59,034 bases of DNA from Candidatus Adiutrix sp. (GTDB lineage Bacteria; Desulfobacterota; Desulfarculia; Adiutricales; Adiutricaceae): the NCBI GenBank assembly GCA_031263565.1, contig JAISFR010000019.1:1-59034 (forward strand). Direction: 5' to 3'. This document shows positions 1 to 59,034 of the stretch, piece by piece. The position numbers were made by a program, and so were the translations under genes. Position 1 is the stretch's first letter; each line of letters begins with the position of its first letter. The notes beneath the pieces were generated by a model. That model was not told the origin of the DNA and made no database searches. It saw only the letters and a list, made by a program, of their open reading frames with translations.

Positions 1-842
1 GGGTCGATGGGGATGCAGTGCCCGCCGATGCCCGGGCCGGGGTAGAAGGGGGTAAAGCCGAAAGGCTTGGTGGCCGCGGCTTTGATGACCTCGTGGATAT
101 CCAGGCCCATGCGGTCGGCCACGGTCTTAAGTTCATTGACCAGGCCGATGTTGACCGCCCGATAGATGTTTTCCAGAAGTTTGGTCAGTTCGGCGGCCCG
201 GGTGGAACTGACCGGCACCATCCGCCTGATGACCTGACCGTAAAGGGCCAGGCCGACCCGGGCACAGGCCGGGGTCTGCCCGCCGAGAACCTTGGGAATG
301 TTGGGGGTGCCGAAGCTGGGGTTGGCCGGGTCTTCACGCTCGGGGGAATAGACCAGGAAAAAATTCTCCCCGGGGATCAGCCCCCGCTTTTCCAGCGGCG
401 GGCGCAGGACTTCGTCGGTGGTGCCGGGATAGGTGGTGCTTTCCAGAGACAGCAGCTGACCGGGCCTCAAGTGCGGCAGCAGGCTTTCCAGGGTGCCGGT
501 GACAAAGGAGAGGTCGGGCTCGCGATAGGCGCTCAGCGGGGTGGGTACGCAGATGATCAGGGCGTCGGCCTCGGCCGCCCGGGCGAAATCGTCCGAGGCT
601 TCCAGACGGCCTGCCCTGACCAGCTCTTCCAGACGGGCGCCCGGAATATGGGCGATGTAGCTCCGGCCGGAATTCAGGTTCTCGATCTTCCGCCGGTCAA
701 CATCCAGGCCCAGGGTCTTAAAACCGGCCTCGGCAAAGGTCAGGATCAGCGGCAGACCCACATAGCCCAGGCCGACCACCGCCACCAGGGCCTTTCGGCC
801 GGCCACCCGGGCCAGGATTTTTTCCTCGAAACTGTCAGTCAT
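1..842 (-). CDS. wbpA: UDP-N-acetylglucosamine 6-dehydrogenase (3' end outside window)
   Basis: Nucleotide-sugar dehydrogenase that oxidises UDP-GlcNAc to UDP-GlcNAcA with NAD, the first step toward UDP-2,3-diacetamido hexuronic acids of O-antigen. I translated 280 residues; the C-terminal third lies beyond the left edge. The Rossmann motif GLGYVGLP is at residues 24-31, and the catalytic cysteine loop [10 protein letters not shown] is right at the edge. The ATG shares an ATGA overlap with the stop of the upstream aminotransferase, so the two are co-transcribed. The neighbouring aminotransferase and oxidoreductase/acetyltransferase favour WbpA over a UDP-glucose or UDP-ManNAc dehydrogenase, but sequence alone does not settle the substrate. 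Confidence 0.85.
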
Positions 843-1963
843 GCGTCCAGGCTCTCCAGAAATTTTTCGGCAATGGAATCCACTTCCCCGTCACTCAGAT
901 AGGGATGCAGGGGCAGGCTCAGGACCTCGGCCGAAGCCTTTTCGCTGGCCGGGAGATCCCCGCTTCGGCCGCCGTAGGCGGCGAAAGCCGGCTGCAAATG
1001 CAGGGGCCGGGGGTAGTAGATCATGGTCGGGAGGCCCTTTTCCTTAAGGGCGGCCATGATCCCGGCCCTTTTTTCGGCCGGCACCCGCAGGGTATACTGG
1101 GCCCAGGAGGACAGGCAGCCCTCGGGGATGAAAGGCGTGGACGGGAGGCCCGACAGGCGGCGGCCGTAGCGGGCGGCCACCCGCTGCCGCTCTTCCAGTT
1201 CCCCGGGAAAAGCCTTGAGCTTGACCAGCAGCACCGCGGCCTGGAGACTGTCGAGCCGGGAGTTGGTGCCCAGACGCAGGTGCTCGTAGCGGTCCCGCCC
1301 GGCCCCGTGGCCCCGGATGCTGCGCAGCTTTCCGGCCAGCTCGGGGTCGTCGGTCAGAAGGGCCCCGCCGTCGCCGTAACAGCCCAGCGGCTTGGCCGGG
1401 AAAAAACTGGTGGCCGCGGCCCGGCCGAAAGCCCCGGCCCGGCGGGTCCCCTGGCGGCCGCCGAAGCCCTGGGCGGCATCCTCCAGAATGATGAGGCCGT
1501 GCTTTTCGGCCAGAGGCTCCAAGCGTTGGTAATCGGCCGGCAAACCGAAAAGATCCACCGCGATGACCGCCCGGGGCCTGAACCGCCCGGCCCGGCGGAC
1601 TTCTTCGATTTTGACGGCCAGATGGGCGGGGTCGATATTATAGGTGCGGGGGTCGATATCCACAAAAACCGGGCGGGCGCCGCGCAGGGCCACCACTTCG
1701 GCGGTGGCGATGAAGGTGAAGGCCGGGCAGAAGACCGCGTCCCCGGGCCCCAGATCCAGGGCCATCAGCAGCATCTCCAGGGCCGCGGTGCCGTTGGCGC
1801 AGGCCACCGCCTCGGACACTCCGACATAGGCGGCCAATTCTTTTTCCAGCTCGCCGACCTCCGGCCCGTTGATGAAGGCCGCCCGTTCCAGGACCCGCTC
1901 GATCCCGGCCCGTATGGCCGGGCCCAGAACCTGATATTGTTTTTTCAGATCTATAAAGTCCAT
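839..1963 (-). CDS. wbpE: DegT/DnrJ family UDP-sugar 3-aminotransferase, WbpE-like
   Basis: PLP-dependent sugar aminotransferase of 374 residues, the family's usual size. It probably converts UDP-3-keto-GlcNAcA to the 3-amino sugar using glutamate. The PLP lysine is K191 in [10 protein letters not shown], and the phosphate-binding EDAAQGFGG is near residue 161. A longer frame exists upstream, but the family N-terminus [10 protein letters not shown] begins at 1963, five bases after the preceding gene ends. The gene lies between the WbpB/WbpD-type fusion and wbpA, the order expected for one pathway. The substrate is inferred from context; a WecE/ArnB-like role is the alternative. Confidence 0.85.
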
Positions 1964-1968
1964 GAATA

Positions 1969-3540
1969 TCAAGCCTCTTTCTTCAATTCCAGCCCCCGGG
2001 GCCCCTGGCGGTAGGCCAGGGCGCAATCCGGGCAGATCAGGCCGGCCGGCAGTTTTCGGCCGCAGCGGCAGACCCAGCCTTTCTGCCGGGCGGGGCTGCC
2101 GAGCATCAGGGCCTGGTCGGGCACATCCCCGGTGACCACCGCCCCGGCGCCGACGAAAGACCAGGCCCCCAGGGTGTGGCCGCAGATGACGGTGGCGTTG
2201 GCCCCGATGCTGGCCCCGCGCCTGACCAGGGTCGGCCGGTATTCGTCCCGGCGGATGATGGCCGCCCGAGGGTTGATCACATTGGTGAAAACCACGCTGG
2301 GGCCGCAGAAGACCTCATCTTCCAGGGTCACCCCCTGATAGACCGACACATTGTTCTGAATCTTGACCCCCCGGCCGACGCGCACCGACGGGCCGACCAC
2401 CACGTTCTGGCCCAGATTGCAGTTTTCGCCCAGATCCGAGCCGCTGAGGAGGTGGGAAAAATGCCAGATCTTGCAGCCGCGCCCGATGCGGACGCCCGGG
2501 TCAATGACCGCCGTGGGGTGGGCGAAAAAATCGGCGGGGGCCTCCAGGGAGACCGGAGCGCCGTTATTTTTCAGGGAGCGGCTGAGGGCCGAGAGCACGG
2601 CCAGCACCCCGAGCCCTTCGGCCCCGTCGCTGGCCGGCTTCCGGGCGCCGGCCATAGCCGCCAGAAAGTCCCGGGCCTGGGCGGCCAGAGGCTCGCTTTC
2701 GGCCAAGTCCACCTTGGCGGCCGCCGCCGGGCGGGCCGTGGGCCTCCGCCCGGCCCAGTCGATCTGGTGATCATAGAGCCTGAGCTTCTCCGGCCAGGGG
2801 CGGGTGTCGTCAAAGACGGCCATTTTCAGTTCGCCGGTCACCGTCAGGCACTGCCGCTTCTCAGGCTCCAGCCAGCCAACCGAGATCTGGGCCGACTGGC
2901 CGCCGCCGAAATCCAGCCGGGCTTCGGCCGAATCGATCAGCCCGGGGCTGACCCAGGAGCCGCCGTGGGCCGAAACCGTCTGCGGCAACCGGCCCATCAG
3001 GCCCAGGACCATGGAGATATCGTGAGGGGCCAGGGACCACAAAGCGTCCTCTTCCTGCCGTATTTTTCCGAAATTGTGCCGCACCGAACGAATCTGCCGC
3101 AGGCGCCCCAGCGAGCCGGCCTCGACCAGAGCCCGCAGCCTGAGATAGGCCGGATGGTTCTGGAGAAGGTGATCGACCATCAGAGTCAGGCCCTCCTCCT
3201 CGGCCAGGGCCGCCAATTGCCGGCCCTGGTCCAGATCCAGGGCCAGGGGCTTTTCCACGAAAAGGTGTTTGCCGGCCCTCAAAATCAGCCGCCCCAGTTG
3301 GAAGTGGGTGGCGGCCGGGGTGGCCAGGGCCACGCCGTCAAGTTCCGGATCGGCCAGTATTTCCGCCAGGGAATCGGCCGCCTGAAGGCCCGGATAGGCC
3401 GCCAGCATTTCCGCGACCCGCTCCGGGCTCCCGTCCACGACCTTTTTCAGAACGCCCAGCCGGTCAAAGGTCCGGACCAGGTTTCGGCCCCAATAGCCGG
3501 CGCCGACCACGGCCACCCGAAATTCTTTATTTGAGGACAT
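1969..3540 (-). CDS. Fused Gfo/Idh/MocA oxidoreductase and hexapeptide N-acetyltransferase (WbpB-WbpD type)
   Basis: A 523-residue two-domain enzyme. Residues 1-330 are a Gfo/Idh/MocA NAD-dependent oxidoreductase with GAGYWG (13-18), EKP (96-98) and an H-D pair near 173. Residues 341-490 are left-handed hexapeptide repeats of a WbpD-type acetyltransferase, followed by a small Cys4 ribbon (CRCG...CPDC, about 492-507). In Pseudomonas these are the separate WbpB (3-dehydrogenase) and WbpD (3-N-acetylation) steps flanking the aminotransferase, so the fusion would join steps 2 and 4. The ATG at 3540 is preferred; a GTG lies 18 bases upstream. It leads the operon running into wbpE and wbpA. Confidence 0.88.
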   Translation of the reverse strand: MSSNKEFRVAVVGAGYWGRNLVRTFDRLGVLKKVVDGSPERVAEMLAAYPGLQAADSLAEILADPELDGVALATPAATHFQLGRLILRAGKHLFVEKPLALDLDQGRQLAALAEEEGLTLMVDHLLQNHPAYLRLRALVEAGSLGRLRQIRSVRHNFGKIRQEEDALWSLAPHDISMVLGLMGRLPQTVSAHGGSWVSPGLIDSAEARLDFGGGQSAQISVGWLEPEKRQCLTVTGELKMAVFDDTRPWPEKLRLYDHQIDWAGRRPTARPAAAAKVDLAESEPLAAQARDFLAAMAGARKPASDGAEGLGVLAVLSALSRSLKNNGAPVSLEAPADFFAHPTAVIDPGVRIGRGCKIWHFSHLLSGSDLGENCNLGQNVVVGPSVRVGRGVKIQNNVSVYQGVTLEDEVFCGPSVVFTNVINPRAAIIRRDEYRPTLVRRGASIGANATVICGHTLGAWSFVGAGAVVTGDVPDQALMLGSPARQKGWVCRCGRKLPAGLICPDCALAYRQGPRGLELKKEA

Positions 3541-3639
3541 TGATTTTCGCCATTCCACAAATGAATAACGGCCGCGAAATTAAACCGGGCCGTCGCTGAA
3601 AAATCGCCTTTAAATTTAACGGGCCAGCGGAAAAGGCGC

Positions 3640-4470
3640 TCAGGAATTCCTGATATAGGTCAGAGCCGGGTCCTGGTCCGGAAAAAAATGCATGAAGCTG
3701 TCGAGCTGGAGCACCTGGAAGATGCGGTAAAGGGAACTCTGGGCCTCGAGATTCAGAAGAAAGGCGGTTTTAGCCGGATTCCGCCGCCCGACGGTCATCA
3801 GCATTTTGAGTTCCCGGCCGGAGACGCTGGCCAGGGATCTGAGATCCACCACCAGGCCGCGCAGGCCGACGGCGAACATGGCCTCCACCCGGGCCGGGAA
3901 GTTTTCGCCCTCTTCGGCCAGTTGGCCGTCTCTTAAGGGCAGCAGATTGATCTTGCCGCTGAGATTTTCCTTGATGGTCACTGGGGGCGCGGGCGGCGCG
4001 CCGGGGGCGGCCGGCTTGACTTCCTCCGGCGCCGACGGGGCCCCGGCCGGCTGAGGCGGCCGGGCGGCCGGGGGAGATTCGGAGGCCTCCAAAGAGGCTT
4101 CCGATTCAGAGAGGGCCTGGTTCAAGGCCCCCAGCCATTCCACCTGATCATTGTCCCCGTTTTCCAGGCGGTCCAGCAGGGATTCCACCGTGTCCAGGAC
4201 CTGCAGAAGGAGGTCGATCATCTTCTGGGGACAGGCGCACTGTTTTTCCCGCACGGTCTGCAGTAAACTTTCGGCATGGTGCAGCAGCTGGTAGAGGTTG
4301 GCCAAATCCAAAAAGCCGCTGTTGCCCTTGATGGTGTGCATCGTGCCCATCAGGGTGTTGAGGGCCGCCAGAGAAGCCGGATTCTTCTCCAGCTCCAGCA
4401 GTTGAGCGCCGGCGGCGCTCAAATGCTCACGGGAATCGAATATGAATTCATCCAATAACTCATCGCTCAT
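3640..4470 (-). CDS. HPt-STAS fusion signalling protein
   Basis: A 276-residue protein with an N-terminal histidine phosphotransfer domain (residues 1-105; phospho-acceptor H45 in MHTIKGNSGF), a Pro/Ala-rich linker (about 140-185) and a C-terminal STAS/anti-anti-sigma-like domain (about 190-276). HPt domains of this CheA P1 type receive or store phosphate; STAS domains bind partner-switching kinases or other regulators. No CheA kinase core is present, so a partner must lie elsewhere. The start at 4470 gives MSDELLDEF, the normal beginning of an HPt; a longer N-terminus from 4521 is possible but looks non-coding. It is a single gene with no clear operon partner. Confidence 0.75.
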   Translation of the reverse strand: MSDELLDEFIFDSREHLSAAGAQLLELEKNPASLAALNTLMGTMHTIKGNSGFLDLANLYQLLHHAESLLQTVREKQCACPQKMIDLLLQVLDTVESLLDRLENGDNDQVEWLGALNQALSESEASLEASESPPAARPPQPAGAPSAPEEVKPAAPGAPPAPPVTIKENLSGKINLLPLRDGQLAEEGENFPARVEAMFAVGLRGLVVDLRSLASVSGRELKMLMTVGRRNPAKTAFLLNLEAQSSLYRIFQVLQLDSFMHFFPDQDPALTYIRNS

Positions 4471-4835
4471 AAGCAACAACCCTGAACCGCGTTTCAGACC
4501 AATAAGGTAACGTCGCCTCAACTGGAACAGACGGTTTTCATGTTACCACGCCGGCCCCCTTTTTGGCAAACATTCCGAATATTGAAGGCTGAAATAATTT
4601 CAGGCCAAATTTTACCGTCCCGGGTCACCGGCCCGGCCAGATGGGCTCAGGCCCGGGAAGCCCGGTTGAACAGGGCCAGGCCGGCCAGGATGACCGCGCC
4701 GGCCTGCCCGGCCAGGGACAGGGCCTTGGCCCAGGCCAGATAGGCGGCCGCGCCGGGCCCCAGGCCCAGAAAAATCAGAGGACGATGGTTATCCAGGCGT
4801 AACAGTGCCAGTCGGCAGCGGGTCGGTTCAAAATG
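4471..4835. other. Intergenic gap with a possible 50-residue hydrophobic frame
   Basis: 365 bases without a confident gene. On the minus strand, a frame ending at 4646 and open from about 4832 encodes roughly 50 residues with two hydrophobic stretches (for example PLIFLGLGPGAAAYLAWAKA). It has no ATG, GTG or TTG in frame, only CTG near 4811 and 4805, directly after the cysteine synthase stop. It could be a decayed or CTG-started small membrane protein. I saw no terminator or repeat here. Confidence 0.25.
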
Positions 4836-5753
4836 TTAATACACCTTGCCCTTGTTGGGGCTGTCCCAGAGCTTGTCGCTGAGGTAGCGGAAACCGGTGT
4901 CGCAGAGAATGGTCACCACGCAGGCGTCCGGGGGCAGTTCCCAGGCCAGTTTCAGGGCCGCGGCCACATTGGCCCCGGAACTGAGGCCCACGAAAAGTCC
5001 CTCGCGGCGGGCCAGCGCCAGGGTCATTTTGCGGGCTTCTTCAGTGGAGACGACCATGCGGCCGTCGCTCAGCCCGTCGTCGTAAAAGCTGGAAGGCGAG
5101 ATGGAGCCGGGGACGTAGCGGATGCCCTCCAAACCGTGAAGAGGGCTGTTGGGCTGCATGACCAGAGTCTGGACCTCGGGGTTGAAGGCCTTCAGGCGCC
5201 GGGCCACGCCCACGAAAGTGCCGGCCGTGCCCAGCCCGGCAATGAAGTGGGTGACCCGGCCCCGGGTCTGTTCCCAGATCTCCACCCCGGTGGTGTTGTA
5301 ATGGGCCCGCCAGTTCTCCTCATTGTTATATTGGTCGGGGTGGAAAAACTGCCGGGGATTTTTGCTGAAAATGCTCTGGGCCATTTCCATGGCCCCCTGA
5401 TGCCCCAGGATCGGGTCGGTTTCGATGATCTCGGCCCCCAGGGCGCTGAGAATGCGCTTGCGTTCCTGGTTGGCGTTGCGCGGCAGGCACAGAGCCGCCT
5501 TGTAACCCAGGGCGGCGCAGATCATGGCGTAGGCGATGCCCATGTTGCCGCTGGTGGCGTCCAGAAGGGTCTTGTCGAAATTCAGGGCGCCCGAACGGAT
5601 GCCCTCCCGGATCATGGCCCGTGCCGGACGGTCTTTGAGCGAGCCGCTGGGGTTGAGGAATTCGGCCTTGACCAGGATCCGGGCGCCGCCGTCTTCGTGG
5701 CCGATATGTCTCAACTTTATCAGGGGAGTGGTTCCGATCGAATCAAGCAGCAT
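4836..5753 (-). CDS. cysM: Cysteine synthase (CysM/CysK family)
   Basis: PLP enzyme of 305 residues that makes cysteine from O-acetyl- or O-phosphoserine and sulfide. The PLP lysine is K40 in NPSGSLKDRP, the substrate loop is TSGNMGIAYA, and the phosphate-binding GLGTAGTFVG follows. The start at 5753 has the upstream sequence taggtgg, a good ribosome site, and gives the family N-terminus MLLDSIGTTPLIKL; the open frame continues upstream in the wrong frame over the regulator gene. It sits 28 bases after the FhlA-like regulator, so the two probably share a transcript. Length and motifs fit CysM slightly better than CysK. Confidence 0.88.
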   Translation of the reverse strand: MLLDSIGTTPLIKLRHIGHEDGGARILVKAEFLNPSGSLKDRPARAMIREGIRSGALNFDKTLLDATSGNMGIAYAMICAALGYKAALCLPRNANQERKRILSALGAEIIETDPILGHQGAMEMAQSIFSKNPRQFFHPDQYNNEENWRAHYNTTGVEIWEQTRGRVTHFIAGLGTAGTFVGVARRLKAFNPEVQTLVMQPNSPLHGLEGIRYVPGSISPSSFYDDGLSDGRMVVSTEEARKMTLALARREGLFVGLSSGANVAAALKLAWELPPDACVVTILCDTGFRYLSDKLWDSPNKGKVY

Positions 5754-5781
5754 AGTCCACCTACTATAACCGGCGCGGGCC

Positions 5782-7380
5782 TCAGGCGCCGCTGAGGCCC
5801 AGTTTACGCATGCGATGCAGAAGGGTCGAACGCGGCAGGCCCAGGATCCTGGCCGCTCCTTTGGGGCCGGCGATGACCCCTCCGGAATGTTCCAGGACCC
5901 GGACAATGTGCCGGCGTTCGATTTCGGCCAGGGATTCCAGAAGGTCCGGGCTTTCGCCCGGGCCTTTTTCCGGGCCTCCGGCGGCCGGCCCCCGCCGGGC
6001 TTCGGCCAGAAAATAGCTCTCCGACTGGTCAATGATTTCCTTGACCAGGGCCGGCCGCAATTCACCGTGAACGCTCTGGGCGATGACCAGCCGGGTCATG
6101 AGGTTGTTGAGCTCCCGGGTGTTGCCCGGCCAGTGGTATTCCGAGAGGGCCCGCATCAGCTCCGGGGCATAGAGCAGATCGGCCAGGCCGGTGCGCTGGG
6201 CCGACTGGGCCGAGAGAACCATGGCCAGGGGGGCGATGTCCTCGGGCCGCTGCCGAAGGGGCGGCAGTTCGATGGCGTAAACCGAAATGCGGTGAAAGAG
6301 ATCCCCCCGCAAACGGCCCTGGCTGATGGCCTCGCCAATGTGGACGTTGGTGGCGGCCACGATGCGCATGTCCACCATGATGGGCACGCTCTCCCCGACC
6401 CGCTCGAAGCTGGAATCGTCCAGCACCTGCAAAAGCTTGGACTGCATGTCCAGCGACAGTTCGGCCACCTCGTCCAGGAAAAGAGTGCCCTTGTGGGCCA
6501 GTTCAAAGCGGCCGATGCGGTTTTTGGTGGCCCCGGTAAAAGAACCTTTGGCGTGGCCGAACATTTCGCTCTCAAAGAGGCTGCTGGCCAGAGACGGGCA
6601 GTTGACCCGCACGAAATGGCCGGCCGCCCGGAGGCTGTGATTGTGGATGTGCCGGGCGATCATGCTCTTGCCGGTGCCGGTCTCGCCCAGAAGCAGAACC
6701 GGCACATCCAGGTTGGCCAGAACCCCCAGTTGCCGGATGACCTCGCGCATGGCCTGGCTGCGGAAGACCATGGCCGTTTCAAAGCCCGGTTCGGATTCCT
6801 GGCTGGGCGGCGCTTCCACCTCGCTGAGAAAGCCGCCGTGCCGCATACGCTCCAGGGACAGCACCACCCCCAGGCAGGCGGCCACGGTCGGGCAGAAGTG
6901 GCTGGCAAAGGCGGCCACCTTGTAAAGGTTGTCGGGCCGGCTCTCGAAACCCAGGTGCAGGGAGGCGAAGATCTCGTTATTGAGCGACAGGGGAAAGGCG
7001 ATGACCGAGGCCGCGCTCTGCTGGAAAATGGGCGGGGAGGCCATGTCGATGAAATATTCCATGCAGTCGGGAATGATCAGGGTTTCCCGGGTGTCCTGGA
7101 TATATTCGGCCACGGTCAGGTTGAGCGAGCGGGGCAGAACCGGGGCAAAGGGATTGAGCTGTTTTTTGTCGGGGTGGGAATAGTCGGCCAGCATTTCCTC
7201 GCGCTGTTCGCGCAGGCTGAGCACCAGCCAGGAGAAATTGCAACTGGGGTGCAGAGCCTCGGCCAAAGTGCCCAGAAAATCCTTGCGGCCCACCCTCTCG
7301 CCCAGGGCGTTTAACAGATCCCGGTTGATCTGGGCCGCCTCCGGGGGAATGGCGACGTATGAATTGGCGCTGATGGGCAA
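5782..7380 (-). CDS. GAF-AAA+-Fis sigma-54 transcription activator, FhlA-like
   Basis: A 532-residue enhancer-binding protein. An N-terminal GAF-like sensor (about 20-175) is followed by the AAA+ core with Walker A GETGTGKS (232-239), then a C-terminal Fis-type helix-turn-helix (GPKGAARILGLPRSTLLHRM). The sigma-54 contact loop reads GSFTGA instead of GAFTGA. The HTH has the PkGAA...LGLPRSTL pattern seen in FhlA/HyfR relatives. The start is a TTG at 7380; no upstream ATG is in frame. It is followed by cysM and divergent from an aldo/keto reductase gene. The signal it senses is unknown. Confidence 0.88.
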   Translation of the reverse strand: MPISANSYVAIPPEAAQINRDLLNALGERVGRKDFLGTLAEALHPSCNFSWLVLSLREQREEMLADYSHPDKKQLNPFAPVLPRSLNLTVAEYIQDTRETLIIPDCMEYFIDMASPPIFQQSAASVIAFPLSLNNEIFASLHLGFESRPDNLYKVAAFASHFCPTVAACLGVVLSLERMRHGGFLSEVEAPPSQESEPGFETAMVFRSQAMREVIRQLGVLANLDVPVLLLGETGTGKSMIARHIHNHSLRAAGHFVRVNCPSLASSLFESEMFGHAKGSFTGATKNRIGRFELAHKGTLFLDEVAELSLDMQSKLLQVLDDSSFERVGESVPIMVDMRIVAATNVHIGEAISQGRLRGDLFHRISVYAIELPPLRQRPEDIAPLAMVLSAQSAQRTGLADLLYAPELMRALSEYHWPGNTRELNNLMTRLVIAQSVHGELRPALVKEIIDQSESYFLAEARRGPAAGGPEKGPGESPDLLESLAEIERRHIVRVLEHSGGVIAGPKGAARILGLPRSTLLHRMRKLGLSGA

Positions 7381-7443
7381 GTCGATACCTGATGACTTTT
7401 TTCAGAATTTTCCTATATATAACCTTTTTCCGCGAAAATGTCC

Positions 7444-7637
7444 ATATCCGGACACCGATTCTCAAAGTAGCTTTCCATCTTCAAGTGCTCTGGTCGTAGC
7501 CGGGCAAAAAGGGCGATTTTTGCCCGGCCGGGGACGGACTGGCCGACCGAACCGGTCGCTCCGCTCCGTCGCCCTCTCCGGGGCGACCGGCTATTTTTAT
7601 AATCGGGCGTCCTTTGAGAATTGCTGATATCCGGACA
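7444..7637. mobile_element. MITE-like insertion, 174 bp with 15-bp TIRs and 9-bp target duplication
   Basis: Terminal inverted repeats at 7453-7467 (caccgattctcaaag) and 7612-7626 (ctttgagaattgctg) match at 13 of 15 positions. They are flanked by an exact direct repeat atatccgga at 7444-7452 and 7627-7635, as expected of a target duplication. Inside are two strong hairpins: gccgggcaaaaa with tttttgcccggc (7499-7528), and ccggtcgc with gcgaccgg (7552-7590). No coding frame is present, so this looks like a non-autonomous element. It sits between the FhlA-like regulator and the promoter of the aldo/keto reductase gene. The family of the mobilising transposase is unknown. Confidence 0.6.
7459..7528 (+). 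repeat. 70-bp dispersed repeat, copy 1
   Basis: This stretch matches 48204-48273 with 65 of 70 identical bases and ends in the same 12-bp-stem hairpin (gccgggcaaaaa). It forms the left part of the MITE-like element. Two copies about 40 kb apart, both between genes, show that this is a repeat family and not a chance terminator. Confidence 0.8.
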
Positions 7638-7667
7638 GCACCCGGAGAGGCCTTTTAGGGAATTTGC

Positions 7668-7696
7668 TTGACAAAAAATCTAGTTAGCTATAAATT
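7668..7696 (+). promoter_or_regulatory. Sigma-70-like promoter of the aldo/keto reductase gene
   Basis: A perfect -35 TTGACA (7668-7673) is followed by TATAAA (7689-7694, 15-bp spacing) or TAAATT (7691-7696, 17-bp spacing) in an AT-rich stretch about 80 bases before the gene. It lies just outside the MITE-like element. An inverted repeat TAACTA/TAGTTA at 7725-7744 downstream could be an operator. Confidence 0.55.
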
Positions 7697-7724
7697 TATA
7701 TTCAAAGCCTTTATTTCAAAATTT

Positions 7725-7744
7725 TAACTACTTATCGTTAGTTA
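7725..7744. promoter_or_regulatory. Inverted repeat TAACTA-N8-TAGTTA, possible operator
   Basis: Six-base arms at 7725-7730 and 7739-7744 lie between the promoter and the ribosome site of the aldo/keto reductase gene. A further TAGTTA occurs at 7681-7686. The position would suit a repressor site; no binding protein is identified. Confidence 0.3.
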
Positions 7745-7774
7745 AACAGGCTTTCACTAAAGAAAGGGGACGGT

Positions 7775-8716
7775 ATGCGCGCACTGGTTGATGTCAAGCG
7801 CTTCCTGGAATTCAGAGAATCCGGGGAGCCGGGCGGCGAGCCGCTTCCGGGCCGCGGCGCGCCGCCCTGTCTGCTGTTCAAATCCGGCGGCGGCCCGCTG
7901 GTCGACTGCGGCGGCCGGGCCAGGCCGGTCCTGGGTCTGGGCCTGGGCCACTTCAATTCCGCCGGCGTCCGGGGCGTGGTTCCGGAGGCTTTGCAGGCCG
8001 GCTATCGGGCTCTGGACACGGCCGCTATTTACAATAACGAGGACGGCCTGGGCCAGGCCCTTTTGGAGGCCCGGGAAGAGCTGGGGGTGAGCCGCGAGGA
8101 ACTGTTCATCACCACCAAGCTCTGGAACGACAGCCACAGCTACGACGCGGCCCTCAGGGCGGCGGAGGCCAGCCTGGCCCGTCTGGGCCTGGATTACGTC
8201 GATCTTTTCCTCATTCATTGGCCCGCCCCGGGCCGCAATCGCTACGTCGAAGCCTGGCGGGCCTTGTTAAAGCTCAAGAAAGAAGGCCGCCTCCGGGTCG
8301 CGGGGGTCTCCAATTTCCTGCCGGAACATATCGACCGCCTGATGGACGAAACCGGCGAAAAGCCGGCCTTGAACCAGTTGGAAGTCCACCCCGGCTTTCA
8401 GCAGAAGGAACTCTGCGCGGCCATGGAAAAGCGGGGCCTGCTGGTCGAGGCCTGGTCGCCCCTGGGCGGCGGCGGGGCCCTCAACGCGCCGCTTTTTCGC
8501 AAGCTGGCCCTCAAATACGGCAAGACCCCGGCCCAGATCATTCTGCGCTGGCACCTCGAGCAGGGCCGTCCGGCCGTCCCCCGGTCCAGCCATCCCCGTC
8601 ACCTGCGCGAGAATCTCGATATTTTCGATTTTCGCCTGGACGCCGAAGATATGCGCCAGATCGCCCTTTTGGACAGCCGCCGGCGCCTGGGGCCCGACCC
8701 GGCCACTTTTCAGTAA
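7775..8716 (+). CDS. Aldo/keto reductase with N-terminal extension
   Basis: NADPH-dependent aldehyde/ketone reductase of the 2,5-diketogluconate reductase type. The catalytic tetrad is visible as D81, Y86, K115 and H148 (DTAAIYNNED, TTKLWN, FLIHWP). At 313 residues it is about 40 longer than usual; the extra part precedes the family start PVLGLGLG (51-58) and contains three cysteines or glycine-rich turns with no known motif. The ATG at 7775 follows aagaaagggga, a good ribosome site. It has its own promoter and converges on the radical SAM gene. The physiological substrate cannot be told from sequence. Confidence 0.88.
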   Translation: MRALVDVKRFLEFRESGEPGGEPLPGRGAPPCLLFKSGGGPLVDCGGRARPVLGLGLGHFNSAGVRGVVPEALQAGYRALDTAAIYNNEDGLGQALLEAREELGVSREELFITTKLWNDSHSYDAALRAAEASLARLGLDYVDLFLIHWPAPGRNRYVEAWRALLKLKKEGRLRVAGVSNFLPEHIDRLMDETGEKPALNQLEVHPGFQQKELCAAMEKRGLLVEAWSPLGGGGALNAPLFRKLALKYGKTPAQIILRWHLEQGRPAVPRSSHPRHLRENLDIFDFRLDAEDMRQIALLDSRRRLGPDPATFQ

Positions 8717-8724
8717 AGGGCCTC

Positions 8725-9831
8725 TCAAGCGGGGCAGCGGGCGGCCAGTTGCCTGGCCCGCCGGTCCAGCGCGGCGGTCAGGCCTTCGCTGCCGGGGTCC
8801 CGGCCGAAGACGTCCCGCCAGAGGCGGGGGCTTTCCATGCACAGGTAGATGACGGTCTCGGGGGGCAGGATTTTTCGGAGTCCGGAGACCAGCAGGCGGT
8901 AGAGCCTGGTTCTCAACGGACGGGGATAGCGCATCTTGCCGTCGCCGCCGACGACGAATTCGGCGTCGTAGATGCCGGTTCCGGGAAAGCGGGCCAGCAT
9001 CACTTCCTTCAGGGCCGGCAGATAGCGGAAGCCGCCCAGGGAGACCCAGGCCAGTTCGGCGCCTTTCAGACGCCCGTCAATGAGCGCCAGCGTCTCCCGG
9101 TAGCCGTCCTCCCAGCCGGGGTGGAGGATCAGGGGGTCGAAATGGAGGCCGATGGGGAAACCGGCGGCCGCCGCCCGGCGGGCGGCGGCCAGGCGGGCTT
9201 CGAGAGGGGCGGCCCCGCCCTCCTCGCTTCGGCAGACCAGGGGGGCGTTGACTGAAAAGCTGATGACCGTGCGGCCCAGATGGGGCAGATTCAGAAGATG
9301 GTCGACCTGGTCGGTCTTGGTCTTCAGCTCCAGGACGGCCTCCCGGCGGCCGGCGAAAATTTTTATCAGGCGGGCGGCCAGGCCGCTGTGGCGGTCCAGC
9401 AGCAGGCTGTCGGTGAATTCGCCGGTGCCGAAGCGCAAGGGGCGCGCCGCAGGCGGGCGGTCCAGAAGGGCCGCCAACTGGTCCAGGCCTTCGTCGATAT
9501 TGCCGAAGAGCACCAGGGCCCGGCTGCCCAGGTAGGCCTCCAGGATGCAGTAACGGCAGCCCAGGGTGCAGCCCAGGCCGAAGTGGAATATCTGAAGGCC
9601 GCAGCAGTTGTAGTTGAGGGTTCCGGGGCAGGGTTTGATGAACTGGCCCCGATGGCGGGTCAGCAGCAGATCCCGGCGTTCAAAGCGCGGATAGTCGGCC
9701 GGGCCGACCGGGGCCAGGGGCCGGGGACTGAAAGCGCGGGCCAGGCTTGCGGCCAGTCCGCCCGGGAGAAATTCATCTTCCACCAGCAGCCGGAGGCCGG
9801 ACGGGGGCGCGCCGTCAGCCATCGGCGTCAT
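8725..9831 (-). CDS. SPL-family radical SAM protein (spore photoproduct lyase-like)
   Basis: A 368-residue radical SAM enzyme. The cluster motif C88-x3-C92-x2-C95 (GCTLGCRYCILEAY) and the preceding KPCPGTLNYNCCG are the signature of the spore photoproduct lyase family, which repairs UV thymine lesions in DNA; homologues in non-sporulating bacteria have unproven roles. The ATG at 9831 overlaps the ParB-like gene by 17 bases; an alternative ATG at 9822 would overlap by 8. The tight overlap implies translational coupling with that DNA-binding-type protein. It converges with the aldo/keto reductase gene, with only 8 bases between the stops. Confidence 0.82.
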   Translation of the reverse strand: MTPMADGAPPSGLRLLVEDEFLPGGLAASLARAFSPRPLAPVGPADYPRFERRDLLLTRHRGQFIKPCPGTLNYNCCGLQIFHFGLGCTLGCRYCILEAYLGSRALVLFGNIDEGLDQLAALLDRPPAARPLRFGTGEFTDSLLLDRHSGLAARLIKIFAGRREAVLELKTKTDQVDHLLNLPHLGRTVISFSVNAPLVCRSEEGGAAPLEARLAAARRAAAAGFPIGLHFDPLILHPGWEDGYRETLALIDGRLKGAELAWVSLGGFRYLPALKEVMLARFPGTGIYDAEFVVGGDGKMRYPRPLRTRLYRLLVSGLRKILPPETVIYLCMESPRLWRDVFGRDPGSEGLTAALDRRARQLAARCPA

Positions 9832-10804
9832 CCAGTAGCCGCTTAAAGTCGTCCTTGGCCGCCAGGGCCGCCAGAACCTTGAGCTGCCGCTCGAAATCGG
9901 CCGGTCCGGTGAAACTGAGCCTCAGGTTGAATTCCAGGTCTTCCAGGCCGGGGTCCAGTTCCAGGCGGATATCCTGGGGCAGGGCCAGAGCCGCCCGCCG
10001 GGCCTCCCGCCGCAGAAGCAGCTCATTTAAGATAGGGTGCCGGCGGCGCCAAAGCCGGCGGCGGAACAGTTCTTCAACTTTTGACCGGCCCAGACGCTCA
10101 AGATCCTCACAGGCCGCCCTGATCTCCGGTTCCGCCTCCAGTTCGCCCAGAATCCGGGCCGGGGAACTCTTTTCCCGGCGGGCCAGATCCTCCAGCCAGT
10201 TGAGCCATTCCCGTTTCTTTTGCTTGCTGGGCCTGAGCCGCTCAAAAAGATCCAGAGCCTTATCCCGGCTCTCCGCCTCCCAGCCGGCCAGACGGGCCGC
10301 GTTTTCCAGATCCAGGCGGTCGTCGGCCAGGGCGGCCAGGCCCTTGTCGGGCAAGGCGGCCGCGTCATAAGACCAGGCCCGCAGCCTGGGGGATTGGCCC
10401 AGCCCCAGTTGAGGGGCCAGGCGCGGAGCCAGGGCGGGTTCCTGATCTTGGAGAAAGCGCCAGATCAGGGCCGTTTCGGCCGGATTCAGGCCCCGCTGGA
10501 GATTATCGGCCAGGGCCAGGGCCAGCAGGCGTTCCCGGGGCAACTCCGGCGGGGCCGTCAAAGCCGGGGCCCGGCGCCGCCCCAAAGCCAGAAGGGCCGC
10601 CCGACGGCGGGCGCCGGCCAGGATTTTCAGGCGGCCGCCCTCCTCCAGCACCCAGAGCGGCCTGATCAGGCCCAGTTCGGCGATGGAGGCCTGCAAATCC
10701 TCCCGCGGCCGGGGCGGAGCAGACGGCCAGAAGGGCTCCAGGTCCGCCAGTTCCAGGTCCCGGAGCTTCCAGGCCGCCGGCTCGTAATCAGACAAAGGGT
10801 TCAC
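9815..10804 (-). CDS. ParB/sulfiredoxin-like N-terminal domain protein
   Basis: A 329-residue protein whose first 110 residues resemble the ParB nuclease-like domain (ASIAELGLIRPLWVL, then AGARRRAALLALG in place of the GERR box). The remainder is helical and rich in Arg, Leu and Glu, with no recognisable domain. It is distinct from the true chromosomal ParB at 51547. The start is GTG at 10804; an ATG two bases upstream is out of frame. It is coupled to the SPL-like gene downstream, suggesting a shared role in nucleic acid processing. That role is inference. Confidence 0.72.
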   Translation of the reverse strand: MNPLSDYEPAAWKLRDLELADLEPFWPSAPPRPREDLQASIAELGLIRPLWVLEEGGRLKILAGARRRAALLALGRRRAPALTAPPELPRERLLALALADNLQRGLNPAETALIWRFLQDQEPALAPRLAPQLGLGQSPRLRAWSYDAAALPDKGLAALADDRLDLENAARLAGWEAESRDKALDLFERLRPSKQKKREWLNWLEDLARREKSSPARILGELEAEPEIRAACEDLERLGRSKVEELFRRRLWRRRHPILNELLLRREARRAALALPQDIRLELDPGLEDLEFNLRLSFTGPADFERQLKVLAALAAKDDFKRLLDDADG

Positions 10805-10845
10805 ATCTCAATCCCGCGGTAAGTGTCATGGCGTTATCATATCGC

Positions 10846-11220
10846 TCAGGCTTCGGCGACGGCTTCTATTTCGATTTTGGCGCCCATCGGGAGGGCGGCC
10901 ACCTGGACCGTGGCCCGGGCCGGGCAGGCGCCGGTGAAGAAAGCGGCGTAGACTTCGTTGACCGCCTTGAAGTCGGCCAGGTCGGTCATGAAGATGCCCA
11001 CCCGGACCACCTGGTCCAGGGAACTGCCGGCGGCCTCCAAAATGGACTTGACGTTGGTCAGGCTCTGGCGGGCCTGATCGCTGGTGGCTTCGGGCATTTT
11101 ACCGCTGGCCGGGTCCAGGGGCAACTGGCCGGAGACGTAAACCAGGCCGCCGCTTTTTATGCCCTGGGAATAAGGGCCAATGGCCGCCGGAGCCTTATCG
11201 GTGCTGACAATTTCTTTCAT
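10846..11220 (-). CDS. ridA: RidA family enamine/imine deaminase
   Basis: A 124-residue cytosolic protein that hydrolyses reactive 2-aminoacrylate-type enamines released by PLP enzymes. Hallmarks are GPYSQGI (15-21), SGQLPLDP and the catalytic arginine R102 in PARATVQVAAL. The start at 11220 has aaggagg just upstream and gives the normal family length; the frame continues upstream without meaning. It is the last well-defined gene of the minus-strand run from hpf, 49 bases after uppS. Confidence 0.93.
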   Translation of the reverse strand: MKEIVSTDKAPAAIGPYSQGIKSGGLVYVSGQLPLDPASGKMPEATSDQARQSLTNVKSILEAAGSSLDQVVRVGIFMTDLADFKAVNEVYAAFFTGACPARATVQVAALPMGAKIEIEAVAEA

Positions 11221-11269
11221 GATTTTCCTCCTTAAGGTTGTTGAGAGTTTAAGCTGACCGCGCCCTTCA

Positions 11270-12010
11270 TCAATCGGCGGCCGCCGTCGGAAGGCCCGGA
11301 GACTCGGCCAGGCCGAAGCGGCGTTCCCGCCTCCGGTAAGAGGCCAGGGCGGCTTCGAAATCTTCCGGCCCGAAATCCGGCCAGAGGGTGGGCGTGAAAT
11401 AAAACTCGGCGTAGGCACACTGCCAGAGCAGAAAATTGGACAGGCGCATGTCGCCCCCGGTGCGGATCAGAAGATCCGGCGCCGGCTGGCCGGCGGTCCA
11501 GAGGCGGTCTTCCAGAGCCTGTTCGTCGATCTTTCGGGGATCAAGACGCCCGGCGGCCGCCTCGGCGGCCAGAAGGCGGGCGGCCCTGGTCAGCTCGGCC
11601 CGGCTGCCGTAGGACAGGGCCAGGGTCAGGGTCAGCCCGCGATTGTCGGCGCTGGCCTCAAGGGCCGATCGCAAAGCTTCGGCGGCCAGGGGCGGCAGGT
11701 CTTCCAGTTCGCCGATGGCCATCAGGCGCACTCCGGTGGCCAGAAGTTCGTCCAGCTCGCTTTTGAGGTATTTCGAAAGGAGCTCGAAGAGGCCCCGCAC
11801 TTCCTCTTCCGGCCGGCCCCAGTTCTCGGTGGAAAAGGCGTAGAGGGTCAGGTATTTCACCCCGGCTTTTCTGGCGGCGGTCAAAAGGGCGCGCAACGGC
11901 TCGGCCCCGGCCTGGTGACCCTCGGAACGGCTCAAGCCGCGCCGGGCGGCCCAGCGGCCGTTGCCGTCCATGATGATGGCGATATGCTGAGGCACTGGCA
12001 ATTGAGACAT
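11270..12010 (-). CDS. uppS: Undecaprenyl diphosphate synthase (cis-prenyltransferase)
   Basis: A 246-residue enzyme that adds isopentenyl units to farnesyl diphosphate to give C55-PP, the lipid carrier for peptidoglycan and O-antigen. The catalytic aspartate is in IIMDGNGRWA (D15), followed by the substrate motif LYAFSTENW and the C-terminal RTGGDMRLSNFLLWQ. The ATG is at 12010. It is not followed by cdsA/dxr here, unlike the common arrangement; the next gene is ridA. The product supports the surface sugar pathways elsewhere in the window. Confidence 0.95.
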   Translation of the reverse strand: MSQLPVPQHIAIIMDGNGRWAARRGLSRSEGHQAGAEPLRALLTAARKAGVKYLTLYAFSTENWGRPEEEVRGLFELLSKYLKSELDELLATGVRLMAIGELEDLPPLAAEALRSALEASADNRGLTLTLALSYGSRAELTRAARLLAAEAAAGRLDPRKIDEQALEDRLWTAGQPAPDLLIRTGGDMRLSNFLLWQCAYAEFYFTPTLWPDFGPEDFEAALASYRRRERRFGLAESPGLPTAAAD

Positions 12011-12070
12011 GTCGACCTTAAATTTTATTTAGTTGCGGCGGCCGACCGGGTTTCGCCGGAGTCGGCCCGG

Positions 12071-12685
12071 CTATTCACCGGTCCAGTCGGCGCCCGGCAG
12101 CCCGGGAGTCTCCGGCCCGGCCGGCAGGGACGGCCGGATATTGATCATGGGGTTCCCGGCCTGCTGCCAGGCCGCCAGAAAATCGCTCCAGGAAAGTACC
12201 CTTTGCTGGGCCGAGCCGGAATTCAGCACCGGCCCCTCGGGCGTATAACCCAGGAAGACGGCGTAATCGCCGGCTTTCAGAAATTCGGCGGCCGCGCCCA
12301 GACGAATTATCAGGGGCCGGCCCCCCCTGACCGCGGCCAGCAGATCGTCCGGAAGGCCGTTCTTAAGCTCGGCCGCCAAATCTCGCCGCCGGGCCTGAAG
12401 CACCAGCAGCCAGGGCGCCGGGGGCCGCCGGCCCAGAGCCTCGATCAGGGTTCCGGGGCTGCTTTCCCGGCCGTAAAAGCTCAGAACCGAGGCCAGGGCG
12501 GAGGCCGCCCCGCCCCCGGTCTCCTCGGCATAAAAAGGAACCCCGACGATCAGCCGGCTTTCCAAAGGGGTATGAAAAGCCGATGGCCGGGCAGGCCCAC
12601 CCAGGCAGCCGCCGGTGGCCGCCAACAGCAGAAAAGCCCAGAGCCAGCCAGATCTCTTCAGTATTTTCACGCCTTTAAGCAGCAA
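12071..12685 (-). CDS. C39-peptidase-like lipoprotein, probably inactive
   Basis: A 204-residue protein with a signal peptide and lipobox (LLAATGGC), so anchored in the membrane and facing the periplasm. The rest follows the papain-like C39 fold (VPFYAEE...LASVLSFYGRESS, then GDYAVFLGYTPEGPVLNSG). The active-site cysteine expected in the QCGPAAL-type motif is replaced (TGGGAASAL), and the later histidine position reads GDYAVFLGY. Catalysis is therefore unlikely. The start is TTG at 12685 or GTG at 12670; the GTG gives a more typical signal peptide. It lies between the thiamine pyrophosphokinase gene and uppS. Confidence 0.6.
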   Translation of the reverse strand: MLLKGVKILKRSGWLWAFLLLAATGGCLGGPARPSAFHTPLESRLIVGVPFYAEETGGGAASALASVLSFYGRESSPGTLIEALGRRPPAPWLLVLQARRRDLAAELKNGLPDDLLAAVRGGRPLIIRLGAAAEFLKAGDYAVFLGYTPEGPVLNSGSAQQRVLSWSDFLAAWQQAGNPMINIRPSLPAGPETPGLPGADWTGE

Positions 12686-12751
12686 GAGGATTCCACCCCC
12701 AATTGGCTGAGGTTATCACAAATCAGGCCCGGCGGCAAATTTGGCCCGCCT

Positions 12752-13432
12752 TCAACAAGTCTCCTCAGAGTGGCGGTGCATGACGATCAGAACACCGGAA
12801 TCAAAGGACAAGTCGACTTCCGGGGCACTCAGTTCGTTGGACAGGCCCCGGGACAGGCCGGCCCTGAGGGTTTCGCCGCCCAAGGGGTAGCGGCAGCCCT
12901 TCAGGCTGACCCCCCGCACGTCCTCGCCCATGGGCAGCAGAGAGAAGAGATCCCCGGTCTGACCGCTGACGCTCAGTTCGGCCGGGCCGGAGATCACCAG
13001 AAAATTCCAGCGCCCGTGGCGGAAGCGAATGCCGCCGCTGCCCCAGCCGGTGGCCCGGGGCAGGAAGAGATTGCCGAAGGTCATATCCCAGCGGCCGCCG
13101 AGAGCGCCCAGGACCTCAATGCGGCTGTAACCCCGCTTCCGGGCCAGTTGCAGGGCCAGCTCAAAGTCGATCTCGTCCTTGGCCGCCGGATAGCGGAAAA
13201 TTTCCGCTCCCCGGGCCTGGATTTCGGTCAACAGGGCCGGCTCAAGGGAATCGAAATCCCCCACCAGACAGTGCACCGGCCAGCCCAGGGCGGCCAGGTG
13301 CCGGCCGCCGCCGTCGGCGGCGATGACCAGATCCCCGGGCCGGGGCCGCGCGGGCCAGTCGCGGGTCGGCCGCTCAAAATCGCCGTTGAGGAAAATATAG
13401 GCCAGGTCGCCCTGCGTCCCTCGGGTTTTCAT
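12752..13432 (-). CDS. thiN: Thiamine pyrophosphokinase
   Basis: A 226-residue cytosolic enzyme that transfers pyrophosphate from ATP to thiamine. Family motifs are AADGGGRHL (39-47), VGDFDSLEP, AKDEIDFELAL (usually KDxTD; here the Thr is Ile) and LGALGGRWDMTFGN. Length is normal. The ATG is at 13432, 16 bases after the YihY-like gene, within the same transcript direction. Identification is by motif; no thiamine riboswitch was seen upstream. Confidence 0.88.
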   Translation of the reverse strand: MKTRGTQGDLAYIFLNGDFERPTRDWPARPRPGDLVIAADGGGRHLAALGWPVHCLVGDFDSLEPALLTEIQARGAEIFRYPAAKDEIDFELALQLARKRGYSRIEVLGALGGRWDMTFGNLFLPRATGWGSGGIRFRHGRWNFLVISGPAELSVSGQTGDLFSLLPMGEDVRGVSLKGCRYPLGGETLRAGLSRGLSNELSAPEVDLSFDSGVLIVMHRHSEETC

Positions 13433-13448
13433 GGCTTCACAGGCATTT

Positions 13449-14648
13449 TCAATTGATGACCTCCAGAGTTCCGCTTTCCAGGGCTTCCTGGATATAGGCC
13501 TCGGTCAGTTGCTCCGGGCAGCGGGCCGGCAGGAAAGACGGACCCTCGTCGTCGGCCGTGGGCCCGGAGATGCGCACCAGAAGGTTGACCGCCAGGAGCC
13601 GGCTGATGACCCCGCCCAAGGCCGGCATGGGCGCCCGGGTGCCGCGGGAGAGACTGCGGAAGGAAGTGGCCCCGCCCACGGGCTCCGCCTGGTAGTTCTT
13701 GATTATTTCAGCCACGACCAGTTGGCAGAGTTCCGCTGTGCCGCGCCAGGTGGCCGGGCTGACCAGGCCCCACAGGCCCCGGCCGATGACGAATTGGTCC
13801 GCCAGGCGGCGGGTCAGTTCGCCCCCGGCCAGGATGATCATCCATTCCGCGTAAAGCCAGATCAAAAACAGGGGTATCAGGGCGAAACCGCCGTAAATCG
13901 GGCTGTAGCTGGTCAGGGCGAACATGGTGCTGATGTAAACGGTCTGAAAAAGCTGAAAGACCAGGCCGGCGATGAAGCCGCCCAGAAGACGCTCCCGCCA
14001 GCGCACCAGGCCCCGGCTGAAATAGGCGTAGGCCCAGCTCAAGACCAGCCACCACATCAGATAGGGCGAAACAATGATCAGGCCGGAGAAGAAGCCGGAG
14101 GGATTGATGCCCAGAGGGATGCTCCAGGTGGCCTTGGTCAGGCCGGTCAGATAGATGTTAACGGCCCCCCCGGCCAGCAGCACCATGGGCACGATGACCA
14201 TGATGGTGAAATAGTCCATGATTCGGTGGATGGTCCGCCTGGGCGGGTGATAGCCGTATATGTGGCCGAAGACATTTTCCAGGAGAGTCAGAATCCGGTA
14301 GCCGGACCAGAAAATAATGCCCAGGGCCACGAAGGCCATGACGCTGCCGGAGTAGTTGCTGATCATGTTTTCGGCCAGGGTCTTCAAATGATCCAGCACT
14401 TCATCCTGGCCGTTGAAAGTGGCGAAATAATCGTTCAGCGCGGTCATCAGGGCGTCTTCCAGGCCGAAACTTTTGGCTATGGCAAAACCCAGGGCCAGGA
14501 AGGGCACCACCCCCATAATGCTGTAGTAAGAAAGGGAGGCGGCCTGCCCCGGCCAGGCGATGATGCCGGCCTGCTCCAGGTGGTCATAGATATCCATCAA
14601 CCCTTGGCCCAGGCGGATGTTTTTCAGCTTTTCCAGCTTAAAAGACAT
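13449..14648 (-). CDS. YihY/BrkB-type inner membrane protein
   Basis: A 399-residue polytopic membrane protein with about six hydrophobic segments in its first 300 residues (for example SVMAFVALGIIFWSGYRIL and FALIPLFLIWLYAEWMIIL) and a soluble C-terminal tail of about 110 residues. The SYYSIMGVVPFLALGFAI region is typical of the YihY family, once mislabelled ribonuclease BN. Its function is unknown; a transport role is likely. It sits 15 bases after the NtrX-like regulator and 16 before the thiamine pyrophosphokinase gene. Confidence 0.88.
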   Translation of the reverse strand: MSFKLEKLKNIRLGQGLMDIYDHLEQAGIIAWPGQAASLSYYSIMGVVPFLALGFAIAKSFGLEDALMTALNDYFATFNGQDEVLDHLKTLAENMISNYSGSVMAFVALGIIFWSGYRILTLLENVFGHIYGYHPPRRTIHRIMDYFTIMVIVPMVLLAGGAVNIYLTGLTKATWSIPLGINPSGFFSGLIIVSPYLMWWLVLSWAYAYFSRGLVRWRERLLGGFIAGLVFQLFQTVYISTMFALTSYSPIYGGFALIPLFLIWLYAEWMIILAGGELTRRLADQFVIGRGLWGLVSPATWRGTAELCQLVVAEIIKNYQAEPVGGATSFRSLSRGTRAPMPALGGVISRLLAVNLLVRISGPTADDEGPSFLPARCPEQLTEAYIQEALESGTLEVIN

Positions 14649-14663
14649 GTTTCAACCATAATT

Positions 14664-16031
14664 TCATTTGCCTTCGGCCCAGTCCTTAAAACCCAGGGCC
14701 TTGAGCTTCTTGTGGAGGCTGGTGCGGTCCAGATCAATGGCCTCGGCGGTCTGGGTGATGTTGTGGTCGTGGGCCTCCAACTGGTGGAGAAAATAGAGGC
14801 GCTCGAATTCGGCCCGGGCCTCGCGGTAGGGCAGATTCATGTAATCGGCCGCCGGGCCGCCCAAAGACAGGGCCGGGCCGCCGCCGACCGGGTCGCGCTC
14901 GATCAGTTCTTCAGGGGTCATGATGGCCAGGCGCTCGATGGTATTCTTAAGTTCCCGCACATTGCCCGGCCAGGGCCGCTTTTTGAGATCCTCCATCAGG
15001 GCCGGGGCGAGGCGTTTGACCCCCAGTTGATTGGCCCGGCTGTAGGCCTCAAGGAAGCCGGCGGCCAGAAGGGGGATGTCGCCGACCCTCTCCCGCAGGG
15101 GCGGCACTCTTAAGGGCACCACGTTCAGGCGGTAGTAAAGGTCCGGCCGGAAAGCGCCCCGCTCGATTTCCTCCGCCAGGTTCTTATTGCTGGCGGCGAT
15201 GACGCGCACATCCACGCTGATGGTCTTGACCCCGCCCACCCGCTCGAACTTCTGTTCCTGGAGAATGCGCAGCACCTTGGCCTGGGTCTTAAGGCTCATG
15301 TCGCCGATTTCGTCCAGAAAAAGGGTGGAATTGTTGGCCTGGTCGAAACGGCCCTGCTTGCGGGCCGTGGCCCCGGTAAAGGCCCCCTTTTCATGGCCGA
15401 AGAGTTCGCTTTCCACCAGTTCCTCGGGGATGGCCGCGCAATTGACTTCGATCATGGGCCGGTCGGCCCGCAACGAGAGCTGGTGGATGGTGCGGGCGGC
15501 CAGTTCCTTGCCGACGCCGTTTTCACCGGTGATCAGCACCGAGGCCGGGGTGGGGGCCACCACTTCGATTTTCCGCAAGAGATCCATCAGGGCCGGGCTC
15601 TGGCCGATCATGGCCGCCGACTGGCCGGGCCGGGCCTTCAGAATCTGGTTCTCGGCCGTCAGCCTCCGGAAACTGAGGGCCTTTTCCACGGTCAAAAGCA
15701 GCTTGTCGGCCGAAAGGGGCTTTTCAATATAGTCGAAAGCCCCCATTTTGACGGCTTTGACGGCCGTCTCAATATTGCCGTGACCGGAGATGACCACCAC
15801 CGGCAGGCCCGGGTACTCTTCCCGAATACGGGTCAGAACCTCGAAACCCTGCTCGCTGTTCTGCATCCACAGATCCAGGATCACGGCCTCGGGCGCCGAT
15901 TCGTCAATGCGCTCCAGGGCTTCCGGGCCGGAAGAGGCCTGGGCCACCAGATAGCCCTCGTCGCCCAGGAGCCCCCCGACCGTCAGCCGGATGTCTTTTT
16001 CATCATCAACAATCAGTACGGTGTCGGTCAT
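14664..16031 (-). CDS. NtrC-family sigma-54 response regulator, NtrX-like
   Basis: A 455-residue response regulator. The receiver domain (1-120) has the phospho-acceptor D53 (VILDLWM) and the acidic DDE near 9-11. The AAA+ core has Walker A GENGVGKE and an intact GAFTGA loop for sigma-54. A Fis-type HTH closes the protein (TQTAEAIDLDRTSLHKKLKA). Overall it matches the NtrX branch. No histidine kinase gene is next to it, so its partner is elsewhere. The start overlaps the rimI stop by one base (TAATG). It is a candidate activator of the sigma-54 promoters in this window. Confidence 0.88.
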   Translation of the reverse strand: MTDTVLIVDDEKDIRLTVGGLLGDEGYLVAQASSGPEALERIDESAPEAVILDLWMQNSEQGFEVLTRIREEYPGLPVVVISGHGNIETAVKAVKMGAFDYIEKPLSADKLLLTVEKALSFRRLTAENQILKARPGQSAAMIGQSPALMDLLRKIEVVAPTPASVLITGENGVGKELAARTIHQLSLRADRPMIEVNCAAIPEELVESELFGHEKGAFTGATARKQGRFDQANNSTLFLDEIGDMSLKTQAKVLRILQEQKFERVGGVKTISVDVRVIAASNKNLAEEIERGAFRPDLYYRLNVVPLRVPPLRERVGDIPLLAAGFLEAYSRANQLGVKRLAPALMEDLKKRPWPGNVRELKNTIERLAIMTPEELIERDPVGGGPALSLGGPAADYMNLPYREARAEFERLYFLHQLEAHDHNITQTAEAIDLDRTSLHKKLKALGFKDWAEGK

Positions 16032-16555
16032 TATTCAATCAATTCCAAAGTCATCAGGACGGCGTCCTCGCCGTCCCCATAATATCCGGGCCGCCGCCCG
16101 GCGACTTGGAAGCCCCGGGACCGGTAGAGGCTGAGGGCGGCCCGGTTGGACGGGCGAACCTCCAGAAAAATATTCCGGGCGCCGGCCCGGCGGCCGATGC
16201 TCTCCATGGCCGTCACCAGGCGCCAGGCCAGCCCCAGACGCCGGCATTCGGGCCGGACAGCCAGATTCAGCAGATGAATTTCCGGCGGCAGGAGCCAGAA
16301 AAAACAGTGGGCCAGAAGCCGGCCGCCCCGCTTAAGGCCCAGAGCCAGGGTGATCTGGCGGCGGAATTCGCCCTGAAAATTGCCTTCGGTCCAGGGCTGG
16401 CTGTAGACCAGGCGCTCCAAAGCCAGAACCTCGGGCAGGTCAGCCTCGGTCAGGCGCAGAAGCCTCGCTTTGACCTGGCCGGCGTTCCGGGGGCCGAAGC
16501 GGTCTTCCGCCGCCTCGGCCCGGCCGCCCCAGCCTGAATCGCCCGCCAGACTCAT
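16031..16555 (-). CDS. rimI: Ribosomal protein S18 alanine N-acetyltransferase (GNAT)
   Basis: A 174-residue GNAT acetyltransferase. The acetyl-CoA loop is LAVRPECRRLGLAWRL, and the C-terminal part has EVRPSNRAALSLYRSRGF and a YY near the end, as in RimI. The ATG at 16555 overlaps the PTS IIC stop (ATGA); a longer frame extends upstream over that gene but has no support. An N-terminal stretch of about 25 residues precedes the GNAT fold. RimI acetylates the N-terminal alanine of S18; other GNAT substrates remain possible. Confidence 0.8.
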   Translation of the reverse strand: MSLAGDSGWGGRAEAAEDRFGPRNAGQVKARLLRLTEADLPEVLALERLVYSQPWTEGNFQGEFRRQITLALGLKRGGRLLAHCFFWLLPPEIHLLNLAVRPECRRLGLAWRLVTAMESIGRRAGARNIFLEVRPSNRAALSLYRSRGFQVAGRRPGYYGDGEDAVLMTLELIE

Positions 16556-17253
16556 CGGACCGCGCTCAGGGCCAGGAGGCTGGCCAAGAGACCGCCAAGG
16601 TAGAAATTGACCGTCTTGGCCTCCAGAAAAACAGCCATTCCCAGAAGCCCCAGGAAGGGAATAAAGGTGAAAAGGCTGTCGAGATTCAGCAGGACAATGT
16701 CCGGCGCCAGGCGGACCACCAGGTTCAAAAGGCTGGTGTTCAAAAGAACGGCCAGGGCCAGGCCCGCCAGTGAAAATCCCAGGGTGGAGCACAGGCCGTA
16801 AAGGTTCCGGCGGAAAAACCGCGGGTCGCGGCCCTCGGCGAGATCGGCCCGGGCCCGGGCCAGTTGGGGGGGCACCAGGCGCCGGCTGATTTTATCGATA
16901 TAGGTAAAGGCCCAGGCCCAGAAGGGCACGGTCAGAAAAGCGACCACCTGGCCGGCCTGGGTCTGGCAGGCGCCCAGGGCCGGGGCGAAGCTGCTGCCGA
17001 GCAAGGCGATCAGGGCGGCTGAAACGGCCAGGCCGGCGTTGGGGGTCAACTGGCCGCCCAGGGGCATGGCCGCCAGCCACAGCAGTTCCACCGAAAGGCC
17101 CATCCAGGCGCCGGCGGCCAGTTCGCCGCTCAGAAGGCCCATAATAAAGCCGGCCACCAGGGGGCGGCCCAGCATGAAGGGCCCGAAGACCTGCCTGTCG
17201 AGGTTCAGCAGGGCGGCCGCCAGAATCATGACTATGCTGTTGGAGGAAAACAT
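16552..17253 (-). CDS. Mannose-type PTS, membrane component IIC
   Basis: A 233-residue integral membrane protein of the EIIC-Man family, with the conserved region GRPLVAGFIMGLLSG followed by GAWMGLSVELLWLA, and several transmembrane stretches. In sugar-transporting systems IIC works together with IID; here the gene next along is rimI, and no IID gene is present. Together with IIA and IIB just upstream, it may form a sensory or incomplete permease. It begins 4 bases after IIB ends and overlaps rimI by 4 bases. Confidence 0.85.
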   Translation of the reverse strand: MFSSNSIVMILAAALLNLDRQVFGPFMLGRPLVAGFIMGLLSGELAAGAWMGLSVELLWLAAMPLGGQLTPNAGLAVSAALIALLGSSFAPALGACQTQAGQVVAFLTVPFWAWAFTYIDKISRRLVPPQLARARADLAEGRDPRFFRRNLYGLCSTLGFSLAGLALAVLLNTSLLNLVVRLAPDIVLLNLDSLFTFIPFLGLLGMAVFLEAKTVNFYLGGLLASLLALSAVR

Positions 17254-17257
17254 ACGG

Positions 17258-17749
17258 CTATTCGCTGAAACTCCACTTGACGGCCTTGCCGCCGGGGACG
17301 GACTGGACGATGACCTCCAGCCCGTCTTTCTGAAATCGGGCCAGTGCCTCCAGGTCCCGCCGAGAGGCGTAGAAAGAGTCGGCCAGCCGCAAGTCCCGCT
17401 CCGGGCTCCGACAGGCCTGGTTGCCCAGATTCAGGCGCTTGAGCCGCAGCCCGGCGGCGACGGCCTTCAGGGCGTCCTCAAGATTCTTGAAGAGCAGCAT
17501 CACCCGGCAACCCTGAAGATCATCACGGCCAATGATTTCTGGCAGTTTATCCGGGGGGCAGAAAACAGTCCGCCGAATTTCCGGCGGCAGGCCCATCGTC
17601 ATGACTTTCTGGGCCCAGGCGTCCCCCGCGCTGTCGTAATCGGAGACCACTATGGCGTCTACGCCCAGGTAGGGCACCCAGGCCGCCGAAACCTGGCCAT
17701 GTATCAATTTCTGGTCGACTCTAGTCCAAATCAGGGTCACGGATATCAT
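17258..17749 (-). CDS. Mannose-type PTS component IIB
   Basis: A 163-residue cytosolic phosphocarrier. The phospho-histidine is H17 in KLIHGQVSAAW, the EIIB-Man signature (RIDDRLIHGQV in typical members; here RVDQKLIHGQV). It accepts phosphate from IIA and would pass it to the sugar. It starts at ATG 17749, 42 bases after the IIA gene, and precedes IIC by 4 bases. Confidence 0.9.
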   Translation of the reverse strand: MISVTLIWTRVDQKLIHGQVSAAWVPYLGVDAIVVSDYDSAGDAWAQKVMTMGLPPEIRRTVFCPPDKLPEIIGRDDLQGCRVMLLFKNLEDALKAVAAGLRLKRLNLGNQACRSPERDLRLADSFYASRRDLEALARFQKDGLEVIVQSVPGGKAVKWSFSE

Positions 17750-17791
17750 TCCCGGGGTCGCTGGGGACCCGCTCAGTCCAAATAGTTGAGA

Positions 17792-18208
17792 TCAATTCTT
17801 CTGGGGCGGGGAACCGCCGAGAAGTTCCCCGGCCGCGTTTATGCTGCGGCGGGCATATTCGCCGATGGTCTGGGCGGCCTCGGCCAGGCTCGTTTTGTCG
17901 CGGATCTGAACGGCCTTGATCAGCATCGGCAGATTCACGCCGCTTAAGACCTCCACCCGGCCTTCCTCCAGAAAGGAAAGGCTGATGTTGGAGGGTGTGC
18001 CGCCGAACATGTCGGTCAGTATCAGCACTCCCTGGCCGCGCTCCACCCCGCCGATGGCCTCGCCGACGGCCTCGCGGATGGCCTCGGGCCCCCGGCCGCT
18101 GTCCACGGAGACCGTGGCGCAGGCTTCCAGGCCGCCGACAATGAACTCGGCGGTCTTCAGCAGTTCCTGGGCCAGATTGGCGTGGCTGACGATGACGATT
18201 CCAATCAT
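17792..18208 (-). CDS. Mannose-type PTS component IIA
   Basis: A 138-residue EIIA-Man domain with the active histidine H9 in IVIVSHANLAQEL and the conserved LTDMFGGTPSN. It receives phosphate from HPr and passes it to IIB. A free-standing IIA after rapZ is common in proteobacterial nitrogen-PTS clusters and often regulatory. It lies 9 bases after rapZ. No EI or HPr gene is in the window. Confidence 0.92.
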   Translation of the reverse strand: MIGIVIVSHANLAQELLKTAEFIVGGLEACATVSVDSGRGPEAIREAVGEAIGGVERGQGVLILTDMFGGTPSNISLSFLEEGRVEVLSGVNLPMLIKAVQIRDKTSLAEAAQTIGEYARRSINAAGELLGGSPPQKN

Positions 18209-18217
18209 GGGGGCCCC

Positions 18218-19084
18218 CTAAACAATATCGCGATGCCGCAGGTTGACCGGCCCGCCGGACAATTCTTTCAGGGCGGTCCAGAGAAAGCCGGCCACGGCCA
18301 CGCTGCGATGCTGACCGCCGGTGCAGCCGACGGCGATGGTCAGATAAGACTTGCCCTCCTTCTGATACAGGGGCAGAAGGTAGGTCAAAAGGTCGATGAA
18401 ACGGTCCAGAAAGCCGCGCGTTTCCGGGGCCGCCAGCACATAGTCGATAACCGCCCGGTCCCGGCCGTCGAGGTTGCGCAGTTCGTCGAGGTAAAAGGGA
18501 TTGGGCAGAAAGCGCACGTCGACCATCAGGTCGGCCTCCGGGGGGAGGCCGTTTTTAAAGCCGAAGGACAGGACCTCCACGCTCATCAGTCGCTCGGCGG
18601 CCTGGCCGAAGCGGGCCATAACCTTTTCCCTCAGGGCCGGGGCTTTCAGGTCGCTGGTCTCGATGACTTCGTCGGCCGCCAGGCGCAGAGGCCCCAACTG
18701 CTCCTTTTCAGCCCGGATGGCCGACAGAATGTCGCCGTGAGGGGCCAGGTGGTGAGGCCGACGGGTCTCTGAAAAGCGCTTGACCAGCACCTCTTCGTCA
18801 GCCTCGAAAAAAGCCAGGACCAGTTCATAGCCCATCTCCCGGGCTTCCTTGAAAATCGGGGAAAAATTCCGGCCGAGTTCCGGATCCCGGGCGTCCATGC
18901 CCACCGCCAGGCGGATAAAGCCGCCGCTCTCCTTGCGGATGGCCAGAAACTTGGGCAGCAGCACCAGCGGCAGGTTGTCGATGGTCAGGTAGCCGATGTC
19001 TTCCAGGGCTTTGAGGGCCGTGGATTTCCCCGAGCCGGAGAGGCCGGTGATAATGAGAAGTCGGCCGTGGCACTGAGTAATCAT
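18218..19084 (-). CDS. rapZ: RNase adapter/nucleotide-binding protein RapZ
   Basis: A 288-residue P-loop protein. Walker A is GLSGSGKS (14-21), and the C-terminal domain carries the family block VGCTGGQHRSVAVAGFL. In E. coli RapZ delivers the small RNA GlmZ to RNase E and senses glucosamine-6-phosphate; in other bacteria its RNA target is unknown. It lies between ptsN and PTS IIA as in many proteobacteria. The ATG at 19084 gives the usual length. Confidence 0.95.
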   Translation of the reverse strand: MITQCHGRLLIITGLSGSGKSTALKALEDIGYLTIDNLPLVLLPKFLAIRKESGGFIRLAVGMDARDPELGRNFSPIFKEAREMGYELVLAFFEADEEVLVKRFSETRRPHHLAPHGDILSAIRAEKEQLGPLRLAADEVIETSDLKAPALREKVMARFGQAAERLMSVEVLSFGFKNGLPPEADLMVDVRFLPNPFYLDELRNLDGRDRAVIDYVLAAPETRGFLDRFIDLLTYLLPLYQKEGKSYLTIAVGCTGGQHRSVAVAGFLWTALKELSGGPVNLRHRDIV

Positions 19085-19165
19085 GTCAAGAGGCCCCCTG
19101 GTGATAACCGTTAAACTCCGATGAAAGGAACCGTTTGTTCATTGCCAGGCGGTCAGATTCAGGCC

Positions 19166-19618
19166 CTAAGCCCTGGCGGCCAAGAAGGCATAGGCTTCGG
19201 ACGGGCTCCGGACGGCCAGAAGCTCTTCCACCGCCTCCCGGGATTTGAAAAGCCCGCCCAGACGGGCCAGGATCTGCAGGTGCTCCCGGCCGTCACCCTC
19301 CAGGGGACTGAGTATGAGAACGATGATCCGCACCGGCCGGCCGTCGAGACTGTCAAATTCGATGCCCGGCCCGGCCAGGGCCAGGGTCAAAACAGGCCGC
19401 GACAATCCGGCGCTTTTGCCGTGCGGGAGGGCCACTTCGCCACCCAGGCCGGTGGAGCCCGAAGCCTCGCGGTCCAGAACCACTTTCAGCACCTCGGCAT
19501 AGGACAGGGCGTGCCGCCCGGCCACAAAACGGCACAGGGCCTTCAGGGCCTCCATTTTACCGGAGGCCTGAAAGTTCAACAGAATGTCGCTTTCCCCGAT
19601 ATAGTCGGTCAGCGCCAT
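19166..19618 (-). CDS. ptsN: Nitrogen-regulatory PTS IIA protein
   Basis: A 150-residue EIIA-Ntr/fructose-type domain. The phospho-histidine is H66 in VALPHGKSAGL, and STGLGGEVALPHG is the family signature. It is a cytosolic regulator that is phosphorylated by the PTS and controls nitrogen, potassium or carbon responses. It sits 77 bases after hpf and 81 before rapZ, the conserved order. Its partner rpoN is missing upstream of hpf. Confidence 0.93.
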   Translation of the reverse strand: MALTDYIGESDILLNFQASGKMEALKALCRFVAGRHALSYAEVLKVVLDREASGSTGLGGEVALPHGKSAGLSRPVLTLALAGPGIEFDSLDGRPVRIIVLILSPLEGDGREHLQILARLGGLFKSREAVEELLAVRSPSEAYAFLAARA

Positions 19619-19695
19619 AGGGCTCTCCTCAATGGCCCTTTGATTTCCGGGCCGCGGCCGCGGAAATCAAATTGCGCGGCGAAACCCGGCCGATC

Positions 19696-20250
19696 TCAGT
19701 GATTGATGGTTATCAGTTCCAATTGGCCGCCCTGAGCCTGACGCAAAATGGAAAGACGCTCGTTTTCACGGTTGATGAAGATGATCTGCGGGCTGCTGCC
19801 GGCCGCCAACTGGGCGCCGGCCTCTTCCGGGCTCATGGAGTCCGGGGTCACGGTCAGGCTGCGATCGACGCGGAAGCCCTCCTCAAAATCATCGGCCTCA
19901 AAGTCGTCTTCGGCCGGCGCGCCGGCCCCGGCCTGACGCAGCGTGCGTTTGGCGTTGCCGCCCTTGTGGGTTTTAAGTTTTTCCCGGTGCCTCTTAATCT
20001 GTTTTTCCAATTTGTCGACCACCATGTCGATGGCCGAATACATATCTTCGGTTTCTTCTTCCGCCTTTATTTTCAATCCGTCACTGGAGATCAGAATTTC
20101 AGCCCTATGTCGAAATTTTTCCACGGTCATGACCACTTCGGCGTCAATGACCGCGTCAAGATATTTTTCCAGGCGCAAAAGCTTGTCATGGCCGTATTCT
20201 TTAAGATTCTCAGATGGGTCCATGTGCCTGAAAGTGACTGAATACTGCAT
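19696..20250 (-). CDS. hpf: Ribosome hibernation promoting factor, long form
   Basis: A 184-residue protein. Residues 1-100 form the ribosome-binding HPF/RaiA domain (VTFRHMDPSENLKEY...DMYSAIDMVVDKLEKQIKRH); residues 125-184 form the dimerisation domain (PEEAGAQLAAGSSPQIIFINR), linked by an acidic stretch. The long form drives 100S ribosome dimers in stationary phase. A ribosome site ggaggaa precedes the ATG. It is the first gene of the long minus-strand run and has an inverted repeat upstream (20322-20348). Confidence 0.93.
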   Translation of the reverse strand: MQYSVTFRHMDPSENLKEYGHDKLLRLEKYLDAVIDAEVVMTVEKFRHRAEILISSDGLKIKAEEETEDMYSAIDMVVDKLEKQIKRHREKLKTHKGGNAKRTLRQAGAGAPAEDDFEADDFEEGFRVDRSLTVTPDSMSPEEAGAQLAAGSSPQIIFINRENERLSILRQAQGGQLELITINH

Positions 20251-20321
20251 AGGCTTCCTCCGGCCGCGGTGGCGGCTAATTTTCAGTGGTCAGGTAGATG
20301 ATAAGGGCGATCGGCATTTTT

Positions 20322-20348
20322 AGGCTGATATTAAAAACATATTAGCCT
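20322..20348. promoter_or_regulatory. Inverted repeat upstream of hpf
   Basis: Arms aggctgatat (20322-20331) and atattagcct (20339-20348) match at 9 of 10 positions around a 7-base AT loop, about 70-100 bases upstream of the hpf start. There is no U-tract, so an operator or 5' leader hairpin is more likely than a terminator. Confidence 0.35.
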
Positions 20349-20473
20349 TTATATCAGTTTAACAGAAATGAATTTCAAATCAACCCCCTTTTAAAGGGCG
20401 CCGGCCCCGGGCTTCCATTACTGTTCGCTTCTCCAGTGATATATAAATTATAGCATATTTGATAAAACAAAAC

Positions 20474-20554
20474 ACTATTAGCTGCTAGTTCATGCTATTT
20501 TGCTAAAAAAATACTATTAGTGCTAATTTTCGCTTGTATAACACTACAGAGTGT
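20474..20554. promoter_or_regulatory. Direct and inverted repeats upstream of cheD
   Basis: The sequence actattagctgctagtt (20474-20490) recurs as actattagtgctaatt (20513-20528), and a perfect 5-bp inverted repeat acact-acag-agtgt follows at 20541-20554. All lie in the AT-rich gap between hpf and cheD, which otherwise contains no gene. They may be binding sites for a regulator of cheD; a TATAAC near 20537 could be a -10 box. Confidence 0.35.
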
Positions 20555-20602
20555 GGTATATCTCTTTAGCGTAATCCAGTTCTGGTGGGGGGACCTCAAA
20601 TA

Positions 20603-21121
20603 ATGAACAACAATCAGGCGATGGAAGTATATCGTTACCACCTGGAGCCCGGGGGCGTCTTCGCCTGCGGCGAACCGGCTATGGTCTCCGCCGTCCTGGG
20701 CACCTGCGTGGCCGTCTGTCTTCATGACCGCCGTCTGAAGATCGGGGGCATGAATCATTTCCTCTACCCCAAACCCAAGACCTTCGGGCGGCCCACAGCC
20801 CAGTACGCCACGGTTTCCCTGCCGGCCCTGATCAGGATGCTTCAGAAACAGGGCAGCCGACTGGAAGACCTGGAGGCTCAGATTTTCGGCGGGGGCGAGC
20901 ATGTCGGGATCATCGGCAGCGACCGGCTGGGTGAAAAAAACGTCAAGATGGCCCGCAAACTTTTGAAGAAAAACGGCATCCGGGTGGTTTCCGAAGACGT
21001 CGGCGGACTTAAGGGCCGCCGCCTCATATTCCACACCGGCACCAACGAGGCCCTGGTCATGAAGACCCACCGCATCCGGCGCGGCGACTATTACCCCTAT
21101 CGCCAGCGGATCGGCGCCTGA
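20603..21121 (+). CDS. cheD: Chemoreceptor glutamine deamidase CheD
   Basis: A 172-residue cytosolic enzyme that deamidates or demethylates chemoreceptor glutamines. The catalytic Cys and His are C35 (LGTCVAVCL) and H52 (GGMNHFLYP), 17 apart as in known CheD; the upstream Thr position is Ser29. The ATG at 20603 follows a ggggggacc ribosome site; a frame open from 20585 is not needed. It stands alone, without cheC or cheY, ahead of a flavin reductase gene, but in a genome region with flagellar genes. Confidence 0.93.
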   Translation: MNNNQAMEVYRYHLEPGGVFACGEPAMVSAVLGTCVAVCLHDRRLKIGGMNHFLYPKPKTFGRPTAQYATVSLPALIRMLQKQGSRLEDLEAQIFGGGEHVGIIGSDRLGEKNVKMARKLLKKNGIRVVSEDVGGLKGRRLIFHTGTNEALVMKTHRIRRGDYYPYRQRIGA

Positions 21122-21151
21122 AAAAATATTATAATGCCAAGGAGGATCGCG

Positions 21152-21721
21152 ATGAAAGAATCTCTGGGCGCCCAGACCATGTCCTTCCCCCTGCCGGCCT
21201 ATCTGGTCGGCAGCTACGACGAAAACGGAAAGGCCAACCTGATGACCGCCGCCTGGGGCGGCATCGTCTGTTCCACACCGCCCTGTCTGGCCGTGGCCAT
21301 CCAGCCTTCCCGCCTGACTCACCCGTCAATCGTCAAAAACAAGGCCTTCACCGTCGGCATACCCAATTCCCGCCTGGCCGAGGCTGTGGACTACGCCGGC
21401 CTGGTCTCCGGGCGAAAACACGACAAATTCGCCGCAACCGGCCTGACCCCGGTCAAAAGCCAACTGGTCAACGCCCCCTCCGCCGACGATGGCCCGGTGA
21501 TCCTGGAATGTGAACTTTACCAGTCCCTGGAACTGGGCAGCCACACCTTGTTCGTCGGCCGCATCGTCGACGTCAAGGCCGAGGTCGGGCTCAAGACCGA
21601 CAGCGGCGCGCTTGACCTGTCCAAAGTCGATCCGCTGATCTTCAATTGCGGCGGAGACTACCGCCAGGTCGGCCCGGCGGTAGGCCAGGCCTTCTCAATC
21701 GGCAAAAACCTGAAAGCGTGA
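21152..21721 (+). CDS. Flavin reductase-like FMN-binding protein
   Basis: A 189-residue protein of the flavin reductase/ferric-chelate reductase-like split-barrel family, with LVGSYDENGKANLMTAAW and CLAVAIQPSRLTH at the FMN-binding site. Such proteins in anaerobes transfer electrons from NAD(P)H or partner proteins through FMN, and their partners are often unknown. The ATG at 21152 has a perfect aaggagga ribosome site eight bases upstream. It lies 30 bases after cheD and 9 before a small unknown gene. Confidence 0.85.
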   Translation: MKESLGAQTMSFPLPAYLVGSYDENGKANLMTAAWGGIVCSTPPCLAVAIQPSRLTHPSIVKNKAFTVGIPNSRLAEAVDYAGLVSGRKHDKFAATGLTPVKSQLVNAPSADDGPVILECELYQSLELGSHTLFVGRIVDVKAEVGLKTDSGALDLSKVDPLIFNCGGDYRQVGPAVGQAFSIGKNLKA

Positions 21722-21730
21722 GGCCTGACC

Positions 21731-22096
21731 ATGACCAAGCCGGCCGACAGGCTCAAATGGTTCGAGGCGGCCTTGCAGGAAAAACACCCCGGCGCTTCGC
21801 TGGAGGATTTGAGCCAGTCCCTGCGCCTCGATTCCGACCTCTTTAAACAGCATATCAGCCAGGGCACGGAACCCGGGGCCATGGCCGGAAGCGTCATCAA
21901 GGGCCTTTTAGGCTGTTCCATAAATGAGTTTGTGGAAAACGGCCGGTCCCTCTGCGGCGACGAAGAGCCGGGCCGGCCGGGGTCTTCGGCGGCCTCGGAA
22001 ATCGCGGCCTGGCTGGACCGGGCCCGTTCGGTTCTGGAAGCCGGCGGCGAAAAGGCCGAAACCCTCAAAGGAATTCTCAAACTGATGAAGCCTTGA
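21731..22096 (+). CDS. Small unknown protein, possible helix-turn-helix
   Basis: A 121-residue cytosolic protein that I do not recognise. The first 70 residues (SLEDLSQSLRLDSDLFKQHI) are helical and could form a repressor-like helix-turn-helix; the C-terminal half is helical with no motif. It is 9 bases behind the flavin reductase gene in the same operon and converges with gltX, 6 bases between the stops. No membrane segment or signal peptide is present. Confidence 0.6.
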   Translation: MTKPADRLKWFEAALQEKHPGASLEDLSQSLRLDSDLFKQHISQGTEPGAMAGSVIKGLLGCSINEFVENGRSLCGDEEPGRPGSSAASEIAAWLDRARSVLEAGGEKAETLKGILKLMKP

Positions 22097-22102
22097 TTCC
22101 CC

Positions 22103-23485
22103 TCAGTCGGCCAGGGCCGCGTCGATGCGGGCCAGGGTCTTTTCCGGGCCCAGGATTTCCATTATCTCGAACAGGCCCGGGCTGGCGGTCCGGCCGGTCA
22201 GGGCCACGCGCAGGGGCTGGGCGACGGCCCCCAGCTTGACGCCTTTCTCCCCGGCCAGACGGCGCAGAAGATCCTCGAAGTCCCGCGCGCTGGCGATGCG
22301 GCTGACCGGCTCTTTCATTTCCAGAAGAAGCCGGCGGTTTTCGGGAGTCAGGACCTGGCTCACGGCCTTGGGGTCCAGCGGCGGGGGGTCCTGGAAATAG
22401 AATTCGGCCTTGTCGGCCATCTCCGCCAGGGTCTTGCCCCGCTCGCGGACGGTTAAGGTGATTTTCAGCCAAATCTCGTCTGAGGGGCGGGCATAGCCCC
22501 GCTTTTCCAAAAAGGGCCAGAAGAGTTCGGCCAGTTCGGCGGGGGCGGTCTCCTTTATGTAGTGGCTGTTGAGCCAGTCCAGCTTTTCAGGGTTGAAGAC
22601 CCCGGCCGAGCGGCCCACGTGGGCGAGATCGAAAAAGTCCTTCATCTCCTCCAGGCTGAATATCTCCTGATCGCCGTGAGACCAGCCCAGGCGGGCCAGG
22701 TAATTGTTCAGGGCCTGAGGGAGGTAGCCCATTTCCCTGTAGGCCATGACCGAGGTGGCCCCGTGGCGTTTGGAGAGCCGGGTCTTGTCGGCCCCCAGAA
22801 TCATGGGCACATGGGCAAATAAAGGCGTCGGAACCCCCAGGGCCTGGTAGAGCAATATCTGCCGGGGAGTGTTGTTGACGTGGTCGTCGCCCCGGATGAT
22901 GTGGGTGATGTTCATGCTCACGTCGTCGACCACCACGGCCAGGTTGTAGGTGGGCTGGCCGTCGCTGCGGAGGATGATCAGATCGTCCAGCTCGCGGTTG
23001 TCGAAGACCACCGGGCCCTTGATCAGGTCGTTCCAGCCGGTCTCCCCCTCTTCCGGTCCTTTGAAACGCACCACCGCCCCGGGCGCCGGCCCCAGGTTCC
23101 GGTCCCGGCAGAGGCCGTCGTATTTGGGCTTGCCGCCGGCGGTCAGGGCCTTCTGGCGGCGCTCCTCGAGTTCCTCGGGTTTGCAGCGGCACCAGTAGGC
23201 CCGGCCGTCGGCCAGGAGCTTATCGATATATTCCCGGTGCAGCGGCAGCCGCCGGCTCTGGTAGACCGGCTGGCCGTCCCAGTCCAGCTTCAGCCAGGTC
23301 ATGGCCGAGAGGATGGCCCGGGTGAATTCCCCGGTGGAGCGCAGGGCGTCGGTGTCTTCAATGCGCAGAACGAAACGGCCGCCGAGCTTGCGGGCCAGGA
23401 GCCAGTTGAACAGGGCCGTGCGGGCGCCGCCGATGTGGAGGTGCCCCGTGGGGCTGGGGGCGAAACGGGTGACGATCTGGGACAT
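22103..23485 (-). CDS. gltX: Glutamyl-tRNA synthetase
   Basis: A 460-residue class I aminoacyl-tRNA synthetase. The HIGH motif is in PSPTGHLHIGGAR (11-23) and the KMSKS-like motif is DKTRLSKRHG, which binds ATP. The C-terminal anticodon-binding domain is present and the length is standard. The ATG is at 23485. It follows the aminotransferase gene after a 124-base gap in which I see no terminator. It charges tRNA-Glu in the cytosol and may also serve tRNA-Gln if a transamidation route is used. Confidence 0.96.
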   Translation of the reverse strand: MSQIVTRFAPSPTGHLHIGGARTALFNWLLARKLGGRFVLRIEDTDALRSTGEFTRAILSAMTWLKLDWDGQPVYQSRRLPLHREYIDKLLADGRAYWCRCKPEELEERRQKALTAGGKPKYDGLCRDRNLGPAPGAVVRFKGPEEGETGWNDLIKGPVVFDNRELDDLIILRSDGQPTYNLAVVVDDVSMNITHIIRGDDHVNNTPRQILLYQALGVPTPLFAHVPMILGADKTRLSKRHGATSVMAYREMGYLPQALNNYLARLGWSHGDQEIFSLEEMKDFFDLAHVGRSAGVFNPEKLDWLNSHYIKETAPAELAELFWPFLEKRGYARPSDEIWLKITLTVRERGKTLAEMADKAEFYFQDPPPLDPKAVSQVLTPENRRLLLEMKEPVSRIASARDFEDLLRRLAGEKGVKLGAVAQPLRVALTGRTASPGLFEIMEILGPEKTLARIDAALAD

Positions 23486-23609
23486 TTTGTTCTCTTTCGG
23501 GGAGGCGCTAATTGGGCGGCTTAGGGCTTCATAACCCTTACGCCGAATTTTTTAAGATAGCACAGTCAAATCCGGCCCGCAATCCCCCCATCGGCCGCCG
23601 GGGCGGGGA

Positions 23610-24884
23610 TCATCTCCGATATTTCTTCAGCAAGGCGGCCAGGATCTCGGCGGCCCGCGCGATCCGTTCCGGGCTGTGGGCCGGGGCCAGGGGCAGATTG
23701 ATCAGATTTTTGAAGAAATTCTCCGCCTCGGGAAAAGAACCTTCCCCGTAGCCCAGCGCCTGGCGGTAATAGCTGTGGTAATGAAGCGGGATAAAGAGCA
23801 CGCTGCTGCCGATCCGATGATCCCGCAGGATCTCGATGAATTCGTCGCGGCTTTTGCTCAGGGCCCCGGGCTTCAGGCGAAGGGGGTAGAGATGCCAGGC
23901 CGATTCCACCCCGGGCCGGGGCTCCGGCCGGGTCACCAAATCATCCAGCCCTTCCAGGGCTTCGTTATAAGCCGCCGCGTGTTCCGCCCGCCGCCGGTTG
24001 AAGTCCGTCAGCCTGGCCAGTTGGTGAAGGCCCAGGGCGGCCTGGAGATCGGTGAAATTGTATTTGAAGCCCAGTTCGGCCACATCGTAGACCCAGGTGC
24101 CGCGGGGCGCGTAGCGGCCCCAGATGCGGCGGCTGTCGGAGATGCCGTACATGGACAGCACCCGGGCCTTGTCCAGCAGTTCGGGCTCGGTGGCCGTCAG
24201 ATAGCCGCCCTCGCCGGTGGCCAGATTCTTGGTGGCGTAAAAAGAAAAGGCGCACAGGCCCCGCGACCCTTCCGCCCGGGCCGCTTTCAGATCCGGGTGG
24301 CCGAGGTAAAGTCCCCGGTACCTGGCCCCGATGGCGTGGGCCGCGTCTTCCAGGATATCCAGCCTGAATTCCTCGGCCAGAGCCCAGAAAGCTTCCAGAT
24401 CCGCCGGGTGGCCGCCGTAGTGCACCGGCAGGAGGGTGCCGATCAGGTCGCCCGTCCGGCCGTGCCGGGGCCGTCCGTCCGGCCCGGGGGCGCATTCTTC
24501 GCTGAAGAAACGGCGGACCTCGCCGGGGTCCAGATTGCCGGTGGCCGGGTCAATATCCGCGAAATAGGGTCTGGCCCCCAGATAGCAGACCGCGTGAGCG
24601 GTCGAGGCAAAGGTCAGGGGCGTGGTCAGCACCCCCTGTCCCGGTCCGACCCCCAGCACTTTCAGGCCCAGATGCAGGGCCGCCGTGCAGGAGCTGACGG
24701 CCAGCCCCCGGCCCGAGCCCAGGAAAGCGGCCAGTTCCTGTTCAAAGCGTTCGGCCCGGGGCCCGGTGGTCAGCCAGCCGGACCTGACGGCGGCCAGGAT
24801 TTCGGCCTCTTCCTCCCGGCCCATCAGGGGCGGGGCAAAGGCCAGAAACTGATCCAGAGCTTTGATATCTTCCCCGGCCGTCAT
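23610..24884 (-). CDS. DegT/DnrJ/EryC1 sugar aminotransferase
   Basis: A 424-residue PLP enzyme. The PLP lysine is in FSFYATKNLATGEGG, and the cofactor loop is ILEDAAHAIGA. It resembles PseC/ArnB aminotransferases that aminate 4-keto UDP- or dTDP-sugars, but carries an insertion around ECAPGPDGRPRHGRTGD. The ATG at 24884 is chosen because ggaggaa lies 8 bases upstream; an earlier ATG at 24908 overlaps the epimerase stop (ATGA). It follows the epimerase in one operon, so the pair likely builds an amino sugar for the cell surface. Confidence 0.85.
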   Translation of the reverse strand: MTAGEDIKALDQFLAFAPPLMGREEEAEILAAVRSGWLTTGPRAERFEQELAAFLGSGRGLAVSSCTAALHLGLKVLGVGPGQGVLTTPLTFASTAHAVCYLGARPYFADIDPATGNLDPGEVRRFFSEECAPGPDGRPRHGRTGDLIGTLLPVHYGGHPADLEAFWALAEEFRLDILEDAAHAIGARYRGLYLGHPDLKAARAEGSRGLCAFSFYATKNLATGEGGYLTATEPELLDKARVLSMYGISDSRRIWGRYAPRGTWVYDVAELGFKYNFTDLQAALGLHQLARLTDFNRRRAEHAAAYNEALEGLDDLVTRPEPRPGVESAWHLYPLRLKPGALSKSRDEFIEILRDHRIGSSVLFIPLHYHSYYRQALGYGEGSFPEAENFFKNLINLPLAPAHSPERIARAAEILAALLKKYRR

Positions 24885-24904
24885 GGCCTGTTCCTCCGGC
24901 CGCT

Positions 24905-25870
24905 TCATGAATTGCGGTAATGAGCCGCGTAGGGCTCGCCCAGGCGGCCGCTCAAGAGGGCGTCCCGGATTTCGGCGACGCCGTCGGCCGGCTCCAGTTC
25001 GGGGGTGAAGCGGAGGACGCGGCTGATTTTGTCGAAACAGACATGGTAGTCCCTGAGGTCCGGGGGCTGGGGCACGGTTTCTATTTTGGCGCCGGGGATG
25101 ACCTGGCGGAGAATCCGGGCCAGGTCTTTGAACTGCACATTCTGTTGGTTGGAGCCTACATTGAAGATCTGGCCGGAGACCAGTTCCCCGGGGGCCGTGA
25201 GCGCCAGGGCGAAGGCCCGGGCCGCGTCGCTCACGTGAAGCAGGGGCCGCCACTGTTCGCCGCTGAAAATTTTGGCGCCCGCCCCGAGCACGGCTTCCCG
25301 GGTCAGAAGGTTAATGACCAGATCAAAGCGCATGCGGGGGGCCAGGCCGTAGAGGGTGGCCAGGCGGAGGACGACCGGATGGAATTTTTCCGGCCGGGGC
25401 ATTTTCAGAAATTCGTCCTCAACTTTGGCTTTCAGCTCGGCATAGAGGGAAATGGGTTTCAGCGGGGCCTCCTCGCTCAGGAAGACCTCTTCCTGGGCCC
25501 CGTAGCAGGAATCGGTGGAACTGAAGATCAGGCGGCTGAGGCCGAAACAGGCGGCGGCCTTCATCAGGTTCAGGGTGGCCAGGTAGTTGACGGAGACGGT
25601 CTCCAGGGGGTCGCGGTCGCAGGCCGCCTCGCCCACCAGAGCGGCCAGGACTACGGCGGCTTCCCGCCCCTGAAGGGCTTCGGCCACGGCCCCGATGTCC
25701 CGGATATCGCCCTGGATGAAAGCATAGCCGGGGCGCCCGCGGAGGGGCTCCACCGCCGCGGGGCCGAAGGAGAGCCGGTCGAAAACCGTGACCTGATGGC
25801 CCTGCGCCAGCAGCAGGGGGGCCAAAGCGCCGCCCAGATAGCCCCCGCCGCCGAAAATGATGATTTTCAT
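24905..25870 (-). CDS. NAD-dependent sugar epimerase/dehydratase
   Basis: A 321-residue extended SDR protein. The NAD motif is GGGGYLGG (7-14), and the active-site pattern is SSTDSCYG with YAELK as the YxxxK. These enzymes epimerise or dehydrate nucleotide sugars; the exact reaction is not clear. The start at 25870 gives MKIIIFGGGGYLGG. It is the first gene of the epimerase, aminotransferase, gltX run. Confidence 0.87.
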   Translation of the reverse strand: MKIIIFGGGGYLGGALAPLLLAQGHQVTVFDRLSFGPAAVEPLRGRPGYAFIQGDIRDIGAVAEALQGREAAVVLAALVGEAACDRDPLETVSVNYLATLNLMKAAACFGLSRLIFSSTDSCYGAQEEVFLSEEAPLKPISLYAELKAKVEDEFLKMPRPEKFHPVVLRLATLYGLAPRMRFDLVINLLTREAVLGAGAKIFSGEQWRPLLHVSDAARAFALALTAPGELVSGQIFNVGSNQQNVQFKDLARILRQVIPGAKIETVPQPPDLRDYHVCFDKISRVLRFTPELEPADGVAEIRDALLSGRLGEPYAAHYRNS

Positions 25871-26099
25871 TTTTTCCTGCCTGCCGTTTAAACTGATTGG
25901 ACGCTTTAAAAACAGCCCTGGGGGGATTATAGGTCAAAAGGCCGCGGCGCGCAATTTATTAAGAAGACTATCAAGCCCAAAATATAGGGCCGGATTTCCG
26001 TTACTCTACTTTATATAGCAACATTACTTTAAATATGATATGATTAAAAGGGTATTTTTACCGGCCGCCGAGCTTTTGGCTCCCGGACCTTCTAATAAC

Positions 26100-26115
26100 A
26101 GGCATGACAATTGCA
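26100..26115 (+). promoter_or_regulatory. Sigma-54 promoter of the flagellar operon
   Basis: The sequence aggcatgacaattgca has GG (26101-26102) and GC (26113-26114) with exactly ten bases between them, matching the -24/-12 consensus TGGCACG-N4-TTGC except at two positions. Transcription would begin near 26126, 66 bases before the motA ATG. Upstream of it the gap from 25871 contains no gene. An activator such as the NtrX-like or FhlA-like proteins in this window would be needed. Confidence 0.75.
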
Positions 26116-26191
26116 TAAACATGAAGCCGTTTAACTGTTTTATCGTCAATTTGTTGACAGGTTTTTTATTATTCTTCAGGTGGACCGGATC

Positions 26192-26956
26192 ATGGATATC
26201 GCAACCATAGTCGGCATTTTTTCCTGCATCGGGCTTCTGGTGGTCTCCATCAGCATGGGGGTGGGCCTCTTGGCCTTCTATGATCTGCCTTCCATTCTCA
26301 TCGTCTGCGGCGGCACGGCCTGCGCCACCATGATCAACTACCCGCTGAGAGACTGTCTGAACACCCTGTCGGTGCTGAAAAACGCCTTTGTCACCCGGCC
26401 CATCACCATCGGCGAAATCGTCACCGGCTTCACCACTTTTTCGGCCAAGGCCCGCAAAGAGGGCCTCCTGTCCCTGGAACAGAACATCAAGGACATCGGC
26501 GACCCCTTTCTGAGGAAGGGCCTGCAATTGACCGTGGACGGCCTGGAGCCCCAGGCCATCACCGAGATCCTGGAGACCGAAATATCCTTTCAGGAGTCGC
26601 GGCACCGGCTGGGGGCCGACATCTTCCAGACCATGGGCAACTTCGCCCCGGCCTTCGGCATGATCGGCACCCTTCTGGGCCTGATCGCCATGCTGCGGAC
26701 CATGGACGACCCGGCCAGCATCGGCCCTTCGATGGCCCTGGCCCTGATCACCACCTTCTACGGCTCGGTGCTGGCCAACATGATCTTTGTGCCCATCGCC
26801 GGCAAGCTCCGGGCCCGCAGCCAGGACGAAACCATGGCCAAGGAACTCATCGTCCAGGGTATTCTCTCGCTCTGCCGGGGCGACAACCCCCGGATCATCG
26901 AGCAGAAGCTCCACGCCTTCCTGCCGCCCTCGGCCCGCATCTCCATCTTCAGGTAG
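26192..26956 (+). CDS. motA: Flagellar motor stator protein MotA
   Basis: A 254-residue inner-membrane protein with four hydrophobic segments (1-25, 31-50, about 145-170 and 180-205) and a cytoplasmic loop. The MotA signature PAFGMIGTLLGLIAML is present near residue 155. MotA and MotB form the proton or sodium channel that turns the flagellar motor. The ATG at 26192 has aggtgg upstream; a GTG at 26180 is in frame but less likely. It opens the flagellar operon, 6 bases before the first motB-type gene. Confidence 0.95.
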   Translation: MDIATIVGIFSCIGLLVVSISMGVGLLAFYDLPSILIVCGGTACATMINYPLRDCLNTLSVLKNAFVTRPITIGEIVTGFTTFSAKARKEGLLSLEQNIKDIGDPFLRKGLQLTVDGLEPQAITEILETEISFQESRHRLGADIFQTMGNFAPAFGMIGTLLGLIAMLRTMDDPASIGPSMALALITTFYGSVLANMIFVPIAGKLRARSQDETMAKELIVQGILSLCRGDNPRIIEQKLHAFLPPSARISIFR

Positions 26957-26962
26957 GCCGCG

Positions 26963-27772
26963 GTGATCAGGCGCAAAAACATAATCGGCGAAAGCGACGA
27001 TACCCAGAGTGGCATGCTGATGTATACCACCCTGATGCTCATCCTGGTGAGCTTTTTTATAGTGCTGTTGTCCAAAGCCAACTTTGACGAAACTAAATAC
27101 GCCACGGCGGTCAGCTCCATCCGCCGGAACTTCGGCAGCTTACGGGGCGGCCGGGTGGCCGTGGGCGCCGACGAGGGCCTGCCGGACATCAGCCGGGGCT
27201 TTGACGAGGGCGGACGCCTGATGCTGCCGGATACGGATCTGGCCCAGGTCAGGGCCCTCCTGGCCCCGGCCCTCCTGGACCGTGAAGCCCGCATCATCCG
27301 CAGCAAGAATAAACAGATCATCTCCCTTTCGGCCGGCCTGGTCTTCAATCTCAATTCCGACGAAATCAGCGAAGACCTGGCCCAGACCCTGAGGGTCTTC
27401 GCCCGGCTCATGGCCGACAACCGGGTGCCCATCAACGTGGAAGGGCACACCAGCGACCTGCCGCCGATGACCGAGGGCGTCGGCGACAATTGGGACGTCT
27501 CCAGCCGCCGGGCCCTGGCGGTAATGGAATTCCTGGCCACCGAGGGCGGCCTGGCGCCGGAGCGTCTGAGCGCCTTCGCCTATGCCGGCGCCAAGCCGCT
27601 TTACTCCAACGCCACGCCCCGGGGACGGGCCGGCAACCAGCGGGTCGATCTGGTGCTGGATTTTTCCGAAATCAGGAGCAAAGAAGTGGAAGCTCTGGCC
27701 GAGAAAGCCCGGACCTTCAATTTCCAGGGCTTTGACTTCCTGCTGCGGGACCAGCCGGGGGCGCGGCCATGA
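26963..27772 (+). CDS. MotB-type OmpA protein lacking the channel aspartate
   Basis: A 269-residue protein with one transmembrane helix (about 17-37) and a C-terminal OmpA-like peptidoglycan-binding domain (NVEGHTSDLPP, then RGRAGNQRVDLVL). In MotB the helix carries an essential Asp. Here the helix reads SGMLMYTTLMLILVSFF, and the aligned position is Leu24, so it cannot conduct ions as a normal MotB does. The start is GTG 26963. Its stop overlaps the start of the canonical MotB gene by 4 bases, which argues for a heteromeric stator or an accessory anchor. Confidence 0.82.
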   Translation: MIRRKNIIGESDDTQSGMLMYTTLMLILVSFFIVLLSKANFDETKYATAVSSIRRNFGSLRGGRVAVGADEGLPDISRGFDEGGRLMLPDTDLAQVRALLAPALLDREARIIRSKNKQIISLSAGLVFNLNSDEISEDLAQTLRVFARLMADNRVPINVEGHTSDLPPMTEGVGDNWDVSSRRALAVMEFLATEGGLAPERLSAFAYAGAKPLYSNATPRGRAGNQRVDLVLDFSEIRSKEVEALAEKARTFNFQGFDFLLRDQPGARP

Positions 27773-28578
27773 GTGACGCCGATCTTTTCGACCGGCCGGG
27801 TCCGGCGGAAACCGGCCGGCGCAAAGCCCGCCAAAAGCGGGAATCGGCTCCGCAGTCTTCCTGGCTGACCACTTTCGCCGACCTGGTGACCCTGCTTCTG
27901 ACCTTTCTGGTGCTCCTGATCAGCGTCACCACCCTGGAGCCCCGCCTGGATTTCAGCCTGGCCGAAGGGGCGCTGGAGGAAAGCGACGTGATCGACCCGG
28001 GCAACGGGGCGCTGCTTTATGCCGATACAGGCCTGACGGCTCTGGTCCTGGAACTGGTCGACCGGCTGCCGGAAGAAGTCATGTTCGATCCCCGGGAGAT
28101 CAAAGACGCCATTTTTCAACTGGACCCGGCTAAAACCCCCGACTACGAACAAGTGCTGGAGGCCGCCGAGGAAGGGGTAAAGATTTTCCAAGACCGGCGC
28201 GGTTTGGTGATACAATGGGACCGGAGCCTTTTGTTCCCTGAGGGCGGCACGAGCCTTTACGAGGCCAATCTGCCTTTGATGCAGAAAATGGCCGCCTTTC
28301 TGAGAAACGTGAAGCTGCCCCTCAGCCTTGAGGGTCACAGCAACCCCCTTTCCGGACTGGAAGGCGGCGACGGCCCGGCCGGCTACGATCTGTCCATGCG
28401 ACGGGCCAAAGTCTTCATGGAGTATCTGGTCGCCCAGGGGGTCCCGGAAAACCGTTTCCGCCTCGGCGGCCACGGCGGCTCCCGCCCCCGGACCCTGGAC
28501 CCGGATCAGGCCTGGGAAAACAGCCGCCTGGAGCTGATAATCTATCAACCCGACCAGAGTTCCTGGATTGGGCGCTGA
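27769..28578 (+). CDS. motB: Flagellar motor stator protein MotB
   Basis: A 269-residue protein with a cytosolic N-terminus, one transmembrane helix and an OmpA-like domain (LEGHSNPLSGLE...NSRLELIIYQ). The channel aspartate is D38 in SSWLTTFADLVTLLL, the usual MotB signature, so this copy should be active with MotA. It overlaps the preceding motB-type gene (ATGA) and has the same length as it. It anchors the stator to peptidoglycan. Confidence 0.93.
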   Translation: MSDADLFDRPGPAETGRRKARQKRESAPQSSWLTTFADLVTLLLTFLVLLISVTTLEPRLDFSLAEGALEESDVIDPGNGALLYADTGLTALVLELVDRLPEEVMFDPREIKDAIFQLDPAKTPDYEQVLEAAEEGVKIFQDRRGLVIQWDRSLLFPEGGTSLYEANLPLMQKMAAFLRNVKLPLSLEGHSNPLSGLEGGDGPAGYDLSMRRAKVFMEYLVAQGVPENRFRLGGHGGSRPRTLDPDQAWENSRLELIIYQPDQSSWIGR

Positions 28579-28665
28579 TAATCGGGAATCTTTGAAAATT
28601 CTATTTTCCCGTTTAAAAACTCCATTTTTTAAAGATTGCCCGGAGTAAAGACTAAGGAGGCAGAA

Positions 28666-29304
28666 ATGGCCAAAAAAGAGAAAACCCCGCCCCCGGCCGA
28701 AGGGCCCAAAGGCAAGGGCGAAGACGCCGCCGAGGCGGAGGCCGGTCCCGAAAAGAAGGGCGGGCTCAAGCTTATCCTGCTGGTGGCCGCGGTGCTGCTG
28801 GTCGGCCTGGCCGGCGGCGTGGTGGCGGCCAGACTCTTCCTGGGCGGTTCGGCCCCGGCCGAAGCCCCCGCAACGGAAGCGGCCGCGCCCCCGGCCGGCA
28901 GCGACAGCCCCAACCCCATCACCGCCCCTCAGGACAACCGCCGCAGCGGCGAGGAGGCTCCTCCGCCGGCCGAGGGGGAGGCTCTTCCGGCCGAAGCGGC
29001 CGGGCCGATCAATGTGGAGTTCAAGCCCTTCATCGTCAACCTGGGCGACGGCGGCGGCAAGCGCTTTTTAAAACTGACCCTGAGCGTGGAAGCCGAATCG
29101 CCGGAGATGGAGACCGAGATCAACAACAAGACGCCTCAGCTCAGGGACCTGATGCTGCTGCTTCTGTCCAGTCTGTCCTACGACGACATCTCCACCGTGG
29201 ACGGCAAAATGAGGCTCCGCAGCCAGATGCTCAATCGCATCAACACCCAACTGCGTTCAGGCAAGGTCAGAAACATCTATTTTTCGGAATTTGTGGTGCA
29301 ATAA
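28666..29304 (+). CDS. fliL: Flagellar basal body protein FliL
   Basis: A 212-residue inner-membrane protein with a charged N-terminus, one transmembrane helix (about 44-67), a long Ala/Pro-rich periplasmic linker (68-120) and the FliL domain (EFKPFIVNLGDGGGKRFLKL and on). FliL surrounds the stator and increases torque. The ATG at 28666 follows aaggagg. The 87-base gap before it contains no promoter I could recognise. Confidence 0.92.
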   Translation: MAKKEKTPPPAEGPKGKGEDAAEAEAGPEKKGGLKLILLVAAVLLVGLAGGVVAARLFLGGSAPAEAPATEAAAPPAGSDSPNPITAPQDNRRSGEEAPPPAEGEALPAEAAGPINVEFKPFIVNLGDGGGKRFLKLTLSVEAESPEMETEINNKTPQLRDLMLLLLSSLSYDDISTVDGKMRLRSQMLNRINTQLRSGKVRNIYFSEFVVQ

Positions 29305-29328
29305 ACGATAAGATAAAAGGAACGGCTT

Positions 29329-30318
29329 ATGGCCAAGATCTTGACCCAGGATGAAGTCGATGCCCTGCTGAAAGGCATGGGCGGCGGCGAAGTGGAAACC
29401 GAAACCGATGACGGGGCCGACAGCAGCGGCATTACGCCCTATGACCTGACCAACCAGGACCGCATCATCCGCGGGCGCATGCCCACCCTGGAAATCATCA
29501 ACGACCGTTTCGCCCGTTTCTTTCGCCAGACCATGTCGACGGCCTTGAGAAAGGTCATTGATATTTCGGCCTTCTCCATCGACATGATCAAGTTCGGGGA
29601 ATTCATGCGGGCCCTGCCGGTGCCTACCAGCCTTCACATCTTCAAGGCCGATCCCCTGCGGGGTCACGCCATCATGGTCATCGAGACCAAGCTGGTCTTC
29701 AACCTCGTCGACAGCTTTTTCGGCGGCAGCGGGCGGGGCTATATCAAGGTCGAGGGCCGGGATTTCACGCCCATCGAATCCCGGCTGGTGACCAAAGTCA
29801 TCAAAATGGCCCTGGATGATCTGGAAAAGGCCTGGAGCCCGGTCCACCCCCTGACTCTGAGCTATGTGCGCGGGGAGACCAACCCCCAGTTCGCCTCGGT
29901 GGTGGCCCCCACGGAAGTGGTCATCGTCGTCAAATTCGAGGTGGAACTGGAACAGACCGTGGGCACCTTGATCATCTGCCTCCCGTACTCGACCATCGAG
30001 CCCATCCGCTCCAAGCTCTATGCCGGTTTTCAGAGCGACCAGTTGGAAGTGGACACCGCCTGGATAAACCGCTTCATCGAGCGGGTGCGGGAGGCCGAGG
30101 TCGGTATGGTGGTCGAACTGGGGCGGACCATGGTCACCGGCGAGGACGTCATGAATCTGGCCGTGGGCGACGTCATCATGCTCAAGCACGATGTGCGGGA
30201 GCCCCTGGAAGTCAAAGTCGAGGGCGTGCCCAAGTTCAAGGTCTTCGCCGGCTCTTCCCGGGGGCAGAAGGCCGTGCGGGTGGTGAGCGACATCCCCCCC
30301 AAAATCTGGGAAGAGTGA
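29329..30318 (+). CDS. fliM: Flagellar motor switch protein FliM
   Basis: A 329-residue cytosolic C-ring protein. The N-terminal KILTQDEVDALLKGM is the CheY-binding and export segment, the middle domain carries PTSLHIFKADPLRGHA and FFGGSGRG, and the C-terminal domain is the FliN-like fold. It sets the direction of rotation by binding phospho-CheY. The ATG is at 29329, after agataaaagg. It is followed by fliN after 86 bases. Confidence 0.96.
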   Translation: MAKILTQDEVDALLKGMGGGEVETETDDGADSSGITPYDLTNQDRIIRGRMPTLEIINDRFARFFRQTMSTALRKVIDISAFSIDMIKFGEFMRALPVPTSLHIFKADPLRGHAIMVIETKLVFNLVDSFFGGSGRGYIKVEGRDFTPIESRLVTKVIKMALDDLEKAWSPVHPLTLSYVRGETNPQFASVVAPTEVVIVVKFEVELEQTVGTLIICLPYSTIEPIRSKLYAGFQSDQLEVDTAWINRFIERVREAEVGMVVELGRTMVTGEDVMNLAVGDVIMLKHDVREPLEVKVEGVPKFKVFAGSSRGQKAVRVVSDIPPKIWEE

Positions 30319-30404
30319 CGCCGGCCCGGCCGCGCGGACTTAGACGGCCGCGGCGCGCGCCTTATAAAAAATATCTGAACCCCTGTTTTTAGACGGAGCA
30401 AGAA

Positions 30405-30842
30405 ATGGCTGACACCCCTCCCATCTCGCAAAACGATCTGGACAAACTCATGAGCGACGACGACGGCCTGGAGCAGGACTGGGGCGATCCCGGTCCGGCC
30501 GTGGCCGCCCCCGGCGCCGATCTGGGGGGCGGCCCCGAAAGCGGGCACTTCGGCCCGCCGCCGGTCACCGGCGACGGCGCCAGCCGGCCCCTGGACTTCA
30601 TCCTGGACATTCCCCTGGAGATTTCCGTGGAGCTGGGCCGGGCCCGCATGGTCATCAACGACCTTCTCCAGCTCGGGCAGGGTTCGGTCATAGAACTGAT
30701 GAAACTGGCCGGGGAACCCCTGGAGATTTTCGTCAACGGCAAACTGGTGGCCCGGGGCGAAGTGGTGGTGGTCAATGAAAAATTCGGCGTGCGGGTCACC
30801 GACATCGTCAGCCCCATGGAACGGGTCAAAAGCTTGGGCTAA
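30405..30842 (+). CDS. fliN: Flagellar motor switch protein FliN
   Basis: A 145-residue C-ring protein with the SpoA fold (DIPLEISVELGRARM...GSVIELMKLAGEPLEIFVNG). The N-terminal 65 residues are acidic and Pro/Gly-rich, with a QNDLDKLMSDDD segment like the FliM N-terminus. It works with FliM and FliG in the switch. The ATG at 30405 follows ggagcaag. The 86-base gap from fliM is GC-rich and holds no clear site. Confidence 0.95.
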   Translation: MADTPPISQNDLDKLMSDDDGLEQDWGDPGPAVAAPGADLGGGPESGHFGPPPVTGDGASRPLDFILDIPLEISVELGRARMVINDLLQLGQGSVIELMKLAGEPLEIFVNGKLVARGEVVVVNEKFGVRVTDIVSPMERVKSLG

Positions 30843-30884
30843 GTCCTGATTTCGCCCGCCAATCAAGGCCTTGAAGGGATTTTT

Positions 30885-31493
30885 ATGAAAAATACGATCA
30901 GCGGCGCCATAGTTTTGGCTCTTCTTTTTTTCTGGCTTCCCGGGGCCCTGGCCCAGACCGGAGCGGCCCCCGCCGCGCCGGAAAGCCTGGTGGAGGATCT
31001 TCCGGCCCCGGCGCCGCCCGCCGCCCCGGCCGCCGCGAGCGCGCCAGCTCCAGGCGGGGCCGGCCACCAGGGCCTTGCGCTGCCCGGCCTTTCCCCCCAG
31101 ATCACCGATATCGCCTGGGCCTTCGGGGCCTTTATTCTGGTGCTGCTGCTGCTCTACCTGACCCTCAGGGGCCTCGGCCGCCTGGGCCGCTTCCGGAGCC
31201 GGGGCCGGAACTCTCTTTTTGAGCTGCGCGCGGTGCTGCCCCTGGACAACCGCAAGTATCTGGCCGCCGTCGAGATAGAAGGCCGCCTTTTAGTGCTGGG
31301 CGTGAGCCCTGAACGCATCAGCCCCCTGGCCCATTGGTATCTGGACGAAGAGGAAGAGGCCGCCCTGAATTTCACGGCCGGCCGGCCCCCCCAGGAAAAA
31401 CCGGACCCGGCCGTCAAAACGATTCGCCTGGACGACAACCCGGACCCCCCGGACATCAACGTGGCCGATCTCAACCGGAGCCGGGTGAAATGA
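30885..31493 (+). CDS. fliO: Flagellar export protein FliO
   Basis: A 202-residue protein with a signal-like first helix (ending near ALAQ), an Ala/Pro-rich periplasmic region, one transmembrane helix (about 75-97) and a cytosolic tail with LLVLGVSPERISPLAHW, typical of FliO. FliO helps assemble the FliP complex. The ATG at 30885 follows gaaggga. Its stop overlaps the fliP start (ATGA). Confidence 0.88.
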   Translation: MKNTISGAIVLALLFFWLPGALAQTGAAPAAPESLVEDLPAPAPPAAPAAASAPAPGGAGHQGLALPGLSPQITDIAWAFGAFILVLLLLYLTLRGLGRLGRFRSRGRNSLFELRAVLPLDNRKYLAAVEIEGRLLVLGVSPERISPLAHWYLDEEEEAALNFTAGRPPQEKPDPAVKTIRLDDNPDPPDINVADLNRSRVK

Positions 31494-32299
31494 AGCCCGG
31501 CCGGCTGAAGGGCGGCCTGGCCGCCGGCCTGTTGCTGCTGGCTCTCGGCGCCCTGCTTCCGGCCGGGGCCCTGGCCCAGGGGGCGGGCCCGGTGCCCATC
31601 CCCACCATCAGCATCGGCCTGGACCAGACCGACGATCCCGGGCGCATCGCCACGGTCATCAATATCCTCTTTTTGATGACCGTGCTGACCCTGGCTCCGT
31701 CTATCCTGATTCTGATGACCTCTTTCGTCCGGATCATCGTGGTCCTGAACTTTCTCAAACAGGGCCTGGGCACCCAGAATTCCCCGCCCAACCAGGTAGT
31801 CGTCAGCCTGGCCCTTTTTCTGACCTTTTTTCTGATGATGCCTGTCTGGCGGGACATCGAGGCCAGGGCCTTCAAGCCCTTCATGGCCAACGAGATCACC
31901 CAGACCGTGGCCCTGGAGAGGGCCCTGGTTCCGGTGCGGGAATTCATGTTCCTGCAGACCCGGGAGAAGGACCTGGCCCTTTTCATGAACCTCACCGGCG
32001 AGGCCCGGCCGCTGAACAAAGAGGAAGTGCCCACCATGAGCCTGGTGCCGGCCTTCGTCATCTCGGAACTGAAGACCGCCTTCACCATCGGCTTTCTGCT
32101 CTACATACCTTTCGTGGTCATCGACATGGTGGTGGCCTCGGTCCTGCTCTCGATGGGTATGATGATGCTGCCCCCGGTGATGGTCTCGCTGCCCTTCAAG
32201 CTGATGCTCTTTGTGCTGGTCGACGGCTGGAACCTGATCACCGGCTCCATCATCCGCAGTTTCGGGGATGTGGCCCGGGTGGTGGCCGGCGCCGGTTAG
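31490..32299 (+). CDS. fliP: Flagellar export gate protein FliP
   Basis: A 269-residue inner-membrane protein of the type III export gate, with a signal peptide (1-29), about four transmembrane helices and the FliP signatures LTSFVRI-type (LMTSFVRIIVVLNFLKQ) and SLPFKLMLFVLVDGWNL. The ATG at 31490 overlaps the fliO stop. FliP, FliQ and FliR form the gate core. 107 non-coding bases separate it from fliQ. Confidence 0.96.
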   Translation: MKPGRLKGGLAAGLLLLALGALLPAGALAQGAGPVPIPTISIGLDQTDDPGRIATVINILFLMTVLTLAPSILILMTSFVRIIVVLNFLKQGLGTQNSPPNQVVVSLALFLTFFLMMPVWRDIEARAFKPFMANEITQTVALERALVPVREFMFLQTREKDLALFMNLTGEARPLNKEEVPTMSLVPAFVISELKTAFTIGFLLYIPFVVIDMVVASVLLSMGMMMLPPVMVSLPFKLMLFVLVDGWNLITGSIIRSFGDVARVVAGAG

Positions 32300-32406
32300 C
32301 GCCTAAAAATGATGATGTTTATTTTTGCGATCGGGCGGCCTGAGAAGCGCCGCCCCGGCCGGACCCGGCTTTGCGATATCCGTTTCAGAACAAGGGGGCC
32401 TAAGCC

Positions 32407-32712
32407 ATGACGCCCGAATTCATTATCGATTTTGGCCGGCAGTCCATGGAAATGGTTTTGATGCTGGCTTTGCCCATGCTGGGGGTGGGCCTGATAGTCG
32501 GTCTGGCGGTCAGCATCTTCCAGGCCACCACCTCCATCCAGGAAATGACCCTGCAGTTCATCCCCAAGATCATCTGCATCTCCCTGACCCTGGTCCTGGT
32601 CGGACCCTGGATGCTGCAGGAGATCCGGGACTACACCATCCACATTTTCAGCAGTTTTCCCGAATGGGTCCGGGTGGGGGCCGGGGTGGCCAACACCGGC
32701 CTGACCCCCTAG
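32407..32712 (+). CDS. fliQ: Flagellar export gate protein FliQ
   Basis: A 101-residue protein with two transmembrane helices and the FliQ core VGLAVSIFQATTSIQEMTLQ. It is about 12 residues longer than usual because of a C-terminal tail (PEWVRVGAGVANTGLTP). It forms part of the FliPQR gate. The ATG at 32407 has gggggcctaag upstream. fliR begins 19 bases after its stop. Confidence 0.95.
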   Translation: MTPEFIIDFGRQSMEMVLMLALPMLGVGLIVGLAVSIFQATTSIQEMTLQFIPKIICISLTLVLVGPWMLQEIRDYTIHIFSSFPEWVRVGAGVANTGLTP

Positions 32713-32731
32713 CGCGGGAGGGCTCGGCCTC

Positions 32732-33526
32732 TTGGGCGCCCCGGTCATCAACGCCGCCGAATTCGCGGCCTTTGCCCTGGTTTTCTTCCGGGTCTCGATC
32801 GTGGTCTTCCTGGCCCCGATTCTGGGGGGCAGCAATGTGGTGACCCAGGCCAAGGCCGCCCTCTGCCTGGTGCTGACTTTCGTCATCGCCCCCCAGGTGG
32901 AATACTCGGCCGAGATGATGCCCATGACCTGGTTCGGCTTCGCCTTCATAGGCCTTGGCGAACTGTTCATCGGCCTCTCGCTGGCCTTCATGGTCAAGCT
33001 GGTCCTGGACGCGGCCAACGTGGCCGGCGAATATATGAGCTTTCAGATGGGCCTGTCGATGCTCAACAGCATGGACCCGGCCAGCGGAACCCAGGTGCCG
33101 CTTCTGGCCTTTGCGGTCAACCTCCTGATGACTCTCATCTTTCTCTACGCCAACGGCCATTACCTGGTGATCAAGGCCCTGGCCGACAGCTTTCAGGTGG
33201 CCCCTCCGGGTCTTTTGAACATCTGGCGGCCGGAGATGATGACCGAAGTCGTCCACGGCGTGGCCGGCATGTATATTCTGGCCCTGAAGATAGCCGCTCC
33301 GGTCATCGCCGTGCTCTTCTGCGTCAAGGCGGCTTTCGGCATCGTGGCCAAGGCCGTGCCCCAGATGAACATTCTCTTTGTGGGCCTCCCGGTCTACATT
33401 ATCGTGGGCTTCGCGGTCATGGGCCTGGCCATGCCCTGGTGGCCCCAGCTTCTGGGCCGGGCCCTCTTGGCCGTGGATCAGACTTTGGGCCGAATTCTGA
33501 CTTATCTGGCCCCGGTCGGGCCATAA
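32732..33526 (+). CDS. fliR: Flagellar export gate protein FliR
   Basis: A 264-residue membrane protein with about six hydrophobic segments and the FliR motifs FRVSIVVFLAPILGG and GEYMSFQMGLSMLNSMDP. The start is TTG at 32732, after gggaggg; no ATG is in frame earlier. It completes the FliPQR gate and contacts FlhB. The gene follows fliQ by 19 bases. Confidence 0.94.
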   Translation: MGAPVINAAEFAAFALVFFRVSIVVFLAPILGGSNVVTQAKAALCLVLTFVIAPQVEYSAEMMPMTWFGFAFIGLGELFIGLSLAFMVKLVLDAANVAGEYMSFQMGLSMLNSMDPASGTQVPLLAFAVNLLMTLIFLYANGHYLVIKALADSFQVAPPGLLNIWRPEMMTEVVHGVAGMYILALKIAAPVIAVLFCVKAAFGIVAKAVPQMNILFVGLPVYIIVGFAVMGLAMPWWPQLLGRALLAVDQTLGRILTYLAPVGP

Positions 33527-33582
33527 TTGGCCGGCCCTGTTTTTTCAGACGGCGACTTTGAGGGAAAGGAGGTAAAAAGTTC

Positions 33583-34668
33583 ATGGCCAACGATGAAGGC
33601 GGCGAGAAGACCGAAGAAGCCACCGCATTCAAACTGGGAAAAGCGCGGGAAAAAAATCAGATTCCCAAAAGTCAGGAAATTACCTCCACGGTGGTCCTGC
33701 TGGCGGCCATCAGCGCGCTGCTGCTCCTGGCGCCTTACGCCTGGGAACGGCTGGTGGGCCTGTTCCGCCATTTCATCTGGCGCATGACCGAGTTCGACCC
33801 GACCACGGCCGATCTCTGGCCCTGGTTCCACCTGGCCTTCCGGGAACTGCTGATCATCGTCATCCCCTTTGCCCTGATCATCACCATCGCCAGCGTGGCG
33901 GCCAATATCTTCCAGTCCGGCGGTTTCAACGTCAACAGCGAGGCCATCAGCTTCAAGCTCGACAAGCTCAATTTCATCAAAGGCTTCGGCCGCTTCTTCA
34001 AGCTCAAGAGCCTCATCGACACCATCAAGAACACCCTGAAGATCGCCGTCATCGGCTATGTCTCCTACCTGGTCATCAAGGGGCATCTGGATGAATTCGC
34101 GGTCATGAGCGAAATGGAGGCCGTGGAAATAGCCCTGGTGACCCTTCGGGTGGTCGTGGAACTCTTCTACAAGGTTCTCCTGCTTATCCTGGTCATTTCC
34201 TTCATGGACTACGCCTATCAGAAATGGCAGTTCATGCGTGACATGCGCATGAGCAAACAGGAGATCAAGGACGAATACAAGCAGATGGAAGGCGACCCCA
34301 AGATCAAGGCCCGCATCCGCCAGATTCAGATGGAGAACTCCAAAAAGCGGATGCTCGGCGACGTACCCAAGAGCGACGTGGTCATCACCAACCCCACCCA
34401 CTACGCCATCGCCCTGGTCTACAATTCCTCTCTGGCCCAGGCGCCCCTGGTGCTGGCCAAGGGGCAGGATCTGCTGGCCCAGCGCATCAAGGACATCGCC
34501 CGGGAATCGAAGGTGCCCATCGTCGAGAACAAAGCCCTGGCCCAGGCCCTCTACAAAGCCGTGGAGGTGGGCCAGGTCATCCCCCTGGAATTCTATAAAG
34601 CCGTGGCCGAGGTCCTGAGCTACGTCTATCGTTTGAAGGGCAAGGTGCCTGGTGGCCGAAGAAAATAG
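33583..34668 (+). CDS. flhB: Flagellar export switch protein FlhB
   Basis: A 361-residue protein with four transmembrane helices and a cytosolic C-terminal domain carrying the self-cleavage site VVITNPTHYAIAL (N-P-T-H). FlhB switches export from rod/hook to filament substrates. The ATG at 33583 follows aaaggaggt, an ideal ribosome site. Its end overlaps the start of flhA by 17 bases. Confidence 0.96.
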   Translation: MANDEGGEKTEEATAFKLGKAREKNQIPKSQEITSTVVLLAAISALLLLAPYAWERLVGLFRHFIWRMTEFDPTTADLWPWFHLAFRELLIIVIPFALIITIASVAANIFQSGGFNVNSEAISFKLDKLNFIKGFGRFFKLKSLIDTIKNTLKIAVIGYVSYLVIKGHLDEFAVMSEMEAVEIALVTLRVVVELFYKVLLLILVISFMDYAYQKWQFMRDMRMSKQEIKDEYKQMEGDPKIKARIRQIQMENSKKRMLGDVPKSDVVITNPTHYAIALVYNSSLAQAPLVLAKGQDLLAQRIKDIARESKVPIVENKALAQALYKAVEVGQVIPLEFYKAVAEVLSYVYRLKGKVPGGRRK

Positions 34669-36844
34669 TCTCCTTTTGAGAATCAAAGACAGCCTCAGGT
34701 TTTACGGCGGGCAGATGGCCCTGGGCGTCGGGGTGGTTTCCATCCTGGCGGTCATGATCTTTCCGGTGCCTTCGGCCGTGCTGGATCTCTGCCTGACTTT
34801 CAACATCACCCTGTCGATCATCGTTCTCCTGACCGCCCTCTATACCCTCAAACCCCTGGATTTTTCCATCTTCCCCTCCCTCCTCCTGGTGCTGACTCTT
34901 TTTCGCCTGGCCCTCAACGTGGCCACCACCCGGCGGATTCTGCTGGACGGCCACCAGGGGCCGGAGGCGGCCGGCGAGGTCATCCAGGCCTTCGGCTTCT
35001 TCGTGGTCCAGGGCAATTATGTGGTGGGCATCATCATCTTCGCCATTCTGGTGCTCATCAACTTTCTGGTCATCACCAAAGGGTCCGGCCGCATCGCCGA
35101 AGTGGCCGCCCGCTTCACCCTCGACGCCATGCCCGGCAAGCAAATGGCCATTGACGCCGACCTGGCCGCCGGCCTGATCGGCGAAGAGGAAGCCAAAGCC
35201 CGCCGCAACACCGTGTCCCGGGAAGCCGACTTTTACGGGGCCATGGACGGCGCCTCCAAATTCGTTCGGGGCGACGCCATCGCCAGCATCATCACCACGG
35301 TCATCAACCTGGCGGGCGGCCTGCTCATCGGCATCGTCCAGTACGGGCTGGAGGCGGGCACCGCCGCCCAGACCTACACCATCCTGACCATCGGCGACGG
35401 CCTGGTGGGCCAGATTCCGGCGCTGCTGATCTCCACGGCCGCCGGCATAATCGTCAGCCGGGCCGGGGCCGAAGAGACCATGAGCCGCGACTATGCCCGC
35501 CAGTTCACCCTGCGGCCCGAGGCCCTGGCCCTGGCCGGCGGGGTCATCTTTTCCTTCGGGCTTCTGCCGGGCATGCCCACCGTGGCCTTCTGCTCCATGG
35601 GCCTTTTGATCGGGGCCGGGGCCTTTGCCCTTCTGCGCCGCCGCAAAATGGCCGAACTCCTGGCCGCCGCCGGCGCCCCCCGCACGGGCGGCGGCGCCCA
35701 GCCCCCGGCGCCGGCCGGGGGCCCGGCCCCGCCCCCGGCCGGGCCCGGCAGCCCGGCCCCGGCCGGGGGTCAGGCCGCCCCGCCGCCCGGCCCGGAAAAG
35801 GTCGAGGCCCTTTTGCCGCTGGACGTTCTGGAGCTGGAAGTGGGCTACGGTCTCATCCCCCTGGTGGATGACGAACAGGGCGGCGAACTTCTGGAGCGCA
35901 TCCGTTCCATCCGCCGCCAGTTCGCCCTGGAGTCGGGCTTCATTGTGCCGCCCATGCATGTGCGGGACAATCTCCAGCTCCGCCCCGGCGAATACGCCAT
36001 CCTGATCAAGGGCAACGAAGTGGCCCGGGCCGAAATGATGGTCGGGCATCAATTGGCCATGAATCCCGGCGACGCCAGGCGGGAGATTCCGGGCCTGGCG
36101 ACCTTCGAACCGGCTTTCGGCCTCCCGGCCACCTGGATTCCCGAAGAGCGCAAAGATGAGGCCCAGCACGCCGGCTGGACGGTGGTCGACCTGGCCACGG
36201 TCATCGCCACCCACCTGACCGAGGTCGTCCGTCTCCACGCGGCCGAACTGGTCTCGCGCCAGGACGTGCAGAAGCTGGTGGACGGCGTGGCCGCCACCGA
36301 CGAAAAGGTGGTCGAGGAACTGCTGCCGGAACTGATGACCATCGGACAGGTGCAGAAGGTGCTGCAGAATCTGCTGAAGGAACGGGTCTCCATCCGCGAC
36401 ATGCCCAGCATTCTCGAAGTCCTGGCCGACCACGCCCCCATCACCAAGGATGTGGATCTTCTGACCGAATTCGTCCGCCAGCGCCTGGCCCGGACCATCC
36501 TCAAACAATATCTGACTTCCAGCGGAGAACTGCCCCTGATGACCCTCGGCGGGGACCTTGAGGAGGCTCTGGGCAAAGCCGTCAACGAGACCGAGCGGGG
36601 AGCCTATCTGACCCTGGCCCCGGATATCGGGCAGCGCATTCTCAACGCCGTCAACAACGGCGTCACCGAACTGACCAGCCAGAACTATCAGCCGGTGCTG
36701 CTCTGCACGCCCATGATCCGCCGTCATCTGCACAAACTGACCGAGCGCTTCATTCCCAACCTGGTCGTGCTGAGCCACAGCGAGCTGACCAGCAACATCC
36801 AGTTGAAGATCGTCGGCGAAATCACCTTCAGCTATGCGGACTGA
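34652..36844 (+). CDS. flhA: Flagellar export platform protein FlhA
   Basis: A 730-residue protein with an eight-helix membrane domain (1-330) and the FHIPEP-type motif region RIAEVAARFTLDAMPGKQMA, then the cytosolic ring domain (about 390-730). The two are joined by a linker rich in Pro, Gly and Ala (about 338-386), longer and more repetitive than in most FlhA. The start is GTG at 34652 inside flhB. It energises and gates export. Confidence 0.96.
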   Translation: MAEENSLLLRIKDSLRFYGGQMALGVGVVSILAVMIFPVPSAVLDLCLTFNITLSIIVLLTALYTLKPLDFSIFPSLLLVLTLFRLALNVATTRRILLDGHQGPEAAGEVIQAFGFFVVQGNYVVGIIIFAILVLINFLVITKGSGRIAEVAARFTLDAMPGKQMAIDADLAAGLIGEEEAKARRNTVSREADFYGAMDGASKFVRGDAIASIITTVINLAGGLLIGIVQYGLEAGTAAQTYTILTIGDGLVGQIPALLISTAAGIIVSRAGAEETMSRDYARQFTLRPEALALAGGVIFSFGLLPGMPTVAFCSMGLLIGAGAFALLRRRKMAELLAAAGAPRTGGGAQPPAPAGGPAPPPAGPGSPAPAGGQAAPPPGPEKVEALLPLDVLELEVGYGLIPLVDDEQGGELLERIRSIRRQFALESGFIVPPMHVRDNLQLRPGEYAILIKGNEVARAEMMVGHQLAMNPGDARREIPGLATFEPAFGLPATWIPEERKDEAQHAGWTVVDLATVIATHLTEVVRLHAAELVSRQDVQKLVDGVAATDEKVVEELLPELMTIGQVQKVLQNLLKERVSIRDMPSILEVLADHAPITKDVDLLTEFVRQRLARTILKQYLTSSGELPLMTLGGDLEEALGKAVNETERGAYLTLAPDIGQRILNAVNNGVTELTSQNYQPVLLCTPMIRRHLHKLTERFIPNLVVLSHSELTSNIQLKIVGEITFSYAD

Positions 36845-36875
36845 TGGCTAATTGCGATCAGGCGCCAAGGCCGTC

Positions 36876-37745
36876 ATGAACGAGAAGAAAAAAGCCCAGT
36901 TTGAAGAGCTGCGGCGCCTGGCCGGGGAACTGGGGGTGGAGATTCTGGCCCACTTCTACCAGCGGGCCGAAGTCAAGGCGGCCGCCGATTTCGTGGGCGG
37001 GACTTCCGAAGTGGTGGAGCGGGCCGTGAGCAGCCCGGCCCGGGCGGTCATGCTTTGCGGAGCCTCTTTCATGGGCCTGGCGGCCCAAAGGCGGCGACCC
37101 CGGGCCGAATTGCTGCTGCCCCGGACCGATCTGTCCTGCCCCCTGGCGGAAAAAGTCAGCCCGGAAATGCTTCAGGAAGCCCGGAACAAATATCCCCAGG
37201 CCCTGGTCCTGGCCGACATAAAAGTGCCCGAAGCTTTACGCGGCCAGGCCGACGTCATTATATCGCCGACCACGCTCCCTCAGCGGCTGGCCGAATGTGG
37301 AGACCGGGATTTCATCGTCCTCCCCGGCGCCCAGTTGCTGGATTGGGCCGGCTTGGGGGACCGGGTCGTTCAGCGCTGGCCCCAGGCCGTCTGCCAGGTT
37401 CATGAACTGGCCCGGCCGGAAGAGCTGGCCGCGGCCCGGGCCGGGCACCCCGAAGCCAAAGCGGCCGTCCATTTTCTCTGCCGCCCGGAACTGTGGAAAA
37501 TGGCCGATTATGTAGGCGACAGCGCCGGCATCCGCGATTACTGCGCCCGGGAGAGCGGCCCGGAATTCATTGTCGTCTGCGAGGCCGGACTGGCCGAATA
37601 TCTGGCGGTCATTTTCCCCGGGAAACGCTTTTACGAAAGCGAGGCCGAAATTTTCTGCCCCAACATGAAACTGACCACCCTCAAAAGCATGCTGGCCCGC
37701 CTGACGGACTATGCCCGGTCGGCCGGCAGGGAGCAAGCCCCATGA
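36876..37745 (+). CDS. nadA: Quinolinate synthase
   Basis: A 289-residue [4Fe-4S] enzyme that condenses iminoaspartate with dihydroxyacetone phosphate to quinolinate for NAD synthesis. The three expected cluster cysteines are visible: C61 (VMLCGASFMG), about C202 (HFLCRPELW) and about C260 (IFCPNMKLTTL). The usual HPEC motif is changed to HFLC and a TE to CE, so this is a divergent member. The ATG is at 36876; it overlaps the cysteine desulfurase start by 4 bases. No nadB or nadC is nearby. Confidence 0.85.
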   Translation: MNEKKKAQFEELRRLAGELGVEILAHFYQRAEVKAAADFVGGTSEVVERAVSSPARAVMLCGASFMGLAAQRRRPRAELLLPRTDLSCPLAEKVSPEMLQEARNKYPQALVLADIKVPEALRGQADVIISPTTLPQRLAECGDRDFIVLPGAQLLDWAGLGDRVVQRWPQAVCQVHELARPEELAAARAGHPEAKAAVHFLCRPELWKMADYVGDSAGIRDYCARESGPEFIVVCEAGLAEYLAVIFPGKRFYESEAEIFCPNMKLTTLKSMLARLTDYARSAGREQAP

Positions 37746-38887
37746 TCTATCTGGACAATGCGGCCACCTCTTTCCCCAAGCCGCCGGAAGTTCTCGAAGC
37801 CGTCAGCGCCGCCCTGAGCGCCCCGGCCAGCCCCGGCCGCAGCGGCCACGCCGCCTCTCTGGCGGCGGCCCGCAGCATACACCGGGCCCGCAAGAATCTG
37901 GCCAGGCTCTTCGGCCTTCCGGACAACAGCCGCCTGGTCTTCACGGCCAACATCACCTGGGGCCTCAACACGGCCCTTGAGGGCCTGGGCCTTCAGCCCG
38001 GCGACCACGTCATCTCCTCGGCCATGGAACACAATGCCGTAGCCCGGCCGCTGAACCGCCTGGCCGCCGAGCGGGGCCTGGTCTGGGAGACGGCTCCGGC
38101 CGACGGCCACGGCTTTTCCAGCCCGGACGACTTCAAAAAGCTGCTCCGGCCTGAAACCCGGCTGGTGGTCCTCAACCACGCTTCCAACGTCAGCGGGAGC
38201 CTGGCCCCGGCCCGGGAGATCAAGGCGGCCGTCGGGGAGATTCCGATGCTCCTGGACGCCGCCCAGACCGCCGGGGCCCTGGATCTCTCCGATGCCGGCG
38301 ACTGGCTGGATATGCTGGCCTTCACCGGCCACAAGGGTCTCCTGGGGCCTACCGGCACCGGCGGGCTCTGGGTCAGACCCGGGCTGGCCCTGCGCCCCCT
38401 GGCCGTGGGCGGCACCGGCAGCGCCTCGGAAAGCATCCGGAGCCCCGATTTTCTGCCCGACGCCCTGGAGCCGGGCACGGCCAACACTCACGGTCTGGCC
38501 GGTCTGGCCGCCGGGGTGGAAGCGCTGCTCAAAAAAGGAGTCGACCAGATCAGGGCTCAGGAGATGAAGCTGACCGGAATCTTCCTCGACGGCCTGTCGC
38601 AGATCCCCGGGCTGACCGTCTGGGGCCCCCGGGACACCAATAGCCGGGTGGCCACCGTGTCCGTGACGCTTAAGGGCTATTCCTCCTCGGAACTATCGGC
38701 CGCCCTCGAGCGCGAAGCCGGGGTGCTGACCCGGGCCGGCCTCCACTGCGCCCCTCTGGCCCATCGCCACCTGGGCAGTTTCCAGGGCGGCGGCTCGACC
38801 CGCTTTTCCCTGGGCCCCTACAACCGCGAAGAGGACCTAAACAGCGCCCTGAGCGCCCTGGACCGCCTGGCGCGCCTGAAAGCTTAG
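37742..38887 (+). CDS. Cysteine desulfurase family protein
   Basis: A 381-residue class V PLP enzyme. The PLP lysine is in AFTGHKGLLGPTG, and the catalytic cysteine in GLHCAPLAHRHLG. It resembles the group II (SufS/CsdB-like, am_tr_V) desulfurases. The ATG at 37742 is coupled to nadA through ATGA. As in some Gram-positive bacteria where nifS lies with nad genes, it may supply sulfur for the NadA cluster; that is inference. It converges with a minus-strand secreted protein gene. Confidence 0.88.
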   Translation: MIYLDNAATSFPKPPEVLEAVSAALSAPASPGRSGHAASLAAARSIHRARKNLARLFGLPDNSRLVFTANITWGLNTALEGLGLQPGDHVISSAMEHNAVARPLNRLAAERGLVWETAPADGHGFSSPDDFKKLLRPETRLVVLNHASNVSGSLAPAREIKAAVGEIPMLLDAAQTAGALDLSDAGDWLDMLAFTGHKGLLGPTGTGGLWVRPGLALRPLAVGGTGSASESIRSPDFLPDALEPGTANTHGLAGLAAGVEALLKKGVDQIRAQEMKLTGIFLDGLSQIPGLTVWGPRDTNSRVATVSVTLKGYSSSELSAALEREAGVLTRAGLHCAPLAHRHLGSFQGGGSTRFSLGPYNREEDLNSALSALDRLARLKA

Positions 38888-38899
38888 GGCCACGACCGG

Positions 38900-39949
38900 C
38901 TATTTCTCGTATTTGAAGTCCCGGGCGCTGCTGATGGCCAGGTGGAATTTGACCTCGGCCGTGGAGCTTTCCAGGGCGCCGACGACCACTTCTTTTTCGA
39001 AGCGGGCGAGCTCGGGGCGGCCGTCGCGGTTGCCGGAGGTCATGGTCAGTTCCTCGAACATCTTTTCCGGCACGAAGACGCTGTAGGCAAAGCTTTCATA
39101 GCCCTCGCCGATCAGGTTGAAATAGAGTTCGTCGATCTGTTCCGGACCGGCCCCTTCGGCCGCGGCTTTGGAGAGGTCCAGGGCGCCCCGGTCGGTTTTG
39201 GCGTAGAGCAGACGATAGCCGTTGCGGCCCAGTTCCTCAGAAAGCACGCCGAGCACTTCGTATTCGGGGTGGTCTGAATAGCTCAGGTCCAGGCGCCTCA
39301 GGAGACTGCCGGGACCCGGGCCGTCAAAAGTCAGTTTCAGGTCGAACCTGTCCCCCAGAAAGGGAAAGTCGCTGCGCAGAACCCCGGCTTCGGCCGTCGG
39401 CCCGGCCCCCATTTCCCTGGCCTGGGCCAGGGTGCTGACGCCCAGGCCGAAGGGCAGGGAATCCAGGGTCGGCGGGAAAGGCCAGGCCGAGTCCCGGCCC
39501 CGGGCGTCCAGATGGTTTTCCTCGTCAAAATCATAATCCAGAATGGGCACTCCGGCCCGGTCCCGGTGCAGCCAGATTCTGGTCAGGGCCTGCTCGTAGT
39601 TGAATAAGACCTCCCGGAAGATCAGGGCCCCTCCTTCATAGGTGAAGACCAGATCCAGCCGGTCGGCGTCCGGACGGCGGAACCGGACGGTTTGGCCATG
39701 GGCCACGTCCAGCGGCCGGGTCAGGCGCCGGTCCAGATCCTCAACCGGCTGCAGCCCGTAAATCTCCTCACCGGTCTCCGCCTCAAAGCTCCGGTCCTGC
39801 CGGCTGATCGGAGTCATGACGACCTCCGTCAGCAGAACCTCGCCTTCATTATGCAGTTCTATTTCGAAGGCGCCGGGCTGGCCCAGGGCCGCGGCGGGCA
39901 ACATCAGGCCCAGCAGCACCAGGGACAGCAGCGACAATCTCAGAGACAT
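38900..39949 (-). CDS. Secreted protein of unknown function
   Basis: A 349-residue protein with a clean signal peptide (SLLSLVLLGLMLPAAALGQ) and a beta-rich mature part, for example FEIELHNEGEVLLTEVVM. I do not recognise a family. The ATG at 39949 gives the signal peptide; the frame continues upstream but is not protein-like. It lies downstream of the hdrB-like gene and its terminator (39975-40012), so it may be transcribed by read-through or from a promoter I cannot see. It is probably periplasmic or exported. Confidence 0.65.
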   Translation of the reverse strand: MSLRLSLLSLVLLGLMLPAAALGQPGAFEIELHNEGEVLLTEVVMTPISRQDRSFEAETGEEIYGLQPVEDLDRRLTRPLDVAHGQTVRFRRPDADRLDLVFTYEGGALIFREVLFNYEQALTRIWLHRDRAGVPILDYDFDEENHLDARGRDSAWPFPPTLDSLPFGLGVSTLAQAREMGAGPTAEAGVLRSDFPFLGDRFDLKLTFDGPGPGSLLRRLDLSYSDHPEYEVLGVLSEELGRNGYRLLYAKTDRGALDLSKAAAEGAGPEQIDELYFNLIGEGYESFAYSVFVPEKMFEELTMTSGNRDGRPELARFEKEVVVGALESSTAEVKFHLAISSARDFKYEK

Positions 39950-39974
39950 CTTGAACCCCTCTGAGGCTGATGAT

Positions 39975-40012
39975 GCAAAAAAGGCCGGAACTTGTCCGGC
40001 TCCGGCCTTTTC
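39975..40012 (-). terminator. Rho-independent terminator after hdrB-like gene
   Basis: On the minus strand, aaaggccgga and tccggccttt form a perfect 10-bp stem around an 11-base loop, followed by TTTTTTGC. It sits just downstream of the hdrB-like stop and just upstream of the secreted-protein start. Confidence 0.85.
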
Positions 40013-40035
40013 CTTCATCTCTGAGGTCTCAGGTC

Positions 40036-40908
40036 TTAAGTCCACAGGTTGTACTTTTTCAGCATGGGCGCCGGATCGACCAGGTGGAGCTTCCACCATT
40101 TTTCGTGATCTTTGCCTTTCTCACCCAGATAGAGGGCCAAAAGCTGGTTCAGGTGCATCATGGGCAGATGGTTGGTCATCGGCAGCTCGCGCATTTCGAT
40201 GTTCATCTGGCACATGGCGCAACTGGTGACCACGCAGTCGGCGCCCTGCTCGTAAGCGCCGGTGATGATCTGGGAAACCATGTCCTCGGCGATTTCCGGG
40301 TAGACGGCCGAGGCAAAGGCGCTGCAGCATTTGTGGGGCCAGGGCCAGGTGACCACTTCGGCGCCCATCTCGGAAATGATGCGCTCAATGGTGTCGCGCG
40401 GCGGCCCGGCCGGGCGCAGTGCTTTGGGGTACATGGCCCCGCAGCCGTAATAGACGGCCACCTTCAGGCCGGTCAGGGGGCGGTGCTCGGGCAGGGTATA
40501 GGCCCCCATGCGGGCCAGGTTGAAGACATGATGGAAAAGGTCGTAAATGTTCAAGACCGGATCGGTGATGTTGATGCGGCCGAATTCGGCTTCGTTTTTC
40601 TTCAGGGTCTCCGGCTCCTCAATGAGGTGTTGACGGGCCGTGGCCAGGTTGCGGAAACAGTTGGGGCAGGGAATGACCACGGACCGGCCCAGGGGAGCCT
40701 TGGAAAGGTTCCGGGCGCCCATGGAAGTGGCCAGATCATGGCCCATGGCGTGCCCGGAAGAGGAACCGCAGCAGTTCCAGTCTTCCAACTCGTAGAGTTT
40801 GATGCCCAGCTTTTCCAGGGCCAGGTACATGGGCTCGCGGGATTCGTCGGCCCCGGTCTTCATGGTGCAACCGGGGAAGAAAGAGGCCTCCAGCAAATAT
40901 TTAGTCAT
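40036..40908 (-). CDS. hdrB: Heterodisulfide reductase subunit B-like CCG protein
   Basis: A 290-residue protein with two CCG domains, each with Cys-rich clusters: FPGCTMK with NCCGSSSGH, and YYGCGAMY with KCCSAFASAV and CAMCQMN. In HdrB these bind the unusual [4Fe-4S] centres that reduce a disulfide or another two-electron acceptor. The ATG at 40908 follows aaggaggctgaaag. It is 16 bases after the hdrC-like gene. No hdrA or flavin subunit is nearby, so the electron partner is unknown. Confidence 0.85.
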   Translation of the reverse strand: MTKYLLEASFFPGCTMKTGADESREPMYLALEKLGIKLYELEDWNCCGSSSGHAMGHDLATSMGARNLSKAPLGRSVVIPCPNCFRNLATARQHLIEEPETLKKNEAEFGRINITDPVLNIYDLFHHVFNLARMGAYTLPEHRPLTGLKVAVYYGCGAMYPKALRPAGPPRDTIERIISEMGAEVVTWPWPHKCCSAFASAVYPEIAEDMVSQIITGAYEQGADCVVTSCAMCQMNIEMRELPMTNHLPMMHLNQLLALYLGEKGKDHEKWWKLHLVDPAPMLKKYNLWT

Positions 40909-40924
40909 CTTTCAGCCTCCTTAA

Positions 40925-41533
40925 TCAATAGCTTTTCCAGGGCGCGGCGTCCAGGATCTTGCGGACCGCGCTGCGGCCGGTGGACATGATCCGCGAGGGC
41001 ATCAGATGGAGCTTGCCCATCAGAATCATTTTATTGCCGACCAGGGCATCCTGAATCCAGGCCTTGGGGCCCTGGCCCATGGTCCTGATCTTGTATTCCA
41101 CCATCAGCTCCAATTTGTGGACCCGCCCGTGGCGGTGCATGGTGTTCATCATGCACCGGTGAAACTCCCACAGGGGTTTGTCGCCCACCGGCAGCTTTTC
41201 GGCCAGACATTCCTGGCGCAGATAATCCATGACCGCGGCGATGTTGATGGCCATGGGACAGACCGCGGCGCAAGTGTGGCAGCCCAGGCAGCGCCAGATG
41301 GTGTTGGAGGTCAGAGCTTCCTTCTTCAGACCCAGCACGATCAGCCGCATGATGCCGTGGGGGCCGTAGTCCATGTACTGGTACATGGGGCAGCCGCCCG
41401 AGCAGCTCATGCAGGTCAGACAGGCGTTGAGGTCGGTGCCGGCGATCTTGGCCACTTCCCTGGGGAAATTGACGTCGCTGTCGCTGACCTTGATGGGTTC
41501 CGGAGAGGAAAATTTTTTCGGTTCCCGTTCCAT
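40925..41533 (-). CDS. hdrC: Heterodisulfide reductase subunit C-like ferredoxin
   Basis: A 202-residue iron-sulfur protein with two [4Fe-4S] motifs, CLTCMSCSGGCP and CLGCHTCAAVCP, and a C-terminal helical part. It would pass electrons to the HdrB-like subunit. The ATG at 41533 has aaggag six bases upstream. It is the first gene of the hdrCB pair, preceded by a 535-base gap that also holds the pilT promoter. Whether it acts in sulfur or fatty acid metabolism cannot be told. Confidence 0.87.
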   Translation of the reverse strand: MEREPKKFSSPEPIKVSDSDVNFPREVAKIAGTDLNACLTCMSCSGGCPMYQYMDYGPHGIMRLIVLGLKKEALTSNTIWRCLGCHTCAAVCPMAINIAAVMDYLRQECLAEKLPVGDKPLWEFHRCMMNTMHRHGRVHKLELMVEYKIRTMGQGPKAWIQDALVGNKMILMGKLHLMPSRIMSTGRSAVRKILDAAPWKSY

Positions 41534-41905
41534 ATGAACTCCTTTGCAAAGGGGTGAAGTCGGCCGCAGCCGACCCGTATCAGCCTCAAACGAAAGACCC
41601 GGAGGGGATGGAAGCCGAAGGGACCGGGAGCCGGACGGCCGGATTTCTCAGACGCCGAAAGTCTCTGGCCAGACTGTTGCCGGCTTCAAGCCCTGTTTGC
41701 GGGAAAATCATTTGCGGATTTAAGAACTATAACAGAAGGCCGCTGAAAAATAAAGCTTTTTCTAATGATTTTTCCCGCCTGAATCTGGGGAAAAGATTGA
41801 GGCCCGCCGGCGCCAGGCCAGGCCAAAGGCGGCCCCCAAGCTTCATTTCCCTGAAATAACAGCAAATATTGAGGTCTAAAAAGACAAGCGGCCAGATCTA
41901 GCGGC

Positions 41906-41934
41906 TTGACCGGATGACGGCTATGATGTATTCT
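41906..41934 (+). promoter_or_regulatory. Sigma-70-like promoter of the pilT operon
   Basis: TTGACC (41906-41911) and TATTCT (41929-41934) are separated by 17 bases, a near-consensus promoter about 135 bases before the pilT start. The rest of the 41534-42068 gap holds no other gene or repeat that I can see. Confidence 0.55.
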
Positions 41935-42068
41935 TTTAAGATGCTGTCAGGCCTGATTTTTTCCGTCCGGCCGGCGGACTGTGACGCGATGAAAACGTAG
42001 GCCTCTTTAATTTTCGCTCAAAGCAGCGATTTTTAAAGCTCCGGATCGCCAAAACAGAGGGTGCTTAA

Positions 42069-43151
42069 GTGGCTCAAATCGACGCGTTCTTCAAGTTGAT
42101 GCATGAGGTGGGCGCTTCGGACCTGCATCTGTCTTCCGGCAACCAGCCTTTGATCAGACTTCGGGGGCAGTTGGAGCGCATCAAATACAAGGTTCTGGAG
42201 AACACCGAACTGAAGCGGATGCTTTACGAGATCGCTCCGGAAGAGAAAGTCAAGGTTTTCGAGGAATTCGGCGACGTCGATTTCGGCTATGAAATCCCCG
42301 GGATGTCGCGTTACCGGGCCAACTTCTTCAACCAGAAATGGGGCATCGGCGCGGTTTTTCGGGCCATCCCGACCCGAATACCCACCGCCGAGGAACTGGG
42401 CCTGCCCGCGGTGCTCCTGAAGCTGGCCACCCTGCCCAAGGGCCTGGTGCTGGTCACCGGCCCCACCGGCAGCGGCAAGTCCAGCACCCTGGCGGCCATT
42501 GTCGATCAGGCCAACCGCATCCGGCGGGACCACATCATCACCATTGAAGATCCCATCGAATTTGTCCACCATTCCAAGGAATGCCTGGTCAACCACCGGG
42601 AACTGGGCACCCACACCAGAAATTTCGCCGCCGCTCTCCGGGGCGCCCTGCGTGAAGACCCGGACATCATCATGGTCGGCGAAATGCGCGACCTGGAGAC
42701 CATTGCCCTGGCCATTGAAGCGGCCAACACCGGCCACCTGGTCTTCGGCACTCTCCACACCACCTCGGCGGCCAAGACCGTGGACCGCATCATTGAAATT
42801 TTTCCGGCCAATCAGCAGGGGCAGATCAGGGCCTCCCTGGCCGACGGCCTGCGGGCGGTTATTTCCCAGGCTCTCTTCAAACGGGTGGACGTCAAAGGGC
42901 GCTGCGCGGCCATGGAGATCCTCCTGGCCACCAGCGCGGTGCGCAATCTTATCCGGGAATCGAAGACTTATCAGATAGGCACCGTCATTCAGACCGGCCG
43001 CAAGTTCGGCATGCAGTCTCTGGACGACGCCATCTTGGAACATATTCTGGCCGGGCGCGTCGACCCCAACGAGGCCTACAGCTTCTGCCAGGACAAGGGC
43101 AAATTCCGGCAGTACCTCACTCAGCCTCCGGATGATTTCACCGATGTGTAA
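42069..43151 (+). CDS. pilT: Type IV pilus retraction ATPase PilT
   Basis: A 360-residue hexameric ATPase. Walker A GPTGSGKSSTLAAI is near residue 134, the Asp box and ITIEDPIEFVH follow, and a Walker B-like region is DPDIIMVGEMRDLET with GTLHTTSAAKT. PilT drives pilus retraction for twitching. The start is GTG at 42069. A second PilT follows 15 bases later. Confidence 0.95.
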   Translation: MAQIDAFFKLMHEVGASDLHLSSGNQPLIRLRGQLERIKYKVLENTELKRMLYEIAPEEKVKVFEEFGDVDFGYEIPGMSRYRANFFNQKWGIGAVFRAIPTRIPTAEELGLPAVLLKLATLPKGLVLVTGPTGSGKSSTLAAIVDQANRIRRDHIITIEDPIEFVHHSKECLVNHRELGTHTRNFAAALRGALREDPDIIMVGEMRDLETIALAIEAANTGHLVFGTLHTTSAAKTVDRIIEIFPANQQGQIRASLADGLRAVISQALFKRVDVKGRCAAMEILLATSAVRNLIRESKTYQIGTVIQTGRKFGMQSLDDAILEHILAGRVDPNEAYSFCQDKGKFRQYLTQPPDDFTDV

Positions 43152-43166
43152 CTAAGGCAGCCAATC

Positions 43167-44360
43167 ATGATTCAAGCGTCGCATCTGGAATATATACTGA
43201 GAAAGATCCTGGTCCACTCGAACAACATCTCCGACATCAACATCACCGAAGGGCACCCCTTCCAGGCCGAGATAGACGGGCAGTTGACCCCGGTCTACTT
43301 TGAACCGGAAATCGACAAGCTCACCCCTTTTCAGACCCAGGCCATAGCCATCAGCCTGATTCGCACCAATCGCCGTCTCCTGCGCTCCCTTTTGACCACC
43401 GGCAGCTGCGATCTGTCCTATTCCATTTCCGGACGGGCCCGCTTCCGGGTCAATATTTTTTCCCAGCAGGGCAAATATACGGTGGTCATGCGCCGTCTGG
43501 AAAACTCCATCCGCACCCTGGAAGAACTCAACCTGCCGAAACCCTTCTACCAGATGGCCGGCGAAAAAAACGGCATCATCTTCGTCTCCGGGGCCACCGG
43601 CAGCGGCAAATCCACCACCCTGGCGGCCATCCTCGATGAAATCAACAACACCAAACCAGTGCATGTGGTCACCCTGGAAGATCCGGTGGAGTACATCCAT
43701 CCTCCCAAAATGGGCACCTTCAACCAGCGGGAACTGGGCAGCGACTTTCATGATTTCGCCTCGGGCCTCAGAGCGGCCATGCGCCAGGCCCCCAAAGTCA
43801 TCCTGGTGGGCGAGGCCCGCGACCGGGAGACCCTGGAAATTGCCCTGGCCGCCGCTGAAACCGGCCACCTGGTCTTCGCCACCATTCACGCCTCTGATGC
43901 CGGAACCACCATCTCCCGCATCTTAGGCTTTTTCGAGCCGGAAGAAGAGCGGCAAATCCGGGTGCGCCTGGCCGGGGTCATGCGCTGGGTGGTCAGTCAA
44001 AGGCTGCTGCCCCAGACCGGCGGCGGACGGGTGGCGGCCATGGAAATCATGGGCTCAACCCTTTTGATCAAGGATATCATCACCAACGGCGAAACCGAGG
44101 ACAAGACTTTCTACAACGCCATCGCTTCCATGCGGCCCATGGGCTTTCAGACTTTTGACCAGAATATTCTGGACCTTTTCGACCAGAAGCTGATCTCCGA
44201 AGAAACCGCCATGGTTTTCAGCAGCAAAAAATCAATCGTCGGCCGCGGACTGGATACCATCAAAGCCCAGGCCGGGCAGATCGAAAGTCTGGACGACAGG
44301 CTGACCCTGGAATCTGAAGAAGAATCGGCCGCTTCGCCTCAAGCCGTCGCCGTGCTCTGA
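43167..44360 (+). CDS. Second PilT/PilU-type ATPase
   Basis: A 397-residue paralogue with the same ATPase core (GATGSGKSTTLAAI, VTLEDPVEYIH, VILVGEARDRETLE, TIHASDAGTT) and a C-terminal extension of about 40 acidic residues. By position behind pilT it could act like PilU, a helper retraction motor. It starts at ATG 43167. The next gene begins 11 bases after its stop. Confidence 0.88.
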   Translation: MIQASHLEYILRKILVHSNNISDINITEGHPFQAEIDGQLTPVYFEPEIDKLTPFQTQAIAISLIRTNRRLLRSLLTTGSCDLSYSISGRARFRVNIFSQQGKYTVVMRRLENSIRTLEELNLPKPFYQMAGEKNGIIFVSGATGSGKSTTLAAILDEINNTKPVHVVTLEDPVEYIHPPKMGTFNQRELGSDFHDFASGLRAAMRQAPKVILVGEARDRETLEIALAAAETGHLVFATIHASDAGTTISRILGFFEPEEERQIRVRLAGVMRWVVSQRLLPQTGGGRVAAMEIMGSTLLIKDIITNGETEDKTFYNAIASMRPMGFQTFDQNILDLFDQKLISEETAMVFSSKKSIVGRGLDTIKAQAGQIESLDDRLTLESEEESAASPQAVAVL

Positions 44361-44371
44361 GAAGGTGCTCA

Positions 44372-45223
44372 ATGCAGCTTGAATGTTACCAATGTCACCG
44401 GCTTCTGAATCTGCCGGATGAAAAGTTGCCGGTGGGCCGCCATTTCAGCTTCACCTGTCCCTACTGTAAAAACAAAAACGGCGCTTTCATTCCCGCGCCG
44501 GAACAGATGCCGGAACAGAGTCCTGAACAGATGCCGGAGGACGGGCCTTACCAGGGCCAATGGCCTCCGGCCGAATCGCCCCCCGCCCCGGGCTGGGGCG
44601 AAGAGGGCCAGGCCCCGCCGGCGGACCAGAACTGGGGGCCCTATCAACAGGCGGAATATCAGCCCCCGCCCCCCCCGCCGGCGCCCGACTCCAGCTATCT
44701 GCCGGTCGACCCTCCCCGGCCGGACTCCGGCCTGGAAGGTCTGGACGGCGATCAAAACACGCTTCAGGCCCTGATGAGCGGGGCCATTGATGAAAGACCC
44801 AAAGCCCTGGTGGTCTACGACGACGAGGAGACCTCGAAGATGCTGATCGACAAACTGGAGAGCATGGGTTTTCAGACCACTATGGCCGTCAACCTGCGGG
44901 ATGCGGCCAAGCAGTTGAAGTTCAGCGACTTTTCCCTGCTGCTGCTTCAGGAGGACTATTACGGGGCCACCCTGAACAGCAACCAGCTTCTCCGCTCGAT
45001 ACAGAGCCTGGACAATCACAGCCGACTGAAAATGCTGGTGGTGCTGATCAGCCCCACTCTGACCACCCTGGATGATCTCCTGGCCTTCAGCCTGTCTCTG
45101 GACGCAATCATCAATTCGGGGGAACTGGCGGCGGTCGATCGTTTTCTGATCAGCATCATCGCCCGGGCCAGAAAATTTTATTCAATCTACCGGGAACTGC
45201 TCACCGAGCACGGGCTGGACTGA
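44372..45223 (+). CDS. Zinc-ribbon/pseudo-receiver protein of the pilT operon
   Basis: A 283-residue protein in three parts. An N-terminal Cys4 ribbon (CYQC at 5-8 and CPYC about 30-33) resembles the MJ0042-type zinc ribbon; a Pro/Gln-rich linker runs to about 140; the C-terminal part (about 145-283) resembles a receiver domain (PKALVVYDDEETSKMLIDKL). The phospho-acceptor position, after LLLL, is Gln or Glu and not Asp, so it is probably a pseudo-receiver. Being third in the pilT pair operon suggests control of pilus retraction; that is inference. Confidence 0.68.
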   Translation: MQLECYQCHRLLNLPDEKLPVGRHFSFTCPYCKNKNGAFIPAPEQMPEQSPEQMPEDGPYQGQWPPAESPPAPGWGEEGQAPPADQNWGPYQQAEYQPPPPPPAPDSSYLPVDPPRPDSGLEGLDGDQNTLQALMSGAIDERPKALVVYDDEETSKMLIDKLESMGFQTTMAVNLRDAAKQLKFSDFSLLLLQEDYYGATLNSNQLLRSIQSLDNHSRLKMLVVLISPTLTTLDDLLAFSLSLDAIINSGELAAVDRFLISIIARARKFYSIYRELLTEHGLD

Positions 45224-45265
45224 CGGCCGCCTGAAACGGCCCCTTCCGAAACCGACGGCCGCGGC

Positions 45266-45289
45266 CCCGGCGGGAGAGCCGGTTTTATT
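45266..45289 (+). terminator. Terminator after the pilT operon
   Basis: CCGGC (45267-45271) and GCCGG (45278-45282) pair around a six-base loop, followed by TTTTATT. It lies between the zinc-ribbon gene and the convergent flagellin-like gene. Confidence 0.55.
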
Positions 45290-45942
45290 CAGTGCAGCCA
45301 CCTTTTGGGGTGGACGGCCGAGGCCCCGGCCGGGCTTAAATCGCCCAGAATGGTCAAACGGTCGACGATATCCTGAAGACGGCCCCGGTTGGAATGAGAC
45401 AGTTCTTCGGTCTCGTTGAGTATTTTAACCAAGAGGGCCAGGGCCTCATCCATGGCGCTGTTGATCTGGCGGCGCTGTTCGGACAGCTTGCGGGTGAAGC
45501 CGCAGCGGGCCTCATTGAGGTAGGACAAAATTTTTCTGGCGGCCAGAGCTTCAGGCCGGCTGACCAGAGTCAGGGCCGGCCCGTCGAAATCATCGGCGCC
45601 GGCCAGACGGGCCACGATCTGGGAGTAGCCCCGGAACTCCTCATCCAGCTTGAAACGTTCCCGGGCACTGTTCTCAGGCAGTTCCACCGCCCGGTCGGCC
45701 AGAGAATACATCCGGCCGATGGTCTGGTCCAGTTCGTCAAAAGCTTCGGTGGCCAGTCGGCAATCCTGAATTATTTCCGGCATCAGAGCCATTTCGTCCG
45801 AGAGATTTTCCAGGGAATCGATCACATCCAGGGGTTCCGACATCAAACTGAGACCGGGCAGTTCCTGAGCCAGAATACGGGCTATTTTCTCATATTTGCT
45901 TAAATCAGGGCAATTGCCGTCGCCGCTGCTGATGCTGATCAT
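45289..45942 (-). CDS. Flagellin-like helical protein under a sigma-54 promoter
   Basis: A 217-residue, mostly helical protein without signal peptide. Residues about 65-125 (ELDQTIGRMYSLADRAVELP, then RERFKLDEEFRGYSQIVARL and AGADDFDGPAL) follow the pattern of the N-terminal D1 helices of flagellin. The later ILSYLNEARCGFTRKLSEQ resembles the C-terminal helix pair. The terminal D0 sequences and variable domain are missing. The ATG at 45942 has aaggag upstream and a sigma-54 promoter (46003-46019). It may be an exported rod-like protein or a filament-related regulator. The homology is my pattern reading and needs testing. Confidence 0.5.
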   Translation of the reverse strand: MISISSGDGNCPDLSKYEKIARILAQELPGLSLMSEPLDVIDSLENLSDEMALMPEIIQDCRLATEAFDELDQTIGRMYSLADRAVELPENSARERFKLDEEFRGYSQIVARLAGADDFDGPALTLVSRPEALAARKILSYLNEARCGFTRKLSEQRRQINSAMDEALALLVKILNETEELSHSNRGRLQDIVDRLTILGDLSPAGASAVHPKRWLH

Positions 45943-46002
45943 ATGCCGCTCCTTGAAGTCTGTTTGAAAGCCCCGGCAATCTTTGCCGTCGACCGGCTAA
46001 TA

Positions 46003-46019
46003 AGCAACTATCCTGCCAA
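46003..46019 (-). promoter_or_regulatory. Sigma-54 promoter of the flagellin-like gene
   Basis: The minus strand reads tggcaggatagttgct: GG and GC are ten bases apart, and TGGCAGG-N4-TTGCT differs from consensus at one core position. Transcription would start near 45992, about 50 bases before the ATG. It resembles the promoter before motA. Confidence 0.75.
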
Positions 46020-46070
46020 ATCTTGAGAATTGCCGGGAATGAAGCTCCGAGGGAGACATTTTTTTCAAAT

Positions 46071-46730
46071 ATGAACGACCAAGCAAGTTTGCGGCATCTC
46101 TGGGAAGTGCTGGTGAAGCTGGACGAGGTGGCGGTGGCTGACCTGACTCTGGAACTGCTGGACAGGGAAGTGGAACCGGTCGAAATTCTGACGACCTGCG
46201 AACAGGCCCTGACCTCCATCGGCGAAAAATATGAAGACGGGGAGTATTTCATATCCGGTCTGATCATGGCCGGGGAGATGATGAGCCGCATCACCGAACT
46301 GCTGACCCCTCATCTGGTGATTCCTGAAGCTGATATTCTGCGGGGCCGGATTCTGATCGGCACTATTGAAGGCGATATTCACGATCTGGGCAAAAACATC
46401 GCCGGGGCCCTGCTCTCAGCCCACGGCTTTCAAGTTCTCGACCTGGGGGTGGATGTGTCGGCGACCGATTTTGTGAAAGAAGCCTTGATTTTCAAACCGG
46501 AAATAATCGGTCTGTCGGCTCTTCTGGGTTCCTGTTTCCCGGCCCTCTCCAAGACTATCACCCGGCTGAAGGAAATGCGCGGGATGACCAAAATTCCGGC
46601 CATCTTCATCAGCGGCGCCCAGATCACCGATGAACACCGAAAACTTTACGGGGCCGATTTTCAGGCCGCCAGCGCCTTTGATACCGTTCGCCTATGTGAA
46701 AAGATCATTCGCCGCGGACTGGGAGATTAA
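46071..46730 (+). CDS. Cobalamin-binding (corrinoid) protein, MtbC/MttC-like
   Basis: A 219-residue corrinoid protein. The N-terminal helical cap domain (1-90) is followed by a B12-binding Rossmann domain with the signature EGDIHDLGKNI; the cobalt-binding histidine is about H105. Such proteins shuttle methyl groups between a substrate methyltransferase and a corrinoid:acceptor methyltransferase, or act as light/B12 sensors. No methyltransferase gene is adjacent. The ATG at 46071 has only a weak ribosome site; a frame from 46023 exists. Confidence 0.85.
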   Translation: MNDQASLRHLWEVLVKLDEVAVADLTLELLDREVEPVEILTTCEQALTSIGEKYEDGEYFISGLIMAGEMMSRITELLTPHLVIPEADILRGRILIGTIEGDIHDLGKNIAGALLSAHGFQVLDLGVDVSATDFVKEALIFKPEIIGLSALLGSCFPALSKTITRLKEMRGMTKIPAIFISGAQITDEHRKLYGADFQAASAFDTVRLCEKIIRRGLGD

Positions 46731-46755
46731 GGCCGGTCACGGAACAAACAGCCCC

Positions 46756-47430
46756 TTAGCGGTTGAAGCCCGGAACGCTGATCAGGGTTTCCCGCGACTG
46801 CTCGACAGTGGCCGTGAATATCGTCGTCTGAGGCAAAAGCCAGGCGTGCGGCCGCAAACCGGCCTGTTCGCAGGCGAAAGTCAAAAGGTCGGCCGCCTGA
46901 TCTGAGGCCACGTCTTCCGGCAGAGCCGGCCACTCGGTAAAGCCGTTGTAAATGATCACCGCCGCGCCTCTGGGCACTTCCCGGTCGTCGTTGACCTGCG
47001 TAAAACCGCCCAGAACGGAAAGGGATATTTCCGCCCGGCCGAGTTCCTCCGGGCTGAAGGGCTGGGCGGATATTTTGGGCTTGGCGACTGCTTCGAACGT
47101 CAGATCCCGGGCCTCCAGGTAAAGGGGCCGGAAACCCTTAAGGCGCCAGGCTCTGGCCCGAAGACGGCCGTCAACGTAAAGAGAGACGACCATCGGCTGG
47201 GGCCAGGTCAGGCGCGGTTCCACCTGGGCTTCGCGGGCGCCCCGGGCTTCCAGGGCGGCCTGAATCGATTCCCGGGCGATCTGCAGAAGGGTGTGTTTCT
47301 GGGGTCCGCTGAGGGGCGGCGGCGCCTGAACGGCGGGGGAAGCGGTTTCCTGGTTCTGGGCCAGAAGCGGAGAAGCCAGGGTGCAAGCTATCAAGAGACC
47401 AAGCATCAATCCCCGCCGGATCATCCTCAA
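46756..47430 (-). CDS. Secreted AMMECR1-like domain protein
   Basis: A 224-residue protein with a signal peptide (MLGLLIACTLASPLLAQ). The mature part follows the AMMECR1 pattern: TLLQIARESIQAALE, VVSLYVDGRLRA, LGRAEISLSVLGGFTQV, GAAVIIYNG and LLTFACEQAGLRPHAWL. The usual LRGCIG motif is replaced by LRARAW. AMMECR1 proteins are normally cytosolic, so an exported version is odd. The start overlaps the dedA stop (ATGA). Its function is unknown; identification is by pattern. Confidence 0.6.
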   Translation of the reverse strand: MRMIRRGLMLGLLIACTLASPLLAQNQETASPAVQAPPPLSGPQKHTLLQIARESIQAALEARGAREAQVEPRLTWPQPMVVSLYVDGRLRARAWRLKGFRPLYLEARDLTFEAVAKPKISAQPFSPEELGRAEISLSVLGGFTQVNDDREVPRGAAVIIYNGFTEWPALPEDVASDQAADLLTFACEQAGLRPHAWLLPQTTIFTATVEQSRETLISVPGFNR

Positions 47431-48128
47431 GCTCCTTTATCCAAAATTTTATTCGATGAATCCGTCCGGCCCGTTTTTAGCCTGATGTATTCGATGATCA
47501 TCGGCAGGCAGGACAGAAAGATGATGGCCAGAATGACCAATGAAAAATTGTTCTTCACCAGGTTGAGATTGCCGAAGAAATAGCCGGCGCTGATGAAAAG
47601 GCAGTTCCACAGAAGGGCGCCGACCAGGTTATAGGTCAGAAAACGGCGGTAGCGCATTTGGCCTACGCCGGCCACAAAAGGGGCGAAGGTTCTGACTATG
47701 GGCACAAAACGAGCGATAATAATGGTCCGGGCACCGTATTTTTCATAAAAGAACCTGGTTTTGTCCAGGTACTTTTTCTTAAGAAAACGGCCGTCGCCCT
47801 TGAAAGCCCGGGGACCAGCCCAGCGGCCGGCCCAGTAATTGACCGTATCTCCCAAGATGGCCGCGGCGGATAAAATAAAGAACAAAAGCCAGGGATCCAG
47901 GGGACTTGAATCCAGTGCGGAAATGGACCCGGCGGCAAAAAGCAGGGAATCGCCCGGCAGAAAAGGCCAGATGACCACCCCGGTCTCCCAGAAAACGATG
48001 ATGAAAAGTATCAGATAGGTCTGCCAGCCGTAATTGCCGACTATTTCTGTGAGATGGACATCTATATGAATTATGAAATCAATGAAGTCTAATATGAAAT
48101 CCGCGAAAGCGGACAAAATTTCAGGCAT
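47427..48128 (-). CDS. DedA family membrane protein
   Basis: A 233-residue DedA/VTT protein with several membrane segments and the family blocks FWETGVVIWPFLPGDSLLF, GDTVNYWAGRWAG and RFVPIVRTFAPFVAGVGQM (conserved acidic and arginine residues). DedA proteins help flip or recycle lipid carriers and keep membrane homeostasis. The ATG at 48128 follows caaaggag. It precedes the AMMECR1-like gene in the same operon. A TATAAT on the minus strand at 48169-48174 could be its -10. Confidence 0.92.
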   Translation of the reverse strand: MPEILSAFADFILDFIDFIIHIDVHLTEIVGNYGWQTYLILFIIVFWETGVVIWPFLPGDSLLFAAGSISALDSSPLDPWLLFFILSAAAILGDTVNYWAGRWAGPRAFKGDGRFLKKKYLDKTRFFYEKYGARTIIIARFVPIVRTFAPFVAGVGQMRYRRFLTYNLVGALLWNCLFISAGYFFGNLNLVKNNFSLVILAIIFLSCLPMIIEYIRLKTGRTDSSNKILDKGA

Positions 48129-48197
48129 TTCTGGCTCCTTTGCCCTCTTGGCGCTGGTTTAGTCTCTTATTATAAACCAAGGCCCAAGTATTGGGAA

Positions 48198-48273
48198 CAG
48201 CAATTCTCAAAGCAGCTTCCCATCTTCAAGTGCTCTGGTCGCAGCCGGGCAAAAAATGCGATTTTTGCCCGGC
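48198..48273 (+). repeat. Dispersed repeat, copy 2, with hairpin
   Basis: It begins with cagcaattctcaaag, the same 15-base end as the right TIR (in reverse) of the element at 7453-7626, and continues to match that element's left part (65 of 70 bases). It ends in the same 12-bp-stem hairpin. The rest of the element is missing, so this copy is truncated or rearranged. Confidence 0.75.
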
Positions 48274-48274
48274 A

Positions 48275-48379
48275 GGTGAATAAATTTTTCGGAACGAGCC
48301 CTTATTTTGGCTCAACTTGTCTGAGCGAAGCGAGTTGTTGAGCCAAAATAAGGAGGGAGTGGAGAAAATTTTATTCACC
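48275..48379. repeat. Nested palindrome (cruciform-type repeat)
   Basis: Outer arms ggtgaataaatttttc (48275-48290) and gaaaattttattcacc (48364-48379) match at 15 of 16; inner arms cttattttggctcaac (48301-48316) and gttgagccaaaataag (48337-48352) match at 16 of 16 around a 20-base loop. It lies between the truncated repeat and the next fold-back element, upstream of dedA and downstream of the unknown gene at 48589-49218. No coding content is evident. Confidence 0.8.
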
Positions 48380-48464
48380 CATCCGCCGTCTGAGCCCTTG
48401 ATGGGTTGGTCTTGGAGCCAAAATATTTTTGCCATAAGTCGGCCTGGGCAATTGGTGACTTTGG

Positions 48465-48586
48465 GGCTGTTAATAAATAACCTATGCGTTTTCCTGGCCA
48501 GGCGCTCTTGCTTTTGCCGGATTGCTGGCGGCAAAAGCCAGAGCAACGCCGCCAGGGAGATGTATAGGTTATTTATTAACAGAGCC
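48465..48586. repeat. 122-bp fold-back repeat with 19-bp terminal inverted repeats
   Basis: Perfect 19-base arms ctgttaataaataacctat (48467-48485) and its complement (48564-48582) enclose a second inverted pair, gctcttgcttttgcc with ggcaaaagccagagc (14 of 15). The whole unit can fold into one long hairpin. A single arm of the same repeat occurs at 53820-53840, so it is a dispersed family. It ends at the 3' end of the gene at 48589. Confidence 0.75.
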
Positions 48587-48588
48587 TT

Positions 48589-49218
48589 TCAGACCTCGTC
48601 TTCAGTCAAAGGCGCCCGGGCAAAATTGGCCAGATACTTTTTCAGGGTGTCGGAACCCGGCATATCGGCCAGGGGGTCATAACCGGCCTTGGTCAGGGTA
48701 TTCATGGTTTTGCTGTTGATTTTCAAAAACTCGTTGACGTTTTTAGCCAACTGCTGTGAAGCGGCGTCCGGGGATGTTTCCGGCAAAGCGCCGGCGTTGC
48801 TGAAGACCATCAGGGGATTGCTGTCCAATTCCTTCTTTAAGGCGGCCTTTTCCTCTTCAGAGCCCTCGAAGTTATCCAGAATATCGGAACGCCGATAGAC
48901 CCGGGCTTCCCGGCTGAGGCCGTCATCGACAATGGCAATAACGTATTCACCGTCCAGTTCCGGATATTCCCTGATAGTGCCGGCGGTCAGTCCGGCCAGG
49001 TCGGAAACTATTTTGTCGCCTATGCTTTTATAAGTCAGACTGACCGTGTCACCGGCCGAACTGGTGCTGAAGAGGCTGCCGCCGTCGGAAGACGAATCAC
49101 TGAACAGGCTGGAACTTAGATCAGCCAGATTGTTGTAATTCTGGGTCTGGCCGACTCCCACGCTGAGCATGGCTGGCGACCTGTTGCTGATGCTGAATAG
49201 CAGATTGTTGATGCTCAT
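48589..49218 (-). CDS. Unknown protein under a sigma-54 promoter
   Basis: A 209-residue protein that I do not recognise. It has a Ser-rich N-terminal part (about 30-60), then a mixed region (GDTVSLTYKSIGDKIVSDLA, REYPELDGEYVIAIVDDG) and a helical C-terminal part. No signal peptide, membrane segment or cysteine is seen; the lack of cysteine is typical of proteins exported by the flagellar apparatus, though that is weak evidence. The ATG at 49218 has aggggt upstream and a sigma-54 promoter (49316-49332), tying it to the flagellar regulon. Confidence 0.65.
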   Translation of the reverse strand: MSINNLLFSISNRSPAMLSVGVGQTQNYNNLADLSSSLFSDSSSDGGSLFSTSSAGDTVSLTYKSIGDKIVSDLAGLTAGTIREYPELDGEYVIAIVDDGLSREARVYRRSDILDNFEGSEEEKAALKKELDSNPLMVFSNAGALPETSPDAASQQLAKNVNEFLKINSKTMNTLTKAGYDPLADMPGSDTLKKYLANFARAPLTEDEV

Positions 49219-49315
49219 GGGCTTACCCCTGCTTGTAGTAGCTGAATTTTGATAAAGTCTGACCGGGCCTTCTCTCTGGGCAGAAAAGTTCCGCCTTCAC
49301 TTCCGAAGACAAGGA

Positions 49316-49332
49316 AGCAATTTAAATGCCAA
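49316..49332 (-). promoter_or_regulatory. Sigma-54 promoter of the unknown 209-residue gene
   Basis: On the minus strand, tggcatttaaattgct has GG and GC ten bases apart with TGGCA and TTGCT at the right places. Transcription would start near 49305, leaving an 87-base leader. It is the third promoter of this type in the window. Confidence 0.75.
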
Positions 49333-49385
49333 ATATTTTTATGGATTTCAAGTGCAGTTCAGCCTGTCGCGGGGCGGCGATGAAT

Positions 49386-49401
49386 TGTTTCACGTGGAAC
49401 C
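49386..49401. other. parS centromere-like site 1
   Basis: The 16-base tgtttcacgtggaacc matches the bacterial parS consensus at 15 of 16 positions. It lies in the gap before the YbaK-like gene, about 2 kb from parB (51547). ParB loads on such sites to organise the origin region. Confidence 0.88.
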
Positions 49402-49436
49402 TATTGCTTCATAACACTTTGAAGTCCGGAAGGTCC

Positions 49437-49913
49437 TCAATTCTGTCCAGACTGGCGGCAGACGTCAACCCAGCCCCTGCTTCGTGAATATTCTTCCAGT
49501 TCGCTGACCGTCAGTTCAATCATGGAACTGGAACTGCCGCAGGCCGGAAAAATGCTTTCAAAGCGTTTCAGGCTCTCATCCAGATAGACCTCACAGGTGT
49601 CTGGCAAGTCGAAAGGACAGATTCCGCCCACTTCAAAACCGGTCAGCCTCCGAGCTTCATCCATAGAGAGCATTTTAGGGCTGAAGCCAAAACATTTCTT
49701 AAATTTTTTATTGTCGATTCTGGTATCGCCCGCAGCGACCACCATCAGGCCGGAATCGGCTTTGTAAAAAGTAATGCTCTTGGCTATCCGCCCGGGGATG
49801 ACGCCCAGGGCTTCGGCGGCTAAATTGACAGTGGCGGTGGAGACTGCGAGTTCCACCACGTCCTGGTCTCTTTGCCATTTAGCCAGGTATTGTTTGACCT
49901 TTTCAGTTGACAT
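49437..49913 (-). CDS. YbaK/ProX-type aminoacyl-tRNA deacylase
   Basis: A 158-residue protein of the YbaK/EbsC family, which removes wrongly attached amino acids from tRNA (Ala or Cys from tRNA-Pro). The conserved lysine is in GRIAKSITFY (about K45), and VGGICPFDLP is the family block near the end. The ATG at 49913 lies 14 bases after rsmG. It may be a general trans-editing factor; the exact tRNA is not predictable. Confidence 0.88.
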   Translation of the reverse strand: MSTEKVKQYLAKWQRDQDVVELAVSTATVNLAAEALGVIPGRIAKSITFYKADSGLMVVAAGDTRIDNKKFKKCFGFSPKMLSMDEARRLTGFEVGGICPFDLPDTCEVYLDESLKRFESIFPACGSSSSMIELTVSELEEYSRSRGWVDVCRQSGQN

Positions 49914-49927
49914 GGACTTGATACCTG

Positions 49928-50653
49928 CTACTGTTTTTCAAACAGATAAAGATGCCTTTCAGCCTGAACCAGGGGCAAAGTCAGGTCGATCCTTTGAAGC
50001 AGCTTCATCTTTCTTTTTTTAATTTCACTTTGGGCGGCGCTTAATTCCTCTTCGCCCCTGGGACCTTTGAAAGCCAGGAACAGCCCCCCGTTTTTAAGAC
50101 TGGCGGCCGCTAAAGGCATCAACTTTTTCAGTTCACCGACGGCCCTGGCGCTGACCAGATCAAAAGAAAACCCGTCGGCTTTTAAACCGGCCTTTAAAAA
50201 ATCATTGACGACGGTCACGTTGTTCAAGCCCAGAGACTCTTTGACCTCCGCCAGAAAAATAGCTTTTTTAGCGGTGGCTTCAGCCAGGGTAAAGGCCCAG
50301 GCCGGCTTGGCCAGGCTCAAGGGAACGGCCGGTAGACCGCCCCCTGATCCCAGATCGAGAGCCAGACCTTCGGCCGGCCAGCTTTTCCATTTTAAAGCCG
50401 TCAAACTGTCCAGAAGGTGAACGGCCACCATGTCCCTGAGCGGCATTTTGGAACTGATCAGATTCACGGATTTATTCTTAAGCAAAAGAATATGGAAATA
50501 ACGGATCAAGGCCAGGATTGTTTTCTGACCCAAATCAATATCCAATTCCTTTAAGCCCTGGCTGAGCCATAATTTTATTTCTTGATCATGTTCCACGTGA
50601 AACCTCAGGTCCGCCGGCCGGGGTCTGCTTATCCGCCCCTGATTATATACCAT
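49928..50653 (-). CDS. rsmG: 16S rRNA 7-methylguanosine methyltransferase
   Basis: A SAM-dependent methyltransferase that modifies G527 of 16S rRNA. The SAM motif is LALDLGSGGGLPAVPLS, followed by LVSARAVGELKKLM. From ATG 50653 the protein has 241 residues; a GTG at 50596 with ctgagg upstream gives 222 residues and a more typical N-terminus. In the long form a parS site lies inside the first codons; in the short form it covers the start. The gene diverges from parA, a usual arrangement near the origin. Confidence 0.92.
   Translation of the reverse strand: MVYNQGRISRPRPADLRFHVEHDQEIKLWLSQGLKELDIDLGQKTILALIRYFHILLLKNKSVNLISSKMPLRDMVAVHLLDSLTALKWKSWPAEGLALDLGSGGGLPAVPLSLAKPAWAFTLAEATAKKAIFLAEVKESLGLNNVTVVNDFLKAGLKADGFSFDLVSARAVGELKKLMPLAAASLKNGGLFLAFKGPRGEEELSAAQSEIKKRKMKLLQRIDLTLPLVQAERHLYLFEKQ
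50589..50604. other. parS centromere-like site 2
   Basis: tgttccacgtgaaacc matches the parS consensus at 15 of 16 positions. It overlaps the beginning of rsmG and lies about 150 bases from the parA start. With site 1 it brackets rsmG and the YbaK-like gene. Confidence 0.9.
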
Positions 50654-50713
50654 ATGAGCCCCTTTCAGGTCCAGTTTTCCAGTTTCAGATATCTGGATTT
50701 AATATTCAGACTG

Positions 50714-50722
50714 TGCTATAAT
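50714..50722 (+). promoter_or_regulatory. Extended -10 promoter of parA
   Basis: tgctataat is a perfect extended -10 (TGnTATAAT), 30 bases before the parA ATG. The -35 region is poor, as is common for extended -10 promoters. The site is about 110 bases from the second parS, so ParB could influence it. Confidence 0.6.
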
Positions 50723-50752
50723 CAGCGGATATATGTGTTTGAAGAGGACGAC

Positions 50753-51550
50753 ATGAGCGAAATAATTGCCGTGGTCAACCAAAAGGGCGGGGTGGGCAAA
50801 ACCACCACAGCCATCAACGTGGCCGCCTGCCTGGCCGCCGCCGGCCACAGAACCCTTTTAATCGACGCCGATTCCCAGGGCAACAGCAGCAGCGGGCTGG
50901 GCATCAGCAAGCAAAACCTGAAAGAAAATTTCTACCACTTCCTGATGCACGGCCTGCCCTGGTCACAGGTGATCATGGAAGGCCCCCTGCCCGATCTCTA
51001 CCTCATGCCGGCCAACAGGGATCTTTTACCGGTCAACCACGAATTGAGGGCCACCGCCAATTGGGAGACCCATCTCAAAAAACTGCTGGAAGAAAAACTG
51101 CCGGCCGGGGAATTCAATTTCGTCATCATCGACTCGCCGCCGAATCTGGATACCCTGTCAATCAATATCATGGCCGCGGCCAATCGGCTGCTTATTCCCA
51201 CCCTGCCGGAATATCTGTCTCTGGAAGGTCTGGCCGATCTGGTCGACACCTATCGCCGCATCAGAGAGAAGATCAACCCCAAACTGTCCATCCTGGGAGT
51301 ACTGATCACCAAACATCTGACCACCCATCGCCTGTCGCGGGAAGTAACCCAAAATTTACGGGAAAACATGGGCAGCCTGGTCTTCGAAACCGTCATTCCC
51401 CAGAACGTCAGAGTGGCTGAAGCCCCCAGCCACTGTCTGCCGATTATCATGTATGATCCCAAATCCAGCGGCGCGCTGAGTTATCAGGCGGTCACCAGGG
51501 AAATTCTGTCCCGCTGCGGGCAGAAAGAACACGAGCTGGAAATAAAATGA
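50753..51550 (+). CDS. parA: Chromosome partitioning ATPase ParA (Soj)
   Basis: A 265-residue deviant-Walker ATPase (KGGVGKTTTAIN, residues 10-21) with IDADSQGNSSSGLG and IDSPPNLDTLS for catalysis. ParA moves or releases ParB-bound origins. The ATG at 50753 follows gaagagg; the frame reaches further upstream but is not conserved. It overlaps parB by 4 bases (ATGA). Confidence 0.95.
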   Translation: MSEIIAVVNQKGGVGKTTTAINVAACLAAAGHRTLLIDADSQGNSSSGLGISKQNLKENFYHFLMHGLPWSQVIMEGPLPDLYLMPANRDLLPVNHELRATANWETHLKKLLEEKLPAGEFNFVIIDSPPNLDTLSINIMAAANRLLIPTLPEYLSLEGLADLVDTYRRIREKINPKLSILGVLITKHLTTHRLSREVTQNLRENMGSLVFETVIPQNVRVAEAPSHCLPIIMYDPKSSGALSYQAVTREILSRCGQKEHELEIK

Positions 51551-52449
51551 GCACTAAAAAATACCGCCTGGGCCGGGGTCTGGATGCCCTCCTGTCCAGT
51601 GAAGACCTGGACAGACTGAACGACGAGGTCAAGGCCGAGGACCAATCCGGGCAGCCCCTGATGCTGGATGTGGAACTGCTGGACCATAACCCGGATCAAC
51701 CCCGCCGCGATTTTAACGAAAAAGAACTGCAGTCTCTCAGCCAGTCCATCAAGGCCAGGGGCGTAATCGAACCTCTGGTGGTCAGCCGTCTGGAAAACGG
51801 CCGCTTCGAAATCATAGCCGGGGAGAGACGCCTGAAAGCCGCTAAAATGGCTTTTCTAAATCAAGTACCTGTAATTATTAGAAAAAAATCAGAAGATCCA
51901 GCCGATCGACTTATTCTGGCCCTCTTGGAAAACCTCTGCCGGGAAGATCTGAACCCCATTGAAGAGGCCGAATCTTTCCAGCGGCTGGAAAAGGAATTCG
52001 CCAAGACCCATCAGGAAATAGCCGTCATGACCGGCCGGGAAAGACCGACCATCACCAATGCCGTCCGCCTTTTAAAACTGCCTGACTTCGTGCGGGACGA
52101 CATTCGTTTCGGCCGTCTCAGCGCCGGTCACGGGCGGGCTATGCTGGCCCTGTCCAGGGCCGATCTTTTTCATCAGCTCAGAACCGAAATCATGACTAAA
52201 AGGTTGAGCGTCCGCCAGACCGAACTCCTGGTTAAAAAAATGAACCGCCAGACCCAGTTTTCAAAAGCGGGCGCTCAAGAAGGCGACCAGGTCTACTTTG
52301 AAGCCCTGGCCAAAGCTTTCAGCCATAAACTGGGCGGGCTGAAAGTCGTCATCAGACAGTCCGGGACTACTAAAAAAATGGAAATAACCTACGGCAGCAA
52401 TGAAGAATTGGAATGGCTGATGAACAGACTGGGAGTCGATTCAATTTAA
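51547..52449 (+). CDS. parB: Chromosome partitioning protein ParB (Spo0J)
   Basis: A 300-residue parS-binding CTPase clamp. The CTP-binding GERR box is in IIAGERRLKAA, the helix-turn-helix covers VMTGRERPTITNAVRLLKL, and the C-terminal dimer domain follows. It should load at the two parS sites 1-2 kb upstream. The ATG overlaps the parA stop. A terminator was not evident after it. Confidence 0.96.
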   Translation: MSTKKYRLGRGLDALLSSEDLDRLNDEVKAEDQSGQPLMLDVELLDHNPDQPRRDFNEKELQSLSQSIKARGVIEPLVVSRLENGRFEIIAGERRLKAAKMAFLNQVPVIIRKKSEDPADRLILALLENLCREDLNPIEEAESFQRLEKEFAKTHQEIAVMTGRERPTITNAVRLLKLPDFVRDDIRFGRLSAGHGRAMLALSRADLFHQLRTEIMTKRLSVRQTELLVKKMNRQTQFSKAGAQEGDQVYFEALAKAFSHKLGGLKVVIRQSGTTKKMEITYGSNEELEWLMNRLGVDSI

Positions 52450-52769
52450 ACTTCCGGGCTGTCAGGCAACCTGTTCTTTTCTTCTTGGGTCTATATTGGA
52501 TTATAATAAATAATAGACAATAATAAGCCTTGACAAATTGTTTACAAATATGATTAATACAATAATATTAATATTTTAAATTGAACAAGACCTGATCTGA
52601 GTTTCGCCGGCTTTGAACATAAAGGCTCTTCATCTCTGTTCATAAGCCCTGGTTTTGAACAGTTTTAAACACCGGCTGAACAGGTCTTAAGCCTTCTGAA
52701 AGTTCTTTTAAGGTTGGTTATTTGTTTAAAAAGGCTCCGGGTAAAAGGTCCCTGGTTTAGTTATAGACG
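52450..52769. promoter_or_regulatory. AT-rich gap with repeated GAACA motifs and possible promoter
   Basis: This 320-base gap holds no gene. It contains TTGACA (52530-52535) with TTAATA at 18-bp spacing (52554-52559), and six GAACA/TGTTC motifs between 52472 and 52682. An inverted pair AAGACCTG (52587-52594) and CAGGTCTT (52681-52688) is 86 bases apart. I found no clear DnaA boxes, so it is more likely a regulatory region of the ChlI-like gene than the origin. Confidence 0.4.
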
Positions 52770-53771
52770 ATGCAAATCAACTATCCATTTTCGGCTCTCG
52801 TGGGCCAGGAAAAAATGAAGCTGGCCCTGATACTGTCGGTCGTCAATCCCGGTTTAGGCGGGGTTTTGATTCGCGGGGAAAAGGGTACGGCCAAATCAAC
52901 CGCGGTGCGGGCTCTGGCCGCCCTTCTGTCTGAGCAGGAGATCATCAGCCAGTGCCAGTTTGCCTGTGATCCGGCCAACAGCGATTATTGGTGCGAGTCC
53001 TGCAAGACCTTGACCGATATTGAGGTCGGGCGCCGCCGCCGCCCACTGGTTGAGCTGCCCATCGGGGCCACTGAAGACCGGCTTTTGGGCAGCATCAATC
53101 TGGAGGAGGCCATTACCCGGGGTGAGAGCCGGTTTGAACCGGGTCTCCTGGCCTCGGCCAATAGAGGTCTGTTATACGTTGATGAGGTCAACCTTCTGGA
53201 CGACCATCTGGTCGATTCCCTTCTGGACGCCGCCGCCATGGGGCGGAATTTCGTTGAGCGGGAGGGCATCTCCGTCAGTCATCCGGCCCGTTTTACCCTG
53301 ATAGGCACCATGAACCCGGAGGAAGGGGAACTCCGGCCCCAACTCTTAGACCGTTTTGGGCTTTGCGTCGAGGTCAGAGGTCTGGAAGACCCGGCGGCCA
53401 GGCGCGAGGTGGTTCGGCGGCGTCTGGAATTTGAAGATAATCCGGAGAAATTCGCCGAACGTTTTCTGGGCGGTGAAGAAGAGACCGGCCGGAAGATTGA
53501 GTTGGCCGGGCTGAGGCTGGCGGAAATAAAGATTACTGATCAGGCTTTGGACTATGCGGTCAGAATCTGTCTGTCGCTGGGCGTGGACGGCCATCGGGGC
53601 GATTTGACGGTCATTAAAAGCGCCCTGACCCTGGCCGCCTGGAAGGGCTTGAGCGAACCGGGCCCTGAGGAAATTATGGAAGCGGCTGAACTGGCCCTGC
53701 CTCACCGTATGCGGCGTAAACCTTTTCAGGACGTGGATTTCGATGTTCGCGGACGTTTGAATTCCGAATAA
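52770..53771 (+). CDS. Magnesium chelatase ChlI/BchI-type AAA+ ATPase
   Basis: A 333-residue AAA+ protein. Walker A is in [10 protein letters not shown], and Walker B in [17 protein letters not shown], with the [14 protein letters not shown] sequence and a Cys cluster (CQFACDP...WCESC) typical of bacterial ChlI. ChlI works with a ChlD (VWA) protein in Mg or Co chelatase, or in other metallochelatase-like systems. No VWA gene is next to it, so its partner is elsewhere or its role differs. The start is ATG 52770. Confidence 0.85.
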
Positions 53772-53819
53772 AAGACGGCTCTAAAAATAATTGGCGATTC
53801 CCTTAAGGCTTTGTAAAGT

Positions 53820-53840
53820 ATAGGTTATTTATTGACAGCC
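53820..53840 (+). repeat. Single arm of the 48465-48586 repeat
   Basis: ataggttatttattgacagcc matches the right arm at 48564 with one change and a two-base gap near the end. The other arm is absent. The change creates TTGACA at 53832-53837 upstream of the next gene, but no matching -10 is at the right distance. Confidence 0.6.
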
Positions 53841-53890
53841 CTAAATATATAACAAGGCTCTGACCGAGCCGGTCTTTCAGAGGTGTGATT

Positions 53891-55219
53891 TTGGTCGAAA
53901 TAGCGCCGTTCAGGGGAGTGGTCTTCAACCCTTCCGAGATAGCCGATCATGGCGGGCTTTTGGTGGCGCCGCCTTATGACGTATTGGATGAAAAAGCCCA
54001 GAAAGCCTGCCTGGATCTTCATCCCCACAATATCCTTCATGTGGATTACGGCCTCCGTTGGCCTGATGACCCGCAAAAATACAGTTGGCATGAACGCTCC
54101 GGCCGCCTGTGGCGCCAGTGGTTGAGCGAAGGGATTATCCAGAGGCTGGATAAGCCGGCCGTCTTCCATGTGGAAACTACCTGCCGAAACCAGGTCAAGG
54201 GAGGTCAGATCGTCCGCCACGGTTTTGTCTGCCTGATGAAGCTGGAGGAATTTTCTCTCAATTCCCGGGTCCGGCCCCATGAGAAAACTTTCAGCAGCCA
54301 TAAGGAAGAGCGCCTGGGTCTGATGAAGGAAACTTCGGCCAATCTCAGCCAGGTTTTCGGCTTTTTTCCGGATGAGGACCGCCGGGCTCTCAACCTGATG
54401 AAAGAAGCCGGCCAAAGCCAGGATCCGGATATGGATTTTACCGACTATCGCGGCTATGAGCACCGGGTCTGGATAGACTATAGTGAGCGGGCCATCGGGG
54501 AACTGGGCAAAATAATGGCCGAGCGCCGCGTCTATATCGCCGACGGCCATCACCGCTATGAAACCGCCCTCAATTACCGGCGCTGGCTGCAGGAGAACAA
54601 CAGCGGCCGGGCTCCGGCCGGGGCCGACTATGTGATGATCTATCTCTGCCCCATGAGCGATCCCGGTCTGGTGATTTTTCCCACTCACCGCCTGATGCAT
54701 AAAGAGGCCGTTCACCCTGACGAAATGATCAACCGTCTGTCCCGTTATTTCAAGGTCAGCGGCAAAAGTTTCAACGGCGACAACGAGGGCGTCATCCGCG
54801 ACCGCTTTCTGACTAAATTGAGAAAACAGAAAAACAATCTGGGTCTCTATATGAGCGGCCGCCGGATCTATTATGTTTTAAAGCTTCTGGAATCGGCCCG
54901 CGAAGAACCGGCCCTGGCCAGAGAGGTCAAAGAGCTGGCCGCGCTGGATATGGTTATTTTGAGCAATCTGGTTTTCAAGCAGGCCCTGGGCCTGACCGAA
55001 GAGGATCTGGACAATCCTGAGAGAATATCCTATGTCTCTGATCTTAACCTGGCCATTAACCAGATAAACAGGGAAAAACAGAGCGCGGCCTTTATTCTCA
55101 ATCCTTCCACGCTGGAGGATATTTTGCGCGTTACCGAAAAAGGCCTGACCATGCCCCGGAAGTCGACCTTCTTCTATCCCAAATGCACCACCGGCCTGGT
55201 GATGAATCTGATTGACTGA
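53891..55219 (+). CDS. DUF1015 family protein
   Basis: A 442-residue protein of the DUF1015 family, of unknown function and common in anaerobes. Conserved blocks visible here are VAPPYDVLD (26-34), RPHEKTFSSHKEERL, YIADGHHRYETAL and PKCTTGLVMN near the end; the ADGHHRYE block suggests an enzyme. The TTG at 53891 is chosen because gagg lies 7 bases upstream and MVEIAPFRGV matches the family start; a GTG at 53885 is the alternative. It is followed by the rfb genes. Confidence 0.85.
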   Translation: MVEIAPFRGVVFNPSEIADHGGLLVAPPYDVLDEKAQKACLDLHPHNILHVDYGLRWPDDPQKYSWHERSGRLWRQWLSEGIIQRLDKPAVFHVETTCRNQVKGGQIVRHGFVCLMKLEEFSLNSRVRPHEKTFSSHKEERLGLMKETSANLSQVFGFFPDEDRRALNLMKEAGQSQDPDMDFTDYRGYEHRVWIDYSERAIGELGKIMAERRVYIADGHHRYETALNYRRWLQENNSGRAPAGADYVMIYLCPMSDPGLVIFPTHRLMHKEAVHPDEMINRLSRYFKVSGKSFNGDNEGVIRDRFLTKLRKQKNNLGLYMSGRRIYYVLKLLESAREEPALAREVKELAALDMVILSNLVFKQALGLTEEDLDNPERISYVSDLNLAINQINREKQSAAFILNPSTLEDILRVTEKGLTMPRKSTFFYPKCTTGLVMNLID

Positions 55220-55252
55220 GATGGAATATATTCGCCAACCGGAGCAAGATAC

Positions 55253-55804
55253 ATGATCAGGCGGGACATTCCGGGGCTGAAACTGCTGGAGGGACGGCGC
55301 TTCTTTGACCAGCGGGGTCATTTTCAGGAAACTTTCCGGCTCGATACCCTGGAAAGGGAACTGGGCCGGCCATTCAATATAGTTCAGGACAACGAGTCGC
55401 TGTCCAAGGCGCCCGGCATCATTCGCGGCCTTCATTTTCAGCGGCCGCCTTACGCCCAGGCCAAGCTGGTGCGGGTGGTCAGCGGCGCGATCTGGGATGT
55501 GGCCCTGGATCTGCGCCCTGATTCACCAAGCTTCGGGCGCTGGGAAGGGGTCCTGCTCAGCGCCGACAACAACCGCCAACTGTTTCTGCCCGCCGGCCTG
55601 GCCCATGGTTTCTGCACTCTGGCCGAAAATACCGTGGTGCAATACAAGGTCGACAATTACTATGCTCCGGACAGTGAAGGAGGCCTGCGCTGGGACGACC
55701 CCGAACTGAACATTGACTGGTCTCTGTCCGGCCGCCGGGCCACGGTCTCCGACAAAGACGCGGCCTGGCCCTTATGGTCCCAGTTAGACCGGATCAAGTG
55801 GTGA
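55253..55804 (+). CDS. rfbC: dTDP-4-dehydrorhamnose 3,5-epimerase
   Basis: A 183-residue cupin epimerase. The catalytic His is in [11 protein letters not shown], and the later [21 protein letters not shown] contains the conserved Tyr and substrate region. It acts in dTDP-rhamnose synthesis for surface polysaccharide. The ATG at 55253 is 33 bases after the DUF1015 gene. rfbA and rfbD are not in the window. Confidence 0.93.
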
Positions 55805-55808
55805 AAAA

Positions 55809-56855
55809 GTGAAAATAATGATCACCGGCGGAGCGGGTTTCATCGGGTCGGCCCTTTGCCGCCATTACCTGAATCACAGTTCGCATGAGATACTGAATCT
55901 TGACGCCTTAACTTACGCCGCCGACCTGTCGGCCCTGAGCGAGTTCAACCGTTCGTCCCGCCATCAGTTTATTCAAGCCGACTTGCGGGAGGCCGAAACC
56001 CTGGAACCGGTTTTTCGTGAGCGGCAGCCGGACGGGGTCATTCACCTGGCGGCCGAGTCCCATGTGGACCGTTCCATTGACGGGCCGGCCGATTTCATTG
56101 AAACCAACATTGTCGGCACTTTCAATCTGCTTCAGGCGGCCAGGCGTTACCATATGAACCTGGATTCCCGTCGAAAAGAGAAATTTCGTTTTCTGCATGT
56201 TTCCACGGATGAAGTCTACGGCTCCCTGGGGGATTCCGGCTATTTCACCGAAGAGACGGCCTATGCCCCCAATTCGCCTTATTCGGCCTCCAAGGCCGCG
56301 GCCGACCATCTGGTCAGGGCCTGGCGGCACACCTTCTCTTTGCCGGCCATTATTTCCAACTGTTCCAACAACTACGGCCCTTATCAATTCCCGGAAAAGC
56401 TCATTCCGCTGATGATTCTGAACGCCCTGGAGGGCCGGCCCCTGCCGGTCTACGGCGACGGCCTGAATGTGCGCGACTGGCTTTACGTTGAAGACCACGC
56501 CCGGGCCCTGGCCCTGATTTTTGAAAAGGGGCGGCCCGGCGAAAAATACAATATCGGCGGCCGTAACGAGGTGAGCAATCTCGAAGTGGTGGCCGGCATC
56601 TGCCGCCTTTTGGACGAACTGCGGCCCCGGGCCGCTGGCCAGCCCTACAGTGGCCTGGTCAGCCACGTTCCCGACCGCCCCGGGCACGACCGGCGTTACG
56701 CCGTCGACGCCGCCAAAATCAAACGGGAGCTGGGCTGGCAGCCTGAAGAAAATTTTGAAAGCGGCCTTCGGCGGACTGTGGAATGGTATCTGGCCAATGA
56801 AGGCTGGTGGCGTCACCAGAAGGAGGTCAGTTCCCGGCGCCTGGGTCTGATCTGA
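55809..56855 (+). CDS. rfbB: dTDP-glucose 4,6-dehydratase
   Basis: A 348-residue extended SDR enzyme. The NAD motif is [10 protein letters not shown] (5-14), the catalytic triad lies in STDEVYG and [10 protein letters not shown], and the product is dTDP-4-keto-6-deoxyglucose. The start is GTG 55809; an ATG three codons on is also possible. It follows rfbC by 4 bases, in reverse order to many operons. Confidence 0.95.
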
Positions 56856-56902
56856 ACCGGCTTCAAGGGCAGCGGACTTGCCAGGGTAGAAAGGTGTTGA
56901 TC

Positions 56903-57445
56903 ATGCGTCTTCTGATTGCTTCCGATATTCACGGCTCTCTGGGCCAGGGCCGTCTGATCGGGGAAAAGGTCAGGGAGCATCAGGCCGGGCAGGTGCTGCT
57001 CCTGGGTGATCTGCTCTATCACGGACCCCGCAACCCGCTGCCCGCCGACTACGCCCCCGGGGAACTGGCCGGGCTGCTGTCCGATCTGGGCGCGCCGCTG
57101 ATGGCCATCCGCGGCAATTGTGATGCCGAGGTCGACCAGTTTGTGCTGCCCTTCCACCTGGCGGAAAGCGCCTGGATATTCGACGGCTCACGCCGCATCC
57201 TGGCCATTCACGGTCATCAGCTGGCCATTAACGGCGGCCCTCTGCCGGCCCCGGAAGGGGTGGCCGTGCTTTCCGGCCACAGCCACGTCCCCACGGCCGA
57301 AAAGCGCGGCCGCACCCACTTCTGGAACCCCGGCAGCAGCGCCCTGCCCAAGGAATCCTTTCCGCCCAGTTACGGTTTTTACCAGGACGGCCGCTTCCGG
57401 GTTCTGGATTTTAACGGGCAGGAACTGATGAGCGATTCTTTCTGA
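56903..57445 (+). CDS. YfcE/MJ0936-type phosphodiesterase
   Basis: A 180-residue metallophosphoesterase. Metal ligands are visible in ASDIHGS (D and H), LLLGDLLYHG, IRGNCDAEVD, AIHGHQL and GHSHVP. Such enzymes hydrolyse simple phosphodiesters; the natural substrate is unknown. The ATG at 56903 follows aaaggtg. It lies 47 bases after rfbB. Confidence 0.9.
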   Translation: MRLLIASDIHGSLGQGRLIGEKVREHQAGQVLLLGDLLYHGPRNPLPADYAPGELAGLLSDLGAPLMAIRGNCDAEVDQFVLPFHLAESAWIFDGSRRILAIHGHQLAINGGPLPAPEGVAVLSGHSHVPTAEKRGRTHFWNPGSSALPKESFPPSYGFYQDGRFRVLDFNGQELMSDSF

Positions 57446-57473
57446 CAAGGTCCGCCAGATAGCCGAATTGGTA

Positions 57474-57567
57474 TGTCCAATTGCGCGAATAACGGAAAGG
57501 GTGTACAGCCGCCAGCGGGAGGGGTGTCCAGTTTCACCGGTCACGGTGCACAGTTCAGCCCGGAATA
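57474..57567 (+). repeat. Four short repeats like an IS21-family end
   Basis: Four related units begin at 57474 (tgtccaattgcgcgaata), 57502 (tgtacagccgcc), 57525 (tgtccagtttcaccgg) and 57547 (tgcacagttcagcccggaat), 22-28 bases apart. IS21-family ends carry multiple similar repeats of the tgtcca...ccggaata type. There is no transposase here, so this could be a remnant. It sits exactly between normal genes and the low-GC module. Confidence 0.4.
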
Positions 57568-57577
57568 CTCAGGATGC

Positions 57578-58270
57578 TTATGGCTGGCTTCCAGGGGCGC
57601 CGGCAAGTTGTTCCAAGCGAGACAGCCACTCATGAAAATGCCTGCACCTGGCGCGAAGCGCGGGGAGTCCGATCCTCTCAGCAACTGCGGGGCCAGCCGT
57701 TGCTTTATCATATTCAGGTATTTCTTTTAGAATCCTCTTGGATGGGGCGGTCTCTCTGCCGTCATTTATGAGTTCAGGATTTTGACTGCCAACCATGGAA
57801 ATCAGGTTATGGATTGGGGTATCATGTTCCAGATATTCCCAGGAAAGATGCTGAGGGCCAGCCAGAATTAAGGCCTCAAACTCATGAAGTTGAATGTACG
57901 GAACGAATCGACGATCATCAATATCGGCGGCCATGCGCTCTTCAAGAATTTTGATTCTTTCATACGGATCGCGTTGAACATAGGCTTCCGCATATCCCGG
58001 AAAGTCAACCGGCAATGCGTAAAGATCAAACATGGTGGTGAAGCGGCACTCTTCCTGATGATCTTCCCTCAACCAAGCCGCAATGTCCTTTTTGGCTTTT
58101 TCATAGTTCAACAAGCCGCCGCGATACTCCTTTGCCGCACGTTTATCTTTACTTGTCAGGACAGAACGCGCATCGACAAAAACATTATATCCAGCCAGAT
58201 GTGGAGTAAGTATCTTTTTGGCAAAAATTTGTTCCGTCGGCCCTTCGGAGGTAATATGCAAGCGGATCAT
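57578..58270 (-). CDS. DUF4276 family protein, partner of the AAA ATPase
   Basis: A 230-residue protein of the DUF4276 family, with MIRLHITSEGPTEQIFAKKI, the motif FDLYALPVDFPGY and the block YIQLHEFEALILAG. It resembles the TOPRIM-like RloB-type proteins that pair with AAA ATPases in phage-resistance modules; the glutamate in SEGPTE and the aspartate in MFDLYALP fit a metal site. The ATG at 58270 overlaps the ATPase stop by 4 bases. GC content is clearly lower than in the genes to the left. Confidence 0.8.
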   Translation of the reverse strand: MIRLHITSEGPTEQIFAKKILTPHLAGYNVFVDARSVLTSKDKRAAKEYRGGLLNYEKAKKDIAAWLREDHQEECRFTTMFDLYALPVDFPGYAEAYVQRDPYERIKILEERMAADIDDRRFVPYIQLHEFEALILAGPQHLSWEYLEHDTPIHNLISMVGSQNPELINDGRETAPSKRILKEIPEYDKATAGPAVAERIGLPALRARCRHFHEWLSRLEQLAGAPGSQP

Positions 58271-59034
58271 GGCTGGCCTCCGAGCACATTTTTTTCCCAC
58301 AGTTCCGAGAGGCTGTAGCGAGCCAGCCAATCTTCCAATTGTTCCGCCTGGAGCTTTTTGAATACGGAGCAGTGTTTTTCGGGATCGCGCTCAACTATTA
58401 CCAGATTTTCAAGATCGAACTCGTCAACCAACCGCGTGGATTGGGTAGCGAGAAGTACTTGAGTATGTTGGGCGGCAATTTTGACCATGCCGGCCAATTC
58501 AGAAATAGCTGCCGGGTGCAATCCCAATTCGGGCTCATCAAGGACAATAAACTTAGGTAGTAAATCCGGCGGCTGAAGCAATAAAGCAGCCAAGGCCATG
58601 AAGCGCAAGGAACCATCTGATATCTGGTGTGGATCAAACAGATAATCACCGTTAAAAGAATCCCTCCAGTTTAGGCGAACATATTCCCCGGAGCCAGGGA
58701 TAAGCTCCAGATCAAAATCTCCGAATTGAGGCATTACGCGCTGAATATGCCGAACAATACGATTGTAATATTTTTCATATGAAGCGTACCCTTTGAGCAT
58801 TTTGAGGAATGCCGCCAAGTTGCCTGCATCATGGCGCAGGTGCCCGGCATCGTCCACATAGCAACGGTCTTTTATTCTTGCCGTGTCCGAGGTGTCATGA
58901 AACTGATAGGCGCGGATACCAGACAAAAGAGAAAATAACACCCTGCTTGTCTCATGATCGTCATTCTTTATCCCTGGCACACTAATAACAGGATTCAAAA
59001 AATATTCCTGCGGAGTTGCCATATTTTTTTTGTG
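58267..59034 (-). CDS. AAA family ATPase (SMC/OLD-like), 5' end outside window
   Basis: At least 255 residues of an ABC/SMC-like ATPase. The signature region is QISDGSLRFMALAALLL, Walker B is FIVLDEPELGLHP, and the switch region VLLATQSTRLVDEF follows. Walker A is missing because the frame continues past the right edge; the first ATG at 59022 is not the real start. It is coupled to the DUF4276 gene. Such pairs occur in defence islands; the function here is inferred. Confidence 0.85.
   Translation of the reverse strand, partial: HKKNMATPQEYFLNPVISVPGIKNDDHETSRVLFSLLSGIRAYQFHDTSDTARIKDRCYVDDAGHLRHDAGNLAAFLKMLKGYASYEKYYNRIVRHIQRVMPQFGDFDLELIPGSGEYVRLNWRDSFNGDYLFDPHQISDGSLRFMALAALLLQPPDLLPKFIVLDEPELGLHPAAISELAGMVKIAAQHTQVLLATQSTRLVDEFDLENLVIVERDPEKHCSVFKKLQAEQLEDWLARYSLSELWEKNVLGGQP

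Follow-up and report, generated by a model that had tools for sequence, protein, structure and literature searches.

The right-hand end of the window analysed here, which is the whole of contig C132 (59,034 bp) of a 2.97-Mb Candidatus Adiutrix draft genome, carries two low-GC genes, and the question they raise is whether they form an acquired phage defence system, as the initial annotation proposed, and how such a system might act. The features of this region are listed in Table 1. The two coupled genes, encoding an ATPase and a DUF4276 protein, lie where that annotation placed them, on the same strand and in the order A then B, and the ATG of the second overlaps the stop codon of the first as ATGA (58267–58270); their reading frames differ, so they are two overlapping genes and not one polypeptide. 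A TTG at 58330 is the first listed start of the DUF4276 open reading frame, and the ATG at 58270 is the likelier one, since MIRLHI is where the protein starts to be conserved. The span originally assigned to the module, 57474–59034, is correct for the gene pair and slightly wide at its left edge, where 57474–57577 is a non-coding repeat remnant. A scan for a promoter or terminator of the pair gave a result no better than chance.

Table 1. Features at the right end of the window, from the last conserved chromosomal gene to the end of the contig.
Feature	Coordinates	Strand	Description	Basis
yfcE	56903..57445	+	yfcE-type phosphodiesterase, last gene of conserved chromosomal block, left border of accessory region	NCBIfam PRK09453 4.5e-54
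Repeat array	57469..57571	+	degenerate array of direct repeats (~23 bp), similar to one end of an IS21-family element; GGTGTMCAG units, the final one ...CGGAATACTCA	pattern search; ISIde2 alignment
HEC-01B	57578..58270	-	230-aa DUF4276 protein, predicted to be a Toprim nuclease of OLD type	Pfam DUF4276 4.3e-51; PADLOC HEC-01B
HEC-01A	58267..59034	-	OLD/AAA_21-type ABC ATPase, C-terminal 255 residues	Pfam AAA_21 1e-18; PADLOC HEC-01A

A PADLOC search, suggested as a check when the locus was first described, assigns the pair to HEC-01, a candidate defence system. The ATPase matches the HEC-01A profile PDLC04175 at 1.6e-87 (profile positions 136–362 of 363) and the DUF4276 protein matches the HEC-01B profile PDLC04188 at 5.5e-77, and because both proteins match, and do so strongly and in the same gene order, the pair is by profile assignment a new member of HEC-01. 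It departs from the named system in that the contig end removes part of its ATPase and its site adjoins chromosomal housekeeping genes. The abbreviation HEC stands for Hma-embedded candidate, after a 2024 preprint by Payne et al. cited in PMC12988326; according to the latter paper antiviral activity has been shown for several HECs, of which it names HEC-06, and it makes no statement on whether HEC-01 is one of them. HEC-01 is listed among the defence systems of Desulfovibrio piger (PMC12724379). Since function is here predicted from sequence and models, "candidate phage defence", the wording used at the outset, is the right strength of claim, and the contig-end pair is a real but ordinary example of a two-gene antiviral candidate type.

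Alignment with full-length relatives, which carry a Walker A motif, an ABC signature and a Walker B motif, indicates that HEC-01A lacks about 115 N-terminal residues, Walker A included, and that the missing part lies beyond the contig end at 59034; it was sought on the other contigs of the genome and was not found there. The portion present contains the signature SDGSLRFM, the Walker B motif FIVLDEPELGLHP and a TQS motif. For the ATPase, the best sequence-profile match is the OLD nuclease 6p74 (1.5e-10), and retron/Septu PtuA and GajA are also matched. The structure was modelled for a full-length relative, L003 (pLDDT 88.4), and the fold matches of this model are SMC/Rad50 heads, PtuA, retron complexes or ATPases, and OLD (6p74 at 3.7e-12). 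The PADLOC AriA model PDLC02980 matches the ATPase at 3.5e-18, but the HEC-01A models score far higher.

For HEC-01B, an alignment of 40 relatives shows E9, D82, E130 and E132 to be invariant, and these acidic residues fall in the motifs EGxTE, MFDxY and HEFE; the classic Toprim DxD reads D-L-Y in this protein. A Toprim profile sought by sequence in the DUF4276 protein gave no match. The two PDB structures that its AlphaFold2 model (pLDDT 93.5) matches best are both of the C-terminal Toprim domain of XccOLD, the Xanthomonas OLD protein (E 5.1e-4 and 2.6e-3; match probabilities 1.00 and 0.99), and the better of these, 6njv, is a moderate match with a TM-score of 0.44 and 13% identity. The predicted fold thus points to DUF4276 being a Toprim nuclease that is the partner of an OLD-like ATPase. 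The full text of open papers was searched for DUF4276 and no mention was found.

The distribution of the family was surveyed in the best 80 of 459 confirmed DUF4276 relatives. In nearly all of these 80, which come from many phyla, an ATPase gene lies directly upstream of the DUF4276 gene, in the same order as in the window and usually overlapping it or a few bases away. In nine of the 80 (L007, L008, L009, L010, L011, L013, L014, L016 and L020) the pair is directly followed by pglZ and then brxL of BREX, and other neighbours found among the relatives are genes for a PtuB-type HNH protein, HEC-06, a type I methyltransferase, GmrSD and DarT. BREX, R-M, Septu PtuB and other defence genes are frequent neighbours of the relatives, and this, together with the maintenance of the pair as a unit across many phyla, supports the initial description of the pair as candidate defence. 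Many relatives have no defence neighbours (L003, for example, adjoins a leuA-like gene), and because many loci have such ordinary metabolic neighbours the pair is also a stand-alone module. Two loci of congeners may be recorded here: in G005 (L009/L112, 1–5648) the pair lies directly before pglZ-brxL and a contig end likewise interrupts its ATPase gene, and in G003 (L113, 4538–10691) a distant HEC-01-like pair is flanked by type III mod and res genes. Plasmids seldom carry the family (12 of 72,556 records); a search of 50,697 phage records gave no match to the pair at the sensitivity applied, and IMG/VR gave two matches only, the better being a 38% identical DUF4276 relative (L132) on a 36.6 kb viral contig.

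Is the pair foreign to its present site? The change in base composition relative to the left side, remarked on in the initial annotation, is evident: GC is 64% in yfcE and 48% in the pair, and it drops sharply at their boundary instead of falling gradually. Core genes at 47–53 kb (for example rsmG, 50% GC) come near the overall GC of the pair, so that total GC is weak evidence and GC3 the better measure; by the latter the two genes have the two lowest values (0.46 and 0.49) among the 52 long open reading frames of the window (mean 0.72). The block parA-parB-chlI-DUF1015-yfcE is conserved in the congeners G003 and G001 (rfbC-rfbB also in G003), and in both genomes yfcE is followed by an apparent MFS transporter or amidohydrolase gene and the pair is absent there; it is thus not core among relatives that share these neighbours. 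DUF4276 is patchy, occurring in 11 of the 60 genomes, that of the window included. The protein encoded in the window shares 73% identity with one in a Desulfosarcina, 69% with that of congener G005 and only 28–30% with those of congeners G004 and G003, and a tree groups it with the Desulfosarcina sequence (support 96/73). Horizontal acquisition, as first suggested, is supported by the conserved yfcE block in congeners without the pair, the patchiness, the Desulfosarcina affinity and the lowest GC3 values, and the pair is probably accessory and acquired separately from the neighbouring genes.

The junction itself, between yfcE and the DUF4276 gene, is marked by the repeat array. It consists of three GGTGNMCAG copies at 57500, 57523 and 57545 (spacing 23 and 22 bp) and a fourth, weaker unit, and the chance expectation of the paired repeat pattern in the window is 0.00. 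Alignment with the ISIde2 IS21 end covers 49 columns with a score of 27, where the maximum of 500 shuffles is 25. With a looser pattern similar arrays were found in viral contigs and then beside annotated istA/istB genes in Massilia and Alicycliphilus plasmids; an Acidithiobacillus array, by comparison, aligned to the window array no better than shuffles. Exact and near-match searches of 60 relatives, of plasmids and of viral contigs gave no further copy of the junction repeat, and the IS21 copies of relatives L121–L124 do not have this repeat type. An IS21 transposase was looked for beside the array, where there is none, and across the genome, where no IstA C-terminal (PF22483) match was obtained and IstB-type matches were weak. 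The label "IS21-like end repeats" given to this array earlier is therefore a fair name for a single orphan end, since its three spaced units resemble annotated IS21 ends.

The same genome contains two related loci. L115 (contig C97 of this genome, G000; 5503–6970, minus strand) is HEC-01-like, with a complete 387-aa ATPase that is 34% identical to the L003 ATPase; the DUF4276 protein encoded after it is truncated to 103 aa, and the locus has apparently decayed. L116 (G000 contig C27, 6913–8766, plus strand) has a third ATPase gene and a weak DUF4276-like gene (E 4.1e-4), and its ATPase sequence appears to lose frame before Walker B. A search of this genome for a BREX locus gave a single marginal PglZ-domain match of 25.9 bits, so that BREX as a neighbour of the pair is not supported here.

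Several known systems resemble the pair in architecture. In PARIS, AriA detects Ocr and sets free AriB, a tRNA-cutting enzyme (PMC12409363); the window pair is like it in having separate genes for an OLD-type ABC ATPase and a predicted Toprim-type nuclease and in the association of the family with R-M and BREX, but differs in that its predicted nuclease is a DUF4276 protein. Membership in PARIS was rejected because no AriB model was matched at E <= 1 and PADLOC matched only HEC-01B models. OLD and Gabija GajA combine an ABC ATPase with a Toprim domain, as the pair is predicted to do, and supply the best sequence and fold matches of the pair, whereas here the two parts are two proteins and not one, and no GajB helicase gene lies beside the pair in the available stretch. 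Septu and retron PtuA-PtuB likewise join a related OLD/Rad50-type ABC ATPase to a nuclease, but PtuB is an HNH nuclease and the window partner has a predicted Toprim-like fold. A survey of BREX loci describes TOPRIM-linked OLD-ABC modules within them as backup effectors (PMC12839542).

We think it rather likely that HEC-01 is a split OLD, PARIS-like backup module whose ATPase senses infection and frees a Toprim nuclease. The OLD-family ABC ATPase HEC-01A and the separate, predicted Toprim nuclease HEC-01B, translated from overlapping genes, would assemble into a complex in which HEC-01A holds the nuclease in check. By analogy with the systems above, HEC-01A might respond to an infection signal, plausibly a restriction-blocking phage protein or a disturbance of R-M or BREX function, and would then free or activate the Toprim enzyme, which would cut nucleic acid (DNA as in OLD or Gabija, or tRNA as in AriB) and so halt the production of phage, probably with some harm to the cell. 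Against this reading stand the moderate strength of the Toprim match, the D-L-Y in place of DxD and the many relatives that lack defence neighbours. A more specific form of this proposal, which we advance tentatively and regard as somewhat doubtful, is that DUF4276 forms a separate branch of the Toprim nucleases and that HEC-01 is a guard placed between BREX or R-M modification and effector genes, which fires when phage proteins disable them; it would be PARIS/Ocr-like, with a trigger and a target of its own.

The same architecture could also belong to an OLD-like system whose direct target is phage DNA, in the manner of OLD or Gabija, with neither a sensing-and-release step nor host suicide. 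The closest solved relatives are the OLD nuclease by sequence and the XccOLD Toprim by fold, and OLD proteins are DNA nucleases (PMC10568477); against this, ATPase and predicted nuclease have a gene each, as in PARIS and unlike OLD or GajA, and their repeated embedding in R-M and BREX loci suits a guard of those systems, so that we hold direct action to be unlikely. The defence gene neighbours (BREX, R-M, PtuB and DarT) also weigh against a stability module, selfish or akin to a toxin-antitoxin system, that has no direct anti-phage role, a reading to which Pfam's description of the ATPase family as a putative AbiEii/type IV TA-related domain and the presence of the family on some plasmids lend themselves; plasmid carriage is rare, and this reading seems to us very improbable.

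A different doubt concerns this particular copy, which might be a decaying remnant or an assembly join and not a working system. The contig stops within it, an orphan IS21-type end adjoins it, its ATPase N-terminus was found on no other contig, and the second HEC-01-like locus of the genome has a truncated DUF4276 gene. Nonetheless, the reading frame is open over the 255 ATPase residues present and throughout DUF4276, and the conserved motifs of both are intact; the closest relatives are found in related bacteria and in gut bacteria, in keeping with transfer and not with a random join. We consider a remnant or a join quite improbable.

With this pair the host genome gains a named candidate defence system, one that occupies an accessory site. 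Beyond this genome, the value of the locus lies in the family: the most useful by-product is the fold result, which ties DUF4276 to the OLD-type Toprim nucleases, and the repeated place of the pair just before pglZ in BREX loci gives a testable idea of what the HEC-01 trigger may be.
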